Origin: Glaciimonas immobilis
GTDB taxonomy: Bacteria; Pseudomonadota; Gammaproteobacteria; Burkholderiales; Burkholderiaceae_D
Length of the DNA: 64,000 nt
Reading direction: 5' to 3'
Assembly (NCBI RefSeq): GCF_011947285.1
Contig: NZ_JAAOZT010000002.1
Span: 186,001 to 250,000, forward strand
A model generated the notes under the pieces. It saw nothing but the letters and a program-made list of their open reading frames with translations, was not told the DNA's origin and ran no database searches. Positions 1-64,000 of the stretch are shown piece by piece (position 1 is the stretch's first letter; each line of letters starts with the position of its first letter). The position numbers and the translations under genes were made by a program.

Positions 1-2
1 GC

Positions 3-521
3 TACATGACCGTGCGCATGTCTGGGACTACCCCATGGCCGGACCCCAGCATCGTTTTTGCATTACATATTGGCGGTGCCGAAGTGCCGTTACTGTTGAT
101 CGCCATCATGACGTTTGTTCTTATCAGCAGCAGTGGCACGATGGCAATGGCGGTGAACTTTGCCTATCGTCGCGAACGCGTGCGGGCCGCAACGTTAATG
201 TTAATTACTGCGGGATTTGGCGTGGCTTTCGTCAGCATGCAAGTCTTCGAATGGACTAATCTTATCGTCAACGAAGGCGTGCGACCTTGGGGCAACGCGA
301 TGGGAGCGCCGCAATTTGGCGCGACTTTTTTTATGATTACCGGGTTTCATGGACTGCATGTAACTTTTGGCGTGATCTATCTGGTGACGGTGGCGGTCCG
401 TATCTTACTCGGACGATACGAGCGCAGCGGCAATTACCAGATCGTTGAGATTGCCGGTTTGTATTGGCATTTTGTGGATCTGGTATGGGTATTTATCTTT
501 GCGTTATTTTATCTTTGGTAA
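3..521 (+). CDS. Cytochrome c oxidase subunit III, 5'-truncated
   Basis: C-terminal 172 residues of a heme-copper oxidase subunit III, an inner-membrane helical subunit of the terminal oxidase. The reading frame is open to the window edge, so the first in-frame ATG at 6 is probably internal and the first helix is missing. Four or five hydrophobic segments are visible, with the family-typical stretches FFMITGFHGLHVTFG and, at the C-terminus, WHFVDLVWVFIFALFYLW. The gene ends 6 bp before a subunit IV gene, so this is the tail of a cytochrome oxidase operon. Subunits I and II must lie upstream, outside the window. The exact oxidase class (aa3, caa3 or bo3) cannot be fixed from subunit III alone. 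Confidence 0.9.
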   Translation, partial: YMTVRMSGTTPWPDPSIVFALHIGGAEVPLLLIAIMTFVLISSSGTMAMAVNFAYRRERVRAATLMLITAGFGVAFVSMQVFEWTNLIVNEGVRPWGNAMGAPQFGATFFMITGFHGLHVTFGVIYLVTVAVRILLGRYERSGNYQIVEIAGLYWHFVDLVWVFIFALFYLW

Positions 522-527
522 GGTGCG

Positions 528-854
528 ATGATGGACACTCCAACGCCTCATTCCGGGCAGCAGCATCCCACCAGTCTCTATCTGAAAATATGGGGCTTGC
601 TATTCGTGCTCAGTACGTTGTCCTACATGGTCGATTATCTGCAGTTTCACGGCTACCTGCGATGGGCATTAATCTTGTTATTGATGTTGCTCAAAGCAGG
701 CCTGATCGTCGCATTTTTTATGCACATGGCGTGGGAGCGGTTAGCGCTGATATATGCAATCCTGGTTCCACCACTCTGCTTGTTGGTACTTGTGGTGTTG
801 ATGGCGACCGAAGCGCATTACACTTTTCTTACGCGGTTACTTTTCTTTCGCTGA
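528..854 (+). CDS. Cytochrome c oxidase subunit IV family protein
   Basis: A 108-residue membrane protein with three hydrophobic helices (about residues 20-37, 44-65 and 72-93). It contains the subunit IV-like stretch LLKAGLIVAFFMHMAWER, which is typical of the small bacterial oxidase subunit (COX4_pro/CyoD-like) that stabilises the oxidase core. It begins 6 bp after the subunit III stop, so the two are surely cotranscribed. Initiation could be at 528 or at the adjacent in-frame ATG at 531. It is the last gene of the oxidase operon; a strong hairpin follows about 200 bp downstream. Confidence 0.85.
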   Translation: MMDTPTPHSGQQHPTSLYLKIWGLLFVLSTLSYMVDYLQFHGYLRWALILLLMLLKAGLIVAFFMHMAWERLALIYAILVPPLCLLVLVVLMATEAHYTFLTRLLFFR

Positions 855-1060
855 AATTGAACTGGCATTTTTGGAGGGTGTTTGTTTTTACGCTCTTTGC
901 AGCGTATTTTTGATTTGTGTGTCGCCCGAGAGTTTTTGGTGACGAAATTATCGGAAGTGTTTTGAGAGAATTTACGTTTGCTTCCCCTCACCACAAAAGC
1001 GCTTTAACGGTGCCGAATTGCAAATGAGGGGATAAAGTTGAAATTGTTGCGAAAGACTGC

Positions 1061-1102
1061 AAAAAAAAAGCCAGCAGCGGTTCTATACGCTGCTGGCTTT
1101 TT
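1061..1102. terminator. Bidirectional rho-independent terminator
   Basis: A perfect 10-bp stem (1070-1079 with 1088-1097, GCCAGCAGCG) has an 8-nt loop, is preceded by nine A and followed by five T. It can therefore terminate both the oxidase operon on the plus strand and the lactate dehydrogenase gene on the minus strand. The rest of the 855-1234 gap shows nothing else. Confidence 0.85.
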
Positions 1103-1234
1103 AGCGGAAAAATTACTGCCGGATTGAAATATCCCCCGGGCGCCTTTTCGCCCACCATTGCGGGGGGCCACCTAGAGAGATATTGCGACAACGGTTGCGA
1201 TCACGGCTAATTTCAACGGACGTGCCGTCAATCG

Positions 1235-2371
1235 TTAACCGCGCATTAATATCTGTGGCCCCACATCCTTGATATCCTTGGTGCCGGTAAGCGCCATGCT
1301 GACGTCCAGTTCCTGACGCATGATTTCCAGCATTTTGGTGACACCCGCTTCGCCCATTGCGCCCAGACTGTATAGAAAAGCCCGACCGATCATCGTGCCT
1401 TTTGCGCCCAGAGCAACGGCTTTCAGCACGTCTTGTCCGCTGCGGATTCCGCCGTCGAACCACACCTCGATTTGATCGCCGACTGCTTCAACGATGGCGG
1501 GTAATGCTGAGATTGACGATATAGCGCCATCAAGTTGACGGCCACCGTGATTGCTGACGACGATCGCATCGGCACCGCTGGCGGCAGCGATCTTGGCATC
1601 CTCCACATCCAGAATACCTTTTAGTATTAATTTTCCGCCCCATTGCTGTTTAATCCATGCGATATCATCCCAGGATAGGGTTGGGTCAAACTGACTTGCG
1701 GTCCATTTGCTGAGGGTTAATATGCCATCTGCGCCTTTTACATGTCCGGCAAGGTTGCCGAATGTCTTGCGACCGCCTAATGCACGCAGGGCCCAGGCTG
1801 GTTTGCTCGCCAAATCGATGAGATTGGCAATGGTCATTTTGGGTGGCACCGACATCCCGTTTTTAATATCTTTGTGGCGCTGACCAAGGATTTGTAAATC
1901 CAGGGTAAGTACCAACGCTGAACATTTTGCCGCTTTGGCCCTCTCGATCAAAGATTTGACGAAGCCGCGGTCGCGCATGACATATAGCTGGAACCAGAAC
2001 GGCTTAGTGGTGACACTGGCGACATCTTCTATCGAGCAGATGCTCATGGTCGATAAGGTGAAGGGAATGCCGAATTTTTCGGCGGCGATGGCGCCCAGCA
2101 TTTCGCCGTTGGCCCACTGCATCCCGGTAAGTCCGGTCGGCGCAATGGCGACCGGCATCGTGACGTTTTCGCCGATCATGGTCGTGGCGGTACTCCGCTC
2201 GTCGACGTTAATTGCGACGCGCTGGCGTAATTTGAGCGCGGCTAAATCGGTACTATTGGCGCGATAGGTGCCTTCGGTATAAGAGCCGCTGTCAGCATAG
2301 TCGTAAAAAGCTTTAGGTACCCGTTTCTGAGCAAGTATGCGCAGGTCTTCGATGCAGGTAATGACGGGCAT
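1235..2371 (-). CDS. lldD: FMN-dependent L-lactate dehydrogenase / alpha-hydroxy-acid oxidase
   Basis: A 378-residue FMN-dependent alpha-hydroxy-acid dehydrogenase. The family oxidises L-lactate (or a related 2-hydroxy acid) to the keto acid and feeds electrons to the quinone pool or to oxygen. Visible landmarks are the N-terminal FYDYADSGSYTEGTYRAN, the substrate/FMN region TLDLQILGQRHKD, the active-site SNHGGRQLDG (catalytic His about 275, Arg about 278) and the phosphate-binding DGGIRSGQD and GRAFLY. I place the start at 2371 (MPVITCIEDL) because a GGAG Shine-Dalgarno sits just upstream; the frame stays open to 2458 without support. It lies downstream of hpnE but 360 bp away, so it is probably a separate unit. 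Lactate is the most likely substrate; mandelate- or glycolate-type activity cannot be excluded. Confidence 0.85.
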   Translation of the reverse strand: MPVITCIEDLRILAQKRVPKAFYDYADSGSYTEGTYRANSTDLAALKLRQRVAINVDERSTATTMIGENVTMPVAIAPTGLTGMQWANGEMLGAIAAEKFGIPFTLSTMSICSIEDVASVTTKPFWFQLYVMRDRGFVKSLIERAKAAKCSALVLTLDLQILGQRHKDIKNGMSVPPKMTIANLIDLASKPAWALRALGGRKTFGNLAGHVKGADGILTLSKWTASQFDPTLSWDDIAWIKQQWGGKLILKGILDVEDAKIAAASGADAIVVSNHGGRQLDGAISSISALPAIVEAVGDQIEVWFDGGIRSGQDVLKAVALGAKGTMIGRAFLYSLGAMGEAGVTKMLEIMRQELDVSMALTGTKDIKDVGPQILMRG

Positions 2372-2504
2372 TGTTTCTCCGTTGGTGATAAGTAATGGGC
2401 GATGAACGACGCCTGACTGATAACTGATGAAGCACGCGTAACGCGGAGTTAATCTCAAGTCTACGCTTCCGATATCCTAGGGCAAAACAGCGCATTGCTG
2501 GGAG

Positions 2505-2520
2505 AAATCGATATCGATTT
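2505..2520. promoter_or_regulatory. 16-bp perfect palindrome upstream of lldD
   Basis: AAATCGATATCGATTT is a perfect dyad 134 bp upstream of the lldD start, inside the 359-bp gap between hpnE and lldD (2372-2730). Its position suits a regulator operator, but I do not recognise the regulator. The remainder of the gap shows no gene or terminator. Confidence 0.35.
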
Positions 2521-2730
2521 AAGATGAAGATTTTTCAACTCAAATATTAACGTAATCACGAACATCGTTAAAATTTACGAAGGCTAAAAGAAAATGCGTT
2601 TGTCGAGGGAGATTTGCGTCTGTACAAGGTAATGGATATAGTTTTATTAACGATTTTATTGTCGGGGTTTCTTTGCCAGGTCCGGGTCTTATGCTATCTC
2701 GGCGGGGAGCGTCAACCACGCGACGACGTT

Positions 2731-4101
2731 TTACACTAAATCCAGTTCCTTTGCGGCTTGGTTGCCGCTCCTTACTGCCGATTCCAGAGTCGCAGGATAG
2801 TCGCTGATCGTGTAATCGCCAGCTAACCACACGCCAGCCAGGCCGCTGCTGTTACTCGGGCGGGCAAGGGCGGGTGTGCAGGCAAAAGTGGCGCGCTTTT
2901 CTGATATGACCTTAGTCCAGTGCGGATGTGCTAATTCGGGCAGCTTGAAGACCTCGGCCAACTGTTCAGCAATCCCCTTGCATAGTATCGCGTGGCCATC
3001 GCCGATGGCGGCGGCGGAACTACTTAAAACCACGGCTAGTAGGCCCGCCTGAGTCGAATCAAGTTGACCGCGATCAAACACAAATTGCCCCCAATGGCCC
3101 TTGGATCTGTTTTCGATCAGCGCCATAAAGGGGCGCGACAGAAAAATAGTCGAGGCATATCGTAAATAGCAAGTCGTAATTGGTTCGTATGTGAAGCCTT
3201 GGAGCAATGTGGTGTCTGTTAAATCATCTAATAGTTTAGCCGCAGTATCGGGCGGCGTGGCTATCACGACCGCATCAAAATCCCCTACGGATTCTGTGGT
3301 ACTAACTCGCCACTGACTTCCATTAGCCTGCAATTGTCTGATGTTGCAACCAAGACGAACGCTGCCGCCAGCTTGCGCGATATAAGTTGCCGCACTATTT
3401 GGTAGCAAATTGCTAAGAGCAACGCGCGGTAGCAACATATCCGAGGCGGCACGGCGGGCACCGAGGCTGTCGCGTAACACCGCGAGAAAAACTTGGGCAG
3501 ATGCGCGCTCCGGCGGCGTGTTTAGTGCGGCGATGCAGAGCGGAGACCAAAGTAGCTGGGTCAACCGTTCAGTTTGATCAAAGCGCTCTAACAAAGTGCT
3601 AACGCTACAGTCGTCATGCAGTTGCCAGCCCATCCAGCGAGCGGCGGAATTGAACCGTGCGAGCGCCAGTTTATCGGCACGGGTCAATCCTTGAGCACGC
3701 CACAGCGCGGCCAGCAGGTGTAATGGCGCGGGCAGCCGCGGTGCCTGGAATGTGATGCCGCCGCTACCAACCGGATAGCACATTTGCAGGGGCAGGCGCA
3801 GCAAAGTCGCCGCCGGATCGACACCCACCTTGCGCATCAGTTGCAAGGTTTGCTTGTAGGCACCGAGCAGGATGTGCTGACCGTTATCGTGCGTCATAGT
3901 GTGACCGGATGCAGTGGCAGACGCAGGAACATCGCTGGTGACGCTGCGGGCGCGCCCACCAAGCACGCGGCTGGCTTCGAACAGTGTCACCTGATGCCGT
4001 TTAGCGCTGCTGCTAAGAGCCACTGCCGCCGAACAACCGGCCCAGCCTGCACCGATAACGGCTATTTTTTTTCTGGGAACGCTCATGCTAGTCTGCGCCA
4101 T
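2731..4101 (-). CDS. hpnE: Squalene-associated FAD-dependent desaturase HpnE
   Basis: A 456-residue FAD-dependent amine-oxidase-fold enzyme. It has an N-terminal dinucleotide-binding motif (GAGWAG at 17-22), then FEASRVLGGRARS, and a C-terminal FAD-contact region WLAGDYTISDYPATLESAVRSG. In hopanoid clusters HpnE reduces hydroxysqualene to squalene, the last step of the HpnC-HpnD-HpnE route. It follows hpnD by 21 bp on the same strand, so the two are cotranscribed. An alternative start exists at 4086 (MSVPRKK); neither start has a strong ribosome-binding site. No squalene-hopene cyclase is present in the window, so the product's fate (hopanoid or other) must be decided elsewhere in the genome. 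Confidence 0.9.
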   Translation of the reverse strand: MAQTSMSVPRKKIAVIGAGWAGCSAAVALSSSAKRHQVTLFEASRVLGGRARSVTSDVPASATASGHTMTHDNGQHILLGAYKQTLQLMRKVGVDPAATLLRLPLQMCYPVGSGGITFQAPRLPAPLHLLAALWRAQGLTRADKLALARFNSAARWMGWQLHDDCSVSTLLERFDQTERLTQLLWSPLCIAALNTPPERASAQVFLAVLRDSLGARRAASDMLLPRVALSNLLPNSAATYIAQAGGSVRLGCNIRQLQANGSQWRVSTTESVGDFDAVVIATPPDTAAKLLDDLTDTTLLQGFTYEPITTCYLRYASTIFLSRPFMALIENRSKGHWGQFVFDRGQLDSTQAGLLAVVLSSSAAAIGDGHAILCKGIAEQLAEVFKLPELAHPHWTKVISEKRATFACTPALARPSNSSGLAGVWLAGDYTISDYPATLESAVRSGNQAAKELDLV

Positions 4102-4122
4102 TTTTGATCAGTCGAGGATGGC

Positions 4123-4956
4123 TCAGCCACGAATATACGTCTTCCAGGCGAGCCATAATTTGCGAATCGGCGTCAAAGAGATGCGCTGATTCAAAACGTG
4201 AAAGCCGTCGCGTTCGATTTCGTTTAATAGTGCACGGTAAATTGCTGCCATCATCAGGCCGGGGCGCTGAGCGCGGCGGTCGGCTGGGGGCAGGAGGGCG
4301 AACGCTTCGTCATACATTTTCTGGGCACGTGCGACTTGAAAGCGCATGAGATTCTCAAAATTTTCGCTATGGCGCGCGTTCAATATATCGGCGGCCGTAA
4401 CGTGAAATTGCTGCAACTCATTCACTGGCAGGTAAATGCGGCCTTTACGCCCATCTTCGCCTACATCACGAATGATGTTTGTCAGTTGAAAAGCCAGGCC
4501 GAGTTTTTCTGCGAACTGCAACGTCTGTGGCTGCGTTAGTCCAAAAATACTGGCCGACAAGATGCCTACAACACTCGCGACGTGCCAGCAATAGTGTTTG
4601 AGGCCGGGATAGTCCAGGTAACGCGTTTGATTAAGATCCATCTCCATGCCGTCAATAATCGCCTGCAAATGCTCACTATTGAGCTCGTAGGTTGATAAAT
4701 GCGGCTGTAGCGCTTTGGTTACCGGATGCGTCGGGCTACCGCTTACCATCGCGGCAATTTCCTTGCGCCACCACATGAGCTTGGTGCGGGCCACCGCTTC
4801 ATCGGTGCAGTCATCGACGGTATCGTCAACTTCGCGACAAAATGCATAAAGCGCGGTGATTGCGCGCCGTCGTTCTACAGGCAAAAATAGAAAGCTGTAA
4901 TAAAAACTTGATCCGCTCTGTGCGGCTTTTTGCTGGCAGTAGTCGTCAGGAGACAT
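4123..4956 (-). CDS. hpnD: Presqualene diphosphate synthase HpnD
   Basis: A 277-residue trans-isoprenyl-diphosphate synthase-like enzyme that condenses two farnesyl diphosphates to presqualene diphosphate. Both Mg-binding Asp-rich regions are seen: DDTVDD at about 44-49, and NIIRDVGEDGRKGRIYLP, the classic second motif. The start is placed at 4956 because MSPDDYCQQKAAQSGSSFYYSFLFLP matches the family's usual beginning as I recall it; the frame is open 24 nt further to 4980. It is the middle gene of hpnC-hpnD-hpnE. The 242-bp gap from hpnC is longer than in compact hpn operons and holds no other gene. Confidence 0.9.
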   Translation of the reverse strand: MSPDDYCQQKAAQSGSSFYYSFLFLPVERRRAITALYAFCREVDDTVDDCTDEAVARTKLMWWRKEIAAMVSGSPTHPVTKALQPHLSTYELNSEHLQAIIDGMEMDLNQTRYLDYPGLKHYCWHVASVVGILSASIFGLTQPQTLQFAEKLGLAFQLTNIIRDVGEDGRKGRIYLPVNELQQFHVTAADILNARHSENFENLMRFQVARAQKMYDEAFALLPPADRRAQRPGLMMAAIYRALLNEIERDGFHVLNQRISLTPIRKLWLAWKTYIRG

Positions 4957-5198
4957 GAAATATCTTTGGTGTTGTTGCAACGGACAGCTTAAATAGTAAG
5001 CAACTTAAGTAATTGTGTTTAATGCAGCGCGCAAAGTTGCTATGCTAACCGAGTGCGGCGGGCAGGACAAATCGAATAAGCAAAAATCAATATTTGCCGC
5101 CAGAACTGACACCACTGAATTGCGACCTTGGGTGTGCTAGTTAGGATATGGCGCAAAGGACTGGGTTAGCCAGGAACTTGCAGCGCATTGATAATACG

Positions 5199-6011
5199 TT
5201 AGCGCATCCGCACAGCACGCCATGCTAAAACTAGCCAGTCCCATCTGCCTAATGTGGGCCGATGCCGGAAAACATCATAATTGACACTTTCTAAGCGTTC
5301 AAGAATGCGCAAACCGCCTTGCACCACCAGGCGCAGCTCCCAGCCAATTCGGCCCGGAAGGCGCACGGCGAGCGGCGCTGCATCCAGCATCATCTTACGG
5401 GTGCGCCCTACCTCGAAGCGCATCAAATTGCGCCATTTGGCGTCGCATCTGGACGTTGCAATGTGGGTCGCATCGACACCGAAGCGTTGCAAATCATCGA
5501 GCGGCAGATATATCCGGCTCTTTTCCCAGTCAATTGCTACATCTTGCCAAAAATTTATCAATTGTAACGCTGAGCAAATCGTATCCGAGTCGCGTATGTT
5601 CTGCGACGTTGCTGCGCCGTATAAATGCAACATGAGGCAACCTACGGGATTTGCTGAGCGCCGGCAATAATCAAGTAAATCCTCAAAGTTCTCATAACGC
5701 GTCGTCACAACGTCCTGCCTGAACGCCGACAACAAATCTCGAAAAGGCGCTATCGGCAATCCATATTGGTCGATTACCTTATGTAGGGGGTTAAATAAAG
5801 CGTCCACGGTAGTGTTGTGTTGTTCGATTCGATCCAGCGCCAATTCATAATCGTCCAAGGCGGACAACCGTTCTTGCGGACGCGCATCACCCTCGTCCGC
5901 CAGATCATCCGCACTGCGGGCGAACGCATAAATTGCCTGCACCGCTGGTCGTAGCCGGGCGGGCAGCAGCCAAGAGGCAACGGGAAAGTTCTCGTAATGA
6001 TTAACGGGCAT
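5199..6011 (-). CDS. hpnC: Squalene synthase-like HpnC
   Basis: A 270-residue isoprenoid synthase-fold protein. It has a first Asp-rich motif DDLADE (about 35-40) and a second motif LQLINFWQDVAIDWEKSRIYLP. HpnC converts presqualene diphosphate to hydroxysqualene. I choose the start at 6011 (MPVNHYENFPVASWLLPARLRP), since this gives a normal family length; the frame is open 171 nt further upstream to 6182 with a sequence unlike the family. No good ribosome-binding site is visible at 6011, so the start is moderately certain. It is the first gene of the squalene unit. Confidence 0.85.
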   Translation of the reverse strand: MPVNHYENFPVASWLLPARLRPAVQAIYAFARSADDLADEGDARPQERLSALDDYELALDRIEQHNTTVDALFNPLHKVIDQYGLPIAPFRDLLSAFRQDVVTTRYENFEDLLDYCRRSANPVGCLMLHLYGAATSQNIRDSDTICSALQLINFWQDVAIDWEKSRIYLPLDDLQRFGVDATHIATSRCDAKWRNLMRFEVGRTRKMMLDAAPLAVRLPGRIGWELRLVVQGGLRILERLESVNYDVFRHRPTLGRWDWLVLAWRAVRMR

Positions 6012-6389
6012 ATTGATAGCAATATCGATGCGTTGTTGCTTTAAATAACATTTCGGGTGGCGAGAAGGGTGGTTATGAGGTGGTGGCGGGAATCGCAACA
6101 CGATTCGGGATGGCACCCTCATCTGAAAACAGGGCAACATTTTCAGCCTCGAATAATAAATCAAAAAGGCATCACCCTGCATCTGTTTGGACCCGCTCGG
6201 CCCTTTTGTGCATGTGTATAGGGATGATACTTAGATTAAGTAATGAAATTACCCTCTTTATAGATGTCCACTTGCTTGCCAGCGCAGCCTTTGGACGATC
6301 TTATGACGAGGAATGAGATAAATTATGCGCTTGGCTTTATAATTGACTAGCGTAATGGGTTGCTCTTTGTTAGAATGCGGCTTCTTGAA
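6012..6389. other. Intergenic gap hpnC / tRNA-Leu
   Basis: This 378-bp spacer lies between divergent units. A -10-like TAGAAT at 6371-6376, 13 bp before the tRNA, probably drives tRNA-Leu, but no -35 at normal spacing is convincing (TTGACT at 6343-6348 is 22 bp away). I see no supportable coding region. Confidence 0.4.
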
Positions 6390-6474
6390 GCGGATATGGC
6401 GAAATTGGTAGACGCACTAGATTTAGGTTCTAGCGTTGAAAGACGTGGGGGTTCAAGTCCCTCTATCCGCACCA
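6390..6474 (+). tRNA. tRNA-Leu (anticodon TAG)
   Basis: A complete class II tRNA: acceptor stem GCGGATA pairs with the 3' TATCCGC, and discriminator A and CCA are encoded. The D-arm is GGCGAAATTGGTAGACGC, the anticodon stem-loop CTAGA-TTTAGGT-TCTAG carries TAG, a long variable arm is present, and the T-arm contains GGTTCAAGTCC. It reads CUN leucine codons. Confidence 0.95.
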
Positions 6475-6566
6475 AAACATGCAGCAAAAATAATCGTAGG
6501 GCTTTTTTCTCTAATCACCACTGCCTCGGCAATGCGTGATTGATCAAGTACTGCGATGTCAGAACA

Positions 6567-6588
6567 GCCCTCTCATGAGGGCTTTTTT
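6567..6588 (+). terminator. Rho-independent terminator after tRNA-Leu
   Basis: A 6-bp stem GCCCTC/GAGGGC (6567-6572 with 6577-6582) with a TCAT loop is followed by six T. It lies about 95 bp after tRNA-Leu. The rest of the 6475-6819 gap contains only the creA leader, with GAGGTAACC just before the creA ATG. Confidence 0.75.
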
Positions 6589-6819
6589 GTGCCCGGTACT
6601 TACCCTCCTGCGTCGCCGTTGCCAGCGACTCTGCGTTTCTTTACCTCTCTTTTAATCGATAATTCATGGTCGCGACTTTATGCGCCGGATGGCGATTAAA
6701 TTCTACTCACGCGGCTTTGATCTTTTCTATAAAATTGTTAATGGATAGGACTGATCGATGGACCGTTTCAGTCGCCAGACTTGCACTTCTTGTATCGATT
6801 TTAAAAAAGCGAGGTAACC

Positions 6820-7320
6820 ATGAAACCAATAACTGCTGCGTTAATTGCTGGCGGTATTGCGGCTTTGCTAAACCTCGGCATAGCAAGCACCGCATCCGCC
6901 GGGTCTGAAGAAGTGGGTGAAGTGAGTACTGCGTTTCGTTGGCTTGGGCACAATGATCGGGTTGTTGTGGAAGCGTATGATGATCCGAAGGTGCAAGGCG
7001 TTACCTGTTATGTCTCGCGGGCACGCACCGGGGGAGTAAAAGGCACGGTCGGCCTCGCGGAGGACCGTGCAGAAGCGTCAATTGCTTGTCGCCAGGTGGG
7101 AGCGAGTGTGCGTTTTCTCAACAAGTTACCGTTGCAAGAGGATGTATTTACGGAGCGAATGTCGATTCTATTTAAGCGCCTTCACATAGTGCGTATAGTG
7201 GACCCCAAGCGCAATACATTGATCTATCTGACATACTCGGATAAATTAGTGGATGGAAGTCCTCAAAACAGTGTCACAGCTGTTCCCGTGCCAGCAGGTA
7301 CGCCCATTTTGATAAAATAG
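6820..7320 (+). CDS. creA: CreA family periplasmic protein
   Basis: A 166-residue exported protein with an N-terminal signal peptide (MKPITAALIAGGIAALLNLG..., Ala-rich, probable cleavage near ASA-GS at about residue 28). The body matches the CreA family: EVGEVSTAFRWLGHND, VVVEAYDDPKVQGVTCYVSRA, and GLAEDRAEASIACRQVG. CreA is widespread in proteobacteria; despite the name (catabolite regulation) its biochemical role is not established. A good Shine-Dalgarno, GAGG, lies 8 nt before the ATG. It stands alone between tRNA-Leu and tig. Confidence 0.85.
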   Translation: MKPITAALIAGGIAALLNLGIASTASAGSEEVGEVSTAFRWLGHNDRVVVEAYDDPKVQGVTCYVSRARTGGVKGTVGLAEDRAEASIACRQVGASVRFLNKLPLQEDVFTERMSILFKRLHIVRIVDPKRNTLIYLTYSDKLVDGSPQNSVTAVPVPAGTPILIK

Positions 7321-7578
7321 CGTCCGCTCTTATGTGCGGGGGAATTGAGTATTTGACGTCACTTCATGACGGGCCAAAGACCGGTCAATGAGGGGTTTTG
7401 GCGCAACGTGCTGTTTTACGTATAGAATATCGGTCTTTAGCGTGCCGGGAACAGCGTATAAATGGCAACATTTAGCCGCATAATTGATAAAAACATAGTT
7501 TTCGCGGTGTTTTGATTCTTTTTGGTTACTCAGGTCACACACATAAAACAAAGAATTTCTAATTTTTGGACGATTCAC

Positions 7579-8931
7579 ATGGCAATTGCAGTCGAAACTC
7601 TGAACAAACTCGAACGTCGCCTCACCATAACTATTGCTATGGCTGAAGTGCAAACCGAAGTCGAAAAGCGCCTCAAAGTGCGAGCACGGACCGCTAAGGC
7701 ACCGGGTTTTCGTCCAGGCAAAGTGCCGATGAAAATGGTTGCCGCGCAGTACGGTTTTCAGGTCGAAAATGAAGTGTTGAACGACAAAGTTGGCCGCGCT
7801 TTCAACGAAGCAGCGAATGAAAATAATTTGCGGGTTGCCGGTTTTCCAAATATCGAGCCAACCGGTAGCGAAGGTGTTCCAGAGGGTTCAATTGCCTTTC
7901 AGGCGACTTTCGAAGTCTACCCTGAAGTTAAAATCGGCGACTTGAGCGGTGTTGAAGTTGAAAAAACTAAAGCAGAAGTCAGCGATACTGAAATTGACAA
8001 AACGATTAACATCCTGCGTAAGCAACGTGTGCATTACCACGTTAAAGGTGAGCATGGCGAGCACGGAGACGGCGGCAGCGAGCTTGCTGCACAAAATGAA
8101 AATCGCGTTACTGTAGATTTCGTCGGTACCATCGATGGCGTTGAATTTCCAGGCGGAAAAGCTGATGACTACGTATTCGTTTTAGGCGAAGGTCGCATGT
8201 TGCCAGAATTTGAAGCTGCAACGGTCGGCCTTAAAGTAGGCGAAGCAAAGACTTTCGAGCTGGCTTTTCCTGCTGAATATCATGGCAAAGACGTCGCGGG
8301 AAAAACAGCAGAATTCACTATCACACTGAAAAAACTGGAATGGGCGCACCTCCCGGAAGTGGATACGGAATTCGCAAAATCGTTGGGAATGGAAGACGGC
8401 GATCTGGAAAAAATGCGCGCAGACATTAAGCTCAATTTAGAGCGCGAAGTCGGTGCACGTGTTAAAGCGAAGAATAAAGACAGCGTGATGGATGCGCTGA
8501 TCAAAGTCAGCGAACTGGATGTGCCGAAGGCGCTAATTGATCAGGATGTGCAGCGTCTGGTTGAAATGACGCGTCAGGACATGACTCAGCGCGGTATGGA
8601 TACCAAAAACATGCCGTTTCCTCCGGAGCTGTTCACAGCCCAGGCTGAGCGTCGCGTGCGTCTGGGCTTGATTCTGGCCGATGTCGTAAAAGAGAACCAG
8701 TTGCAAGCCAGTGCCGAGCAAGTTAAAGCACAGGTTGAAGACTTTGCGCAGAGTTACGAAGACCCAGCAGAAGTATTGAAATATTATTTCAGTGATCGTA
8801 GCCGTCTGGCAGAAGTCGAAGCACTTGTTTTAGAGGAAAACGTCGTCAACTACGTATTAAGCAAATCAAAAGTGACTGAAAAATCGGTCCCGTTTGATGA
8901 ACTAATGGGTAACAACGGACAACAAGCTTAA
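7579..8931 (+). CDS. tig: Trigger factor (ribosome-associated chaperone / PPIase)
   Basis: A 450-residue trigger factor, which binds at the ribosome exit tunnel and shields nascent chains. The domains are in the usual order. The N-terminal ribosome-binding domain has the signature [11 protein letters not shown] (about residues 46-56). The central FKBP-like prolyl isomerase domain (about 165-260) contains [15 protein letters not shown] and [18 protein letters not shown] long helical C-terminal domain follows. The start at 7579 ([15 protein letters not shown]) matches the family; the frame is open to 7522. A short Gly/His/Asp-rich insertion ([10 protein letters not shown]) precedes the PPIase domain. 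It heads the tig-clpP-clpX-lon quality-control block. Confidence 0.95.
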
Positions 8932-9109
8932 TTCAGCGTAATTAGGCCGAGCGGATTTATGGGCCTGACCGGAAACGGCGATACAACGCATCGCACTGAA
9001 GTTGCAATCGGATTGCACTGATTTGTAGACTCGCAAAGTAGTTTGCGTTAATGGCAATGTATAGCATCTCGTTTCCGGCAGTGCCAATTGCGCTCTAACA
9101 AGGAAAAAT

Positions 9110-9736
9110 ATGACAAGCTTTCATCGTAATTCAGCGTTAGATACTGACATGCTCGGCATGGTGCCTATCGTGGTTGAGCAAAGCGGTCGCGGCGAGCGTT
9201 CATATGATATTTATTCACGCCTGCTGCGTGAGCGTGTAATTTTTCTGGTTGGGCCGGTCAATGATCAGACCGCCAATCTGATTGTCGCACAGCTCCTTTT
9301 CCTCGAGAGTGAAAATCCTGAGAAAGATATTTCTCTTTACATCAACTCCCCGGGTGGTTCGGTGTCGGCCGGCATGGCAATTTTCGACACAATGCAATTT
9401 ATCAAGCCTGATGTCTCGACGTTATGCACGGGTATGGCGGCATCGATGGGCGCATTTTTGTTAGCAGCGGGTGCCAAAGGCAAGCGTTTCTCATTGCCAA
9501 ATTCGCGGATTATGATTCATCAACCATTGGGCGGTGCTCAAGGTCAGGCTTCAGACATCGAAATTCAAGCGCGGGAAATTTTGTATTTGCGTGAACGTCT
9601 TAATGGCATTTTGGCGGAAAAAACTGGCAGATCCATCGAGCAGATTGGTAAAGATACTGACCGCGACAACTTTATGTCTTCAGACGCAGCGGTAGAATAC
9701 GGTTTGATTGACAAAGTTCTTACGACGCGCGCCTGA
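9110..9736 (+). CDS. clpP: ATP-dependent Clp protease proteolytic subunit ClpP
   Basis: A 208-residue serine protease subunit that forms tetradecameric chambers gated by ClpX. The catalytic triad is intact and correctly spaced: Ser112 in GMAASMGAF, His137 in MIHQPLGG, Asp186 in DTDRDNFM (spacing 25 and 49, as in E. coli ClpP). The processing region [21 protein letters not shown] is typical. It lies between tig and clpX with its own terminator downstream, so clpX can be transcribed separately. Confidence 0.97.
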
Positions 9737-9750
9737 CAGGCGGGTGTGTA

Positions 9751-9786
9751 AAAAACGCCCGAGCCTAATAGGTCGGGCGTTTTTTC
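9751..9786 (+). terminator. Rho-independent terminator after clpP
   Basis: An extended stem (9756-9762 CGCCCGA with 9773-9779 TCGGGCG, continuing through GCC/GG with a bulge) is preceded by five A and followed by a run of T. It separates clpP from clpX. Confidence 0.85.
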
Positions 9787-9810
9787 TTTTTGATGTTAGT
9801 CTTCCTTCGG

Positions 9811-9829
9811 CGCGTTAAAATTTAACGCG
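9811..9829. promoter_or_regulatory. 19-bp near-perfect palindrome upstream of clpX
   Basis: The sequence reads CGCGTTAAA-A-TTTAACGCG: two perfect 9-bp arms around one central base. It sits after the clpP terminator and 162 bp before clpX. It has no T-run, so it is more likely a protein-binding dyad than a terminator. The regulator is unknown. Confidence 0.35.
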
Positions 9830-9990
9830 ACTGTCATTTAAATTGGTCCTTGCCGTGACGAGTTCGTCTTTCGCAGGTAATATCAATTTAAAAGTGGAAT
9901 GGTTGCGCAATACGCGCTTCTTTGGTCTTGGCTTGACACCATTCCTGGCTGGCGGACACCCTTTATTGATGCTCACTTAAATATTGCCCT

Positions 9991-11262
9991 ATGTCTGATA
10001 AAAAAACTTCCAGCGGCGAAAAACTGCTTTATTGCTCCTTCTGCGGAAAAAGCCAGCACGAGGTAAAAAAACTTATCGCAGGACCTTCGGTCTTTGTGTG
10101 CGACGAGTGTATTGATCTTTGTAATGACATTATTCGCGACGAGGCATCAAGCGTCGAAACGTTAGATGGACAAAAGTCCGAACTGCCCATCCCTCAGGAA
10201 ATTTGTGACCTGCTAGACCAATACGTTATAGGTCAGGAAACTGCTAAGCGGATTCTGGCGGTGGCCGTGTACAACCATTACAAGCGCCTGAAGCATCTAG
10301 GCAAAAAAGATGATATTGAGCTGGCAAAAAGCAATATTTTGCTCGTAGGGCCGACCGGTTCAGGTAAAACCCTTTTAGCGCAAACCTTGGCGCGTACCCT
10401 AAATGTGCCGTTTGTGATTGCCGATGCCACCACGCTGACGGAAGCAGGTTATGTAGGCGAGGACGTTGAAAATATTATTCAAAAATTGCTGCAAAATTGC
10501 AATTATGAAGTTGAAAAGGCTCAAAAGGGCATCGTCTATATTGATGAAATCGACAAGATTACCCGGAAGTCTGATAATCCATCGATAACGCGCGACGTTT
10601 CAGGTGAGGGCGTGCAACAAGCGCTGCTGAAGCTGATCGAAGGCACAATGGCTTCAGTACCGCCACAAGGCGGACGAAAGCATCCAAATCAGGATTTCGT
10701 GCAGGTGGATACCACTAATATTCTGTTTATTTGTGGCGGTGCCTTTGACGGTCTGACAAAAATTATTTCCGAGCGCTCAGAGAAGAGCGGCATTGGATTC
10801 TCGGCAAATGTGAAGAGCCAGACGCAACGGACCTCAAGTGAGGTGCTGTTAGATGCTGAGCCTGAAGATCTGACGCGTTTCGGTTTGATTCCCGAACTGG
10901 TGGGACGTTTGCCTGTTATCGCCACATTAACCGAACTCAATGAGGCTGCCCTCATTCAAATTCTCGTGGAGCCTAAGAACGCGTTGATCAAACAGTATGC
11001 AAAGCTGTTGCAGATGGAAGGCGCTGAACTGGACATTCGACCGGCTGCTTTGCAGGCGATCGCCAAGAAAGCGTTAGCCCGCAAAACCGGAGCCCGTGGT
11101 CTGCGTTCCATTCTTGAGCACGCTTTGCTCGACGTTATGTACGACTTGCCTAGTCATAAGAACGTTTCAAAAGTAGTGATTGATGAAAACAGTATCACGC
11201 ATGGGGCGAAGCCATTGATGATTTATCATGATCAACCCAAGGTTGCAGGGGCAAAATCCTGA
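9991..11262 (+). CDS. clpX: ATP-dependent Clp protease ATP-binding subunit ClpX
   Basis: A 423-residue AAA+ unfoldase that feeds substrates into ClpP. The N-terminal zinc-binding domain has four cysteines (C15, C18, C37, C40). Walker A GPTGSGKT lies at 120-127, Walker B is IVYIDEID, and a substrate pore-type GYVG motif ([11 protein letters not shown]) follows. Sensor and arginine residues appear in [14 protein letters not shown], and the C-terminal AAA subdomain [18 protein letters not shown] is conserved. Length and content are fully normal. Confidence 0.97.
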
Positions 11263-11288
11263 ACTTGTAAAAATTCGTAAAATTTAGG

Positions 11289-11317
11289 TAAAAAACGGGT
11301 AAAAATCCCCGTTTTTT
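11289..11317 (+). terminator. Rho-independent terminator after clpX
   Basis: A short stem, AAAAACGGG with CCCGTTTTTT, has a loop of about 8 nt and lies 27 bp after the clpX stop. It is weaker than the one after clpP but has a clear T-run. Confidence 0.7.
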
Positions 11318-11366
11318 CACCAAAAGCAGTACAATTTCCGCATAGAAAATATTTGGCTTCAATCGT

Positions 11367-11403
11367 AAAGCCACCCGGAGGTGACTTCGCGTGTGGCTTT
11401 TTT
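11367..11403 (+). terminator. Second terminator-like hairpin between clpX and lon
   Basis: An 8-bp stem AAAGCCAC/GTGGCTTT (11367-11374 with 11393-11400) is followed by six T. The 18-nt loop can form an alternative CACC/GGTG hairpin with part of the stem, so this may be an attenuator-like element ahead of lon rather than a simple second stop for clpX. Confidence 0.6.
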
Positions 11404-11529
11404 ATCGTCTTTTTTTATCGTTTTTTTATCAACTGACGCAAAAGTAGTAAAGTTTTTTATTCTAACTAGGGCTTGTGTTTAGGCTACTCGTGCCAACATC
11501 AATAATAAGTTTCTTTGATAGGGCTCGCC

Positions 11530-13941
11530 ATGACAACTTCTACAGTTATTGAACAAACCAGGTTGCCGCTATTACCCTTACGGGATGTAGTGGTTTTCCC
11601 GCATATGGTGATTCCATTATTTGTCGGTCGTCCTAAGTCCATAAAGGCGCTTGAGGCCGCAATGGAGCAGGGCAAAAGTATTATGCTCGCCGCCCAAAAG
11701 GCTGCTGCCAAGGATGAGCCGTCTGCCGACGATATTTATGAAATTGGTTGCGTCGCCAATATTTTACAAATGCTCAAACTTCCAGACGGCACCGTTAAAG
11801 TGTTAGTGGAAGGAGCACAGCGCGCACGTATTCATCACATCAGTGAACTCGATACGCATTTTGTCGCTGATCTGACACCGGTTGAGTCCGAGTCAGGCGA
11901 CGAAGCTGAAGTCGAGGCAATGCGCCGCGCAATCGTTCAACAGTTCGATCAATACGTCAAACTGAACAAAAAAATCCCTCCGGAGATATTGACTTCGCTG
12001 GCAGGTATCGATGACGCGGGTCGTCTGGCGGATACCATCGCCGCGCATCTGCCGCTGAAGCTTGAGCAAAAGCAGGTCATTTTAGAAATTTTCAACGTCG
12101 GTAAGCGTTACGAGCACCTGCTGGGGCAACTCGAAGGTGAACTCGATATTCTTCAGGTTGAGAAGCGTATCCGTGGCCGCGTAAAGCGCCAGATGGAAAA
12201 ATCGCAACGCGAATACTATCTGAACGAGCAGGTTAAGGCCATTCAAAAAGAATTAGGCGAAGGTGAAGAAGGCGCTGATCTGGAAGAATTGGAAAAGAAG
12301 ATTCTTTCTGCCAAAATGCCAAAAGAAGCGCTGGAAAAAGCCCAGAGTGAGCTTAAAAAATTGAAGTTGATGTCTCCCATGTCGGCCGAAGCAACGGTCG
12401 TACGTAACTACATCGACACCCTTGTCGGTTTGCCATGGAAGAAAAAATCCAAGGTAAATAACGAGTTGGGAAATGCCGAAAAAGTACTCGAAGGCGACCA
12501 CTATGGCCTGGACAAGGTTAAAGAGCGCATTCTGGAATACCTCGCCGTACAACAACGCGTTGATAAATTAAAAGCGCCTATTTTGTGTTTCGTAGGTCCT
12601 CCGGGCGTGGGTAAAACTTCGCTTGGTCAATCCATCGCCCGTGCTACTAACCGCAAATTTGTGCGTATGGCATTGGGTGGCGTGCGTGACGAAGCAGAAA
12701 TTCGCGGTCATCGTCGTACTTACATAGGCTCAATGCCCGGCAAGATTTTGCAAAGCCTGGCGAAGGTCGGCGTGCGTAATCCGTTGTTCCTGCTTGACGA
12801 GATTGACAAGCTGGGTATGGACTTCCGTGGTGACCCATCGTCGGCGCTGCTAGAGGTGCTGGATCCTGAGCAGAATCACACGTTTTCGGATCATTACATC
12901 GAAGTAGATTTTGACTTGTCAGACGTAATGTTCGTGGCGACATCGAACTCGTTTAATATTCCTCCAGCGTTGCTGGACCGGATGGAAGTGATACGTTTGT
13001 CGGGTTACACCGAGGACGAAAAAGCGAATATCGCATTGCGTTACTTATTGCCTAAACAAATCAAGAACAACGGTTTGAAAATCGATGAGATCAGCGTTGC
13101 TGAAAGCGCCATTCGCGACATCATTCGGTATTACACGCGGGAAGCAGGGGTTCGGTCACTAGAACGTGAAATTTCCAAGATTTGCCGGAAAGTCGTAAAG
13201 CTTCTACTGCTTAAAAAGCAGGAGAAGAAGGTCGCCATCACATCGAAAAATATCGACAAATTCCTCGGAGTGCGCCGCTACGATTTCGGGGTAGCTGAAA
13301 AAGAAAATCAGGTTGGTCAGGTGGTCGGATTAGCCTGGACCGAAGTGGGTGGCGAGCTACTCACGATTGAGGCTGTCGCGATGCAAGGCAAGGGCGCGAT
13401 CATACGGACCGGTACGTTAGGTGACGTAATGAAAGAGTCAATTGAAGCAGCGCGCACGGTGGTGCGTAGTCGGGCCAAGAAATTGGGTATCAAAAATGAG
13501 GCGTTTGAAAAAACCGATATTCATATTCATGTACCTGAAGGCGCTACACCGAAAGACGGTCCTTCCGCAGGGATTGGGATGGCGACTGCTCTGGTGTCGA
13601 TTTTTACAGGGATTCCTGTGCGAGCCGACGTAGCGATGACCGGTGAGATTACATTGCGCGGAGAAGTATTGCCAATCGGTGGCCTGAAAGAAAAGCTATT
13701 GGCAGCGCATCGCGGTGGTATCAAAACCGTGTTGATTCCAGAGCAAAATGTAAAGGATCTGGCGGAGATCCCTGACAATATCAAGAACAAGCTGGAAATT
13801 GTGCCAGTGCGCTGGTTTGATAAGGTGCTGGAAGTCGCTCTGGAGCGTCAACCTGTTCCATTGACCGACGAGGACGCAGTCGTCGATCCAGCCGTTGCCA
13901 AGGCTGGTGAGAAGGCTGATACAACGGTTGTTAAGCATTAA
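11530..13941 (+). CDS. lon: ATP-dependent protease Lon (La)
   Basis: An 803-residue LonA protease: an N-terminal substrate-binding domain (LPLLPLRDVVVFPHMVIPLFVGR), a central AAA+ module with Walker A GPPGVGKT at about 356-363, and a C-terminal Ser-Lys protease domain. The catalytic serine is residue 679 (PKDGPSAGIGMA) and the lysine residue 722 (GGLKEKLLAAHRGG), the same numbers as in E. coli Lon. The start at 11530 (MTTSTVIEQTRLPLLPLRD) is chosen over the in-frame ATG at 11515 because it fits the family N-terminus. Two hairpins separate it from clpX, so it has its own promoter; I found no convincing sigma-32 consensus. Confidence 0.97.
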   Translation: MTTSTVIEQTRLPLLPLRDVVVFPHMVIPLFVGRPKSIKALEAAMEQGKSIMLAAQKAAAKDEPSADDIYEIGCVANILQMLKLPDGTVKVLVEGAQRARIHHISELDTHFVADLTPVESESGDEAEVEAMRRAIVQQFDQYVKLNKKIPPEILTSLAGIDDAGRLADTIAAHLPLKLEQKQVILEIFNVGKRYEHLLGQLEGELDILQVEKRIRGRVKRQMEKSQREYYLNEQVKAIQKELGEGEEGADLEELEKKILSAKMPKEALEKAQSELKKLKLMSPMSAEATVVRNYIDTLVGLPWKKKSKVNNELGNAEKVLEGDHYGLDKVKERILEYLAVQQRVDKLKAPILCFVGPPGVGKTSLGQSIARATNRKFVRMALGGVRDEAEIRGHRRTYIGSMPGKILQSLAKVGVRNPLFLLDEIDKLGMDFRGDPSSALLEVLDPEQNHTFSDHYIEVDFDLSDVMFVATSNSFNIPPALLDRMEVIRLSGYTEDEKANIALRYLLPKQIKNNGLKIDEISVAESAIRDIIRYYTREAGVRSLEREISKICRKVVKLLLLKKQEKKVAITSKNIDKFLGVRRYDFGVAEKENQVGQVVGLAWTEVGGELLTIEAVAMQGKGAIIRTGTLGDVMKESIEAARTVVRSRAKKLGIKNEAFEKTDIHIHVPEGATPKDGPSAGIGMATALVSIFTGIPVRADVAMTGEITLRGEVLPIGGLKEKLLAAHRGGIKTVLIPEQNVKDLAEIPDNIKNKLEIVPVRWFDKVLEVALERQPVPLTDEDAVVDPAVAKAGEKADTTVVKH

Positions 13942-14032
13942 TCGTTAAACGGTCGAGCTAAATTCGACGCTGCTCCGGGAGCTCTATGCAAGCAGGTAAA
14001 GAATTCGTTGCTCGTCGATAAATAGTGACCAA

Positions 14033-14059
14033 AAAAACGCTCGTGAGGGCGTTTTTTTT
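14033..14059 (+). terminator. Rho-independent terminator after lon
   Basis: The stem ACGCTC/GGGCGT (with a G-T pair) around a GTGA loop is preceded by a run of A and followed by eight T, about 95 bp after the lon stop. Confidence 0.8.
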
Positions 14060-14073
14060 CATTCCCACTCTAT

Positions 14074-14168
14074 GAATAGATATTTAGCCAGAGAATAGAT
14101 ATTTAGCCAGAGAATAGATATTTAGCCAGAGAATAGATATTTAGCCAGAGAATAGATATTTAGCCAGA
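14074..14168. repeat. Five exact tandem copies of a 19-bp unit
   Basis: The unit gaatagatatttagccaga is repeated five times without a mismatch at 14074, 14093, 14112, 14131 and 14150. The unit length is not a multiple of three and no reading frame runs through it. It sits directly after the lon terminator and before the broken hupB. Such perfect short arrays usually vary in copy number between strains. There are no spacers, so it is not CRISPR. Confidence 0.95.
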
Positions 14169-14359
14169 GAGTTAATTTTTTGATTTTTGCCTTTGCTATA
14201 GGCAAACCAACGGACGCGTGCTGTGGGGAATTGTTTGATATTCACAGCGATCTGCGGGTATTTTGCTCCATTTCGACCTGAGTAAAAAAGCGAAAAGTAA
14301 GGAGGCGCAGGGGTCGAGAAATTTATCTGAAGTTTATACCTTTATCAAGGCGCATTTGA

Positions 14360-14625
14360 TTGAAAAACAGCGTTGAACAAACTGCTATTATCACTGCAGC
14401 AATTTCAGGTGCAGCTTGTCGCGGGCGCTGGATATATTGCAGGGTCCGTTGCAACTACCTTATAAGAAAATCGACGGTGAGGGTCGTGGAATTTTGGCGT
14501 TATCACCAGGCAAGTGCGCCGCGCGTAGTCACTGCAATCCACGTACTGGAGCGTCATTTATAATGGATCCTGCTAAAGTTCCTCAATTTAAGGTTGGCAA
14601 AGCGTCGAAAGATGCTGTAAACTAA
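14360..14625 (+). pseudogene. hupB: Decayed hupB (DNA-binding protein HU) remnant
   Basis: Two overlapping frames together resemble HU. The first, from TTG at 14360, reads KNSVEQTAIITAAISGAA, like the HU N-terminus (N-K-S-E-L-I..A-I...A.ISKAAA). The second, ending at 14625, reads SRALDILQG, then GKCAARSHCNPRTGASF, and finally AKVPQFKVGKASKDAVN, which parallels the conserved HU arm GKRAARTGRNPRTG and the C-terminus AKVPKF.AGKALKDAVN. The join is explained by an extra GG near 14423-14425 (GCGGGCGCTG where HU-type coding would have GCGCGCTG). The expected start codon is TTG without a visible ribosome site, and core residues such as VGFGTF are lost. In E. coli the order is lon-hupB-ppiD, exactly this slot. 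I infer a dead hupB copy. Confidence 0.8.
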
Positions 14626-14657
14626 TGTTCTTCGACGTGGTGACACACGTCAGATGT

Positions 14658-14686
14658 TTGACTAGCTTGGCCCTCAGTTTTAAATC
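14658..14686 (+). promoter_or_regulatory. Possible promoter of the tRNA-Val/tRNA-Asp pair
   Basis: TTGACT at 14658-14663 and a weak -10 TAAATC at 14681-14686 are separated by 17 bp, 24 bp upstream of tRNA-Val. The -35 is good; the -10 matches only three of six. Confidence 0.35.
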
Positions 14687-14710
14687 ACACGTGGTTTGAA
14701 TATGACTGCG

Positions 14711-14786
14711 GGGTGCTTAGCTCAGTTGGTAGAGCGGCGCCCTTACAAGGCGTAGGTCGGGAGTTCGAGCCTCTCAGCACCCACCA
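14711..14786 (+). tRNA. tRNA-Val (anticodon TAC)
   Basis: A canonical cloverleaf: acceptor GGGTGCT/AGCACCC, D-arm GCTCAGTTGGTAGAGC, anticodon loop CTTACAA with TAC, T-arm GGGAGTTCGAGCCTCTC, discriminator A plus encoded CCA. Confidence 0.95.
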
Positions 14787-14855
14787 AATTAGTCAGGCAA
14801 AAATAGTTGTAATCAACTTTGAAAAGTGCTGAATTTTTCAATAAAAGTAGTTTTA

Positions 14856-14932
14856 GGAGTGGTAGTTCAGCTGGTTAGAATACCGGCCTGTCACGCCGGG
14901 GGTCGCGGGTTCGAGTCCCGTCCACTCCGCCA
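14856..14932 (+). tRNA. tRNA-Asp (anticodon GTC)
   Basis: A canonical cloverleaf: acceptor GGAGTGG/CCACTCC, D-arm GTTCAGCTGGTTAGAAT, anticodon loop CTGTCAC with GTC, T-arm GCGGGTTCGAGTCCCGT, discriminator G plus encoded CCA. It lies 69 bp after tRNA-Val, probably on the same transcript. Confidence 0.95.
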
Positions 14933-14940
14933 GAATTGAA

Positions 14941-14966
14941 AAGGCGAACGAAAGTTCGCCTTTTTT
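14941..14966 (+). terminator. Rho-independent terminator after tRNA-Asp
   Basis: A perfect 9-bp stem AAGGCGAAC/GTTCGCCTT with a GAAA tetraloop is followed by T's. It closes the two-tRNA transcript and leaves only 45 bp before ppiD. Confidence 0.9.
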
Positions 14967-15011
14967 CGTATCTGCTAGTGATTTTAGCAACCTGTCTTTG
15001 ATTGGCTGACC

Positions 15012-16946
15012 ATGTTTGAGTTTATTCGCTCCCATCAACGCTTAATGCAGTTTTTGCTTCTGCTGTTGATTATCCCTTCGTTTGCGCTTGTCGGTCTGCA
15101 AAGCTATACCAGCTTTGGTGATAGTGCTAATGCGGTCGCAAAAGTCGCCGGGCAGTCAATTACCCAGCAAGAGCTGGATGCCGCGCAGCGGCAGCAAATG
15201 GAGCGTATGCGACAAATGTTTGGCGACCAATTCGACGCCAAGATGTTTGACACGCCAGCGGCCAAGCAGGGTGTCCTTGATAATCTGATTGCGCAGCGCG
15301 CGCAAATGGCCGCAGTAACCCGCGAGCATTTGATGGTTTCTGATTTGACATTGCAACAAACATTGCTGGGCATTCCTGAACTGCACGGCGCAGACGGTAA
15401 ATTCGACAACGATAAATACCGTTCATTGCTGGCTGCGCAAGGTACCGTGCCTAAAATTTATGAGGCTGGCCTCCGTCAGGATCTGGCGCTACAACAATTG
15501 GCGGGCGCCGTCCAGGGCACCGCTTTTGCTCCTAAATCAGTAGCGCTGCGTTTTTCCAATATCAGCGACCAGGAGCGCGAGATTCAGGAATTATTGTTCA
15601 AGACTACCGACTATGCCGCGCAAGTCAAAGTGACTGACGACATGCTAAAGGCTTACTACGATAAAAATAGTCAGCAGTTCGAAATTCCGGAACAAGTTAA
15701 GGCTGAGTACGTTGTTCTGGACATGGCAGCAGTCGCAGCCCAGGTGACTGTCAGTGATGCAGATATCAAATCATATTACGATCAAAACGTCGCACATTAC
15801 GCGACACCTGAGCAGCGTCGCGCCAGTCATATTCTGATCACGACCAAAAAAGATGCCTCCGCTGCTGATAAAGCAACGGCAAAAGCAAAAGCTGAATCCT
15901 TATTGGCGGCAGTGCGCAAGAACCCGGCAGAATTCGCTAAGCTTGCAAAGGAGAACTCTCAAGACACGGCTTCCGCAGAGCATGGTGGTGATTTGGGTTT
16001 TTTCAGTGAGGGCATGATGGTCAAGCCATTTACTGATGCTGCACAAAAGCTTAAAGAAGGCCAAATCAGCAACGTTGTGGAGTCGGATTTTGGTTTTCAT
16101 ATCATACAGTTGACCGGTATCAAACCCGCATCGGTGAAGACGTTGTCTCAGGTCAGGGACGAAATAGCCGCATCTATTCAAAAGCAGATGGCTGCCAAGA
16201 AATTCGCCGAAATGGCCGACCTATTCAACGATACCGTTTATGAGCAGGCCAACAGCTTGAAACCCGCTGCCGATAAATTGAAACTAGCGGTACAAACGGT
16301 AGCAGATTTGGGGCGTCACCCTAATCCGGCGATTGCACCGACGGCACCTTATAACAACCAAAAGTTCCTGACAGCGTTGTTTGCAGATGGCGCAATAAAA
16401 AACAAGCGCAACACAGCGGTCATTGAAGCGGCACCAAGCGTGTTGATCGCAGGCCATGTGATCAGCTACAAGCCGGTCACCAAGCAAGCCTTTGCGGACG
16501 TGAAAGAATCGGTCCGTGCCAAGGTTATGCAAGCTACTGAAGCAGAGTTTGCTGTAAAGGCTGGTGAAGCCAAATTCGCTGCCCTGAAAGCAAAAGATGA
16601 CACGGCTGGCTTTGCCGCTGCCAAGACCGTATCTCGCGCGAATCGTCAAAGCGTGTCGGGCAATGTGTTTGATGCCGTAATGAAAGCGGATGTGAGCAAG
16701 TTGCCTGCGTTCGTTGGTGTAACATTGCCGGGGCAAGGTTATGCGGTCTATCGCATAGGTAAAGTAGCACAGCCCGCCGCGGTTGATCAGGCGCGCAGGC
16801 AGTCAGAGCAACAGCAAATTGCCTCTGCGTTGGCGCAGCAGGAGATGACTGCTTATATAGATGTATTAAAGAAAAAGGCCAAGGCGAAAATACTCAAGCC
16901 GGTGGTGGCCAGCATACCGGTTGACGCTAATCTGGCGTCTAAATAA
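15012..16946 (+). CDS. ppiD: Periplasmic peptidyl-prolyl isomerase PpiD
   Basis: A 644-residue inner-membrane-anchored periplasmic folding factor. It has a short cytoplasmic N-terminus, one transmembrane helix (about residues 12-31), a SurA-like N-terminal region (VAGQSITQQELDAAQRQQMERMR), and a central parvulin PPIase domain (about 270-365: RRASHILITTKK, FAKLAKENSQDTASAEHGGDLGFFSEG, VVESDFGFHIIQLTGI). A long helical C-terminal region follows. PpiD assists newly translocated outer-membrane and periplasmic proteins near the Sec translocon. It completes the tig-clpP-clpX-lon-(hupB)-ppiD order. Confidence 0.95.
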   Translation: MFEFIRSHQRLMQFLLLLLIIPSFALVGLQSYTSFGDSANAVAKVAGQSITQQELDAAQRQQMERMRQMFGDQFDAKMFDTPAAKQGVLDNLIAQRAQMAAVTREHLMVSDLTLQQTLLGIPELHGADGKFDNDKYRSLLAAQGTVPKIYEAGLRQDLALQQLAGAVQGTAFAPKSVALRFSNISDQEREIQELLFKTTDYAAQVKVTDDMLKAYYDKNSQQFEIPEQVKAEYVVLDMAAVAAQVTVSDADIKSYYDQNVAHYATPEQRRASHILITTKKDASAADKATAKAKAESLLAAVRKNPAEFAKLAKENSQDTASAEHGGDLGFFSEGMMVKPFTDAAQKLKEGQISNVVESDFGFHIIQLTGIKPASVKTLSQVRDEIAASIQKQMAAKKFAEMADLFNDTVYEQANSLKPAADKLKLAVQTVADLGRHPNPAIAPTAPYNNQKFLTALFADGAIKNKRNTAVIEAAPSVLIAGHVISYKPVTKQAFADVKESVRAKVMQATEAEFAVKAGEAKFAALKAKDDTAGFAAAKTVSRANRQSVSGNVFDAVMKADVSKLPAFVGVTLPGQGYAVYRIGKVAQPAAVDQARRQSEQQQIASALAQQEMTAYIDVLKKKAKAKILKPVVASIPVDANLASK

Positions 16947-16967
16947 AGCATCGTTACTGTTAAGAAA

Positions 16968-16994
16968 AAAAGCCACTTTTTAGGTGGCTTTTTT
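16968..16994 (+). terminator. Rho-independent terminator after ppiD
   Basis: The stem AAAAGCCAC/GTGGCTTTT with a 7-nt loop is followed by T's, 20 bp after the ppiD stop. Nothing else is visible up to the convergent esterase gene. Confidence 0.85.
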
Positions 16995-17202
16995 GTTTTT
17001 CACTGTCCCTTGATCTGCCCTGAAAAAAGTTGTTGCTGCAAGGCTTTTAGGAGTGTCGGAGGCCAAAATCATGGCAATAAAGTATTGTGATTCAGGCGAT
17101 ATTTTTGAGACTCGTGACTGTCCAATTGTTGGATTTCACTAAGCCCTCACGCTTCTATCGATATACCAAGTTAATAAATAAGTCTGCAAATTCAGCGCGA
17201 AA

Positions 17203-17976
17203 TTACTTGGACCCGGACAGCATAGTTTTGATTAACGGTTGCAGCTCTTGCCAGACATTATTAAGCATGATCGGATGCGCCTCCGCGACTGGATGAATAC
17301 GATCCGCCTGGAACCATTGAGGTTTATCTGCGACGCCTTCTAATAAAAACGGTACCACAGGTACTTTGCTTTGTTTGGCGACCTCTGAATATAAACCGAA
17401 GAATTTATCGCTGTAGTCCCGTCCGTAGTTGGGTGGAATACGCATGCCGACCAGCAGCACTTTGGCATTGGTTTTTTGCACCGCTGTTATCATTGCGCGC
17501 AGGTTTGATTCTGTGGATTTGAGTTGAAGGCCGCGCAATGCATCGTTCGCACCCAGTTCGATGATGACGATATTGGGATTTTGCTTTAACAGGGCAGGAA
17601 GTCGGGCGTAGCCACCGCTGGTAGTTTCTCCGCTGATACTTGCGTTGACGACGTCCAGCGAAATCTTTTGGGCTAGCAAGCGTTTTTGCAGCAATGCCAC
17701 CCAGCCAGCGCCGCGCGCCAGGCCATATTCTGCAGATAAACTGTCGCCAAGCACCAGAACCGATTTTGATGCAGAATGATCGTTAGCCGCTGCCAAGGCA
17801 TCAACGCCATACAATGCCCCACCAGCGCCAAAGACAGCAAGCATGCCAGAAAGCAAAATGTGGCGACGTGCGGCCTTGTTAATGGTGTTGACCTTGTCTG
17901 TCCATGCAGGTATGCGTGCTGCAGGTTGATGCGCACACCCAATATTTTTTTTACACCTCCAACTGATAATTCGCAT
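17203..17976 (-). CDS. tesA: GDSL/SGNH-hydrolase arylesterase (TesA-like)
   Basis: A 257-residue secreted SGNH hydrolase related to E. coli TesA (thioesterase I / lysophospholipase L1). Block I is VLVLGDSLSAEYG (nucleophile Ser79), block III is ELGANDALRG (Asn), and block V is DRIHPVAEAHP (Asp/His). The N-terminus carries a long positively charged leader and then a hydrophobic stretch ending ALAA (about 40-63), consistent with export to the periplasm. The start at 17976 has a good Shine-Dalgarno, AGAGGAT, 7 nt upstream. The start codon overlaps the start codon of the divergent ABC ATPase gene. The tesA/ybbA divergent pair is also found in E. coli. Confidence 0.85.
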   Translation of the reverse strand: MRIISWRCKKNIGCAHQPAARIPAWTDKVNTINKAARRHILLSGMLAVFGAGGALYGVDALAAANDHSASKSVLVLGDSLSAEYGLARGAGWVALLQKRLLAQKISLDVVNASISGETTSGGYARLPALLKQNPNIVIIELGANDALRGLQLKSTESNLRAMITAVQKTNAKVLLVGMRIPPNYGRDYSDKFFGLYSEVAKQSKVPVVPFLLEGVADKPQWFQADRIHPVAEAHPIMLNNVWQELQPLIKTMLSGSK

Positions 17977-18733
17977 GCAGCTATCCTCTTTGATTAATTC
18001 TTCTAATGTACAAGCTACCACGCCTGCCAATAATTTTTCTATTGTGGCGCAAAACCTCACCAAACGCGTGGCGGATGCCAGTGGTGAACTGATCATACTT
18101 AACGACATCAATTTTGCCGTTCACGCCGGTACCACACTGGCGATAGTCGGTGCGTCAGGATCCGGCAAGTCTACTCTACTGGGCTTGTTAGCCGGGCTGG
18201 ACACGCCATCAAGTGGCACGGTTAAAATCGATGATGTGGATATTTTTGCGCTTGATGAGGATGGCAGGGCAGGCGTCCGCAAAAAGAAGCTCGGTTTTGT
18301 ATTTCAGTCGTTTCAGTTATTAAGCCACTTGAACGCATTAGAAAATGTCATGCTGCCGCTGGAGTTACACGGCGATGCCAATGCAAAAGAAAAAGCCGAA
18401 ATCATGCTGGGACGGGTCGGCCTTTCTAGTCGACTTCGTCATTATCCCAAATACCTCTCCGGGGGCGAGCAACAAAGGGTCGCACTGGCACGCGCTTTTG
18501 TGACGGAGCCGCCACTTTTGTTCGCCGACGAACCAACCGGCAGTCTGGACGCCGCTACGGGCGACGCGGTGATTCGGTTAATGTTTGATCTTAATCAGGA
18601 GCGTAATTCCACGCTGGTGTTGGTAACACACGATACCTCCATTGCCGTGCAGTGTCGGCAGACGATCACGATTGCCGCGGGACGCTTGCTTGATCACGGC
18701 AACGCAACTGCCGGCAACGCGCGTATCCTTTAA
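17975..18733 (+). CDS. ybbA: YbbA-like ABC transporter ATP-binding protein
   Basis: A 252-residue ABC ATPase of the LolD/MacB/YbbA type. Walker A is GASGSGKST (59-67), the Q-loop [25 protein letters not shown], the signature [14 protein letters not shown], Walker [13 protein letters not shown], and the switch His is in VTHD. The family usually pairs with a MacB/YbbP-type permease involved in lipoprotein or envelope export, but no permease gene is adjacent. The ATG at 17975 overlaps the divergent tesA start and has no ribosome-binding site, so translation may begin slightly downstream (homology to the fold starts near residue 21). Confidence 0.85.
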
Positions 18734-18793
18734 AGTCACATTGGTGCTAACGTGCAGTAAACATAAGCATTTTTGACAGGATAGGAGAACAAT

Positions 18794-19129
18794 ATGGCCG
18801 CATGGTTACCTGTAGCAAAAGCAATTCTCCCTTACCTGGGAGATATTATCAATGCCGCAAAGCCTGCTTTTACCAGGCTCAAAGGGGGTAACGAGGCGAA
18901 CCAGATCGAGATATTGCAACAGCAAGTCACCGAACTGCAGAACGTCTCCTTGCAAAATATCCAGAACGCGAAGGCGTTGGCGGAGCAGTTGCAGGTGACT
19001 ATTTCCGCGCTGGAGCAAACCTTAGTCGCCGCACATGATAAAGCGCGGCGTGCGAGCTGGATAGCGATCATTGCAATGGCGATGGCACTGGTAGCGCTAG
19101 TTATGTCCGCGCTCGCCGTACTACGCTAG
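18794..19129 (+). CDS. Small coiled-coil protein with C-terminal membrane anchor
   Basis: A 111-residue protein I do not recognise. It has a weakly hydrophobic N-terminus (AAWLPVAKAILPYLGDIINAAKPAF), a central coiled-coil-like segment (about 34-82, rich in Glu, Gln and Leu, EILQQQVTELQNVSLQNIQ), a short basic patch KARRAS, and a C-terminal transmembrane helix (about 89-109). The ATG is preceded by GATAGGAG at good spacing, so I believe it is translated. It follows the ABC ATPase by 60 bp on the same strand and could be cotranscribed. Small proteins of this design are sometimes membrane scaffolds; no function is claimed. Confidence 0.7.
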   Translation: MAAWLPVAKAILPYLGDIINAAKPAFTRLKGGNEANQIEILQQQVTELQNVSLQNIQNAKALAEQLQVTISALEQTLVAAHDKARRASWIAIIAMAMALVALVMSALAVLR

Positions 19130-19534
19130 CAATGTCTGTGTTTGAAATCGACTGCGGTTGGGGCGGGTTGTCAGCGGGTCACTTATACATAGCGCATATA
19201 TACCATTGATAACCCCCTGCGCTGAAGTTTTTGGCGTCCGTATAAAATTCCCACTTGGTTCCGCGATGAAATTTCAGCGCGACTACCTTTTAGCTAATTC
19301 GTCCAGAGACAGAGACAATATCGCAATGGCGCGACCTTTGGGCTGGGTTACCGGAACAGCAGGATTCAGATTAGAAATTTAATATCTCCATCCTCATCAT
19401 TAATGCGTGCGAAAGGGATGTTGAAAAGGCGCAAAAATAATAGGAAAGAGATGCTGATAAAACGGTCGGGATACCGGTTTCAAACTTGCTTACATAAGAT
19501 AATAAGCGAAAAGTAAAAAGGGATTAGCAGAAAA
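19130..19534. other. 405-bp gap without a supportable gene
   Basis: Short open frames (for example 19158-19382 plus) lack a ribosome-binding site and family-like sequence. The final part must hold the LysR-gene promoter; I see only AT-rich sequence, no clear consensus and no terminator. Confidence 0.4.
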
Positions 19535-20449
19535 ATGGATCGCTTACAGTCAATGCGGGTATTTTCAAAAGTGGTAGAGCAGGGTAGTTTTGTTGGCGCC
19601 GCCAACGTTCTGGACCTTTCAAACGCAGTTGTTACCCGTCATGTCGCCGATCTGGAGAACCACCTCGGGACGCGTTTATTAAATCGTTCTACGCGTAGAA
19701 TGTCGCTGACAGAATCGGGCCAGCTCTACCTGGAGCGCGTACGTACCATTCTGATGGAGATAGATGAGGCTGACGCGCTTGCTTCAGCGGGTTCCAAGCG
19801 GCCTGCGGGTACACTTAATATATATTCGCAGCTTAGTTTCGGACAAATGCAGTTGGCGCGCTTGCTCCCAAAATATTCCTTGCAATACCCCGATGTCACG
19901 TTGGACGTGACCATGTCTGATCGAACGGTCGACCTGGTGGAGGAAGGTTTTGATGTCGGCATCTTTACCGTATTTCAGAAATTCGATGTCAGTATGATTG
20001 CACGTCAATTGGGGGTCGCTGAAGTGCTGTTATGTGCGTCGCCCGATTACTTACAAAAAAATGGTACCCCGCAGTTACCGGAAGACCTTCAGCAGCATGC
20101 TTGTTTAAATTTTTCGTATGAACGATTTCGTCATCATTGGACTTTTAGGTCTGGAGCAGGAATTTCGTCGGTCCCGATTACCAGTAAAGTGACGTCAAAT
20201 AATGCGGATTTGTTACGTCATTGTGCACTTGCCGGCATGGGGATTGCCATGCGCAGTTCGTATTCATTGGGCGATGATCTTGGCACAGGCAAGCTCGTCC
20301 GCGTCCTGCCTGACCATCAAATCAACACGATCTCGGTGCAATTAGTTTATCCAAGTCGAAGGCTATTATCAGGGAAAGTCCGTAGTTTTGTTGATTTTAT
20401 GATTGCGGAATTTCCGTATCCCGATCGGGACCCGTGGCTTTCGCCGTGA
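19535..20449 (+). CDS. LysR-family transcriptional regulator
   Basis: A 304-residue LysR-type regulator. The N-terminal winged HTH (about 1-60) is MDRLQSMRVFSKVVEQGSF, ANVLDLSNAVVTRHVADLENHLGTRLLNRSTRRMSLTESG. The C-terminal effector-binding domain resembles the large CrgA/DmlR-like subgroup (YSQLSFGQMQLARLLPKYSLQYPDVTLDVTMSDRTVDLVEEGFDVGIF). Such proteins bind a small ligand and often regulate a divergent neighbour, but the upstream neighbour here is on the same strand and the downstream one is convergent, so the target is unknown. Confidence 0.9.
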   Translation: MDRLQSMRVFSKVVEQGSFVGAANVLDLSNAVVTRHVADLENHLGTRLLNRSTRRMSLTESGQLYLERVRTILMEIDEADALASAGSKRPAGTLNIYSQLSFGQMQLARLLPKYSLQYPDVTLDVTMSDRTVDLVEEGFDVGIFTVFQKFDVSMIARQLGVAEVLLCASPDYLQKNGTPQLPEDLQQHACLNFSYERFRHHWTFRSGAGISSVPITSKVTSNNADLLRHCALAGMGIAMRSSYSLGDDLGTGKLVRVLPDHQINTISVQLVYPSRRLLSGKVRSFVDFMIAEFPYPDRDPWLSP

Positions 20450-20526
20450 CCAGAGATCGCGCCGTTTGTTGGGGGCACTTGCTGAGGTTATAACAGCGCA
20501 TTGCCTCTTATTTACACCACGTCTGC

Positions 20527-20970
20527 TTATTCCGCCGACATTTTGGAGGCGGAATTTTGCAGCCGTAATACTAAGTTGCCATTGCTTTGCCACTTACGGC
20601 GCTCGGCAGTACTGAATGCGTCTGCTGCCAATTCGGCCGGATTTTTGGTGTGCTGCGCTAAAAATATGCGTTCTGCCAGTCGCAGATCAAGTTCCACCGG
20701 GCCGAGGAATGTCACGATTTGTCCGCGCTGGATGAGCAGCGTAGGAAAATTATCAACGTCAAGATCATCCATAAGATCCGCCTGATCCTCAATGTCGATC
20801 CAGACAAAGCGCGTGTCCGGGTGACGGTGCGCTAACGCGGTAAAGCTGGTCTGGTATTCGCGACAGCTTCCACACCATGCTGCGCAGAGGCAAGCGACCA
20901 CCCAGCCGTCTTCGGCCAAAATTTGAGCAAGCTGGGGGCGATTTTCGTTATCAATAATTAGAACAGGCAT
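20527..20970 (-). CDS. Thioredoxin-fold family protein
   Basis: A 147-residue cytoplasmic thioredoxin-like protein (no signal peptide). The active site is AAWCGSCREY (Cys33 and Cys36) and a cis-Pro motif is present, NFPTLLI. The sequence between them, RFVWIDIEDQADLMDDLDVD, is typical of thioredoxin-like reductases. The C-terminal 40 residues extend past a minimal thioredoxin. Probable thiol-disulfide oxidoreductase; substrate unknown. It is convergent with the LysR gene. Confidence 0.85.
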   Translation of the reverse strand: MPVLIIDNENRPQLAQILAEDGWVVACLCAAWCGSCREYQTSFTALAHRHPDTRFVWIDIEDQADLMDDLDVDNFPTLLIQRGQIVTFLGPVELDLRLAERIFLAQHTKNPAELAADAFSTAERRKWQSNGNLVLRLQNSASKMSAE

Positions 20971-21124
20971 TGCAGTATTTTACCGTGTGTAGCCTTAACC
21001 GGGGGCTTCACCGCGGTGTTTCTGAGGTTTAACGGTGCCGAGTGTGCAAAACTATTTGTTGATCTTGCAAACCTCCTTAATGGAAACCTGTGATTGGAGG
21101 GGCGCTCGCGGTAAAATAGTGATT

Positions 21125-21826
21125 ATGCCGATTATTCTAGCCATTGAAACTTCTTCCGAGCTTGCCTCCGCTGCTTTATTGCGCGATGGCCAAGTAATTA
21201 GCCGCGAGTCCGTCGGCGTACAAACCCACTCACAGACCATCCTGCCGATGGTACAGAGTCTGCTTGCTGAAGCCGGGATTAGCTTAGCTCAATGTGACGC
21301 CCTGGCGTTCGGCGTCGGCCCCGGCTCTTTTACCGGCGTGCGGACTGCTTGCGGGATTGTGCAGGGCCTGGCCTTTGGCGCGGCGCTACCGGTGCTGCCG
21401 GTCATTACTTTAGCAGCGATGGCGCAGGCTTGTCTGGAGGAGTATGGTGCCACCGAAGTGGTGAGCATTCTGGATGCCCGTATGGCCGAGGTCTATTGGG
21501 CGCAATACCGTCATGAGGGTAACGCCTGGAAAGTGATTGTGGCACCTACACTTTCAGCACCCGGACAGGTATTGCCGATAAGTAGCGCGACTGGATTGCT
21601 TGCATGCGGCAACGGTTTATCGGCATACGCCGACCTGTTTGCAACGGCAACTTTTGCGGTGAATACCAAGCCGGTTATCATGCCCCATGCGCGTTATGTT
21701 GCACAGCTTGGCTTGCAGGCATTTGAACAAGGTATGGGATTGCCTGGAGTGGACGCACAGCCGCTCTATTTACGTAATAACGTTGCCCTCACTACGGCTG
21801 AAAGGGCTGCAAAGGCGGCTGCATGA
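21125..21826 (+). CDS. tsaB: tRNA t6A37 biosynthesis protein TsaB
   Basis: A 233-residue ASKHA-fold protein that pairs with TsaD, TsaE and TsaC to make threonylcarbamoyladenosine at position 37 of ANN-decoding tRNAs. Family features are MPIILAIETSSELASAALL, THSQTILPMVQSLL, and GPGSFTGVRTACGIVQGLAFG. The start at 21125 fits the family; the frame is open to 21035. Its stop overlaps the rimI start (ATGA), so translation is coupled, a common tsaB-rimI arrangement. Confidence 0.93.
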   Translation: MPIILAIETSSELASAALLRDGQVISRESVGVQTHSQTILPMVQSLLAEAGISLAQCDALAFGVGPGSFTGVRTACGIVQGLAFGAALPVLPVITLAAMAQACLEEYGATEVVSILDARMAEVYWAQYRHEGNAWKVIVAPTLSAPGQVLPISSATGLLACGNGLSAYADLFATATFAVNTKPVIMPHARYVAQLGLQAFEQGMGLPGVDAQPLYLRNNVALTTAERAAKAAA

Positions 21827-22314
21827 GCGTCAATGTTGATTCAGGTCGTCAAGAAAATGTGGCGCTGCCACTTTCTTTCGGGCTGATGTCAATAGACGAT
21901 GTAAATGAAGTGGTTGAGATTGAAAATCGCGCTTACACGCATCCGTGGACTTCCGGCAACTTCGTTGATTCTATTCGGCATGGGTATCAGTGCTGGACCT
22001 TACGCGACGCCAGCCGACGCTTAGCAGGTTATTTTTTTATGATGTCGGTGGTGGATGAAGCCCATTTGCTAAACATCAGCGTGCATACCGATTTACACGG
22101 TCGAGGTATCGGCAGGCAATTACTAGATCAGGTTGCTGCACTGGCGCGCGAGCAAGCTATGGCTTCGGTATTACTGGAAGTACGGCCGTCCAATCAACGC
22201 GCTATTCTGATGTATCACCGATTTGGTTTTGTTGAGATTGGCCGCCGTCCATCCTACTATCCGGCCGCTGACAACACCCGTGAAGACGCCATTGTCATGC
22301 GGTTGAGTCTGTAA
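21823..22314 (+). CDS. rimI: Ribosomal protein S18 alanine N-acetyltransferase RimI
   Basis: A 163-residue GNAT acetyltransferase. Acetyl-CoA-binding motif A is seen in LLNISVHTDLHGRGIGRQLLDQV, motif B in LEVRPSNQRAILMYHRFGFVEIGRRPSYYP, and the N-terminal substrate region in VVEIENRAYTHPWTSGNF. RimI acetylates the N-terminal alanine of ribosomal protein S18. It overlaps tsaB by 4 bp. Confidence 0.92.
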   Translation: MSVNVDSGRQENVALPLSFGLMSIDDVNEVVEIENRAYTHPWTSGNFVDSIRHGYQCWTLRDASRRLAGYFFMMSVVDEAHLLNISVHTDLHGRGIGRQLLDQVAALAREQAMASVLLEVRPSNQRAILMYHRFGFVEIGRRPSYYPAADNTREDAIVMRLSL

Positions 22315-22352
22315 CCTAAAGTTTATGAAATGATGTCTATGAGAACCTGTCG

Positions 22353-23330
22353 ATGAATGCGGTATCAAGGCGTGCGATTTTTCTTGAAGAGTGCGACATT
22401 GGCCCCCTCTGGGTACGCCGATATGACTTGGTTACGCCCCAAATTACGGCGCCAGAAATAACCGCTACGGTACTGTTCAGCGACCATCAGACGGCTGCCA
22501 TGGTAGCCGTGGTGCCAACTGCCGAGCTGCCAAACGCTGGCATCAGTACGCCTGCACCGGCACCGGCACCGTTGGAGGCTATACCCAGAGTGCAGGGTAC
22601 CCACTTAAAAGATCAAGAATCAGCTTGGGAAGACGGATCATTACTGCCCCCCGAGGAAGAAGTCAGCCCTTGGGCGTTAGTGCCGACACTCATTCAGCCA
22701 GGCACACTTAAACTATCCGCAGACGCACAAACGGTGTTGGCTGACATCGCAAATATGGATATTCGCCAACTGAAGGAAGCGGTAACTAACTGCACCCGTT
22801 GTGGCCTGTGCCAAGGACGTCAGCATACGGTTTTCGGCGTCGGAGATGAGCGTGCTAAGTGGTTGTTTATCGGCGAAGGTCCGGGGGCGGCAGAGGATCA
22901 GGAGGGCGAGCCATTTGTTGGTCCCGCTGGCAAGTTACTTGACAACATGTTAATGGCAATCGGCATTCGGCGAGGCGATAATGTCTATATTGCAAACGTC
23001 GTTAAATGCAGGCCTACCGATAGCGAAGGCAAGGATCGCTCGCCGTCAGCGGAGGAGGTCGCCGCCTGTTTGCCCTATTTGCAACGTCAGATTGCGCAGA
23101 TTAAGCCGACGGTTCTGGTGGCGTTAGGCAAGACCGCAGCACTATCATTGTTGGCCCTTGAGCCGACCACGTTAGTTTCTTCGTTGCGGGGAAGGATACA
23201 TCGCTATGACGGGTTGCCACTGATCGTGACGTATCACCCGGCATACTTACTACGTAAGCCAGCCGATAAAGCCAAGGTATGGAGCGACTTGTGTCTGGCA
23301 AAAACCTGCTATGCGTCCACCATTGCGTAG
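22353..23330 (+). CDS. Uracil-DNA glycosylase, family 4 (Fe-S)
   Basis: A 325-residue protein. The C-terminal ~200 residues are a family 4 uracil-DNA glycosylase that removes uracil from DNA. Iron-sulfur cysteines lie in NCTRCGLCQGRQHTVFG and in NVVKCRPTD. The catalytic/uracil motif is GEGPGAAEDQEGEPFVGPAGKLLDNML, and the DNA-binding motif appears as TYHPAYLLRKP. The first ~130 residues are a variable Pro/Ala-rich extension of no recognised fold, common in this gene's Burkholderiales relatives. It follows rimI by 38 bp in the same direction, so tsaB-rimI-udg is probably one operon. Confidence 0.9.
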   Translation: MNAVSRRAIFLEECDIGPLWVRRYDLVTPQITAPEITATVLFSDHQTAAMVAVVPTAELPNAGISTPAPAPAPLEAIPRVQGTHLKDQESAWEDGSLLPPEEEVSPWALVPTLIQPGTLKLSADAQTVLADIANMDIRQLKEAVTNCTRCGLCQGRQHTVFGVGDERAKWLFIGEGPGAAEDQEGEPFVGPAGKLLDNMLMAIGIRRGDNVYIANVVKCRPTDSEGKDRSPSAEEVAACLPYLQRQIAQIKPTVLVALGKTAALSLLALEPTTLVSSLRGRIHRYDGLPLIVTYHPAYLLRKPADKAKVWSDLCLAKTCYASTIA

Positions 23331-23400
23331 TTGCTGCAGCCATTTTCTCAATTTTTAGTCATTGTTTGGTTAGCGCATCGGTCACCTGAAGTCTTACCTT

Positions 23401-24492
23401 ATGGGCCAACTTACGGTTCAACCTATGGTTCAGTCCTTGCCGCAATCACCTCAGTCCTCCCTTCAGGCATCCTTGCCGGGAATGGATGACTTTCAGGCAC
23501 AGTTCCACCAACGCTGGAACCACCTGGGGGACCGCCATGTCCGAGCGCTGGCATGGCTGCTGGACTCTCCCGATTTGCTGGATAAACACGCGCCGCAGTG
23601 GCGAGGAAAGATCGCCCATATTGTTGGCCACAGCGATAACGACCCGGTGGCATTCATGCGCATGGCAGCGTGGCTGCAAGCGCTTGACAGTGATCCTGAA
23701 AAGCAAAAGGTCTTGTATGAGTATATGGGCAGCTTGGCTTCAACACGACTAGGCTTGTATGCCGAAAAGTTGATGGCATTTTATTTTCAGCAGCACGCTC
23801 TGCTGGTCGCTCATGGCTTGCAGGTAAGAACGCCAAAGGGCGACACCCTCGGAGAATTTGACTTCTTATTACAAGAGCATGCTGGCTTGGCGCATTGGGA
23901 GTTTGCTACCAAATTTTATTTATTGGAAAATAGGGAAGCGGATTCGGTTGCCGACGATTTTATCGGGCCTAATTTCTCAGATACACTTGGAAAAAAAATT
24001 CAGAAAATCTTTGATCGCCAGTTGTTGCTATCGCACGATCCGGCGGCCCAATCATACCTGAGCGCACCCGTGGTCCAGACGCAAGCGTTAGTGAAGGGAT
24101 GGCTGTTTTATCAGCGGCAAGAATTTCTCCTTCCTGCCCAGCTTGGTATCTCGCCGCAGCATTGCAGGGGTTACTGGTCGCCCTTATCTGAGCTGGAGAT
24201 CGACGAGGAGGGGTTCTATTTGATGCTGCCCAGGCAACGGTGGCTAGCGCCAGCAAAAGCGATGCTTAAGGATGCTCTCCGCGGCGCGACGTTGCGTCAG
24301 GCACTGAGCACCCATTTCGATCATGATCTTTCGCCTGTTATGCTTGCCACAATGCAGACGTGCAAGATGGCTGGTAATGCTAAAGATAATATAGAAGTAT
24401 TGGAAAGCAGGCGAGGATTTGTCGTGCCCGACGACTGGGCGGTGCGAGCCGCGACACTACGTGGGTGTGCGCCGACCAGAATTGCCAGGTGA
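23401..24492 (+). CDS. DUF1853 family protein, nuclease-like motif
   Basis: A 363-residue protein that I assign to DUF1853 on the core LGLYAEKLMAFYFQ, LGEFDFLLQEHAGLAHWEFATKFYLL and NFSDTLGKKIQKIFDRQ. The acidic residues in GEFDF (E152, D154) followed by E167 and K171 in HWEFATK resemble the active-site layout of PD-(D/E)XK-fold nucleases; this is my reading, not proof. No signal peptide. It follows the glycosylase by 70 bp and may share its transcript, which would suit a DNA-related role. Function otherwise unknown. Confidence 0.7.
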   Translation: MGQLTVQPMVQSLPQSPQSSLQASLPGMDDFQAQFHQRWNHLGDRHVRALAWLLDSPDLLDKHAPQWRGKIAHIVGHSDNDPVAFMRMAAWLQALDSDPEKQKVLYEYMGSLASTRLGLYAEKLMAFYFQQHALLVAHGLQVRTPKGDTLGEFDFLLQEHAGLAHWEFATKFYLLENREADSVADDFIGPNFSDTLGKKIQKIFDRQLLLSHDPAAQSYLSAPVVQTQALVKGWLFYQRQEFLLPAQLGISPQHCRGYWSPLSELEIDEEGFYLMLPRQRWLAPAKAMLKDALRGATLRQALSTHFDHDLSPVMLATMQTCKMAGNAKDNIEVLESRRGFVVPDDWAVRAATLRGCAPTRIAR

Positions 24493-24599
24493 TTCAGACT
24501 CTCCCTAAGCCTATGCCTGGATTGATTAGGTATTACGCGGACCATCGGTTCCGTTCAATGCCATTAGAATCGGAAATATTAACCCTTCTCCGATAACTT

Positions 24600-25862
24600 T
24601 TAATGCTTTTGTTCGCCAATTGATGCCAGCGAATCGTGCTCACGCTGATTGGCAGCATGTTTGCGCATGACCAAAAACATAGTGCCGGACACAAAGATGC
24701 CAAACATGATAATCACATAATTAACATTTAAGTCTAGCTTAACCATCACTGCATACAGCACCAGCATGGTCAGGACCGAGAGGTTTTCATTGTAATTTTG
24801 TACCGCAATCGAGTGGCCCGCGCTCATCAGCACGTGCCCCCGATGCTGGAGCAGTGCGTTCATTGGCACCACAAAGTAGCCTGAGAGAGCGCCGATCAGT
24901 ACCAGTAAAGGATAAGCCACCCAAATGGAGTGCACCAGTGTCATAGACATGACTACCAGACCCATGACGATACCCATCGGCATCACAGACAATGACTTCT
25001 TGAGCGGTACAAAGTGGGCAGCGGCCACGGCGCCGATTGCAACGCCAACCGCCACCACACCTTGCAAAATAGCGGCTTTATCCAAGGGCATATGCAGGGA
25101 TTTCTCCGCCCATTTCAACACGATAAACTGAAGCGTCGCACCTGCACCCCAAAACAACGTTGTCACTGCGAGCGAAATTTGACCTAATTTGTCTTTCCAC
25201 AGTGTGGCATTGCAGCGTGCAAAGTCGGCTACCAGTTTGATGGGGTTGCGCTCCTGATGAGGATAGCGTACGCCGGTATCACAGATTTTAAGATTGAATA
25301 TCGTAGCAACTAAGTACAATCCGGCGATGACACTTAGCGCAGCCTGCGTCGGTGTGTTCGGACTCCAGTTAAGAATAGGGACATGCAGCGTCAAAAGAAC
25401 GGAAGACACATGGGGATTGACCAGAGCACCTCCCATTACGGTACCGAGAATAATGGACGAGACGGTCAATCCCTCAATCCAGCCGTTTGCAGCGACCAGT
25501 TTTTCTGCCGGTAATAATTCGGTCAAGATGCCATATTTTGCAGGAGAGTAGGCTGCGGCACCGAAGCCGACCATCGCGTAAGAAAGTAGTGGATGTATGC
25601 TAAAAAACATCATCACGCAGCCAATAATTTTGATGAGATTGGTGACGAACATCACGCGCCCTTTGGGCAGTGAATCCGCGAACGCTCCGACAAAAGGCGC
25701 TAACACCACGTAAGAGAGGACAAAAAATAGTTTGAGTAATGGCGTCATCCAGGTCGGAGACGACATTTCAATCAATAATGCAATAGCCGCAATAAGCAGG
25801 GCGTTATCAGCCAGCGAAGAAAAAAACTGCGCTGCCATAATGGTATAAAAACCGCGATTCAT
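24600..25862 (-). CDS. lplT: Lysophospholipid transporter LplT
   Basis: A 420-residue major-facilitator-type membrane protein with about 12 helices. Family landmarks include FYTIMAAQFFSSLADNALLIAAIALL, FVGAFADSLPKGRVMFVTNLIK, and AAYSPAKYGILTELLPAEKLVAANGWIEG. LplT moves lysophosphatidylethanolamine across the inner membrane for reacylation. The start is placed at 25862 (MNRGFYTIM); in-frame ATGs at 25868 and 25898 are possible and none has a strong Shine-Dalgarno. It is divergent from alr, a common Burkholderiales arrangement. Confidence 0.9.
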   Translation of the reverse strand: MNRGFYTIMAAQFFSSLADNALLIAAIALLIEMSSPTWMTPLLKLFFVLSYVVLAPFVGAFADSLPKGRVMFVTNLIKIIGCVMMFFSIHPLLSYAMVGFGAAAYSPAKYGILTELLPAEKLVAANGWIEGLTVSSIILGTVMGGALVNPHVSSVLLTLHVPILNWSPNTPTQAALSVIAGLYLVATIFNLKICDTGVRYPHQERNPIKLVADFARCNATLWKDKLGQISLAVTTLFWGAGATLQFIVLKWAEKSLHMPLDKAAILQGVVAVGVAIGAVAAAHFVPLKKSLSVMPMGIVMGLVVMSMTLVHSIWVAYPLLVLIGALSGYFVVPMNALLQHRGHVLMSAGHSIAVQNYNENLSVLTMLVLYAVMVKLDLNVNYVIIMFGIFVSGTMFLVMRKHAANQREHDSLASIGEQKH

Positions 25863-26139
25863 GCGCATTTTAAAAATGTATCTCAATGTCCCCGGCATGC
25901 TTTATACCATGAAAATATGGCCCGCTCACGATTATGCATGGGTCAACCCGCTAATTCAAACAGCGGTTAAACCCTTCCGGCCAGCGCGGGAGGATAATTG
26001 CATCCAATTTATTTGTAGTGGTATTTGCGGGCTCATTTGTGCCAGTGTTCAGGGTACTGCTCAAGCTGACTGTCTTTGATACATGCGCTGTCCATCCGGT
26101 AAAATAGAAATCTGTTCAAATTTTCATGCGATTGCGCTC

Positions 26140-27225
26140 ATGCCCAGACCCATTCTTGCCACGATTGATATTTCCGCTCTGCGTCATAATTTGCGTATTG
26201 CAAAAGCGCGTGCGCCAGGCGCAAGAATATGGGCGGTCGTAAAATCCAACGCCTACGGTCATGGATTAGCACGTGCAATCCGCGGATTTGCCGATGCCGA
26301 CGGTTTGGCGTTGATTGAGCCAGATTACGCCATGCAGTTGCGAGAACTGGGCTGGCAGAAGCCGATATTGTTGCTAGAAGGATTTTTCGACATGGCCGAT
26401 CTTGATATCGTCACAGCGGCCCGACTAGAAGTTACGGTCCACCGCGTCGAGCAAATTGCCATGCTGGAAGCCTTTTTGGCTATGCAGACTGTAACTAAAG
26501 TGAACATCCATTTAAAGATGAACAGCGGCATGAATCGCCTGGGATTTACGCCAGATGCCTTCCGTGCGGCCCATGCGCGCTTGCGTGCCTTGCAAGGCGT
26601 GGGTGATATCACATTAATGACCCACCTTGCCAACGCCGATGATCCACTTAATGCGAGGCTTCCACTACAGCAACAAATTGCCACCTTCGAGCGTGGAATC
26701 GCGGGGCTGGCAGGAGACCGTAGCGTAGCAAACTCTGCCGTGGACCTGATGCATCCGGAATTGCGCTCCGATTGGGTGCGGCCCGGCGTGATGCTCTACG
26801 GCGCTACCCCCGGCGGTGGTTCGGCAAAGTCCTTTGGCCTGCGTCCGGCGATGACGTTATCCAGCCAGATCATCGGTATTCAGCATATTGCCGCCGGGGA
26901 AGCGGTGGGCTATGGCAGTCGGTTTATTTCGGCCACGCCGATGATAGTTGGCGTCGTGGCCTGCGGCTATGCGGACGGCTATCCTCGCCATGCGCCTACC
27001 GGGACGCCAGTGATAGTGGATGGTGTGCGTACAGAAACAGTTGGGCGCGTGTCCATGGATATGTTCTCCGTTGATTTGACCAACGTCCCTGGTGCCCAAG
27101 TCGGCAGTCAGGTATTGCTATGGGGCGATGGATTGTCGGTAGATGAGGTGGCACACGCGGCTGGTACTATCGGTTATGAATTGCTTTGCGCGGTCGCCGC
27201 ACGCGTACCTTTTGTGGAGGCTTAG
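26140..27225 (+). CDS. alr: Alanine racemase
   Basis: A 361-residue PLP-dependent fold type III enzyme that interconverts L- and D-alanine for peptidoglycan. The PLP lysine is residue 35 in AVVKSNAYGHG. The catalytic tyrosine is about 258 in AVGYGSRF, and the substrate-binding MNSGMNRLGF and C-terminal GRVSMDMFSVDLT are intact. The start at 26140 (MPRPILATIDISALRHN) fits the family; the frame is open to 26083. It is cotranscribed or near-cotranscribed with radA, 100 bp downstream. Confidence 0.95.
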   Translation: MPRPILATIDISALRHNLRIAKARAPGARIWAVVKSNAYGHGLARAIRGFADADGLALIEPDYAMQLRELGWQKPILLLEGFFDMADLDIVTAARLEVTVHRVEQIAMLEAFLAMQTVTKVNIHLKMNSGMNRLGFTPDAFRAAHARLRALQGVGDITLMTHLANADDPLNARLPLQQQIATFERGIAGLAGDRSVANSAVDLMHPELRSDWVRPGVMLYGATPGGGSAKSFGLRPAMTLSSQIIGIQHIAAGEAVGYGSRFISATPMIVGVVACGYADGYPRHAPTGTPVIVDGVRTETVGRVSMDMFSVDLTNVPGAQVGSQVLLWGDGLSVDEVAHAAGTIGYELLCAVAARVPFVEA

Positions 27226-27325
27226 TCCTAATATTTCGTCGCGCTAATTGAGTACCTGAGCGGACTGATCTCTGAATTCTCCAAAATGTAACTTCACCCT
27301 ATTTATAGAAACGATTTTGATACTG

Positions 27326-28699
27326 ATGGCTAAGGCGAAAACTAATTACACCTGTACCGAATGCGGTGGCATTACGAACAAATGGGCCGGGCAATGTCCC
27401 GCTTGCAGTCAATGGAACACGTTGGTTGAAACCATTATCGAGACAGGCGGCAATCGTTTTTCAAACCAGCATCAGGGTTTGGCGCAAACCGCTCCCGTCG
27501 TCAGTTTGTCGGATATCGATGCGATTGATATACCGCGTTTCGGCACCGGGATCGAAGAGTTTGATCGCGTGCTCGGCGGTGGTTTGGTCGCCGGCGGTGT
27601 CGTCTTGATTGGTGGTGATCCGGGGATAGGTAAGTCCACGCTTTTGTTGCAGGCGCTGGCAAATCTGTCCCGCGTCAAAAAAGTGCTGTACGTCAGCGGT
27701 GAAGAGTCCGGCGCGCAAATCGCCATGCGTGGGAAGCGATTATCGATCGATGCTAAAGACCTCAAGCTACAGGCAGAGATCCAGCTTGAAAAAATCTTGC
27801 ACACCTTAATCGAGCATAAGCCAGAGGTCGTGGTGATAGATTCCATCCAGACCGTTTATTCCGACGCGCTGTCCTCCGCGCCCGGCTCGGTGGCGCAAGT
27901 GCGTGAATGCGCGGCGCAGTTGACGCGGGTTGCCAAACAGACCGGTATAACTATCATTATGGTCGGACACGTCACCAAAGAAGGTGCGCTGGCTGGCCCC
28001 CGAGTGCTAGAGCACATCGTCGACACTGTGTTGTACTTCGAGGGCGATACGCACTCCAGCTTTCGGCTGGTGCGCGCAGTCAAAAACCGCTTCGGCGCGG
28101 TGAATGAGCTAGGTGTGTTTGCCATGACCGAAAAAGGTTTAAAGGGTGTATCTAATCCATCTGCATTATTTTTGTCTCAGCATGATGTCGCCGTAGCGGG
28201 TTCATGCGTGATGGTGACGCAAGAAGGAACGCGCCCGCTATTGGTAGAAATTCAGGCACTGGTTGACGCTTCCCACGCACCGAACGCGCGCCGTTTATCC
28301 GTCGGATTGGATCAAAATCGTCTCGCCATGTTGCTGGCAGTTCTGCACCGTCACGCAGGGATCGCCGCGTTTGATCAAGATGTATTTATTAATGCGGTGG
28401 GAGGCGTTAAAATTACTGAACCGGCTGCCGATCTCGCGGTATTGTTGGCGATTAATTCATCTATGCGCAACAAACCACTGCCGCGCGGTCTGGTGGTATT
28501 TGGTGAGGTTGGGTTGGCAGGTGAAATCAGGCCTGCGCCACGGGGGCAGGAGCGCTTGCGAGAAGCCGCAAAATTAGGATTTTCTATCGCAGTTATTCCT
28601 AAATCTAACGTACCAAAACATAAAATTGAAGGCTTGACCGTGATTGGCGTAGAGCGCATAGACGACGCGTTAAACAAAATTCGCGACGCCGGAGAGTAG
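27326..28699 (+). CDS. radA: DNA repair protein RadA
   Basis: A 457-residue RecA-like protein that promotes branch migration in homologous recombination. It has an N-terminal C4 zinc finger (C10, C13, C24, C27), a RecA-type ATPase with Walker A GDPGIGKST, the RadA-specific KNRFG motif (AVKNRFGAVNELGVF), and a C-terminal Lon-like domain (LGVVF-type: RGLVVFGEVGLAGEIRPAPRGQERLREAAKLGF). The start at 27326 (MAKAKTNYTCTECG) is normal for the family. No clear terminator follows. Confidence 0.95.
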   Translation: MAKAKTNYTCTECGGITNKWAGQCPACSQWNTLVETIIETGGNRFSNQHQGLAQTAPVVSLSDIDAIDIPRFGTGIEEFDRVLGGGLVAGGVVLIGGDPGIGKSTLLLQALANLSRVKKVLYVSGEESGAQIAMRGKRLSIDAKDLKLQAEIQLEKILHTLIEHKPEVVVIDSIQTVYSDALSSAPGSVAQVRECAAQLTRVAKQTGITIIMVGHVTKEGALAGPRVLEHIVDTVLYFEGDTHSSFRLVRAVKNRFGAVNELGVFAMTEKGLKGVSNPSALFLSQHDVAVAGSCVMVTQEGTRPLLVEIQALVDASHAPNARRLSVGLDQNRLAMLLAVLHRHAGIAAFDQDVFINAVGGVKITEPAADLAVLLAINSSMRNKPLPRGLVVFGEVGLAGEIRPAPRGQERLREAAKLGFSIAVIPKSNVPKHKIEGLTVIGVERIDDALNKIRDAGE

Positions 28700-28787
28700 T
28701 CCCCGCGGCCCAGCGCAACGCGCTCGCTCCAGTCAATTTGTTATATCGCCCGATCCATCATCCTTTGCCGTAACGACGTGGCCGTCG

Positions 28788-29291
28788 CTATTTGTTCGCG
28801 ATTGCAACGTTGATCGGCTGCGATACACCATCAGTCTTCGCCGTTTTTCTGCACAATCTACTTCTCACGGCTTCACGCTTTCGTTCCTGATACGCCAAGA
28901 GATATTGCCTAAGCGCGACCGAAATAACATTTTTTCTGACAAAGGACCTTTACAGTCTGCAAGTGTGTCAATCGTGTCAATCAGTAGCGTTTTCAGAGGC
29001 ATCAGCAAAATGGGATCTCCGGACGGGGCGCTCAGGGCCCAATGATCGCGCATAAATCGCCATGGTCTGCTGCCTTGCGAGTAAGCACTTGAATCTGCGA
29101 TGCAGGCTATCAATCGTCCTTGTAATAGCGCGTGGAGTTGCCCGCTTGTTCAAAAACCTGTCTGCGCCACATTTCAATCCATTCACCCCTGTTTGAATAT
29201 CGCTATGCGAGGTCAGCATAATGATGCTGAGCAAATGCATCCGTTGCATTGTAGCTAACCGTTGAACGGGGGTGAAAGCGCTATTACCCAT
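28788..29291 (-). pseudogene. Decayed OmpR-type response regulator
   Basis: Three minus-strand segments in different frames line up as one protein. Reading from 29291, the first gives IIMLTSHSDIQTGVNGLKCGADRFLNK, like the end of a receiver domain (LTA.GD...GL.AGADDYL.KP). A second frame around 29070-28865 gives SRPWRFMRDHWALSAPSGDPILL and LSEKMLF, like the start of a winged-helix domain. A third frame from about 28886 to a stop at 28788 gives YQERKREAVRSRLCRK, matching the OmpR-family recognition region (Y.ERRLE.VVSRLRRK). The phosphoacceptor part is not recognisable, and at least two frameshifts separate the pieces. I infer a dead gene; its partner kinase is unknown. Confidence 0.7.
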
Positions 29292-29446
29292 ATTGCACCG
29301 CAGTAATGCATTAGCAGGGCGGTAAGTTCCTGAAGTCGTCTCAACGCGCTATGAAAAGATCGACAGTACCGGCGCCGAGTGGCAGCTTGATTTACCGATA
29401 TTTCTTGTAAGAAATGTAATAAAACAGATAACAATTTTCAACGTAA

Positions 29447-29474
29447 TTGACAAATTCATTAAATTTGTTAAAAT
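29447..29474 (+). promoter_or_regulatory. Strong sigma-70-like promoter with no nearby gene
   Basis: TTGACA (29447-29452, consensus) and TAAAAT (29469-29474, five of six) are spaced 16 bp in an AT-rich setting, reading rightwards. The next intact gene on this strand is 617 bp downstream. It may drive a long leader of the HTH gene, an untranslated RNA, or be a relic. Confidence 0.5.
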
Positions 29475-29809
29475 TACTCAAATGCAAAAATGTCCTGATA
29501 TAATGAGCATTCTGCATATAAAAAATTATTATAAGTATAAATGCGCATAATTTGATGAGACAGTTACCATTTTTATTTACTTGGTAAGGCGAACTTTAGG
29601 CCGTTAGCAAGTTGATTGCCCGCGCTTCTTTTACTCACATCAAAGGCATCGTGTTGAGGAATAAAGTGGGAATTAATTACTATTAATTACGAACGCGGAA
29701 TGTCTCGTCGTAGCGTAGCCCCGTGAAATAAATAAGCAATTGCCTGTGCTTCAGTTAAAGCGCAATTGAGCGCCTGCTGATGATAGTGGGTGCGATTATG
29801 AATATTAAT

Positions 29810-29895
29810 AAAAAAAACGTGCCGTCGCGGAGGCACAGCTAGCTTTCATTGCACTGCTAACGGCTGTAGTTTTTGCTGAAGAATTGAATCGTGCT
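29810..29895 (-). ncRNA. Candidate small RNA (promoter plus terminator, no ORF)
   Basis: On the minus strand a -35 TTGACC (29929-29924), a 16-bp spacer and a -10 TATTAA (29907-29902) predict a start near 29895. About 60 nt later there is a rho-independent terminator: stem GTGCC/GGCAC (29836-29832 with 29823-29819), then eight T ending at 29810. All intact genes to the right for 5 kb lie on the plus strand, so this terminator serves no known protein gene. The transcript would be about 85 nt. The -10 is only a four-of-six match, so this stays a candidate. Confidence 0.35.
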
Positions 29896-30090
29896 CAAAT
29901 TTTAATATTGTAAAAGGTGACAGGGTCAAGGGCCTTGCAATAGGCTGCTTAGTACTTGATTCAATAAAAAAATGGCCAAAACCGATGAGATTGCTGACTT
30001 TGCTGTCGCGTAAATCCATTGCATGGAGCGCACAAAAAATAGGTCTGTGAATTGAACCTTGAGAATGTATAACATCTATGAAAGCCTAAA

Positions 30091-30375
30091 ATGACACTGC
30101 AAATTTCTGAAAAAAATCTGGATTATGACCAAAGTAAATTGCTCGATGAGCTGCTTCATCGAAAGGCTTTAAAAAACGATGCTGCGCTTTGCAGAGTCTT
30201 GAACCTGGCCCCCCCACTCATTAGTAAAGTTCGGCACGGTAAGATTCGTATAAGTGGCGACGTATTGATTCGGATACACGAGACCTTCGGTATTGCATTT
30301 TCAGAAATGCGCCAATTGATGGGGCCGGGTGAAAATGTCGAGCATCATGTTATTGGCCTGGAACTAACCCCTTAA
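30091..30375 (+). CDS. Small Cro/CI-type helix-turn-helix protein
   Basis: A 94-residue protein with a lambda-repressor-like HTH: LLDELLHRKALKNDAALCRVLNLAPPLISKVRHGKIRISGDVLIRIHETFGIAFSEMRQLMG. The helix pair around AALCRVLNLAPPLISKVRHG is the DNA-binding unit. I recall similar ~90-residue regulators as common in Oxalobacteraceae. It has no adjacent partner on the same strand, so its targets cannot be guessed from context. The gene is flanked on both sides by AT-rich non-coding DNA. No strong Shine-Dalgarno precedes it. Confidence 0.75.
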   Translation: MTLQISEKNLDYDQSKLLDELLHRKALKNDAALCRVLNLAPPLISKVRHGKIRISGDVLIRIHETFGIAFSEMRQLMGPGENVEHHVIGLELTP

Positions 30376-30832
30376 CGGATAGCGATGACCGGTAAAGTCG
30401 ATTTTTTTATTAAAATTCTCCACGGTACCGGTTTCGACGCGCACACTTTTCTAAGGAGGCTGAGGTGACCCGATCAATCAGGTCTGGGAACGAATTTCGG
30501 GTAAAGACTTCCAGAAAAGTTCATCTTTCGTTCTTTGGAGGGTACGGAATAAAAAACGATTATCGATATAATATTTTCGTGTATCAAGCAAGCGTTCTCC
30601 ACCAGATTTAACATATTTGTTTCAATTGTTTTACATTTATTGTCATATGTCACAGCTTCAAGAAAGACTAGGAAACTATATTATGTAAAGAGAAATTATC
30701 TTTATCTATTATTTACGGAATTGCACAGCAGAGCGGAGATGGCGTATTAAAATGTCCCTTTTTAGAAGTAATCCTTTTATCGGGAAATTTATTTCATTTA
30801 GTTAAAATATTTTTAAATTGCAAAGTTCATCA
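30376..30832. other. 457-bp AT-rich gap before the HTH-receiver gene
   Basis: No gene, tRNA or convincing terminator is visible. The sequence becomes very AT-rich from about 30590, consistent with a regulatory region for the downstream receiver gene, but no consensus promoter stands out. Confidence 0.4.
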
Positions 30833-31441
30833 ATGCCTTCTTCTAATATATGTACAACCCAGAACGTTGCCCAGATGTTGGGGATTTCGGTGACCTCGGT
30901 CCAGCAATTGGTAGAGGCTGGTGTGATTGAAGCGTGGAAAACGGGTGGCGGGCACCGGCGCATTCCGCTTGCCGCTGTCGAGGCGTATAAAGCCTCGCTG
31001 GCAACATCGTCGCGAGTGGGCGCGTTAGGTATGTTTCCGGACAAAAAAACCTCGATTTTAGTGGTCGAGGATAACGCGATGCAGCGCGCTATTTACGAAA
31101 AGCAAATTTCCTCGTGGAACTTGTCTGCCGAACTCCGCTTTTGCGAAAATGGTTATCAGGCGCTGGTCGAAATTGCGACGCACCGACCGGGCGTACTTTT
31201 AGCAGATATCGTGATGGAGGGTATTGATGGTTATGAAGTAATTAATACTATCTTGGGTTATCCTCATTTGGCAGCGGTAAATATTGCTATACTATCAAGT
31301 CTGTCGCCTGCCGAATTGAAGGCCCGTGGAGGAATTCCTGACGGAGTGGTGTTTTTTAGTAAACCGATGAACTACGATGAGTTGCGCGGATATTTACGTG
31401 CTTGCTGCGCACAAAACACCCCGAGGGTCGCACCAAATTAA
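30833..31441 (+). CDS. Excisionase-type HTH fused to a C-terminal receiver domain
   Basis: A 202-residue protein with reversed response-regulator layout. Residues ~8-55 form a MerR/excisionase-like HTH (TTQNVAQMLGISVTSVQQLVEAGVIEAWKTGGGHRRIPLAAVEAY, including the GGGHRRI wing). Residues ~72-190 form a receiver: SILVVEDNAMQRAIYEK with the acidic pocket E79-D80, phosphoacceptor Asp125 in LLADIVMEGIDGYE, a conserved Ser in LSSLSP and Lys in FFSKPMN. The start is put at the ATG at 30833. It is the likely output protein of the Hpt and hybrid kinase encoded just downstream. Confidence 0.85.
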   Translation: MPSSNICTTQNVAQMLGISVTSVQQLVEAGVIEAWKTGGGHRRIPLAAVEAYKASLATSSRVGALGMFPDKKTSILVVEDNAMQRAIYEKQISSWNLSAELRFCENGYQALVEIATHRPGVLLADIVMEGIDGYEVINTILGYPHLAAVNIAILSSLSPAELKARGGIPDGVVFFSKPMNYDELRGYLRACCAQNTPRVAPN

Positions 31442-31918
31442 AAGCTAACGCGCGCCAGTAAAATTCTTCGAGGGTATTTGGGCAAATTTTTTCTACCAAT
31501 TTATGGTTGAACAGAAAAAATACCTATTTATGTGCATTAATACTGCACCTACACAATTCGCGGCGCATACTAAAGCTATTAATTTTAGTAAGGCTAGTGG
31601 GAGGCTCGGCCCAGGTTTGGTCCCACAATGCTAAGTAGCATTCGGAATTTATTGTGAATAGAGGGCGGACTTGGCCCATGCATGCAAGGCACCTCTTGCG
31701 ACCCTGTGCAAGCATTGCTAGCAGCAGGTTACGCCGCAGAGCGGCCGATAGGGTCGCCAGATATCACAAGAAATTATTGGGAGTTACTTAAGTTAAGTAT
31801 TTTGTACAAAATAGATTTACACATTGATGGGATTAATCAGTCGCCCGAATGACAAGTCATCCTATCACTTGTCAGGATCTTCGTTGTTACCGGATATACA
31901 AGCAGTGCACAACGTACG
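31442..31918. other. 477-bp gap with nested inverted repeats
   Basis: Between the receiver and Hpt genes. Just after the receiver gene, 31486-31494 (ATTTTTTCT) pairs with 31513-31521 (AGAAAAAAT) around an inner ACCA/TGGT stem. Closer to the Hpt gene are the 16-bp palindrome at 31798-31813 and a 7-bp inverted repeat at 31851-31873. No coding region is supportable. Confidence 0.45.
31798..31813. promoter_or_regulatory. 16-bp perfect palindrome upstream of the Hpt gene
   Basis: TATTTTGTACAAAATA is a perfect dyad 105 bp before the Hpt start, followed at 31851-31857 and 31867-31873 by the inverted pair GACAAGT/ACTTGTC. Both look like operator-type sites. Binding by the HTH-receiver protein encoded upstream is an attractive but untested idea. 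Confidence 0.4.
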
Positions 31919-32293
31919 ATGAACCAAGCTAATTCATATATATATATCGATCCATTGGTGCTTTTTAACGCAACTGGAGGAGATATTGAGTCGTTCCGCA
32001 GTTTGTCTCATACATTTCTTGAGATAGCGCCACCGATGTTCGAACGTCTGAAAACTGCTATTTTAGTAGGAGATGCAAAACTGATTGGGCGTGAAATTCA
32101 CTCTTTTCGGGGTACTACGGCCCTGGTTGGGGCGATACAGTTGACCTCCAGCCTCGTGGAACTGGAGCAATTGGTGCAAGACCAAGGTGTCTCATATCTC
32201 GCGCAACATATTGGCAAATTGTGGCTATTATTTTGTCTGGTCACCCAGGAGGTGAAGGACAGCATAATGTATTTTCAAGGGGACCTCGGTTAG
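31919..32293 (+). CDS. Histidine phosphotransfer (Hpt) domain protein
   Basis: A 124-residue single-domain Hpt protein. The phosphorylatable histidine is residue 61 in EIHSFRGTTALVGA, matching the usual H-S-[LF]-[KR]-G pattern. The surrounding helices (DPLVLFNATGGDIESFRSLSHTFLEIAPPMFERLKTAI) are typical. Such a protein relays phosphate from the receiver of a hybrid kinase to a response regulator. It lies between the HTH-receiver gene and the hybrid kinase gene on the same strand, 127 bp before the latter. No clear Shine-Dalgarno is seen. Confidence 0.85.
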   Translation: MNQANSYIYIDPLVLFNATGGDIESFRSLSHTFLEIAPPMFERLKTAILVGDAKLIGREIHSFRGTTALVGAIQLTSSLVELEQLVQDQGVSYLAQHIGKLWLLFCLVTQEVKDSIMYFQGDLG

Positions 32294-32420
32294 CGCTAAA
32301 AATTAACGATAGTCACAACAAACGCGCAAGCAGTAACCGTGTGCAGGATTGCGCTCCACCTTTCCGCTCCATCATTATCTCGTTGGCAGCTTACTTAACG
32401 TTTTCTGAAAATCACCTGCA

Positions 32421-34718
32421 ATGTCATTAATACGACCGACAGAAAAGCGACGGTCATGCCGCGCGTTGGGAAGCTGGGGGTTGAGCGCACGGCGTGCGAC
32501 CGCGATCATTGGTATCGTAGTGATTACGCTACTCGCTGTATTGATAGTAATATCGGCGAAGATATTACATGACCGGACGATCGAAGCATGGGGGACTGAG
32601 CTTGGTAACCTGTCACTGATCATCGCAGAAAATACTTCGCAAACGATGACTTCTTCGGCCCTCGTGCTGGATAGCATTATTGAGAACATCGAAGCCGCCG
32701 ACATTCACGATCAGGCCGAGCTGGTGCAGGCAGTGGGTAACGTCCAGACTTTTCAAACGATGCGTGACAAAATCAGCGGTCTGCCGCAGATCAGTGTCGC
32801 TACGATCGTTGGAGCGGACGGACAGGTTATTAACACAACGCGCTCATTTCCCGTGCCAGTAATAAATCTAAAAGACCGCGACTATTTTGCGTATCAGCAA
32901 CAAAATAGGGATGCCGGGATGTTCATCAGTAAGCCTGTAACAAATAAAACTAATGGAAAGTGGATTTTTTATATAGGGCGACGCCTGGAGAGTCCTGACG
33001 GAAAATTTCTAGGCATAGTTACCATCGGAATATCGAGTGATTTTTTTGGGAATTTTTACAAAAATGTCAGTTTAGGAGAGCACTCGGCGGTATCGCTTTA
33101 TCTACGCGACTATACTTTAGTGGCTCGCTGGCCGCCCCTTGAGCATTTGATAGGAAAAAAATTCGTCACCGGCCCCACTTTTGAGGTTGGAGAGCAAAAA
33201 TGGACGGACAACGTGATTTTGTCGCGTGCCCCGCGGGCGGCGGACGATTTTAAAAAAGTTTATCGCATGAGCGCGATCCGCTTGGTCAGAGGTTATCCGC
33301 TCATTGCTAATGTAACGATCACCGAAGCTCTTTTCCTCGGGAGTTGGCGTAGGACCGTCCAACTGATGGGCGGAATCGCTTTAATCAGCCTGCTCGCGTT
33401 GTCGATCGCTTTTATGCTCATCGCAAGTATTTTAAAGCGTCGTGAGCAGGACGCTAAAGAAGCCTTCCTGTTGAAGGCGGAGGCTGATTCTGCCAACGAA
33501 TCCAAGTCGCTGTTTTTAGCCACGATGAGTCATGAAATTCGGACTCCGATGCATGGAATTATCGGTATGTCTGAACTGATGCTGGACACCAAACTTGATG
33601 CCACGCAGTTAGCCTATGCCAATAACGTGCGTAGCGGTGCCAGAGGTCTGATGCGTATTCTGAATGAGATTCTCGATTTTTCTAAAATTGAGGCGGGACA
33701 AATGGAGTTGGAAACCATCGCTTTCGATCCCGCTCAGGTTATCTTTGATGTCATTGCTCTGCATAAGGTTAATGCAGAAAAGAAGCATCTTGTCATCGAG
33801 ACTTCGCTCAGCTTGTCTTCTTCTAAATGGGTGGATGGTGATCCGGTACGTATAAGGCAGGTACTCGGTAATTTGCTGGTCAATGCGATTAAGTTCACCC
33901 CGTCCGGCACCATAACAATCTATTGCAGTGCGCATCCCGATATTCTCGCCCCAGAAGTTGTGCATTTACGGTACTCGGTCCTCGATAGCGGAATCGGCAT
34001 GAGTGAAGCCGCCCAGGCACGTTTATTTGAACCGTTCAGGCAAGAAGATAATACGACGAGCCGAAAATATGGCGGTACCGGTCTTGGACTCGCTATTTGT
34101 AAGCGACTGGTTGAATTGATGCACGGCCAGATTAATTGTGCTAGTAGCCTGGGTTTAGGGTCAAGCTTCACGTTTCGGATTCTATGCAGGGCTTCTACCA
34201 TCGCGTTCCCGCATTTTCCTGTTATCGATAGCGAACCTGGTAAGCCGGTAGCGTTACCACTTAGGCAAGAGCCGTTAAATGCAATGCGGATACTGGTTAT
34301 CGAAGATACCGAGATCAGCAGACAGCTGGTGCGCGTCCTGTTAACCAAAAGAGGATGTATCGTCGAGGAAGTAGAAAACGGGCAGCTGGCGCTGGATGCG
34401 CTATTACTCAAAGAGTTCGATCTGGTGCTAATGGATTGTATGATGCCGGTAATGGATGGTTATGAGGCGACCCGACAGCTTCGGCAACGAGAAGCGGTGT
34501 CGGGGGCAATGAGAGTGCCGGTGATAGGTCTTACCGCCAGTGCGATCAAGGGCGACCGCGAACGTTGTCTGGCAGCAGGAATGGACGATTACCTGACCAA
34601 GCCTTGCACTGCCAGCGAGTTTATGGCGACTGTCAGTCGGTGGATACCCTTGGGTCCGCCAATTGTCAACGTCGCTGAAACCGCTAAGGCGGTGAGCGCC
34701 GATAACCCTGTGGCATGA
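32421..34718 (+). CDS. Membrane hybrid sensor histidine kinase (Cache-HisKA-HATPase-receiver)
   Basis: A 765-residue hybrid kinase. Transmembrane helices at about 29-49 and 313-337 flank a periplasmic dCache-like sensor ([66 protein letters not shown]). The HisKA phosphoacceptor is His371 ([11 protein letters not shown]). The HATPase N box is near 484-488 ([10 protein letters not shown]), G1 is DSGIG (522-526), and G2 is [11 protein letters not shown]-terminal receiver carries Asp672 ([14 protein letters not shown]) and Lys727 (LTKP). With the Hpt and HTH-receiver proteins upstream it could form a complete phosphorelay. It is convergent with the pilus cluster. Confidence 0.92.
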
Positions 34719-34828
34719 TGTTCAAATGGGTCTATATTGAACCCTGAACGTCTCTATCCAATGCAGAATTATTAATTACCAAACTAACTTGTGCGCGAGA
34801 ACTTTAGTTCCGGCGCCGAAACGCGCTA

Positions 34829-36061
34829 TTATCCGTTCCCTGCGACTTTGCCAAGATCCCACATAGGCAAGAAAATACCCAGCGCCAGCACTAACACGAG
34901 GAGGCCCAATACCACAATCAAAATGGGTTCGATCTCGGACGACAGCGTTTTGAGTTGATAATCAACCTCTTGTTCGTACATTTTAGCGATTTCATCCATC
35001 AAATCGTCCAGTTCACCAGTTTCTTCGCCCACCGCAATCATCTGCAATACGACCGGGGTGAACACGCCCGCGACAGTCGCGGTACGTAAAATGTTTTCCC
35101 CGCGCTCCACCCCATTGCGCATTTGTTCGATGCGACTAGCGATATAAGCATTGTCTACCGTTTGTGCTACAACGGTAAGCGCCTGTACGATCGGTACACC
35201 ACTTTTGCTGGATAAGGCAAAGCTACGGGCGAAACGGGCCAGGGTCGCTTTTAGAATTATTTTCCCCACGATAGGAAAACGCAACTTTACCTTATCCCAT
35301 TTATACAACCCGTCTACGGTCGCCAGCCAGGCCCGGAATGCAAACACCCCCCCGACCGTCGCCGCCAGCAATAGGGGCCAATAATTGACAGTAAACGTCG
35401 AGGAAGCGATGAGAATTCGGGTCGGCAATGGCAGTTTTGCATGGAAGCCGGCGTAGACACTGGCGAAGGCAGGAATCACGAAAATATTTATGACAACAAT
35501 TGCGCCCATCATTGCCATCACGACAAACGACGGATAGCGCATCGCCGTACGCACCCTTTCACTCATCTCCCGTTCGAATTCCAGATGCGCAAACAAGCGT
35601 AGAAATACCTCCTCTAGCCGACCAGTCATTTCTCCAACACGGATCATATTCAAATAGAAATTGGAGAAAATTTTGGGGTGACGTCGCATCGCTGCCGATA
35701 GTTCTCGCCCGGCGTCGAGTGATTCCCGGATGTCCTTCAGCACGCGTGCAAATGATTTATTAGTGGCGGACTCTTGCAAGCCAGCAAGACCGCGCATGAT
35801 AGGGATACCGGCCTTCAATAACGTATATAGCTGTCGGCTGAATAATTGCACATCAATAGGTTTTACTTTTTCTTCGCTAAAGCGGGTCCACCAGTCGGAT
35901 TCGCTACCGACGACTGTCGCTTCGCTGGTTGCCGTAATATCGACCGGGGTTATACCGATGTTAAATAGTTGGCTAGCGATACCGCTGGTATCGCTGGCTT
36001 CCAACACGCCCTCGACTTGCTCGCCGCGTTCGTTACGGGCTTTGTATGCAAAGAAAGGCAT
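34829..36061 (-). CDS. mshG: MSHA-type pilus inner-membrane platform protein MshG (GspF/PilC family)
   Basis: A 410-residue polytopic protein with the duplicated GspF domain: first copy around LFSRQLYTLLKAGIPIMRGLAGLQESATN, second around FARSFALSSKSGVPIVQALTVVAQTVDN. The C-terminal membrane helix LIVVLGLLVLVLALGIFLPMWDLG is clear. It begins MPFFAYKARNERGEQVEG, typical of the family. It forms the platform on which the assembly ATPase acts. The gene starts 2 bp after mshE and is the last gene of the msh cluster. Confidence 0.92.
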   Translation of the reverse strand: MPFFAYKARNERGEQVEGVLEASDTSGIASQLFNIGITPVDITATSEATVVGSESDWWTRFSEEKVKPIDVQLFSRQLYTLLKAGIPIMRGLAGLQESATNKSFARVLKDIRESLDAGRELSAAMRRHPKIFSNFYLNMIRVGEMTGRLEEVFLRLFAHLEFEREMSERVRTAMRYPSFVVMAMMGAIVVINIFVIPAFASVYAGFHAKLPLPTRILIASSTFTVNYWPLLLAATVGGVFAFRAWLATVDGLYKWDKVKLRFPIVGKIILKATLARFARSFALSSKSGVPIVQALTVVAQTVDNAYIASRIEQMRNGVERGENILRTATVAGVFTPVVLQMIAVGEETGELDDLMDEIAKMYEQEVDYQLKTLSSEIEPILIVVLGLLVLVLALGIFLPMWDLGKVAGNG

Positions 36062-36063
36062 TT

Positions 36064-37767
36064 TTACTCCTCAAACTGACTACTGATGCGCATTGCTTCG
36101 CCAACCGTGGTTTTGCCCTCTGTAACAAGCGTTACGGCATGACGGCGGAGTGTTTGGCCCGCTAACTGGTTCTCGGCTATTTGCATGAATAGGGCTGGAT
36201 TATCGCTGTTGGCCGCGTCAGCGACTTCTTTCGTAATTTCCAGCATTTCATAGACTCCCATTCGACCGCGAAAGCCGGTGCCATTGCAATGGGTGCAGCC
36301 GCGCCCATGCGCATACCGATGGTCTTTCACCGTCTCTTTTAGTTCGGCCTTCAACCACTCGGCCTCGTTGACCTGCAAAATATAATTTTCTGAGCAGCTT
36401 TGACAGATTAAGCGCACTAAACGCTGTGCCACTACCGCCTGAAGTGAACTGGCAACCATGTAACCCGGCACACCCATATCCAGCAAACGGATCGGCGTAC
36501 TGATGGCGTCATTAGTATGCAGCGTAGACAACACAAGGTGACCTGTCATCGCAGCGCGCATACCGATTTGCGCGGTTTCCTGATCGCGCATTTCGCCGAC
36601 CAGCACCACGTCAGGGTCCTGGCGCAAAGCGGAGCGCAACACTCTGGAGAAGGTAAGTTCTATTTTGTCGTTGACTTGTACTTGATTGATACCGGGAAGA
36701 CGGTATTCAACCGGATCTTCAACAGTAATCAGCTTTCTTTCTAATGTATTAAGTTCTGATAAGGCACCATACAAAGTAGTGGTTTTACCGCTACCGGTTG
36801 GCCCTGTCACCAGCACCAGTCCGCTGGGCCGCTGCAAGATGGCACGAAACCGTTTTAACATTTGTTTCGGCATGCCGATGGCGTTTAGATTGAGTATGCC
36901 ACCGCTTTGATTAAGCAGGCGCATGACGACCGACTCGCCATATTGCGTCGGCATGGTTGACATCCGGACGTCGATTTGTTGCTGCTTGACCTTGATAGCA
37001 AAGCGACCATCCTGCGGCAGTCTTTTTTCCGAAATATCCAGTTCAGACATCAGCTTCAGACGCAGCGCCAGCGAGGGTGCGATCTTGATGTCCGCTTCTG
37101 TTTGCAAGTGCAGGACACCGTCAATACGGAACCGGATGTGCAAGCGCCTTTCTTGCGGTTCGATGTGAATATCTGAGGCGCCGACCTGAGTCGCGTCATC
37201 AAAAACAGATTGCAAAAGCTTGACGACCGGGGCATCCTCCAGGCCGCCGCCGGTTCCCAAAGTACCGAAATCGATGGTGCCATCACCCAAATCCTGCTCC
37301 AGTTCACGCGCCAGGCCAGTGATCTGGTTGGTGCGACGATACAAGCGATCGATCATCTGAAGAAGCTCATTTTCATTGACGACCGCTACCGTCAAGTCCC
37401 GCTTCAGGAGTCGCGCAAGTTCATCATAGGCGAACAGATCGGTTGGGTCTGCCATTCCAATCAATATGCCGTCGTCATGAATGTCGATAGCGATTGCGCG
37501 AAAACGACGCGCCTGTATTTCTGGAATAAGCCATACCGTTTCCGCCTTAAGATGGTACTGCTTCAGGTGAATATAACGAATCCCTAATTGCTTTGCCAGC
37601 GCGCCGGAAATGGCTTCGTCCGTCGTAAAACCGTTTTCGACGAAAATCTTACCCAGTTTTCGCCCGGTGCGCTTTTGCTCGCTTAATCCTGATTCCAACT
37701 GTTCCAGCGATAGCAATTTTTGCTGCAATAAAATTTCACCTAAGCGAATTTTTTCCGGTCTGGCCAT
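36064..37767 (-). CDS. mshE: Pilus assembly ATPase MshE (GspE/PilB family)
   Basis: A 567-residue secretion ATPase. The N-terminal MshEN-type region, RLGEILLQQKLLSLEQLESGLSEQKRTGRKLGKIFVE, belongs to the family in which MshE binds cyclic di-GMP. The ATPase core has Walker [10 protein letters not shown] at about residue 322, an Asp box, Walker B LVGEMRDQETAQIG, a His box STLHTNDAISTPIRLLDMG, and a zinc-type four-cysteine region (CQSCSENY...CTHCNGTGFRGR). It powers pilus extension. No PilT-like retraction ATPase is in the window. Confidence 0.93.
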   Translation of the reverse strand: MARPEKIRLGEILLQQKLLSLEQLESGLSEQKRTGRKLGKIFVENGFTTDEAISGALAKQLGIRYIHLKQYHLKAETVWLIPEIQARRFRAIAIDIHDDGILIGMADPTDLFAYDELARLLKRDLTVAVVNENELLQMIDRLYRRTNQITGLARELEQDLGDGTIDFGTLGTGGGLEDAPVVKLLQSVFDDATQVGASDIHIEPQERRLHIRFRIDGVLHLQTEADIKIAPSLALRLKLMSELDISEKRLPQDGRFAIKVKQQQIDVRMSTMPTQYGESVVMRLLNQSGGILNLNAIGMPKQMLKRFRAILQRPSGLVLVTGPTGSGKTTTLYGALSELNTLERKLITVEDPVEYRLPGINQVQVNDKIELTFSRVLRSALRQDPDVVLVGEMRDQETAQIGMRAAMTGHLVLSTLHTNDAISTPIRLLDMGVPGYMVASSLQAVVAQRLVRLICQSCSENYILQVNEAEWLKAELKETVKDHRYAHGRGCTHCNGTGFRGRMGVYEMLEITKEVADAANSDNPALFMQIAENQLAGQTLRRHAVTLVTEGKTTVGEAMRISSQFEE

Positions 37768-37949
37768 GAGAACTCCTGGAAACTTTTGCGTTGCATATTA
37801 GGCAGCGCTGTTAAGTGATGCAAACGAACCGGGCAAAGAAGTTACCTTTCGGTCGGCTACAGATTTACTGTCGTCTTAGATCCGTGGCGCAACCGGCCTC
37901 GCCTTGTTTTGCCTATATGTTGTCGCGTTAATGCAATCTTCGCTACGCC

Positions 37950-38489
37950 TTAATCGTTGCATGGCACGCCATTTGTCCGACAGGTGCTCATGGACGCAGA
38001 CATCTTCCGCTCTACATACTGCGCAGTGCCTGAAGTCCCGCTACTGGATGTCGACGTGAAATGATATACCCCGATTTGGTGGTCGCCCTCAGTGTATGTC
38101 GCCATCGTACATTGAACTTGTACGTTAAAGCCAATCAAGGACCCGCCAAGGGAACTGATCGAGGACGGACCAGCGGGACAAACGTAAGGCGAACCACCTG
38201 TCGGCATATTTGTAGACTCCGGGATCATGGCTTGGTAGATACCCCACTCGATACCCGCCCGCGCACCCTGAAGTGCCCGCGAACCTTGCAAATCCTGATT
38301 TGCTGTTGCGTGTTGTACCGTCGAGAGGGTAAGCATAAAGGCCCCCAAAACGGTTAACACAACTAACAAAAAAATAGCCGACACCAACGCAAAGCCGCGC
38401 TGCCGGAAACTTCTCCGGTGGAAGCGCGCCGTACGCAGTTTACGGCGAATTGCTGACATGGACTGCATTGTATAGGCTGGTGGTTTCAT
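37950..38489 (-). CDS. mshP: MshP-like minor pilin
   Basis: A 179-residue protein with a basic leader of about 32 residues followed by a type IV pilin-like hydrophobic segment, RQRG-FALVSAIFLLVVLTVLGAFML, and then ATANQDLQGSRALQGARAGIEWG, characteristic of MshP/PilX-like proteins. The usual Glu5 is replaced (FALVS). It overlaps mshO by 50 bp from the ATG at 38489, which has AAGGA just upstream; later ATGs at 38468 and 38459 are possible. A 182-bp gap separates it from mshE. Confidence 0.82.
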   Translation of the reverse strand: MKPPAYTMQSMSAIRRKLRTARFHRRSFRQRGFALVSAIFLLVVLTVLGAFMLTLSTVQHATANQDLQGSRALQGARAGIEWGIYQAMIPESTNMPTGGSPYVCPAGPSSISSLGGSLIGFNVQVQCTMATYTEGDHQIGVYHFTSTSSSGTSGTAQYVERKMSASMSTCRTNGVPCND

Positions 38490-39297
38490 GATCCTTGGTA
38501 ATGTCTATTCGCATTGAAATCAGCCCATTGCGTTGAGTTACGCCCGCAGTGTAGTCAAACTCGCAATGACTAACGTTCTGCGCCAGCATAGGCGAGTCTG
38601 TGGAGACGGCCGGACAACTGGTCGGAGCGACCGCATTGATCCCGTAATGGGATAAACGATATAGGCTGCCGTTACCGTTACCGGCTGCATCGATCCCCGA
38701 GCCGCTGTTGGTGCAGACATAAAAAACCGCTTGCTCGGCGGCAGGCAATATCTGAAAGCGGTTGCCGGGGGAGGCTAACGAAAATTGCGTCGCGGTATCC
38801 AGTGTAATGCTATTGGCAGTGGCTGACAAAATAGTGGCGCGATTCTCGCCCGAATAAGCGTCCGCGCCGGGTATGCCAAGATTATAGACGACCACCTGGT
38901 CTCCACTTGCAGGGATTGGATTGAGAGTCGATAACACATCAAAAGTAGTGGTCGGTGTCGTAAAGTCTAGCGCTGCGCCGGGTGCCTCAGCACGATAGCG
39001 TCCGCCAGTAACCGTCGGCAAATATTCCAGACACAAAGGGGAAGTACCCACACTACGCACACTATTGGGCAACGCAAGCCGAAAATCACGGCCCATGCGG
39101 CGTAGAGCCGTATCAGCGGTATCGGTGGTTTCAACCCGACGTTCGAGATCGAAATACCCTTGTACCGGACTGCGGATGAATCCGACGACTACCGCCGCGA
39201 TGACGCCCGTGATCGCGATGACCGTTACCGCTTCTATCAACGTAAATCCGCGGCAACGTTTGATGGGAGCAGGGCGCATGTTGTTATGGTATCGCAT
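38440..39297 (-). CDS. mshO: MshO-like minor pilin
   Basis: A 285-residue prepilin with a type III/IV leader: KRCRG-FTLIEAVTVIAITGVIAAVVVGFI (processing after Gly, Glu5 kept). MshO-like sequence follows: SPVQGYFDLERRVETTDTADTALRRMGRDFRLALPNSVR. Its size suits a large tip-type minor pilin. The ATG overlaps the mshD stop by one base (TAATG), indicating translational coupling. Confidence 0.87.
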   Translation of the reverse strand: MRYHNNMRPAPIKRCRGFTLIEAVTVIAITGVIAAVVVGFIRSPVQGYFDLERRVETTDTADTALRRMGRDFRLALPNSVRSVGTSPLCLEYLPTVTGGRYRAEAPGAALDFTTPTTTFDVLSTLNPIPASGDQVVVYNLGIPGADAYSGENRATILSATANSITLDTATQFSLASPGNRFQILPAAEQAVFYVCTNSGSGIDAAGNGNGSLYRLSHYGINAVAPTSCPAVSTDSPMLAQNVSHCEFDYTAGVTQRNGLISMRIDITKDHETTSLYNAVHVSNSP

Positions 39298-39947
39298 TAG
39301 GGTATGGCATTAGGTGCATAGCGAAAACGGTAACCCGTCAGCGATAAGTCGGTATTGCTTGAAACAACCCGTACGTCAATTTGCAATACGTCGTTTTTAG
39401 GCAAGCTTGGTGTCAATGTATCGCCAACCTGCTGAATTGTGACCGTAACGGAGTAGGATGCAAGCCCCTCAATTAACGTACCCTGAACATCGCGGATGGG
39501 TGACATGGAAAAGTTATTGTAATCGGCGACATTGTCGGCCTCGCGCCGGGACAGGTTACTCACTCTTGAGAAGGCAGGTAAAACATCTTCCGAAGAAATG
39601 CCCGGCACGCCAGCGCAACCGCCCACGTTAGTAGCGGTTAGTGCGTTAGCATCAGAGGGTGCGCAATAGGTGAACGGTTGCAGGCGGATTTCTTCTAGCA
39701 TCGATTCTGCGATGGCGACTGCTTGTTTACGTTGTAGCGGATCTTCACTATATCTGGTAGTGACGTTCATCACCGACAAAATACCCGCAACACCGACACT
39801 GACGATGACGATGAACATCAGTAACTCAATTAGCGTGATGCCGGATTGCTGATTGCGCCGGAACCCGGAGCAAAGGACTAATTCCGGAACTGATAAACAG
39901 ACGACACGGCAAGTGGACGGACAGTCAGGACTGGAGTCAGTGTACAT
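39297..39947 (-). CDS. mshD: MshD-like minor pilin
   Basis: A 216-residue prepilin with an unusually long leader of about 36 residues ending NQQSG, then ITLIELLMFIVIVSVGVAGILSVM. The residue after the cleavage Gly is Ile rather than Phe; Glu5 is kept. Downstream YSEDPLQRKQAVAIAESMLEEIRLQPFTYC is typical of MshD. The start overlaps the end of mshC by 11 bp; no other ATG, GTG or TTG in frame lies closer to the pilin motif, so the long leader seems real. Confidence 0.87.
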   Translation of the reverse strand: MYTDSSPDCPSTCRVVCLSVPELVLCSGFRRNQQSGITLIELLMFIVIVSVGVAGILSVMNVTTRYSEDPLQRKQAVAIAESMLEEIRLQPFTYCAPSDANALTATNVGGCAGVPGISSEDVLPAFSRVSNLSRREADNVADYNNFSMSPIRDVQGTLIEGLASYSVTVTIQQVGDTLTPSLPKNDVLQIDVRVVSSNTDLSLTGYRFRYAPNAIP

Positions 39948-40416
39948 AGCCGGTCTCTCGTTCGACGATAATTACCCGCGTGATCCCGTCACCGATGATG
40001 GACAAGTTTACCGCTGCGTCCGGGGACGGCCTTCCTAATGCGGAGAAAGAGAAGGTTGAGGTGGTTGATCCAATAGTGATGTGGCGCGGTGCAACTATGC
40101 TAAATTTTTGGGAGTTGGCCGGATTAAGCACGACTTGATTTACATCATTGCTGGCGCAATTGCTATCCGAAATATAGGTCAGACATAACGTTGCTGCCGG
40201 GGCGTTCACATTGACGAATACGTTGGCATGTTGGGCAATAGCGTTTTTTTGCGCGTAACGCAGCATGGATAAAGTCTGATCGTAGAAGCCGCGTGCCTGA
40301 AAAGTTTCCAGACCAATAAAACGGGGGACAACGACTACGGACAAAATGCCGGTGATGATAATGACCATAACGAGTTCTACTAATGTAAAACCGTTAATTT
40401 TTGCGGTGTATGGCAA
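39937..40416 (-). CDS. mshC: MshC-like minor pilin
   Basis: A 159-residue prepilin. A short leader ends KING, then FTLVELVMVIIITGILSVVVVPRF with Glu5. Then GLETFQARGFYDQTLSMLRYAQKNAIAQ resembles MshC/GspH-type minor pilins. It starts with TTG at 40416, supported by AGGAGG 5 nt upstream. It follows mshA after 142 bp, a spacing that could allow more pilin than downstream product. Confidence 0.87.
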   Translation of the reverse strand: MPYTAKINGFTLVELVMVIIITGILSVVVVPRFIGLETFQARGFYDQTLSMLRYAQKNAIAQHANVFVNVNAPAATLCLTYISDSNCASNDVNQVVLNPANSQKFSIVAPRHITIGSTTSTFSFSALGRPSPDAAVNLSIIGDGITRVIIVERETGYVH

Positions 40417-40558
40417 GCGTCCTCCTGTCAGAAATGGGGATATTCGGCGGGAGGACGGGATGTGGCTATCAATTTGGCAGGATATTGGTTCGCACTTGGT
40501 TTTAGATGTGCATTAAACGTAAAGGATATCCTGACTGATTGCGGATGTAATGATTAAA

Positions 40559-40984
40559 TTAATTAACTCCAATAAGATTAAATGTCGTTGTTGGCGAGTA
40601 ACCTGCGAGCGTTAATGTACAAGAATTATCCCCGACTTTCAAAGCCCCCCCAGAAACTGAATAGTTCGTTGGTAGGCCGCTGGTTGTGATTGCACCACTT
40701 ACGGAGTTAGCTCCATTTACGCTAATTCCCATGATTGCAATAGTTGCTACCTCACATGTTGATCCATAAGTTGCTACGCCCGAGGCGTTATTTGCTTGAT
40801 GTGCAGCGTTGTTGATAACGCTGGCTGCTGCAATTCCCGCGGCAACACCTGCGAGAGCAGATGCTTGGGATTCTGTTTTTAGATCGATAAATTTAGGAAC
40901 TGCGACCGCTGCGAGAACGCCCAGAATGACGATTACCATCACTAATTCGATAAGCGTAAAGCCAGACTGTTGTTGCTTTTTCAT
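40559..40984 (-). CDS. mshA: Major pilin MshA
   Basis: A 141-residue type IV pilin. Leader MKKQQQSG, then FTLIELVMVIVILGVLAAVAVPKFIDLKTESQ (prepilin peptidase site after Gly8, Glu5 of the mature protein). The C-terminal half is rich in Gly, Ser, Ala and Thr, with two cysteines (STCEVA and DNSCTLTLAG) likely forming the pilin disulfide loop. The start at 40984 has AAAGG at good spacing; the frame is open to 41089 without support. It has its own 354-bp upstream gap and so probably its own promoter, as expected for the major subunit. Confidence 0.93.
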   Translation of the reverse strand: MKKQQQSGFTLIELVMVIVILGVLAAVAVPKFIDLKTESQASALAGVAAGIAAASVINNAAHQANNASGVATYGSTCEVATIAIMGISVNGANSVSGAITTSGLPTNYSVSGGALKVGDNSCTLTLAGYSPTTTFNLIGVN

Positions 40985-41089
40985 GATATTACCTTTAAGA
41001 TTAAATATGCTAAATGAGAATAATATTTGTGCCCGGATATTCTTTTTGAATATTCGTGGCATAGAAAATAAATTATTACGAGTCACCAA

Positions 41090-41338
41090 CTACACAAGAA
41101 TTTATTAATTGTTTGCAATTTTTATATTACAGCAAGTTTCATTAAACCTTTCATTTAAGTAACCATGAAACAGAAGAAAGATTTAACATTTCATATTTAA
41201 GTGTTGTAAAAAGGAGGATCATTTCTATGTGGCAATACCGTCTTGTCAAAGGAAAGTTTGCTCCGTATTTATTAAATATTATTTTGTTCTGGCAGGCCTG
41301 TGGCACTACTTAAAAACCACAAACAGATCCGCCTCCGT
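41090..41338. other. mshQ-mshA intergenic region (mshA leader and promoter zone)
   Basis: AT-rich sequence preceding mshA on the minus strand. A small inverted repeat ATATTC/GAATAT near 41037-41053 lies in the mshA leader, just outside this interval. No sigma-54 site or consensus sigma-70 promoter was convincing. The plus strand holds a 28-codon frame with a perfect Shine-Dalgarno, listed separately. Confidence 0.4.
41227..41313 (+). CDS. Possible 28-aa small protein, opposite to msh
   Basis: ATG at 41227 is preceded by AAGGAGG (41211-41217), spaced 9 nt, the best ribosome-binding site in this region. The peptide is MWQYRLVKGKFAPYLLNIIL followed by FWQACGTT. It has a hydrophobic middle and a single Cys. 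It lies antisense to the pilus cluster in the mshQ-mshA gap; an 11-codon frame (41165-41200) precedes it. No homolog is recognised and it may be fortuitous. Confidence 0.3.
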   Translation: MWQYRLVKGKFAPYLLNIILFWQACGTT

Positions 41339-44137
41339 TCAATAGATCTCACGCTGATAAATAAAGCGCGACCTATAAAGTCCAAATGTAGCGCGTGCAC
41401 CGGGGTTAAGCCCAAACCAGGGGATGTTTGCGCTAGTAGCCTGAGACTCTGCGGGACCGACGCAGGTGTTGCCGACAGCGGCGCCGGTCAGGTTGATGGC
41501 GAGGTCAACGCTACCGGCATTGCTTACCCCCGGCTTTGTCAGCACCAGACCGGCACCGGGCAACTTACCTGCGACCATGGTGATATTTCCGACTGGAGCA
41601 AGCTGCGTCTTGCACGCATTAAGTCGCTTAAGATAGTTACTCATTTTGATGCTGGAAATCGGGATAACTGTACAACTATCATTGGTGTTTGTAACGTAGT
41701 AGCTACCGGTCCAGTACTGCGCTTCGAGCGGCACCGGCAATGCTAGCAACTCCGAGCCGTACGCGTTCTGCATCTTCAAACGCCCATAGCGCAAACTTGT
41801 TGCGGGGCCAACAACGACAGGGGGTCCGATGGTAACCTCCCCGTCGCCCGGCGCAGCAAATATCGTGACCAAAGTTTCGGCGGCGGGGGCATTGGGGCGG
41901 CTGATCTGGAGCGTTGCGACAATGCTGGCTACGCCATTGTTCCAGCTTCCGGCAATCCCGGTGGCACCGCTTGCCAGCATTGATCCTGCCGGTAACACAC
42001 TGGTGGTAAACGCATAGTTAGCATAGATGGCAGGATTTAATTTGGCATACGCGCCAGTGTAATTTTGGGTGATGGTATTGGCCATAGTCAGCGCCGTGAG
42101 AGAGAAATTTGCAGTAAAGCCATCTTGCCCGAAGTAACTGAAGGGCGCGCTAGTCGCCGAGCATGCCGCTGTCACTGGCACCGCACCGACGGCGAAATGA
42201 TCCGGCACGAACCGGCCAAAGGACAGAGCAGTTTGGTTGCCGATGCTGCAGCCGTATTTGCCGCCAATGAGCGTATCGGAAAGATTGCTATCGCCCGCGG
42301 TGCTGGTGATGCAATCGCCATTAGCACTGTCCACGGAGGTAAAGCTATCATCCCGATAGGCGCCAGGTGCCAAATAGAGATAACCGGTCTCGCTGTAGGT
42401 CGCATTGACCATCGCCGCGTTAGCACTTAAAGAAAATGGCGTTAGTACGCCCACGACGCCACCGCTTTGCTGGGTTGTACTCTGCGCGGGTGTTTGCGCG
42501 GTCAATTTTCCGGTATCGAGGCGCAGTAGTCCCGCATAGCTGGTGCTGGCATTGGTGCTGGCGAGCAAGGCAAAGCCCTGACTGCCGTTAATTGCAGGTA
42601 ATGCGCTGGAGGATGGTGCGCCTGCTATCGCTGACGTCGACAACGTGGCCGCAGAAGGCCGGACCGAGAATTGGTCTGAAGAACAAGCTGGCGCGACGGC
42701 GGTGAAGCTGGCGCATGAACTATCAGTGCATTCCGTGACGCGACAACGCAATATCGGTGCCGCGTTCAGGACGGTAAAACTTCCGCTCTGTGTTCTCCCA
42801 GCTGAGCCTGCACCAAAGGTGACAGTTTGCGATGCGACAGGAATTTGGCTAGCCAATGCCGTGCAACTGGCGGGCGGCGTTGTATCGTTGAACAGTTGTA
42901 CCAGAACCGACTTGGTATTGCCTTTGCTTGCGCTGTAATTGGTGGCGAGCGTGCCATCCGACTTCAGTGCCGCGATGTCAAAGCTAAAGCTAGCATTAAC
43001 CAGTTTGGTAAATAATGGCTTGCGGGCCGAAGCGTCCCACGGTGTATTAGTGCTTGTCTCAAGGCAATCGAATGTACTGAGGTCGGAGACGGCGGCTGGG
43101 GGATTAGGTTTGGGGCATATTTGTGGAGGAGGTTGCGGCATGTTGCCGCTAAAGCAAGATGCGTCGTTGGTTGCCGCGCAGCATAAACTTTTGATAATGA
43201 CATTAGCCCCAAATGTAATGGCGTCGCCTCCCTTGGTCTGGATCAAACTATCGACCTCTGTACTAGCCCCTAAAGTGATGGCGCCGGAGGTAGTCGTGAT
43301 GCTGCCACCGACTTTTATTGTTGAGCCCAGTGTGACGGCACCCGAGCCACTTATTGCAACAGAGCCAGCTATACTGCTGCCAGCCCCTACATCAATGGAG
43401 CCGGTGTTAGTATTCAGGTTGCCGCCAGCCTGAACGTTTGCCCCCAATGTTATGGTGCCGGTCTGACTGCTAGTAATATCAGAGCTAACAGAACTGCCGG
43501 CACCAATGGTAATTGCACCAGTGACAGTATTAACGGCGCCGGAAACGATACTGTTAGCACCGATACTGACGGCACCAACGTCGGAACCGGAAACATTGCC
43601 GCTGATAATACTGCTGGCACCAATGTTGATAGCGGCAGAGGAAGTTAAGGTGGCGGTTGATATAGTACTGGCACCGATGCCGATCGCTCCACTTACTACA
43701 AAAATTAAGTCCGAAGCAGAGCCGCCCTGATTAATTTTGCTGCTGGCCCCTACTGAGAGTGCGCCATTTACTGTGATGGTGGTCGGGGCGGTGATAGTGA
43801 TGGTATCGCCACCCGCCAGAGTAAGAGCTCCGCATGTATAGCTGCCATTGCCGCCACTACATCCGGCGGGTAAAGCGCCGGGAAACGTATAGTCTATCGC
43901 CTGCGCCGGTAGCGCGGTCAATAACAATACGGGTAGTGCGATGAACAAAAACCAGCGGGTGTGCTGTGTAAAACACCATTTGGCAAGCAATGTAACAAGC
44001 AACGCTAAGTGCCCTATCAGGCTGCGTGGACCTTGGGACGCTTCTAACATTTCAGGTTCACTTGAGGTGGTATTGCGTTTAACTGAAAAAGGGAAGATAT
44101 GCCTGCGCATGTGCCGAGACCGGAGGTCAATGCGCAC
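41339..44137 (-). CDS. mshQ: MshQ-like large surface protein (DUF6701) with beta-solenoid-like N-terminus
   Basis: A protein of up to 932 residues. A probable signal segment ends LPAQA (about residue 81). It is followed by DYTFPGALPAGC and about 200 residues of imperfect repeats of the kind GAITIGAGSSVSSDI / GTITLGANVQAGGNLN / GAVTLGSTIKVGGSI, about 20 residues apart, suggesting a beta-solenoid. A Pro-rich link PPPQICPKPNPP leads to a long C-terminal region with paired cysteines (RCRVTECTDSSCASF, ACSSDQFSVRP, RFVPDHFAVG, FGRLK-like RYGRLKMQNAYGSELLALPVPLEAQYW), which I recognise as DUF6701/MshQ. The first start is GTG at 44137; ATGs at 44110 and 44050 are alternatives, none with a good ribosome site. 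It sits between mshN and mshA. Confidence 0.8.
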   Translation of the reverse strand: MRIDLRSRHMRRHIFPFSVKRNTTSSEPEMLEASQGPRSLIGHLALLVTLLAKWCFTQHTRWFLFIALPVLLLTALPAQAIDYTFPGALPAGCSGGNGSYTCGALTLAGGDTITITAPTTITVNGALSVGASSKINQGGSASDLIFVVSGAIGIGASTISTATLTSSAAINIGASSIISGNVSGSDVGAVSIGANSIVSGAVNTVTGAITIGAGSSVSSDITSSQTGTITLGANVQAGGNLNTNTGSIDVGAGSSIAGSVAISGSGAVTLGSTIKVGGSITTTSGAITLGASTEVDSLIQTKGGDAITFGANVIIKSLCCAATNDASCFSGNMPQPPPQICPKPNPPAAVSDLSTFDCLETSTNTPWDASARKPLFTKLVNASFSFDIAALKSDGTLATNYSASKGNTKSVLVQLFNDTTPPASCTALASQIPVASQTVTFGAGSAGRTQSGSFTVLNAAPILRCRVTECTDSSCASFTAVAPACSSDQFSVRPSAATLSTSAIAGAPSSSALPAINGSQGFALLASTNASTSYAGLLRLDTGKLTAQTPAQSTTQQSGGVVGVLTPFSLSANAAMVNATYSETGYLYLAPGAYRDDSFTSVDSANGDCITSTAGDSNLSDTLIGGKYGCSIGNQTALSFGRFVPDHFAVGAVPVTAACSATSAPFSYFGQDGFTANFSLTALTMANTITQNYTGAYAKLNPAIYANYAFTTSVLPAGSMLASGATGIAGSWNNGVASIVATLQISRPNAPAAETLVTIFAAPGDGEVTIGPPVVVGPATSLRYGRLKMQNAYGSELLALPVPLEAQYWTGSYYVTNTNDSCTVIPISSIKMSNYLKRLNACKTQLAPVGNITMVAGKLPGAGLVLTKPGVSNAGSVDLAINLTGAAVGNTCVGPAESQATSANIPWFGLNPGARATFGLYRSRFIYQREIY

Positions 44138-44180
44138 ATTAAAATTGCATAAGGCATTTTTATTGAGACTGTCATAACCA

Positions 44181-45449
44181 TCAACGCTGAATTTGGTGTA
44201 GTTTTTGATTCACAAAAGTCAGTAATTCTGCCGAGAGTGTTGATGATGATTTGGCGCGGGTAAAAGCATCCTCGGCCTCCGGCAGACGGTTTTCTGCTTG
44301 TAGCGAAATCCCATAACCCATCCACCAGAGACCATTTTCCGGTACCTTTCGCAAGGCGATCGCGTAATGCTCAATGGCTTCTTTATTACGTTTATCGCGC
44401 TGTAGCAAGGCCGCAAAAAAAGCCTGGTATTCCGCGTTTTCCAAGGCGTAAGGAAGCGAATGTGCTAGCGTTTCGGTCGCTATGCGCGTGCTACCGCGCT
44501 CGACCTGAAGACGCGCCAAAATCATTGCCATCCCGGTTAACGATGGATCATTGGATAAGCCTTCCTGCAGCATGCGCACGGCCTCGTCCTGACGCTTGCC
44601 CTGCAGTAGCAAGCCCACCAGCGTCTGGCGTGCTGCGGCATGTTTTGGGTCAAGTTGCAAAACCTGCTGAAGTAGTTCGATGGCCTGCGGTAATTGCCCG
44701 GCATCGATCAGAGAGATGGCTTTGCGATAACGATTGTCTATCGCCTGTTGCGGCGTGATTTCTTTGGCCGGGCGGAGTGCCATACTGCTGTCTTGTGCTG
44801 ATATGTTCACCGATTTTTTGGTAACAATTTTTGCATCGCTAACGTGTGGCGTCTTCCTTTCTTTCGTGGCTGCAAGGGCCTGGTCAACTGTCGGATTAAT
44901 AACTCCGTTATGGCTGGTTTCGCTGGCATCGCTGGCGAAATTAAGGTCTTTCGCCTTGACTTCATTTTTCACAAGCGCATTCGCTGCTGGCGCTGACATA
45001 GGCATCAAAGGTTGGGACGGTGCTATCGTTGTCGAAGAATTTTGCGGTGCCGCTGTTACTTCCAGACTTTTTTGTTGGATCGTATTGGTTGAGGGTAGGG
45101 CCGTCGCAGTCATGGGAGCGACCGGCAATCCGGCAGCGGGAAGAACCACGTTCTTCGGTGGCGTCGCGTCTTCGGGGATAGCGTTCAAGCTCTGAGGCTG
45201 AGCAGGTGGCGCTGGTTGCGCCAGTACGGCTGGTTTCAACATCGGTTTGATAAGCGGTTGAGCATGGCCTAAATACCACCAGACCAGCAACACACAACAG
45301 GCCAATACCAACAATACCGTTGCCCAAATGAGCCGCGCGTTCCCCGGTGGTTTTGGTATTACCTTGATGTAACCAGGTCTGGCGGGGAGGTCAGGCGCTG
45401 ACTCTCCACGCTTGTCCAGATCCCGCAGCATTTGATTGATAAGGCTCAT
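44181..45449 (-). CDS. mshN: MshN-like TPR protein
   Basis: A 422-residue bitopic protein. Cytoplasmic MSLINQMLRDLDKRGE, typical of MshN, is followed by a transmembrane helix (about 39-60). A Pro/Ala-rich linker comes next, then C-terminal tetratricopeptide repeats (QAIELLQQVLQLDPKHAAARQTLVGLLLQ, EAIEHYAIALRKVPENGLWWMGYGISL). MshN is an accessory of the pilus assembly complex. It overlaps mshM by 4 bp (ATGA). Confidence 0.88.
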   Translation of the reverse strand: MSLINQMLRDLDKRGESAPDLPARPGYIKVIPKPPGNARLIWATVLLVLACCVLLVWWYLGHAQPLIKPMLKPAVLAQPAPPAQPQSLNAIPEDATPPKNVVLPAAGLPVAPMTATALPSTNTIQQKSLEVTAAPQNSSTTIAPSQPLMPMSAPAANALVKNEVKAKDLNFASDASETSHNGVINPTVDQALAATKERKTPHVSDAKIVTKKSVNISAQDSSMALRPAKEITPQQAIDNRYRKAISLIDAGQLPQAIELLQQVLQLDPKHAAARQTLVGLLLQGKRQDEAVRMLQEGLSNDPSLTGMAMILARLQVERGSTRIATETLAHSLPYALENAEYQAFFAALLQRDKRNKEAIEHYAIALRKVPENGLWWMGYGISLQAENRLPEAEDAFTRAKSSSTLSAELLTFVNQKLHQIQR

Positions 45450-46339
45450 TTAAAATAATCCAAAGCAAAACCGATGACGGCGATAAAAAATGGTGAGCTA
45501 AACAGTAATCTCCACCGCCATGGATGAGATTTTGCTAAAAAGGTATCCTTGATTGCAAGATGAACGTTTGCCGCAGAAGCCTGCTGGGAACCCTCTCCAT
45601 ACGTAGCCATCAACGACTTATGTGCCAGAATATTTACCAGCCGCGGAATCCCCTTACTGGCTCTGTATAGTCGCGATAGGGCGCGAGGGGTAAACAAGGT
45701 ACTACCAGCGAATCCGGCAACCCTCAGGCGATGGTCGATGTAAAACGCCATATCGTCCCGGGTCAGCGGCGCGATTTCATACTGAAACGTAATACGCTGG
45801 GTCAGTTGCCTGATCGCGTTATTTTGTAGTTTCTGGTTTAATTCTGGCTGGCCGAATAAAACGATTTGCAATAGTTTTCTTTTTTCTGTTTCCAGATTAG
45901 TCAACAACCGCAGTGCTTCCAGACTTTCCAGCGGCAACGCCTGCGCTTCATCCAGACACAGCACTACTTTTTTCCCAAGCCTGGCCAGCTTCATCAGGCG
46001 CAGATTGATGGCTTGCATTAAACGATGCTGATTCACATCCTCTGCCAATGAAATTTCCAGCTCATCCGCCAGTGCGAGCATCAGCGTGCGTGGCTCAAGC
46101 GAGGGATTCGGTATGTAAGCCATGACGAAACTATCATCAAGGGAAGACATGAATTTACGGCATAACATCGTTTTTCCTGTACCGACTTCGCCAGTGATTT
46201 TGATGAAGCCTTCCCCACTTTTGGCCGCAATCAATAAGGTATTTAATGCAGCCTGATAATTCGAACATGCGAAAAAAAAGCTGGTATCAGGGGTGATACC
46301 AAACGGCAATGCACGCAAACCAAAATGTTCGATGTACAT
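45446..46339 (-). CDS. mshM: MshM-like AAA ATPase (ExeA family)
   Basis: A 297-residue ATPase: MYIEHFGLRALPFGITPDTSFFF, the ExeA/MshM beginning; Walker A GEVGTGKT; Walker B VVLCLDEAQALPLESLEALRLL; sensor region FGQPELNQKL; and a C-terminal hydrophobic anchor LLFSSPFFIAVIGFALDYF. ExeA-type proteins help the secretin assemble or cross peptidoglycan. It lies between mshL and mshN, starting 2 bp after the mshL stop. Confidence 0.9.
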   Translation of the reverse strand: MYIEHFGLRALPFGITPDTSFFFACSNYQAALNTLLIAAKSGEGFIKITGEVGTGKTMLCRKFMSSLDDSFVMAYIPNPSLEPRTLMLALADELEISLAEDVNQHRLMQAINLRLMKLARLGKKVVLCLDEAQALPLESLEALRLLTNLETEKRKLLQIVLFGQPELNQKLQNNAIRQLTQRITFQYEIAPLTRDDMAFYIDHRLRVAGFAGSTLFTPRALSRLYRASKGIPRLVNILAHKSLMATYGEGSQQASAANVHLAIKDTFLAKSHPWRWRLLFSSPFFIAVIGFALDYFK

Positions 46340-46341
46340 TG

Positions 46342-48075
46342 CTATTGTTGTGCTGGAATCGGTTGTGCTGGTTGCAGGGTAGTTGAATCGCGCGGCACCA
46401 TCCCTTGCAGTCTGCGCTGACTATCGAGCATGTCTTGATCCCAGCTATCCTCGCCCTGTACGATCGTTGGTTTCAACAAGATGACCAGTTCACTTTTTTG
46501 CGCTACCCGGCTATTACTGCGGAATAAATTACCTAATACAGGAACGTCTGCGGCTCCCGGTACTTGCGAACGGTCAGCCGACGAAGACTGCCGCATGAGT
46601 CCGCCAATGGCAATGATGCGTCCGTCTTGCCCGCGAACGACACTATCGGTTTCGGAAATCGCGCTGGAGGCCAACGGTAGGCTTAATGTACCACCGCTTG
46701 CGCCTAAATTAATTACTTTGTTGACGGTAGTTACCTGGCTCACGGAGGGATGAATATGGAGCGTGATATTACCGACGGCGTCAATTTGCGGAGTCACGTC
46801 TAGTGATACCCCGGAAAAGAACGGGTGGACGTCAACCGTTGTGACCGGTAGCGACGTTGTATTGCCAGAACTAACACCTTGCGACGTCGTTAATTTGGTT
46901 ACAAAAAATTCATCTGTGCCCACCTTTAATACCGCTTTTTGATTATTCATCGTGGCGATACGAGGGCTGGACAGCACATGCACGGTACCTTGTGAGTCTA
47001 AAAATGAAATCAACGCTGCAAAATTACTATTCTGAAAAGCCAAACCAAACAGCGACCCGGCAGCCGCGCTGGCTGCGCCCAGTGTGCTTCCGCTAACTGC
47101 GGTGACCGCGTTGTTGCCCCCGCTTGTCAGGGTCGCTCCTGCGCTAGGTGACAGAGTGGTTCCGGGTGCGACATAACCGAGGGAAGTGCGGCTACCTTTT
47201 GCTGCAAAGGCAGCCCAATTTACGCCTGACTGAAAATTGTCATTTAACGAGACTTCGATAATTTTTGCTTCTAAAATAACTTGGCGATCCACTGATAATT
47301 GGGTCGCCTTCAAAAAAGTAGAGACATTCCGTAACTCATCCGACATAGCGCGAATCACTACCACACCGGACTGCGGGCTGATGACAACGCTGCGGCCATC
47401 TTTGTCGCCAATGATGGCGTTCAAAGACGTTTTGAGTTCTGCCCAAAAATCGTTATTCGAAGTCGTACTGATCTTGCTGGTGTCGACCGAATGGCTGGAT
47501 GTTCCCGATTGTGATCCTGATGTGTTGCCGCCACCCGAACTACCACCGGATACCCCATCGATTACCGAGCCAGAAATAACGCGAATGTCGGAGGTACCCT
47601 TGCGGCTGCCACTCAGATAATTGACCTGGAAAATACTGGTTTGCAGGCTCAGAGGCTTGACGTAAATACGGTTGCCTTGCACCTTGTACTCGTAGCCATA
47701 CAGCTCGCGGATGGCATCCAGCGCTTCAAATAGTGTGACGTTTTTAAGGTTGGCTGAAATAGTGCCAGTCACATCAGGGTGGACCAGCATGTTGTATTGT
47801 GTGCCTGCGACCAGTGCCATAAAAAATTGGCTCGCCGGTACATTATTGAAGGACAAATTAAATCGTTCTTCGAGCGGCTGACGGGTCTTAGGCATTTCAA
47901 TCTGAAGTGGCGGCAAAAGTGAAGCGAAAACCGCCTCCTGCTGCGCTCGCTTGGCATTATTCTCTACCGCACTGTCCATTTCGGTATTGATAAGATTGTA
48001 CGTTTCACGTTTCGGCGCAGGTAAAGTGCATCCCGCTAATCCTATTATCAAGACAACTAAAAGGGTCTTCTTCAT
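46342..48075 (-). CDS. mshL: Outer-membrane secretin MshL
   Basis: A 577-residue secretin lipoprotein with lipobox LIIGLAGC (Cys16). An STN-type domain (FNLSFNNVPASQFFMALVAGTQYNMLVHPDVTGTISANLKNVTLFEALDAI) is followed by a Gly/Ser-rich loop, a NolW-type domain (VVISPQSGVVVIRAMSDELRNVSTFL) and the secretin beta-barrel core (VLSSPRIATMNNQKAVLKVG, VDVHPFFSGVSLDVTPQID, RSQVPGAADVPVLGNLF). It forms the channel for the pilus. Confidence 0.93.
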   Translation of the reverse strand: MKKTLLVVLIIGLAGCTLPAPKRETYNLINTEMDSAVENNAKRAQQEAVFASLLPPLQIEMPKTRQPLEERFNLSFNNVPASQFFMALVAGTQYNMLVHPDVTGTISANLKNVTLFEALDAIRELYGYEYKVQGNRIYVKPLSLQTSIFQVNYLSGSRKGTSDIRVISGSVIDGVSGGSSGGGNTSGSQSGTSSHSVDTSKISTTSNNDFWAELKTSLNAIIGDKDGRSVVISPQSGVVVIRAMSDELRNVSTFLKATQLSVDRQVILEAKIIEVSLNDNFQSGVNWAAFAAKGSRTSLGYVAPGTTLSPSAGATLTSGGNNAVTAVSGSTLGAASAAAGSLFGLAFQNSNFAALISFLDSQGTVHVLSSPRIATMNNQKAVLKVGTDEFFVTKLTTSQGVSSGNTTSLPVTTVDVHPFFSGVSLDVTPQIDAVGNITLHIHPSVSQVTTVNKVINLGASGGTLSLPLASSAISETDSVVRGQDGRIIAIGGLMRQSSSADRSQVPGAADVPVLGNLFRSNSRVAQKSELVILLKPTIVQGEDSWDQDMLDSQRRLQGMVPRDSTTLQPAQPIPAQQ

Positions 48076-48181
48076 ACTCTTTTCTAAAGCCTGTTGATGT
48101 AGATTGTTGCGATTTGCGCAAAATTATTGACGCAAAATCGGTCGAGCGGCAATGTGCTCTGTTTTCTTCGGTATGCTTTGC

Positions 48182-48586
48182 TTAAGGTACTGTCTTAATT
48201 TGTACATTTTGCGGTGGTAATTTTTCGGTATTTTTATTGATAGACTGTTTTTTTATATCAGGGAAAAGTTTGAGTAACAGCTGCGCTTTTCCGTTTTGTA
48301 AAATGGCTTCCGTCTCACTAATGCGAACCAGATGAAATTCACCGAATTTTTGGTTTAACTTTACCGTCTGGCCGCTAATAATCGCGATTTTGCTATTGTT
48401 TGAAATAAGTACCGATTGCAAAACGGGACCGGCCGTTACCACAGGATCGCCCGGCGCTGCATTGATTACGTCTGGAGGCCGCGTGGGATCGGACATTATT
48501 TGCGCGTCTGCAAACGATGTCCACGCTGTGCAAAAAACGCCTGCCGCAGCCATAGTCAAGGCGGTATTTTTGATGAATGTTGTCAT
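48182..48586 (-). CDS. mshK: MshK-like protein
   Basis: A 134-residue exported protein: signal peptide MTTFIKNTALTMAAAGVFCTAWTSFADA, then DPTRPPDVINA, a stretch typical of MshK/PilP-like proteins, then a small beta-rich domain (LQSVLISNNSKIAIISGQTVKLNQKFGEFHLVRISETEAILQNG). The start at 48586 overlaps the mshJ stop (ATGA); an alternative ATG exists at 48598. Probably links the inner-membrane complex to the secretin. It is followed by a 106-bp gap before mshL. Confidence 0.85.
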   Translation of the reverse strand: MTTFIKNTALTMAAAGVFCTAWTSFADAQIMSDPTRPPDVINAAPGDPVVTAGPVLQSVLISNNSKIAIISGQTVKLNQKFGEFHLVRISETEAILQNGKAQLLLKLFPDIKKQSINKNTEKLPPQNVQIKTVP

Positions 48587-49305
48587 AGATTCAACCATTT
48601 TTCATCGAGGCTTAAAGTGAATAAAGTGAGATTGAATGTGGCCTCGGGATAAGTATTTGTTTGCATGGTCGCTTTGCCCCAAAAAATTTGCCAGGGCAGG
48701 GCTTCCAGCGTTGACATGTATCGCACCATATCGGGATAGGTCCCTTGTACGACTATTTCTACGCTGTGCTTATAAACGCCGCCGCTGGTCTGTGTAGCGG
48801 ACGCTGGCGCTACCGCTTTGGTAACCTCCGCGACGCGGGTTTTATCCGCGGGATCTTTGACTTCATTCGACCCAGCAGGGGTCAAGCTGGTGACAGGCAA
48901 AGTATTGAGAGAGATTAAACGTAACGCTCCATTACGTTTCAAAATATCTTGCAAAAGTGAGGTCATGTTCTCAGGTTTCACCAGAACATTGTTTAATCCT
49001 AGCAATTCAGAACGGAGCTGTAGCGATTGCTCCTGCAATTTTTTTAATAACGCATTATCCGAAATATTTGGATCAAAAGCCCGGGCTCTTACTTTCTCCT
49101 GAATGGTAGTCTGCATGAGCGCAATTTTTGCCTGATTTGTCTGAATGTGCAGGGACATTTTCTTTTGTCTATCAAATTGCGGCCCAAATAAAAATGCATT
49201 AAGCAACAATATAATAATGAAAAGCACACCGATAAAGATCATGGCGCGTTCGCGCAGACTCTTGCCATCAATTTTTAGGATCACCTGTTGTAGATATTGT
49301 TTCAT
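48583..49305 (-). CDS. mshJ: MshJ-like protein (PilO family)
   Basis: A 240-residue bitopic inner-membrane protein: cytoplasmic tail, one helix (MIFIGVLFIIILLLNAFLFGP), a periplasmic coiled coil (QAKIALMQTTIQEKVRARAFDPN), and a PilO-like ferredoxin fold (HSVEIVVQGTYPDMVRYMSTLEALPWQIFWGKATMQTNTYPEATFNLTLFTLS). It belongs to the inner-membrane alignment complex and overlaps mshI2 by 4 bp. Confidence 0.87.
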   Translation of the reverse strand: MKQYLQQVILKIDGKSLRERAMIFIGVLFIIILLLNAFLFGPQFDRQKKMSLHIQTNQAKIALMQTTIQEKVRARAFDPNISDNALLKKLQEQSLQLRSELLGLNNVLVKPENMTSLLQDILKRNGALRLISLNTLPVTSLTPAGSNEVKDPADKTRVAEVTKAVAPASATQTSGGVYKHSVEIVVQGTYPDMVRYMSTLEALPWQIFWGKATMQTNTYPEATFNLTLFTLSLDEKWLNL

Positions 49306-50072
49306 TGCCGCTTTACTCCGCCTGTTTCCGCAGGTTTCTTTATAGCGCTTCCATCGGGGGGAGCGGAAGCGCCAGGCGTGGTCATACTCGGCGAGACGGT
49401 AGGAGGGGCGGCGACCGGCGTGATGGCTTTTTCTTTCGATAGGCCCGATGACCGAAGATCAAACGCAAAATAGGGTGCGACTGACGGTGCATTCGCCAAA
49501 CCCGTGGTATCGCCCGCTATCTTTGAGGGGATATGCATTTCGAGTGTGGAAAAAGTTTTTCCTTGCATGATGGGTTCGTTTTTAAGCTTGTCGATATATG
49601 TCGGGACCAATTCCGGACGTAACGCCAGACCGCGCAAATCCATTTCCGCACCTGCGCCAACAATACTAAAACCGCTCAGCCACACCCCATCCACGATTTG
49701 ACGCGAAAATGCCAGCAGGTAGGCCGAGTATCCCAGCGTATTACCAAAATCACCGCGGTTAAGCGTCTCCGACGCCTGTTGCAAGAACTTGATCTCAAGA
49801 TTTGCTTTAGTGATGCGATCCGCCAATAGTTGATCTTTTTGATTGGGTACGTATTGCGCACTAACCTTGGTCAGCTCAGCCTGCACCACGTTTACTTGTG
49901 CTGTTGAGGTTACTTCGTCGTTGCGAATACTAGAGAATTCGTAATCTGAAAACGTTGAAATACAGAGTGCGCCGAGAAGTATCAAACCTAGAGCCTGCAC
50001 CATCGCTACCGCAGAAAAATATTTTTTCTGCTTTAAAAATAGCGGATTAAAAAGATTAATCTGTTGGCTCAT
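49302..50072 (-). CDS. MshI2-like protein (PilN family)
   Basis: A 256-residue bitopic protein beginning MSQQINLFNPLFLKQKKYFSA, the PilN/MshI2-type peptide that binds the PilM-like partner. A transmembrane helix (about 21-43), a coiled coil, and a PilN-like domain (GDFGNTLGYSAYLLAFSRQIVDGVWLSGFSIVGAGAEMDLRGLALRPELVPTYIDKLKNEPIMQGKTF) follow. The C-terminus is low-complexity Pro/Ala. It overlaps mshI by 4 bp and mshJ by 4 bp. Confidence 0.85.
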   Translation of the reverse strand: MSQQINLFNPLFLKQKKYFSAVAMVQALGLILLGALCISTFSDYEFSSIRNDEVTSTAQVNVVQAELTKVSAQYVPNQKDQLLADRITKANLEIKFLQQASETLNRGDFGNTLGYSAYLLAFSRQIVDGVWLSGFSIVGAGAEMDLRGLALRPELVPTYIDKLKNEPIMQGKTFSTLEMHIPSKIAGDTTGLANAPSVAPYFAFDLRSSGLSKEKAITPVAAPPTVSPSMTTPGASAPPDGSAIKKPAETGGVKRQ

Positions 50073-51019
50073 AACTTTTTCTCATCAATGCGCAATGCCG
50101 CACCGAGTGTTATGAAATAACGCTGTTGATTTTCAGTATCGTTAAGGGTCGGCACTTTGGAAAAATCCAGAATGGTATCCAGATTTAATATCTCCACCGG
50201 GATGTACAAGTTGGTCGAGAGATAATTTTCAAGCGCAGCGCCTTCAGCTCCCATGGGTGAAAGTACCAGCTTTGATAGTGAAAGAGAGTGATATTGCCGC
50301 TCAAAATGATCCAGTGACCGCTGCAAATCCAGCGTGATCCGTTCATGAATCAGCTCAAGCTGGCTTTTGTCAGCGCGCTGTAAGTGCGTGATTGTCGTAT
50401 CCATTCGTCGTGAAAGGTAAAGCTCGCCGCCGAACGTAATGGTAACTAACCCCCCCTCAGTATTAAAAGATAGCAATGCGACAGCATGGCCTTCCGGCTC
50501 AATAAGGGCGGCGATGTTGCGTTGTGCCATCTCTGGAATATCAATAACGCGCAACGCAATATTGGCACCCTCGAACAGTTGCTGGCGTTGTTCAATTAAC
50601 TTATTGCGAACGACCACCGCAAACAATGCATTGTTATGCAACGGTCCACTTTTATCGAGCGGGATAGCCAGTACGTCTATGGTAGCGTCATCGACATGAT
50701 AATCCAGCATGTCTTTCAGACGCCATCGGACTGCTTTTTTAAGTTCTTCGGGCGGTACATTTAGCGGGTCTATCGAGAGTAATTGATATTCTCCGATATT
50801 CAGCAAATGGAGGCATTGATAACGATGGAGGCTTAAGTCTTGCGCTGCTTTATGTAAAGTACTTTGAAGTGCCGTTTTATCACAGCGATATAAGGAAATT
50901 AATTCCACCCGGGGTTTGCTTGTCCCGTTTTTCTTCATATGCACTACATGAATACCATCTTCGTGACAACCGATCGCCATCCTTCCGAGTCTTATTTTTT
51001 TAAAATTGAATAAATTCAC
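50069..51019 (-). CDS. mshI: MshI-like protein (PilM family)
   Basis: A 316-residue cytoplasmic actin-like pilus protein, first gene of the msh cluster. Features include GCHEDGIHVVHMKKNG, VPPEELKKAVRWRLKDMLDYHVDDATIDVLAIP, VIDIPEMAQRNIAALI, and LSFNTEGGLVTITFGGELYLSRR. Initiation is at GTG 51019, preceded by AAAGG at good spacing. The strong overlaps among mshI, mshI2, mshJ and mshK indicate one tightly coupled operon. Confidence 0.87.
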   Translation of the reverse strand: MNLFNFKKIRLGRMAIGCHEDGIHVVHMKKNGTSKPRVELISLYRCDKTALQSTLHKAAQDLSLHRYQCLHLLNIGEYQLLSIDPLNVPPEELKKAVRWRLKDMLDYHVDDATIDVLAIPLDKSGPLHNNALFAVVVRNKLIEQRQQLFEGANIALRVIDIPEMAQRNIAALIEPEGHAVALLSFNTEGGLVTITFGGELYLSRRMDTTITHLQRADKSQLELIHERITLDLQRSLDHFERQYHSLSLSKLVLSPMGAEGAALENYLSTNLYIPVEILNLDTILDFSKVPTLNDTENQQRYFITLGAALRIDEKKL

Positions 51020-51722
51020 AGATTACCTTTGATTGTATGCATCAAAAAAACACATACATTTAACCCTTCAGTGTTAATTAGAGACTGTATCGCATTTACT
51101 CGCTACTTTTTAAAATGCAATATTTTCACAGCCTTAATTGTTCACATATGTTAAATATTTTGTTTCAGTGTGGTTCCTTAAGGCGCATTTATGGTAGAAG
51201 TCGCAGCTTGTTTGATTTTGTTTTATTTTTAATGGCGAGGGCTGTTAGTGCGATCGCAATATAAAGATGATCAATTTCAGCAAGAACGTTTAATTTCTCT
51301 TTATTGCCTCGACTGTCTCATACAACGGACAATCGCCCAGGCTTTTTAAGGTATTGTGCCGCGTTTGCGTGACAATGCTTATGCCGATGTGCGATACCAT
51401 GGGCCGTGGCTCTGAATCTTCTGAGGGGATGGGAATACCGTGCACGAAAGGCGGCAAGTCGCGCAAGGAACGTAGATGTCCCGGCCTTTAACCGGTTTAA
51501 TGCTGGTTTGCGTTACGCTACGGAATTGGTGTCACATAAGGCGTTGGTTCGGTCAAGTGTTGATAATCTGCTCGATAATGTCGTTTTGGACTATTTCATG
51601 GCCCGCTTCACAGATGCGCATATACCATGGCAAGCATGAATTACAGCAGCATGCATTACACCAGCACGAGCGCGCCGCACCAGCGGTTGGTGTGGCGGCT
51701 TAGATAAAATATATTGCCAATC
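51020..51722. other. 703-bp divergent region between mshI and dinB
   Basis: It must hold the msh operon promoter (minus) and the dinB promoter (plus). The first 200 bp are AT-rich. Two overlapping plus-strand frames at 51406-51703 lack ribosome-binding sites and family features. No LexA box was recognised before dinB. A stable hairpin lies at 51673-51697. Confidence 0.4.
51673..51697. repeat. 10-bp hairpin just upstream of dinB
   Basis: CGCCGCACCA pairs with TGGTGTGGCG (one G-T pair) around a 5-nt loop. It lies 25 bp before the dinB ATG with no T-run, so it would sit in the dinB leader and could limit translation. Confidence 0.45.
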
Positions 51723-52913
51723 ATGTCTGAATTTTCCTCTAAAGTCCGGGTCCAGCCACGTTATGTGGCCCATCTGGATATGGATGCCTTTTACGCTTCG
51801 GTTGAATTATTACGCTATCCCGAATTGCGCGGCCAGGCGGTAGCAATTGGCGGGGGATCGGATCATCAGCCGGTTGTATTGGCCGATGGTAGCCGCAGTT
51901 ATGCCACTTTGCGTCATTACATTGGTCGCGGCGTCATTACGACGTCAACCTATGAGGCCCGGGCATTAGGTATCTTTTCTGCAATGGGGATTATGAAGGC
52001 AGCCAAACTGGCACCGGACGCCGTGTTGCTGCCGACCGACTTTGACGCCTATCGACACTACTCAAGATTGTTTAAGGCAGCGGTTGCCAGCATCACGCCG
52101 CATATTGAAGATCGCGGTATTGATGAAATTTATATTGATCTCAGCGATCAGAGTGAGCCTATCCATATCGTCGCAGCGCGCATTAAAAAAGCGGTGACCG
52201 ATGCCACTGGGCTTTCTTGTTCTATCGGCGTGGCGTCGAATAAACTGCTTGCAAAGATATGTTCCGATCTGGAAAAGCCGAACGGCTTAACAATACTGAC
52301 CGAGGCCGATCTGGAAATACGCATTTGGCCGTTGTCCGTGCGTAAGATAAATGGAATCGGTCCGAAGGCAGCCGAGAAATTAGAACAGTTAAACATCCGC
52401 ACAATTGCGGAGTTAGCCAAGGCCGATCCGGGTGCATTGCAGGATACATTCGGAAGCAGTTACGGCGCGTGGCTGCACAACGTGGCCCACGGAATTGATG
52501 ATCGGCCGGTTGTGACGCATTCCGAGCCAAAATCGATTAGTCGTGAAACAACTTTTGAGCGTGACCTGCACGCGACGACAGATCGCACGACGCTCTATGA
52601 AATTTTTAAAAAATTGTGTGAACGTCTGGCTAGCGATTTGCAACGCAAAGGTTATATCGGACGCACGGTCGGTATCAAGCTGCGGTTTACCGACTTTAGC
52701 GCGGTGACCCGCGATGTGACGCTGCCAATGTCAACGGACGATGCAAACGCCATCCGTCGCGCGGCGGGGGAATGCCTCCGGCGTGTCACATTTCATCAAA
52801 AACTGCGACTACTGGGCGTGCGCGTCAGCACGTTAGAGAAAAAAGATACGCGAACAACATCGCAACCATCGTTGCAAGGTGATTTGTTCGCAACAGATGC
52901 GGATTCGGTTTAG
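51723..52913 (+). CDS. dinB: DNA polymerase IV (Y-family)
   Basis: A 396-residue error-prone translesion polymerase. Palm motifs are VAHLDMDAFYASVE and EDRGIDEIYIDLS (catalytic acidic residues). The helix-hairpin-helix is VRKINGIGPKAAEKLEQLNIRTIAELA. The little-finger domain is present, and a C-terminal clamp-binding motif QGDLF lies near the end. An extra loop, GGGSDHQPVVLADGSRSYATLRHYIGR, lengthens the fingers compared with E. coli DinB. The start is placed at 51723 (MSEFSSK). Confidence 0.93.
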   Translation: MSEFSSKVRVQPRYVAHLDMDAFYASVELLRYPELRGQAVAIGGGSDHQPVVLADGSRSYATLRHYIGRGVITTSTYEARALGIFSAMGIMKAAKLAPDAVLLPTDFDAYRHYSRLFKAAVASITPHIEDRGIDEIYIDLSDQSEPIHIVAARIKKAVTDATGLSCSIGVASNKLLAKICSDLEKPNGLTILTEADLEIRIWPLSVRKINGIGPKAAEKLEQLNIRTIAELAKADPGALQDTFGSSYGAWLHNVAHGIDDRPVVTHSEPKSISRETTFERDLHATTDRTTLYEIFKKLCERLASDLQRKGYIGRTVGIKLRFTDFSAVTRDVTLPMSTDDANAIRRAAGECLRRVTFHQKLRLLGVRVSTLEKKDTRTTSQPSLQGDLFATDADSV

Positions 52914-53109
52914 CTGAATCGCGCAATGCTCCAGCACGCCTCTTGCCAGCATTGGCTACAATGCAAAAAACATGGGTTCGACTATCCCGTTACGGTTCAG
53001 CGCTGTAAAAAAATTCTGTGAATTTTTGAAATACCACGCCGATTGTATTCGCTATTTTAACCTCCCAACCGCCCAACCTCTTCGCCCGAGTCTGCGGAAA
53101 GCTGTTGCC

Positions 53110-53138
53110 AGGTCATCAAACCGACACATATCTGTCAT
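53110..53138 (+). promoter_or_regulatory. Pho box (PhoB-binding site) before olsB-plcP-GT operon
   Basis: CCGACAC-ATAT-CTGTCAT (53121-53138) has the 7-4-7 layout of a Pho box, with a perfect second half-site. One period (11 bp) further upstream, AGGTCAT (53110-53116) matches five of seven, so there are three in-phase half-sites. A -10-like AGTAAT (53147-53152) lies 8 bp downstream, close to the spacing in PhoB-activated promoters. The olsB ATG is 57 bp after the box. Confidence 0.65.
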
Positions 53139-53195
53139 TTTCTTGAAGTAATCCGTCGTTAATCTGGCCTTGTCAAAATTTGAGAAGGACGATGC

Positions 53196-53963
53196 ATGCG
53201 ATTACTGACCGTTCCCCGCGACGCCAACCCGGTTGCTCCCAAATTAACCGTTAGCATCGCCACCACGCAGGAAGAAGTCCGCGAAGTGCAACGTTTGCGC
53301 TACAAGGTTTTTATTGAGGCATTTAATTTGTCTGCATTGGTCAATCCAGATGGTCTCGATATTGATGCGTTTGACGCTTACTGTGATCATTTGATTGTTC
53401 GCGATAACAAGACTTTACGCGTGGTGGGGACCTACCGGGTGATGAGTCCACACGCTTCGCGAAGGATGGGATCGTACTATTCTGAAAAGGAGTTCGATCT
53501 TGGCCGCCTGGATCATTTGCGCGGCCGTCTTGCGGAAGCGGGGCGCGCCTGCATTCATCCCGACTATCGCAGCGGCAGCGTCATCATGCTTTTGTGGGCT
53601 GGATTAGCAGCATACATGCGGCGTGAGCGCTGCGACTATTTAATGGGATGTGTCAGCGTGAGCCTTGCCGACGGCGGTCACAATGCGGCGGCTCTGTACC
53701 ACGCGCTAGATCAGGAAAGTCTCTCACCTGCCGAATATCGTGTCAGGCCACATACGCCGTTCCCGGTGCACGAGCGAGAGGCCGGACACGTGCCGGTTAT
53801 GCCACCCCTTTTAAAGGGATATCTGCGGAGTGGTGCGTGGGTGTGCGGCGATCCGGCCTGGGATCCCGACTTTCATTCTGCGGACTTTTTTCTGCTTTTA
53901 CCTCTAGCCAGACTTGACAGTCGTTATGCGCGTCATTATCGAACAGAATCGAGTCCTCCATGA
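53196..53963 (+). CDS. olsB: OlsB-like ornithine N-acyltransferase
   Basis: A 255-residue GNAT/hemolysin-like acyltransferase of the OlsB family, which joins 3-hydroxyacyl-ACP to ornithine to give lyso-ornithine lipid. Visible: VQRLRYKVFIEAFNL, IDAFDAYCDHLIVRD, LRVVGTYRVMSP, GSYYSEKEFDL, LAEAGRACIHPDYRSGSVIMLLWAGLAAYMRRERCDYLMGCVSVS. AGAAGGA precedes the ATG. It is the first gene of a three-gene operon behind a Pho box. No OlsA acyltransferase is present in the window, so the second acylation must be encoded elsewhere. A general acyl-/acetyltransferase with another substrate is the main alternative. Confidence 0.78.
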   Translation: MRLLTVPRDANPVAPKLTVSIATTQEEVREVQRLRYKVFIEAFNLSALVNPDGLDIDAFDAYCDHLIVRDNKTLRVVGTYRVMSPHASRRMGSYYSEKEFDLGRLDHLRGRLAEAGRACIHPDYRSGSVIMLLWAGLAAYMRRERCDYLMGCVSVSLADGGHNAAALYHALDQESLSPAEYRVRPHTPFPVHEREAGHVPVMPPLLKGYLRSGAWVCGDPAWDPDFHSADFFLLLPLARLDSRYARHYRTESSPP

Positions 53964-54820
53964 AGCCAGATGAGCGTTTTTTGAACAGCGGCTTTGCTGG
54001 CGCGGGAACATCTGTCAAACGCGAACCGATCCGCTTCCGCACTATCTGGATTTCTGACGTACATCTCGGCACGACCGGCTGTCAGGCAGCGCGCCTGCTT
54101 GAGTTTTTACGCGCAACTGAGTCGGACACGCTGTATCTGGTGGGCGATATTATCGACGGCTGGCAATTGAAGCGGCGCTGGTATTGGGATCAGACCCATA
54201 ACAACGTCGTACAGACGGTATTGAAAAAAGCCCGTAAGGGGACTGAAGTTATATTTGTTCCGGGTAATCACGACGAGGCGATTCGACAATTCATCGATCT
54301 TGATTTTGGCGGTATCAAGATACGCGATGAATTGATTCACACGACAGCAGAGGGCAAGCGCTTTCTGGTGCTGCATGGAGATCGCTTCGATGGCGTCATC
54401 TCTTGCGCAAAATGGTTGGCTTATGTCGGTGACAGTTTATATACGGTGATTCTGAAATTTAATCAGTGGTTCAATGGGTGGCGTGCGCGTGCTGGCTTGC
54501 CGTATTGGTCTTTGTCGCAATATTTAAAGCTTAAAGTAAAAAATGCGGTAAATTATATTTCCTCATTTGAGAATGCTTTAGCAGCAGAAGCGGCAAAGAA
54601 AGGGCTCGATGGCGTCATTTGCGGACATATCCATAAGCCCGAGATGCGCAACATCAACGGGATTATTTATTGCAACGATGGCGATTGGGTCGAGAGCCTG
54701 ACCGCTTTGGTGGAGGACGCTAGCGGTGCCCTGCGCATAGTCACCTGGCAAGAAATCGTGGGGCAGAAGAACACGATAGTGACTACTAAAATAGGAGAAC
54801 TATGCGCATCGCCCTTATAA
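53960..54820 (+). CDS. Calcineurin-like metallophosphoesterase, PlcP-like (LpxH-related)
   Basis: A 286-residue cytoplasmic metallophosphoesterase. The metal ligands are all present: DVHLG, GDIIDGW, GNHDEA, LHGDRFDG and GHIHKPE, ending in YCNDGDWVESLTALVE. Automatic annotation would call this UDP-2,3-diacylglucosamine hydrolase, but the length and the stretch WQLKRRWYWDQTHNNVVQ are, as I recall, shared with PlcP, the phosphate-starvation phospholipase C of rhizobia that makes diacylglycerol from phospholipid. Its start overlaps the olsB stop (ATGA). With a glycosyltransferase next to it, a lipid-remodelling role is the better inference. Confidence 0.75.
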   Translation: MKPDERFLNSGFAGAGTSVKREPIRFRTIWISDVHLGTTGCQAARLLEFLRATESDTLYLVGDIIDGWQLKRRWYWDQTHNNVVQTVLKKARKGTEVIFVPGNHDEAIRQFIDLDFGGIKIRDELIHTTAEGKRFLVLHGDRFDGVISCAKWLAYVGDSLYTVILKFNQWFNGWRARAGLPYWSLSQYLKLKVKNAVNYISSFENALAAEAAKKGLDGVICGHIHKPEMRNINGIIYCNDGDWVESLTALVEDASGALRIVTWQEIVGQKNTIVTTKIGELCASPL

Positions 54821-55839
54821 CGGATGCCTCTTTGTCCCAGATTAACGGGGTCGTCAATACGTTGCGGGAAACCTGTCGCTGTTTGCGCAACGCCGGTCAC
54901 GAGGTATTGTTGGTCACTCCGGACGGTACCGCTACATTTGCTTGTCCCACTTATCCGGAAATTCGACTCGCCTACAAACCTTATGCGCGTGTCGCAACCG
55001 CGTTGCGCGATTTTGAGGCGGATTGCATACACATATCGACCGAAGGCCCGATGGGGCTGGCCGCCCGGCGCTTTTGTTTGCGTCACGGTATCGGGTTTAC
55101 CACTGCGTACCACACACGTTTTCCTGAGTATCTGAGTGCCCGCTCAATGCTACCGTTGGCACTTACCTACCGCTGGCTGCGCTGGTTTCATGGTCCATCG
55201 AAAGCCGTGATGGTGCCTACGCCTCACGTATTAGAAGCGCTTAAGAAGCGTGGATTTCGTCATTTGGTGCTATGGGGGCGTGGGGTTGACACCGAGAGGT
55301 TCCATCCGACTGAACAGGATCGTTCCTGCATCAAAGGACCTTTGTTTTTGTACGTAGGAAGGGTGGCCGTTGAGAAAAACATTGCGGCATTTTTAAATGC
55401 CAAGCTGCCGGGTAGCAAATGGATAGTGGGCGATGGCCCGTTGCGCGAAGAACTACAGCAAGGTTATCCGGATGCGCATTTTTTGGGTAGCAAATCCCAT
55501 GAGGAACTAAGCGCTTATTACAATTGTGCGGACGTTCTGGTGTTCCCTAGTCATACCGACACGTTCGGTTTAGTCATGCTGGAGGCGATGGCCTGTGGGG
55601 TACCGGTAGCAGCATATCCGGTATGCGGTCCGATTGATGTGGTGGCGGACGGTTACTCAGGAAGTCTGGAACTTGATCTTGCGCGCGCTTGCATGAATGC
55701 GCTGCGATTGGATCGCGACAAGATCCGCGCGCATGCGCTGACCTATTCATGGGAACGCGCGACCCAGCAGTTTTTGCAAAGCCTGTATCGCATTGAACCG
55801 ATAAAAGCAAATCGCTGGGTCCGTTCATCTATCGCATGA
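54802..55839 (+). CDS. GT4-family glycosyltransferase (possible diacylglycerol glycosyltransferase)
   Basis: A 345-residue GT-B fold glycosyltransferase of family 4. The N-terminal acceptor half begins MRIALITDASLSQINGVVNTLRET, with FTTAYHTRFPEYLSAR and GPSKAVMVPTPHVLEAL. The donor half has LFLYVGRVAVEKNIAAFL, KWIVGDGPLREEL, and SHTDTFGLVMLEAMACGVPVAAYPVCGP (family Glu motif). Databases often call such proteins alpha-mannosyltransferase. The start has AGGAGA 5 nt upstream and overlaps the phosphoesterase gene by 19 bp. In PlcP-linked operons a glycosyltransferase (Agt) puts sugar on diacylglycerol; I infer that role here. Confidence 0.75.
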   Translation: MRIALITDASLSQINGVVNTLRETCRCLRNAGHEVLLVTPDGTATFACPTYPEIRLAYKPYARVATALRDFEADCIHISTEGPMGLAARRFCLRHGIGFTTAYHTRFPEYLSARSMLPLALTYRWLRWFHGPSKAVMVPTPHVLEALKKRGFRHLVLWGRGVDTERFHPTEQDRSCIKGPLFLYVGRVAVEKNIAAFLNAKLPGSKWIVGDGPLREELQQGYPDAHFLGSKSHEELSAYYNCADVLVFPSHTDTFGLVMLEAMACGVPVAAYPVCGPIDVVADGYSGSLELDLARACMNALRLDRDKIRAHALTYSWERATQQFLQSLYRIEPIKANRWVRSSIA

Positions 55840-55850
55840 AATTTTGGAAG

Positions 55851-55883
55851 CATAGCGCGAACCCTCGCACGGTTCGCGCTATG
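55851..55883. terminator. Perfect 13-bp hairpin after the lipid operon
   Basis: CATAGCGCGAACC and its exact complement flank a 7-nt loop, 11 bp after the glycosyltransferase stop. There is no U-run, so it may stop transcription weakly, protect the mRNA 3' end, or serve the convergent aldo/keto reductase gene. Confidence 0.6.
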
Positions 55884-55951
55884 CAGACTTCTCGCCAAAG
55901 ATCAGTTGGGATCAACTCCACAGCGTCCCTTTCCGGCAAAAAGAGGCGGGT

Positions 55952-56989
55952 TTATCCGTTAAGCATTTTCATGCTGCTTTCCACATAACGCGTACCGCTT
56001 GCCACGCCGAACGGAAAGATCGCGTCAAGCTCCGCCAACTCGCCCTGGCTTAAAACAATACTGACCGCCTTCACATTTTCTTCCAGATAAGAGCGCCGTT
56101 TAGTACCCGGGATCGGCACGATATCGTTGCCTTGCGCCAACACCCAGGCCAAAGCCAGTTGTCCCGGTGTACAGCCGTTGCGTGTCGCGAGTTCTTGTAC
56201 TTTATCTACCAGCAATAGATTTTTGGCAAAATTTTCGCCTTGGAAGCGCGGACTGTTGCGGCGATAATCATCTTCGGCAAATTGCTCTGGACCGGTAATC
56301 GCGCCAGTCAAAAATCCTCGTCCCAACGGACTGTAGGGCACAAATCCAATACCGAGTTTGCGGCAGGTCGCCAGCACGCCCTGTTCCGGATCTCGGGTCC
56401 ACAGAGAATACTCACTTTGGAGCGCCGTAATGGGATGGGTTTTATGGGCGCGTTCCAGCGTTTCTGAAGACGCTTCGGATAAACCGATATAGCGTATTTT
56501 TCCGGCCTTTACCAGATCGGCCAAGGTGCCTATGGTATCTTCGATCGGTGTATTTGGATCGATGCGATGTTGATAGTAAAGATCAATCGTCTCTACCTGA
56601 AGGCGCTTAAGACTGCCCTCGACAGCATGGCGGATATATTCTGGACTGCCGTTAATTCCGCGCGCGTTGACGTCTGTGCTATCGCGTACGAAGCCGAATT
56701 TGGTCGCGATAAAAACTTGATCGCGTTTGCCCTTGATTGCCTTGGCGATAAGTTCTTCGTTCGTGTACGGACCGTACATATCGGCGGTATCGAGGTAATT
56801 AATGCCTAGCTCAAGCGCCCGATGGATGGTTGCGATTGATTCCACGTCATCACGATTTGCATAAAAGTCACTCATTCCCATGCAACCTAGACCGATGGCC
56901 GACACAGTAGGGCCGTTAGTACCTAATTGGCGCCTGGTCATCGGGTTGTCGTTTGTCGCATTGTTAGTCATGGTATTAGTTGTGCTCAT
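55952..56989 (-). CDS. Aldo/keto reductase
   Basis: A 345-residue NADPH-dependent aldo/keto reductase of the YajO/IolS-like group. Catalytic Asp, Tyr, Lys and His are seen in [33 protein letters not shown] and [10 protein letters not shown]. The cofactor-binding end has [23 protein letters not shown]. The first ~17 residues (Asn/Thr-rich) precede the usual [23 protein letters not shown], so a start at MTRRQL is possible. Its start overlaps the end of the upstream MerR gene by 14 bp, so the two form one operon, presumably inducible by the MerR ligand. Confidence 0.9.
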
Positions 56990-57407
56990 GTTGATGCTCC
57001 TTAACTAAAGTGTTAATCACGGGTTGCGCACTGTAAGTAGTTTCAATAGCGGCATACATAGCGATTTTTTTGTACATAACCGTCAAATTGCTTTGCAAGT
57101 CCGCCAGCGTCGCTTCCAGTGACAATGTGTGCTGCTCAAGTAACGCCTTGCGTTCAGACACGCTTTCCTGTTGGTTCCCCATCCTGCGCAACTCTGCGTA
57201 GCGCAACATTTTTCGTATCGGCAAACCGGTGGATCTGAGTTTAAGCAGGAAGCCGATCCAGACAATATCTTCGTCGCGGTAAAGCCGGTGCTTATTATCC
57301 TGGCGGGGTATCGGATCGATCAAACCGACGCGCTCGTAATAGCGCAGCGTATGCGCGGTTAATCCGGTTGCCGCTGCAGCTTGTTGAATCGTCAGGGAAG
57401 ATGTCAT
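56976..57407 (-). CDS. MerR-family transcriptional regulator
   Basis: A 143-residue MerR regulator. The N-terminal winged HTH is [44 protein letters not shown], followed by the dimerisation coiled coil ([27 protein letters not shown]). There is no cysteine cluster for metal sensing, so it likely belongs to the AdhR/NmlR-like group that responds to aldehydes or electrophiles. It precedes and overlaps the aldo/keto reductase gene and is probably autoregulated through the operator at 57425-57440. Confidence 0.9.
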
Positions 57408-57414
57408 GGTATCG

Positions 57415-57445
57415 AGTGTAAATGTTAGAGTGCGCTCTAAGTCAA
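57415..57445 (-). promoter_or_regulatory. MerR-type promoter with 19-bp spacer and palindromic operator
   Basis: On the minus strand, -35 TTGACT (57445-57440) and -10 TACACT (57420-57415) are separated by 19 bp, the long spacing diagnostic of MerR-activated promoters. The spacer is filled by the dyad TTAGAGCGCACTCTAA (57440-57425). It lies immediately upstream of the merR gene. The rest of the 57408-57713 gap shows no gene. Confidence 0.8.
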
Positions 57446-57713
57446 GCGCGTTCCGTCATTTTTCCCGCCTTGAATGCTAAGTTAATAGTGGGATGCCGGG
57501 TCTGGGATGGTAGAGAAGCAGCCGGAGCGGCGCAGAAAAGCTAAGAAAGCGCCAAGTAGCTTAAATCGTTAACCGGAGCGCGGGAGCGAATAACTATTTA
57601 GCTTCGGAACCGCGGGTAACTGTCCCATACTTTTTGCTACTTTTCCGAAAAATGGCAGGTAAATTTAATGGCAATATCCCGCGTCCTGTCACAACGCTTG
57701 GCTCAATAACACA

Positions 57714-58445
57714 TTAAGGAGCGACCTGCAAAACCGGCCGTATCAAAATTTCTTCGACTAACACGTTGCCGGGCTGCGCAAACGCATAGACCAGCGCTTG
57801 CGCGATGTTTTCGGAGGTTAATGCATTAAGTTGCTCGCGCCTCTCATTCAACGCGGTGCTCACATTGTCACCAAACTCTGTCCATACTGCACCCGGTTCA
57901 ATGACCGTTACGCGAATATGCTCTGGTCCAAGTTCCTTGCGCAGCGCATCGTGAAAGCCGACTACAGCGTATTTGGTGGCGCTATAGACCGACCAGTTGG
58001 CAACACCATAACGACCGCCAACGCTCGACACTGAGCAGATCATTGCACCTTCGCGACCGCGCAAATGCGGGATCGCTGCCTGCGTACAATTTAACACCCC
58101 GTATAAGTTTGCATCGATCATTTTTTTCCAATCGTCTGGCTGGCTGGTTTCAAATGGCGCATGAATACCCAAGCCTGCGTTATTGAAAAGTAAATCAAGC
58201 CCGCCAAATTTTTCGCCTATAAAGTCAAACAGTGCCCGTACCTGCACGGTATCGGCGACGTCAGCTTCGACGATAGATGCTGCATCACCTAATTCTGCAG
58301 CTAGCGCCTCCAGACGTTGGCGACGACGTGCGACGAGGACAACGTGCATTCCCTCTTGAACCAAAAGGCGCGCAGCAGCCTCTCCAATACCGCTCGACGC
58401 GCCGGTCACAACCGCGACTTTACCTGTAAGGTCTTGCATTTTCAT
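57714..58445 (-). CDS. Short-chain dehydrogenase/reductase
   Basis: A 243-residue SDR oxidoreductase. The NADP-binding motif is TGASSGIGEAAARLL, with RRR after the second strand favouring NADP. The structural NNAGLG is present, and the catalytic Ser and Tyr-Lys are in CSVSSVGG and YSATKYAVVGFH. IEPGAVWTEF follows. It resembles the YdfG/serine-type 3-hydroxy-acid dehydrogenase group; the substrate is unknown. It lies upstream of the MerR gene on the same strand, 306 bp away, and is probably a separate unit. Confidence 0.88.
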   Translation of the reverse strand: MKMQDLTGKVAVVTGASSGIGEAAARLLVQEGMHVVLVARRRQRLEALAAELGDAASIVEADVADTVQVRALFDFIGEKFGGLDLLFNNAGLGIHAPFETSQPDDWKKMIDANLYGVLNCTQAAIPHLRGREGAMICSVSSVGGRYGVANWSVYSATKYAVVGFHDALRKELGPEHIRVTVIEPGAVWTEFGDNVSTALNERREQLNALTSENIAQALVYAFAQPGNVLVEEILIRPVLQVAP

Positions 58446-58818
58446 AAAATTCCTAATGATTGATATGAGGCAACCAATTTTACGTCAATTAGTGTTTCGC
58501 TTTTTTATTGGGCTCAAAACGTATTGCGGGTGCAGTTCGTCTACCGTAGTAAACTGAATTATTTCCACCACGGGATGAAGTGGACTGAACGTTAAACAGT
58601 CGGGTCAAAAATAAACCGGTCCTATTGAAGATTCTCTACCTGTATGGGCCATAAAGCCAGCGAATAGGGCGGGGCGAATTCACTCTTTCACTAATTTATT
58701 CAATGCAATTATTTTACCAACGACTACGCCTGTTATTACCAGCGCTAAAATTTTAACAGCCGTCCGATCATAAAAAAGCCTCGCATCGCGAGGCTTTTGA
58801 TGGTTTAACGCTGAAAAT
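58446..58818. other. 373-bp gap between the SDR gene and bamD
   Basis: It contains the bamD terminator at its right end and presumably the SDR promoter at its left. No supportable gene; a minus-strand frame running in from 58919 overlaps bamD out of frame and is rejected. Confidence 0.4.
58772..58798 (-). terminator. Rho-independent terminator after bamD
   Basis: The stem GCCTCGC/GCGAGGC with a 3-nt loop is flanked by A's and T's. In the minus direction it is followed by six T, 20 bp after the bamD stop. Confidence 0.85.
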
Positions 58819-59619
58819 CTACCAGATTCTCCACCAAGGCTTATCTGCTTTAATCGGTCCACCGCGATAATAGATGCTATCCGGATAATTTTTTTGCAGA
58901 ATTCGTGCGGCGTCATCACGTAATTCTTTCATACCCAGCGCGTCGTATGCGCGTACCATTATGTAGAGTGCTTCTTGTACGGCGGGGGCGTCACGGTACT
59001 CAGTGACTGCATTCTGGGCACGATTTGCTGCCGCCACATAGGCGCCACGACGTAAGTAATAATTGGCAACGTGCACATCATATTGCGCCATCGCGTTAAC
59101 CAGATATTTCATGCGCACCAGCGAATCCGGCGCATAGCTACTATCCGGGAAGCGTGTTACAACCTGTTTAAATGCATCAAAAGCGTCACGTGCTGCTTTT
59201 GGATCACGCTCGGTAGCGTCTTCTTTGGACAGAAAATCGAAAATACTGACTTTGTCATTAAAATTAACCAGACCGCGCAAGTAGTACATGTAGTCTACAT
59301 TTGGATGATTTGGATGCAATTTTACAAAGCGGTCAATCGCCGCGAGTGCTTCCGGCTGGTCGCCTTGCCGATAGTGCGCGTAAGCAATATCAATCTGGGC
59401 CTGTTGCGCGTAAGTGCCGAACGGAAAGCGTGATTCGAGCTTTTCAAAATATGAAATTGCTTTATCGTAACCACCACTATTCATTTCATCCTTCGCCTCC
59501 GAGTATAATTTGGGGGCAGACCAGTTTGCGGTCTCATCGACCTTGTCGGGCAGGAGGCCACATGCCGATAATGAGAGGGCGAATGCGACAGCAGCTAGTG
59601 TGGAGAGTTTTTTTTGCAT
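58819..59619 (-). CDS. bamD: Outer-membrane protein assembly factor BamD
   Basis: A 266-residue lipoprotein: signal MQKKLSTLAAVAFALSLSAC with lipobox LSAC. TPR repeats follow: APKLYSEAKDEMNSGGYDKAISYFEKLESRFPFGTYAQQAQIDIAYAHYRQGD and later ones. BamD is the essential periplasmic partner of BamA in beta-barrel insertion. ATG 59619 is preferred over 59631. Divergent from rluD, as in many proteobacteria. Confidence 0.95.
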   Translation of the reverse strand: MQKKLSTLAAVAFALSLSACGLLPDKVDETANWSAPKLYSEAKDEMNSGGYDKAISYFEKLESRFPFGTYAQQAQIDIAYAHYRQGDQPEALAAIDRFVKLHPNHPNVDYMYYLRGLVNFNDKVSIFDFLSKEDATERDPKAARDAFDAFKQVVTRFPDSSYAPDSLVRMKYLVNAMAQYDVHVANYYLRRGAYVAAANRAQNAVTEYRDAPAVQEALYIMVRAYDALGMKELRDDAARILQKNYPDSIYYRGGPIKADKPWWRIW

Positions 59620-59664
59620 GGTGGTTCGCAAGAATGCGTGTAAACAATTGATGGATTATAGCCG

Positions 59665-60708
59665 ATGGGACTTGCAGTGACGTCATTTACAAAGCCAAAT
59701 TTGGCTGAAAACCCTACGGAAGCAGAATTTGAAGCCGATATCGATGATAACGAAGAAATTGATGCAGCGGTAAATACAGCTGCACCTATCGTATTGGTGT
59801 TGACCCCGCAAGTATGCGGAACCCGACTGGATAAAGTAATTTCCAGTCAGATTCCCCAGTATTCGCGTAGCCGCATTCAGCAATGGATGGAGGCGGGGCA
59901 TGTTAGTGTTGATGGCAAAGTTGCCACGACCAAAATGATAGCGTTTGGCGACGAGACGGTGATTGTTCTGCCGCAACCAGCGCCAGATGAGCACGCTTAT
60001 ACGCCGGAAGAAATGACGCTTTCGGTCATTTACGAAGACGACGATATTATTGTGATCGACAAGCCGGCGGGACTGGTCGTGCATCCGGCGGCAGGAAACT
60101 GGTCTGGAACACTTTTAAACGGCTTGCTGTTTCGCTGGCCAGAACTGGGTGGCGTGCCGCGCGCCGGTATCGTTCATCGACTCGATAAAGATACCAGTGG
60201 CTTGATGGTGGTTGCCAAGACGTTAGAGTCCCAAACCGATTTGGTCCGCCAATTGGCTGCACGGACGGTTAAGCGCCAATATCTGGCTTTGGTGTGGGGC
60301 ACGCCGCAGCTGAATGGCACTATCGATGCCGCAATGGCGCGTCACCCGCGCGATCGCATCAAGATGGCAGTATCGGAAAGTCTGAGCGCCAAAACTGCTG
60401 TCACGCATTATGAGCGATTGCAAAGCGGTCTTTTGGATGGGCGTCCGGTCAGTCTGATGCGCTGCCAGTTGGAGACTGGGCGCACGCACCAAATTCGTGT
60501 ACACATGTTGTCGATTGGTTTTGCTTTGGTCGGCGATACGTTATATGGCAAACAGCACTTGATGCCAGCGTTCCCGCGCCAGGCTTTGCAGGCTACGCGG
60601 CTTGGATTGAACCATCCCTCAACTGGAGATGAGTGTGAGTGGTTTACGCCGCTCCCAGCCGATTTTGCTGATTTGATTGAGCGCTCGGGTATTTCTGCCC
60701 CGGAATAG
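59665..60708 (+). CDS. rluD: 23S rRNA pseudouridine synthase RluD
   Basis: A 347-residue pseudouridine synthase that modifies helix 69 of 23S rRNA. It has an acidic N-terminal extension (~40 residues), an S4 RNA-binding domain (TRLDKVISSQIPQYSRSRIQQWMEAGHVSVDGK), and the catalytic motif HRLDKDTSGLMVVAK with its Asp. Conserved LETGRTHQIRVHM and GDTLYG follow. It is the first gene of rluD-pgeF. Confidence 0.93.
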   Translation: MGLAVTSFTKPNLAENPTEAEFEADIDDNEEIDAAVNTAAPIVLVLTPQVCGTRLDKVISSQIPQYSRSRIQQWMEAGHVSVDGKVATTKMIAFGDETVIVLPQPAPDEHAYTPEEMTLSVIYEDDDIIVIDKPAGLVVHPAAGNWSGTLLNGLLFRWPELGGVPRAGIVHRLDKDTSGLMVVAKTLESQTDLVRQLAARTVKRQYLALVWGTPQLNGTIDAAMARHPRDRIKMAVSESLSAKTAVTHYERLQSGLLDGRPVSLMRCQLETGRTHQIRVHMLSIGFALVGDTLYGKQHLMPAFPRQALQATRLGLNHPSTGDECEWFTPLPADFADLIERSGISAPE

Positions 60709-60747
60709 AGTGTAACGATTTGTAGGCGTATAGCCTGCAGCGTGTCG

Positions 60748-60774
60748 CGTGGGTACATGATCGCTGTACCCACG
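60748..60774. repeat. 9-bp inverted repeat between rluD and pgeF
   Basis: CGTGGGTAC pairs with GTACCCACG around a 9-nt loop, 40 bp after rluD. It has no U-run, so it is not a classical terminator; it may be a pause or protein site. It is followed by short TTCAAAC-type direct repeats near 60828-60860. Confidence 0.5.
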
Positions 60775-60926
60775 TGCTTCGCTAGTGCTTTACATTTAGC
60801 TTCCTGTTCTAGCGTCCCATTCAAACGTCACATTTAAACTTCAACTTCAAACTTCAAATCCACACTTTATTCAAGCAATTAAATTACGCATCATCTGACG
60901 CTAAGACGCGTTAGCGTAAAACATTT

Positions 60927-61727
60927 ATGACGTATCTTATGAAACTGATTATCCCCGCATGGACCGATGCCCCTGTGAATGTCGGCGCTATGATTACTAC
61001 TCGCCACGGCGGCGTCAGTCTTCCCCCTTACGATAACGGTGAGGGCGGCGGCGGACTAAATCTGGGTGACCATGTGGGAGATAATCCCGCGGATGTTGCC
61101 CATAATCGGGGGTTATTGTCACCCTATATACCAGCCGAACCGTTATGGATGACGCAGGTTCACGGAGTGCGGGTGGTCGATGCTGCAAAAGCCTTGAATG
61201 TGGTGGATGCCGACGCCGCCATCGCGACGCGTGCAGGTGTGGTTTGCGCGATCATGACTGCCGACTGTTTGCCTGTTTTGTTTTGTGACGTCGCAGGTCG
61301 CGTAGTGGGCGCAGCGCATGCCGGTTGGCGGGGACTGGTGGGCGGTGTACTCGAGCAAACCGTAGCGTGCATGCGGGATGCTGGCGCGGGCGAGATATTG
61401 GCCTGGCTGGGTCCGGCAATCGGGCCGCAACATTTTGAGGTCGGTGAAGACGTACGGGCGGCCTTTATAAGCAGCGCACGGGAGCGGCTAGCATCGGCGA
61501 CGGTGTTGGCACAGATTGACGCTGCTTTCGTACCGATCGTGGGGCTCTCAGGTAACGCCGTTAAATATCTCGCGGATATCTACCATCTCGCCCGAACTGT
61601 TTTGAGTGAAGTAAGCGTACATCGCGTTTCCGGCGGAGGGGCTTGTACCGTCAGCGACCGGCAGTTCTATTCATTTCGACGTGACAAGGTGACTGGACGT
61701 ATGGCCTCGCTAATATGGTTGAAGTAG
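60927..61727 (+). CDS. pgeF: Peptidoglycan editing factor PgeF (YfiH / laccase-domain)
   Basis: A 266-residue multi-copper-oxidase-like (DUF152) protein. The family core and metal-type residues are seen in WMTQVHGVRVV, DADAAIATRAGVVCAIMTADCLPVLFCD, VVGAAHAGWRGLVGGVLEQTV and WLGPAIGPQHFEVGEDV; the C-terminal region is DRQFYSFRRD. PgeF removes wrongly built muropeptides with L-Ser in place of L-Ala. It follows rluD as in E. coli (rluD-yfiH). Start at 60927, or at the internal ATG at 60939. Confidence 0.9.
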   Translation: MTYLMKLIIPAWTDAPVNVGAMITTRHGGVSLPPYDNGEGGGGLNLGDHVGDNPADVAHNRGLLSPYIPAEPLWMTQVHGVRVVDAAKALNVVDADAAIATRAGVVCAIMTADCLPVLFCDVAGRVVGAAHAGWRGLVGGVLEQTVACMRDAGAGEILAWLGPAIGPQHFEVGEDVRAAFISSARERLASATVLAQIDAAFVPIVGLSGNAVKYLADIYHLARTVLSEVSVHRVSGGGACTVSDRQFYSFRRDKVTGRMASLIWLK

Positions 61728-61880
61728 CATGCACCGGTTTACGATCGTCTCACTTTGCTATTTTCAGGTGAGGCAGACGCGGGCATGATTAATGTCGGTG
61801 TGTAACTTTTAGCCCTGACTCAGCGCTTTCCAGCGTTACTGTGTTTGGAAGTCCGTTTGGGTAAATATTTTGTATGGCGC

Positions 61881-62267
61881 CTATTTCTTCCCTATAGTTT
61901 CTGTATCAGGCTGTTGTTTCGGTTGCAGCGCTGGTTCGACGAGTGCGGGTTCAGTGAGTAACGTGGAATCGATTTTTTGATCTGTTTTTTGTTCTGAATC
62001 TTGATTTGATGCTTGACTCGATTCCCGATTTGATTCGACTAACTCGTCGTTAAATTGCATCGTGGCATCCTTCGCCGTAAGCATCCCCTTAACTTGTTCC
62101 GCTCTATGTCGATTTCGCTTGCGTTGAGGCGTGCCCATCAGGTATAAAACTATTGTCAAAGGAATTACTCCATAGAACAGAAAGGTCATTACACCTGCGA
62201 CCGCTGTTCGTTCGGTAATGGACATCATGAGCACGACGTAAATCCAGGCAATGGCGACTATATACAT
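61881..62267 (-). CDS. Small membrane protein divergent from phaC
   Basis: A 128-residue protein I do not recognise by name. Two transmembrane helices (about 2-17 and 23-44: YIVAIAWIYVVLMMSIT, VAGVMTFLFYGVIPLTIVLYLMG) are followed by a basic stop-transfer segment TPQRKRNRHRAEQ and a long Gln/Glu/Ser-rich hydrophilic tail. I put the start at 62267 because this gives a compact two-helix protein that does not overlap phaC; the frame is open to 62339. Similar two-helix proteins are common in Burkholderiales; no function is claimed. Confidence 0.65.
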   Translation of the reverse strand: MYIVAIAWIYVVLMMSITERTAVAGVMTFLFYGVIPLTIVLYLMGTPQRKRNRHRAEQVKGMLTAKDATMQFNDELVESNRESSQASNQDSEQKTDQKIDSTLLTEPALVEPALQPKQQPDTETIGKK

Positions 62268-62327
62268 ATAATAAGAAAATCTAACCCCTGACAATCCAGC
62301 ACAATACGCGAAATCACCGGTACCCGC

Positions 62328-64000
62328 ATGAATACTCAAAAATTCCCTGCCTTCGACCCTGCATTGTTATCGCAAGCACCTAAGCTAATGCTGGAACACT
62401 TCACGAAAAATTTGTCCCCTGACGTGACAAAAAGTATGGCGCAAATTGCAGATCCTAACAAATGGTTATCGTGGTTTAGCTCTGTCCCCGGCCAGCCGGC
62501 GACGCCCCCCATTTCTGATGCGCAATTGAATGAAATGGGCATCAAACTGGTGCCCGAAGCGCTTCAGAAACTGCAGCAGGAATACACCGGACAACTCACC
62601 ACGTTATGGGAGGATGCAATCGCTGCGCGCACCCCGGTGTTGGCCGACAGACGTTTTAATGACGCGGCCTGGGCCAGTAATCCAATGTATGCATTTAACG
62701 CAGCGGTGTATTTGCTGAACGCACATTATCTGACCGCTCTGGCCGACGCTGTTGATGCGCCTGTCAAAACCAAACGAAAAATCGGGTTTGCCATTCAGCA
62801 AATGATCGACGCGATGTCGCCCAGCAATTTCCTGGTAACTAATCCTGTTGCACAGCAATTGCTGGTTGATTCTAAGGGCGAGAGTTTGACGCGTGGAATG
62901 GCGCATTTGCTCGCGGATATGCAAAAAGGCAAAATATCCCAGACCGACGAAACAGCTTTTGAAATAGGCAAAGATGTCGCCACTACCGAAGGTTCGATAG
63001 TATTTGAAAACCCTTTATTTCAGCTAATTCAATATAAGCCATTGACCAAAACGGTGCATGAGCGTCCGTTGCTGATCATGCCGCCGTGCATCAATAAATT
63101 TTATATTATGGATTTGCAACCGCAAAATTCGCTCGTGCGATATGCGGTTGAGCAGGGTCATACCGTGTTCTTAATTTCATGGTGTAACGCGGACGAATCG
63201 AATGCTAAAACCACGTGGGATCAATATGTAGAAGAGGGCGGCATCCAGGCTATCCATGTAGTGCAGGAAATCTCCGGTCAGGACCAGGTCAATGCGTTGG
63301 GTTTTTGCGTCGGCGGCACAATTTTGTCATCGGCGCTGGCAGCTATGTATGCACGCGGAGAAAAACCGCTAGCGAGCCTGACCCTTTTAACAGCGTTACT
63401 GGATTTTACCGATACGGGCATTCTTGATGTCTATATCGATGATGCGCAGATCAGTAAGCGTGAGCAAGAAATTGGCTCCGGCGGCCTGATGCCGGGCCGT
63501 GACTTTGCCTCCGCATTTTCCAGCTTGCGTCCGAATGATCTGGTGTGGAATTACGTCGAGTCGAATTATTTAAAAGGTGAAGAGCCAACCGCCTTTGATC
63601 TGTTGTACTGGAACGCCGACAGCACCAATTTGCCCGGCCCAATGTTCTGCTATTACTTGCGGAATATGTATCTGGAAAATTCGCTGAAGGAGCCGGGTAA
63701 ATTGACAGTCGCGGGGGAACGCCTTGACTTGGGGAAAATCGCCGCGCCCACTTTTATTTTTGCTTCGCGGGAAGATCATATTGTGCCATGGACGTCTGCT
63801 TACGCCTCAACGACTTTACTCAATCCCAAGCAAGCTAGTCGCAATCGGTTCGTGCTCGGTGCCTCCGGTCATATCGCTGGTGTGATTAATCCTCCGGCCA
63901 AGAATAAACGCAGCTACTGGACTAATCCGAACGTCGGCGTTGCTGCAGAGAAATGGCTCGATGGTGCGACGGAACATCCGGGCAGCTGGTGGACGGAGTG
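62328..64000 (+). CDS. phaC: Class I poly(3-hydroxyalkanoate) synthase PhaC, 3'-truncated
   Basis: The first 557 codons of a PHA synthase run off the window. It begins MNTQKFPAFDPALLSQAPKL. The catalytic lipase-like box is GFCVGGT with Cys327, and the family core includes PLLIMPPCINKFYIMDLQP, NLVW-type PNDLVWNYVESNYLKGEEPTAFDLLYWN, and GHIAGVINPP with the catalytic His. The catalytic Asp region is REDHIVPW. PhaC polymerises 3-hydroxyacyl-CoA into storage granules. Only about 20-40 residues should be missing. phaA and phaB would be expected just downstream, outside the window. Confidence 0.93.
   Translation, partial: MNTQKFPAFDPALLSQAPKLMLEHFTKNLSPDVTKSMAQIADPNKWLSWFSSVPGQPATPPISDAQLNEMGIKLVPEALQKLQQEYTGQLTTLWEDAIAARTPVLADRRFNDAAWASNPMYAFNAAVYLLNAHYLTALADAVDAPVKTKRKIGFAIQQMIDAMSPSNFLVTNPVAQQLLVDSKGESLTRGMAHLLADMQKGKISQTDETAFEIGKDVATTEGSIVFENPLFQLIQYKPLTKTVHERPLLIMPPCINKFYIMDLQPQNSLVRYAVEQGHTVFLISWCNADESNAKTTWDQYVEEGGIQAIHVVQEISGQDQVNALGFCVGGTILSSALAAMYARGEKPLASLTLLTALLDFTDTGILDVYIDDAQISKREQEIGSGGLMPGRDFASAFSSLRPNDLVWNYVESNYLKGEEPTAFDLLYWNADSTNLPGPMFCYYLRNMYLENSLKEPGKLTVAGERLDLGKIAAPTFIFASREDHIVPWTSAYASTTLLNPKQASRNRFVLGASGHIAGVINPPAKNKRSYWTNPNVGVAAEKWLDGATEHPGSWWTE

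What the first reader, a model, noticed from the sequence alone, without database searches (positions are those of the whole stretch)
53110..55839. Likely phosphate-starvation lipid-remodelling operon: olsB-like, PlcP-like and GT4 genes behind a Pho box
Seen: three genes with overlapping or near-touching ends, and a 7-4-7 Pho-box match CCGACAC-ATAT-CTGTCAT with a third in-phase half-site AGGTCAT upstream and a -10-like hexamer downstream. Known: OlsB makes lyso-ornithine lipid; PlcP-type metallophosphoesterases turn phospholipid into diacylglycerol under phosphate limitation; Agt-type enzymes glycosylate it. Inference: one operon yields both classes of phosphorus-free lipid. Standard annotation (acetyltransferase, LpxH-like hydrolase, mannosyltransferase) would hide this.
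Basis: partly seen in the sequence, partly recalled or inferred. Interest (0 to 1): 0.85.

Follow-up and report, generated by a model that had tools for sequence, protein, structure and literature searches.

The report
Phosphate-starvation membrane lipid swap operon
A bacterium of the genus Glaciimonas carries one set of three genes, probably switched on by phosphate shortage, that most likely strips phosphorus from its membrane fats and replaces them with two kinds of phosphorus-free fat; the parts are known, the joint arrangement looks new, and public databases tend to mislabel the key enzyme.

Summary
In detail: olsB-plcP-agt (53196-55839) with overlapping ends, behind in-phase PhoB half-sites. 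In the window alone the Pho box is not above chance (4 matches, 3.94 expected). Across 65 family loci with olsB next to plcP (window included), however, 51 have a triple half-site of 15/21 or better upstream, against 9 of 2,591 control segments.

The phosphoesterase groups with S. meliloti and P. aeruginosa PlcP and apart from LpxH (100/100). A true LpxH lies elsewhere in the genome (264.7 bits), and so does an OlsA candidate. The GT4 is 49% identical to the glycosyltransferase beside P. aeruginosa plcP. The window belongs to Glaciimonas.

Among 98 plcP loci from 195 family genomes, olsB is directly upstream in 65. Directly downstream lies agt in 57 and an MGDG-synthase-like GT28 in 17. One locus has btaA upstream instead of olsB. 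This exchange of lipid genes around plcP supports lipid remodelling.

The enzymes and Pho control are known. The joint operon is a new variant, not seen in my 10 searches of an open library. The orphan 'LpxH2' of the lipid A literature appears to be PlcP. No expression or lipid data exist here.

The parts
53110..53149 (+). PhoB-type box: in-phase half-sites AGGTCAT 53110-53116, CCGACAC 53121-53127, CTGTCAT 53132-53138 and a weaker fourth, TTGAAGT 53143-53149
   Evidence: sequence; conserved in relatives; not above chance as a single match
53160..53165 (+). -10-like hexamer TAATCT, 10 bases after the fourth half-site
   Evidence: sequence; the aligned positions (consensus TAcgCT) are conserved in 37 non-redundant promoters
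53185..53189 (+). likely ribosome binding site AAGGA for olsB
   Evidence: sequence; inference
53196..53963 (+). olsB-like gene, N-acyltransferase (255 aa)
   Evidence: PF13444 118.5 bits; best NCBIfam hits are the two OlsB equivalogs, 157.5 and 152.2 bits, below their cut-offs of 320 and 350
53960..54820 (+). plcP-like gene, metallophosphoesterase (286 aa)
   Evidence: 46% to S. meliloti PlcP, 55% to P. aeruginosa PlcP, 22% to own LpxH; tree; D33, H35, D63, N103-H104, H139, H223, H225 invariant in 28 sequences
54802..55839 (+). agt-like GT4 glycosyltransferase gene (345 aa)
   Evidence: PF13439, PF13692, PF00534; 49% over 340 positions to the GT encoded beside P. aeruginosa plcP
55850..55884 (.). 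14-bp hairpin after agt, between convergent genes; possible two-way terminator (no T run on the + side)
   Evidence: fold of 55838-55905 -28.8 kcal/mol, z -5.44; not listed by the terminator scan

Best explanation
A PhoB-controlled membrane-lipid-remodelling operon of Glaciimonas. When phosphate is short, PhoB~P binds the in-phase half-sites and starts one mRNA for three translationally coupled genes. PlcP hydrolyses the phosphate head group from membrane phospholipids, freeing phosphate and leaving diacylglycerol. The GT4 (Agt) glycosylates that diacylglycerol to a glycolipid, most likely monoglycosyl-DAG. OlsB N-acylates ornithine to lyso-ornithine lipid, which an unlinked, probably housekeeping OlsA O-acylates to ornithine lipid. 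Net effect: phospholipid is replaced by two phosphorus-free lipid classes at once. Shown here: gene identities by homology, order and overlaps, the conserved Pho-type promoter, a separate LpxH and OlsA candidate, and conserved linkage with exchange of functionally equivalent genes. Inferred: single transcript, catalysis, substrates, PhoB binding and phosphate response.
For: PlcP and not LpxH: tree 100/100; GNHD in 50 of 50 PlcP-type rows and GNRD in 12 of 12 LpxH rows kept in that tree; LpxH model 39.1 bits against cut-off 190.35, while the own LpxH scores 264.7; 46% identity to S. meliloti PlcP and 55% to P. aeruginosa PlcP. Agt: 49% to the GT beside P. aeruginosa plcP. OlsB: best NCBIfam hits are OlsB. 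OlsB and the own OlsA candidate, as tblastn queries, hit genes under 0.4 kb apart in 11 of the 16 plasmid-collection records that appear in both printed lists, and genes about 15 kb apart in 4 Sinorhizobium records. OlsA candidate: 132.7 bits to an OlsA model against 102.8 to the PlsC-type model; own PlsC 54.4 and 92.2. Co-occurrence in 195 genomes: 59 of the 60 agt genomes and 94 of the 143 olsB genomes have plcP. Linkage: olsB directly upstream of plcP in 65 of 98 loci. Swaps: GT4 in 57, GT28 in 17, btaA in place of olsB in one family locus. Phosphate genes close by: of 62 named olsB-plcP loci, 46 have a ppx, pstS, sixA or ppk relative in the stretch held. Pho box conservation.
Against: No expression, binding or lipid data. 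The Pho box is not significant in this window by itself. OlsB, the OlsA candidate and the GT score below the NCBIfam equivalog cut-offs, and the best PhoB hit is below its cut-off. 12 of 65 olsB promoters have no triple site at p<=0.05: 9 are of one genus code, g26 (Herbaspirillum), one has a broken olsB frame so the wrong stretch was scored, one (G. soli) has the box further upstream, one is at p 0.055. Two of five Glaciimonas genomes (G014 = G. soli, G054) lack agt at E<=1e-30, so this glycolipid step is not universal even in the genus; all five have an unlinked GT28. One review states that ornithine lipids are not tightly phosphate-regulated in Burkholderia sp. (PMC11631085, passage).
Confidence: 0.9

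Rival explanations
1. The phosphoesterase is an LpxH (lipid A) enzyme and the cluster is an outer-membrane/LPS locus, as automatic annotation says.
For: In 22 of 29 plasmid records a feature is listed under the match, and all 22 are named UDP-2,3-diacylglucosamine diphosphatase; the nearest solved folds are LpxH.
Against: Separate clade at 100/100; H for R in block 3; true LpxH elsewhere in the genome; the P. aeruginosa paralogue 'LpxH2' does not complement an lpxH mutant (PMC3087551, PMC6286764, passages). TM-scores to the LpxH entries are only 0.46-0.57 (model of moderate confidence).
Confidence: 0.03
2. Same operon logic, but the aminolipid is not ornithine lipid: the GNAT acylates another amino acid (lysine, glutamine or glycine).
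For: OlsB relatives GluB and GlsB exist (PMC11631085, passages); Acinetobacter OlsB also makes lysine lipids (PMC11828411, passages); the score is below the OlsB equivalog cut-offs.
Against: The two best models are both ornithine-specific OlsB. Paraburkholderia xenovorans, a betaproteobacterium with a predicted Pho box before olsB, was reported to replace phospholipids by ornithine lipids at low phosphate (PMC7814305, 'data not shown' there; passages).
Confidence: 0.12
3. PlcP and OlsB are the functional core; the GT4 does not use PlcP-derived DAG but another acceptor, and DAG is recycled or goes to the unlinked GT28.
For: 14 of 65 olsB-plcP loci have no agt or GT28 next to plcP; the own genome has an unlinked GT28 followed by a membrane-protein gene; the best NCBIfam hit of the GT4 is N-acetylglucosaminyl phosphatidylglycerol synthase, 69.8 bits against cut-off 480.
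Against: agt occurs almost only with plcP (59 of 60 genomes); GT4 and GT28, both with diacylglycerol-glycosyltransferase relatives, occupy the same slot; 49% identity to the P. aeruginosa GT beside plcP.
Confidence: 0.12
4. The Pho box is a chance match and the operon is constitutive or controlled otherwise.
For: Single-window match not above chance; the second half-site matches 4 of 7.
Against: Conserved triple half-site at a nearly fixed distance with low-information flank; control rate 9 of 2,591 against 51 of 65; found in 5 of 5 Glaciimonas genomes, in G. soli displaced to 267 nt upstream.
Confidence: 0.05

Closest known systems
plcP-agt operon of Pseudomonas aeruginosa (PA3219-PA3218), Pelagibacter and Methylosinus (PMC8528852, PMC4796936, PMC9239053)
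   Same: Same two enzymes in the same order, Pho box in front; 55% (PlcP) and 49% (GT) identity to the P. aeruginosa pair of NZ_CP137508.1 read here
   Different: No olsB in these operons in the passages I read; here olsB is the first gene and shares the promoter
Pho-box-preceded olsB of Burkholderia s.l. and Acinetobacter (PMC7814305, PMC11828411)
   Same: olsB behind a predicted Pho box; olsA unlinked in Acinetobacter
   Different: The passages read do not put olsB in one operon with plcP or a glycosyltransferase
Pseudomonas BIRD-1 PHO-dependent PlcP, OlsA, OlsB (PMC5082522)
   Same: Same functional set, PHO-dependent proteins
   Different: plcP and olsAB have distant locus tags; here one gene cluster
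plcP-btaAB clusters, e.g. Phaeobacter sp. MED193 (PMC4796936, type 1)
   Same: plcP linked to genes for a phosphorus-free lipid
   Different: Betaine lipid instead of ornithine lipid and glycolipid; btaA does stand in olsB's place in one relative here (L101)
LpxH2, orphan LpxH paralogue (PMC3087551, PMC6286764, PMC5016852)
   Same: P. aeruginosa LpxH2 is 270 aa and S. meliloti LpxH2 281 aa in PMC3087551, the lengths of the two PlcPs used here; GNH instead of GNR; aromatic-rich insertion
   Different: Those papers (passages) treat its function as unknown or as possibly lipid A related; here it is PlcP

Membership tests
PlcP (phosphate-starvation phospholipase C) | Groups with characterised PlcP and apart from LpxH | tested here: met
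   62-row tree, split 100/100; 8 of 70 candidate rows dropped by my motif/ORF filter beforehand
PlcP (phosphate-starvation phospholipase C) | Metallophosphoesterase metal ligands with GNH in block 3 | tested here: met
   D33, H35, D63, N103-H104, H139, H223, H225 invariant in 28 sequences
PlcP (phosphate-starvation phospholipase C) | Hydrolysis of phospholipid to diacylglycerol | not testable with these tools
   needs enzyme assay
PlcP (phosphate-starvation phospholipase C) | Pho-regulated | tested here: inconclusive
   conserved Pho-type box; no expression data
LpxH | GNRD block and score above the LpxH cut-off | tested here: not met
   GNHD; 39.1 bits against 190.35
OlsB | Acetyltransf_5 (PF13444) domain and best match to OlsB models | tested here: met
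   118.5 bits; best NCBIfam hits are OlsB
OlsB | NCBIfam OlsB equivalog cut-off | tested here: not met
   157.5 and 152.2 bits against 320 and 350; from their names I read these models as Brucella- and Rhodobacter-type, so a betaproteobacterial OlsB may fall short
OlsB | A partner OlsA in the genome | tested here: met
   L006:1345-2118, OlsA model above PlsC-type model, but below the OlsA cut-off of 300
OlsB | Acylates ornithine | not testable with these tools
   needs lipid analysis
Agt (GT4 diacylglycerol glycosyltransferase) | Homology to Agt and linkage to plcP | tested here: met
   49% over 340 positions; adjacent in 57 of 98 plcP loci
Agt (GT4 diacylglycerol glycosyltransferase) | Makes MGDG or GADG | not testable with these tools
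   needs expression and lipid analysis
Pho regulon member | Pho box conserved at promoter distance | tested here: met
Pho regulon member | PhoB binding and phosphate response | not testable with these tools
   needs experiment

The most novel reading that the evidence does not exclude
In Oxalobacteraceae PlcP is the fixed hub of a modular, Pho-switched 'phosphorus-free membrane' operon. An aminolipid module (olsB, rarely btaA) sits upstream and a glycolipid module downstream. The glycolipid module is either GT4 Agt or a GT28 MGDG-synthase-like enzyme with an undescribed membrane-type partner protein, and it has apparently been exchanged repeatedly. One promoter thus sets the amino- to glycolipid output, and GT28 plus its partner would be a new diacylglycerol-glycosylating pair in Gram-negative lipid remodelling.
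Probability: 0.55. Interest if true: 0.62.

Novelty: new variant of a known kind. Interest (0 to 1): 0.5.

Why it matters
If true, bacteria of the Oxalobacteraceae (named loci: Collimonas, Herbaspirillum, Herminiimonas, Undibacterium sensu lato, Oxalicibacterium, Glaciimonas) can swap membrane phospholipids for two phosphorus-free lipid classes from a single phosphate-responsive promoter. Three adjacent genes give an easy genetic handle to ask how cells balance cationic aminolipid against neutral glycolipid. It also points to a broad naming problem: PlcP is labelled as the lipid A enzyme in the annotations seen here (22 of 22 listed features), and the orphan 'LpxH2' of the lipid A literature, described as of unknown function, appears to be PlcP. 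The exchange of GT4 for GT28 flags an uncharacterised membrane protein as a likely glycolipid-synthesis partner.

Tried and rejected
LpxH reading: rejected. Pho box from the window alone: not significant, so I relied on relatives. Own pstS-ppk gap was read instead: triple sites of 14-15/21 and the pair GTGTCACAAAAATGTCAT (no significance computed). Second Acetyltransf_5 match of the genome (C6, model positions 2-59 of 102, 24.5 bits) considered as a second OlsB: by my reading a LuxI-type synthase near a LuxR-type gene. PlsC as OlsA: rejected by model scores; the fourth PF01553 protein (631 aa) was not scanned. Betaine lipid in the own genome: no DUF3419 match. Structure model: mean pLDDT 74.8, insertion mostly 50-70; nearest folds LpxH with low TM, not decisive. 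Microvirga plcP-olsB neighbours on a plasmid: the fetched record had no annotation there, not pursued.

Rows dropped: 8 of 70 from the tree (four LpxH candidates, three PlcP-type, one sub-threshold); two extra copies from G194 and two longer duplicates of G054 and G014 from the counts; 1 of 98 loci (L068) from the tree; 1 of 98 promoters (contig end). For olsB adjacency 4 of 97 loci were too close to a contig end and left unlabelled. Two of the 57 agt neighbours are partial hits (L066 at a contig end, L089). Of 66 order genomes outside the family with PlcP I looked at the neighbourhood of 27.
Full report
OBSERVATION. The three open frames and their overlaps are as described: olsB 53196-53963, plcP 53960-54820, agt 54802-55839. 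The half-sites and the -10-like hexamer are at the stated places. I find a fourth in-phase half-site-like stretch (53143-53149) followed by exactly 10 bases and TAATCT (53160-53165).

CHANCE. As a lone match to CTGTCATNNNNCTGTCAT with up to three mismatches, the box is one of 4 in the window where 3.94 are expected. It is therefore not evidence by itself, although its triple-site score of 16/21 ties for best in the window.

WHOSE GENOME. The genome is a 4.9 Mb assembly; the window lies at G000:C12:186001-250000. A same-genus genome, G014, carries the match at position 89474 of a 1,277,470-base contig. That contig length and position are those of NZ_WINI01000001.1, Glaciimonas soli GS1. The window is therefore Glaciimonas, NCBI family Oxalobacteraceae (inference). 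The sampled group 'family f1' is a code; its NCBI family is not given.

CONSERVED PROMOTER. Of 98 family loci (one per genome with plcP, window included), 97 had enough upstream sequence. Among the 65 with olsB next to plcP, 53 have a triple half-site at p<=0.05 against shuffles of their own 200-nt upstream, 47 at the smallest p possible. Among the 32 without adjacent olsB, 19 have one before plcP at p<=0.05. In 37 non-redundant olsB promoters the consensus is TGTCAt-naAA-cnGACAt-nnan-CTGTCAT-ttTg-ctGAAGt-AaTCnntngt-TAcgCT. Half-sites 1-3 average 1.46 bits per column, spacers 0.69, upstream flank 0.31. These rows were picked by triple-site score (53 rows at 14/21 or more), which favours the half-site columns; the fourth site (1.22 bits) and the -10 columns were not used in picking. 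A score of 15/21 or more occurs in 51 of 65 olsB promoters, 11 of 32 plcP promoters, and 9 of 2,591 other 200-nt segments of the same loci. All five Glaciimonas genomes have the box: four at 86 nt with 15-16/21, and G. soli with 15/21 displaced to 267 nt.

Against: One more is the displaced G. soli box, one (L031) has a broken olsB frame so that the wrong stretch was scored, and one (L109) is at p 0.055.

PLCP, NOT LPXH. The window protein is 46% identical to the protein of S. meliloti CP090106.1 that lies within 3 kb of LuxR-type and AHL-synthase genes, the recalled setting of the characterised PlcP, SMc00171. It is 55% identical to the P. aeruginosa protein that precedes a glycosyltransferase gene, and 22% to the genome's own LpxH. 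The two references are 47% identical to each other; the paper gives 46% (PMC8528852, passage). A 62-row tree separates 50 PlcP-type from 12 LpxH rows with 100/100; 8 of 70 candidate rows had been dropped by my motif/ORF filter, which accepts GNHD or GNRD. All 50 carry GNHD and all 12 GNRD. The genome has a true LpxH at C12:100176-100835 (264.7 bits; window protein 39.1; cut-off 190.35). AlphaFold2 gives the shared core and a long two-helix insertion (mean pLDDT 74.8). The nearest solved folds are LpxH at TM 0.46-0.57. The stretch between the HGD and GHIH motifs is 16% F/W/Y, against 6% in the own LpxH, in line with the aromatic-rich insertion of P. aeruginosa LpxH2 (PMC5016852, passage).

LPXH2 IS PLCP. 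The lipid A literature has an orphan paralogue, LpxH2. PMC3087551 gives 270 aa for P. aeruginosa and 281 aa for S. meliloti, H instead of R in block 3, and no complementation of lpxH by the P. aeruginosa gene (passages). PMC6286764 says its function remains unknown (passage). The PlcPs read here are 270 and 281 aa. One search for papers with both words found none. The identity is my inference from length, motif and phylogeny; I did not see LpxH2 accession numbers.

OLSB AND OLSA. OlsB carries PF13444 (118.5 bits). Its best NCBIfam models are the two OlsB equivalogs, at about half their cut-offs. The genome has four PF01553 proteins. I scanned three: the C29:112119 protein scores 132.7 and 114.2 bits to the OlsA models (cut-off 300) and 102.8 to the PlsC-type model, while the C29:320417 protein scores 92.2 to the PlsC-type model and 54.4 at best to OlsA; the third, C12:33993, is neither clearly. 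The OlsA candidate overlaps the end of an upstream gene (dihydroorotase by my reading) by 4 bases, so it is probably housekeeping. Acinetobacter olsA is likewise unlinked and not phosphate-induced (PMC11828411, passages). tblastn in the plasmid collection with OlsB and with the OlsA candidate (25 of 28 and 25 of 27 records printed) gives 16 records in both lists. The two hits lie under 0.4 kb apart in 11, about 15 kb apart in 4 Sinorhizobium records (by recall the S. meliloti olsB and olsA), and far apart in 1. The PlsC control hits other places in the 25 of 58 records printed.

AGT. The GT4 is 49% identical over 340 positions to the GT after P. aeruginosa plcP. In P. aeruginosa the agt1 (PA3218) mutant lost MGDG (PMC8528852, passage); that the plasmid-record protein equals PA3218 is inferred from its place. 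The sugar used here is not known.

NEIGHBOURHOODS. In 195 family genomes PlcP is found in 98 (E<=1e-20), OlsB in 143 (E<=1e-15), Agt in 60 (E<=1e-30); 59 of 60 agt genomes and 94 of 143 olsB genomes have plcP. In the 98 loci olsB is directly upstream of plcP in 65. Directly downstream (within 350 nt) is agt in 57, else a GT28 in 17, and neither in 24. Layouts: olsB-plcP-agt 44, olsB-plcP-GT28 7, olsB-plcP 14, plcP-agt with olsB further downstream 7, others 26. The GT28 type protein matches Pfam MGDG_synth (92 bits) and, below cut-off, diglucosyl-DAG synthase (219 of 500 bits). On a 97-row PlcP tree the GT type needs 11 changes and olsB adjacency 5; starred branches force no more than 4 and 2 per label.

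One locus (G060, L101) has btaA (DUF3419, 340 bits) upstream. Among the 80 named loci, 62 have olsB directly upstream: 48 are of NCBI family Oxalobacteraceae, 4 Burkholderiaceae (as titled), 10 unplaced. In 37 of the 62 a ppk relative and in 13 a pstS relative lies in the stretch held; of 14 titled Undibacterium, 9 have pstS at 60% identity or more and 13 ppk. In 27 loci from other families of the order, none has olsB adjacent and 17 have agt; 69 of 150 order genomes have PlcP. Joining olsB to plcP thus looks mainly like an Oxalobacteraceae trait.

LIMITS OF THE GLYCOLIPID STEP. G014 and G054, both Glaciimonas, lack agt. A GT28 is found in 15 of 17 genomes tested, among them all five Glaciimonas; in the own genome it is unlinked at C31:42806 with a membrane-protein gene after it. 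The own genome has no DUF3419 match, but 10 of the 17 do, mostly Undibacterium-type g32, so a betaine lipid may play a part there.

LITERATURE. Seen as passages: PMC4796936 (also one whole section, on plcP context), PMC8528852, PMC9239053, PMC5082522, PMC11631085, PMC7814305, PMC11828411, PMC3087551, PMC6286764, PMC5016852; others only as listings with abstract starts. Known: plcP-agt operons with Pho box; Pho boxes before olsB in Burkholderia s.l. (21 of 43 genomes with one matrix; all 43 with a second, 'data not shown'; PMC7814305); PHO-dependent PlcP, OlsA and OlsB in Pseudomonas at separate loci. An olsB-plcP-agt operon was not seen in these passages nor in the listings of my 10 searches; most subscription papers are not in that library.

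VERDICT. A well-supported prediction of a Pho-controlled lipid-remodelling operon; new as an arrangement, known as a kind. 

Noticed in passing
L279:3280-4473 and 4355-5044 (own genome C31, about 42.8-44.5 kb); also L042, L101, L049, L075 and others: A GT28 MGDG-synthase-like gene is followed on the same strand by a gene for a membrane-type protein (by eye; roughly 155-195 aa, stretch like LPTWRIExHWLLDIFWGGRAMTGYHAW) with no Pfam or NCBIfam hit for the two members scanned. 22 of 22 family loci with GT28 have it, 19 of 22 named ones (one at a contig end, two weak GT28 hits); none has it without GT28. A likely unnamed partner.
   Followed up: partly
L113, L114 and lipid A literature: The orphan LpxH paralogue 'LpxH2' appears to be PlcP (lengths, motif, clade); no paper in the library holds both names.
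   Followed up: partly
L133 (G001), about 4959-6937 on -: olsB-agt pair in a genome without a plcP match at E<=1e-20; an 18/21 triple Pho half-site overlaps the start of the longest olsB frame, so probably precedes the real start.
   Followed up: no
L101:72-2374 (G060): btaA (DUF3419) and an Acetyltransf_6-like gene (below cut-off) precede plcP-GT28 in place of olsB.
   Followed up: no
L015 / L112 (G014, Glaciimonas soli): Pho box kept but 267 nt from olsB, so about 180 bases seem to have come between box and gene; agt is absent.
   Followed up: no
G194: C2:6756, C17:2802722, C17:3290733: Three equally scoring plcP-agt copies in one genome, two of them some 488 kb apart on one contig; recent duplication or assembly artefact.
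   Followed up: no
L114 (NZ_CP137508.1 and two more P. aeruginosa plasmid records): plcP on three plasmid records of P. aeruginosa; in the one read it is followed by a glycosyltransferase gene among chromosome-like neighbours.
   Followed up: no
L113 (CP090106.1): A 3.7 Mb record titled S. meliloti pSymB that carries olsB-, olsA- and plcP-like genes, by recall chromosomal; possibly mislabelled.
   Followed up: no
window 46342-51019: Genes on - that look like a type IV (MSHA-type) pilus biogenesis set with a secretin; read by eye, not searched.
   Followed up: no
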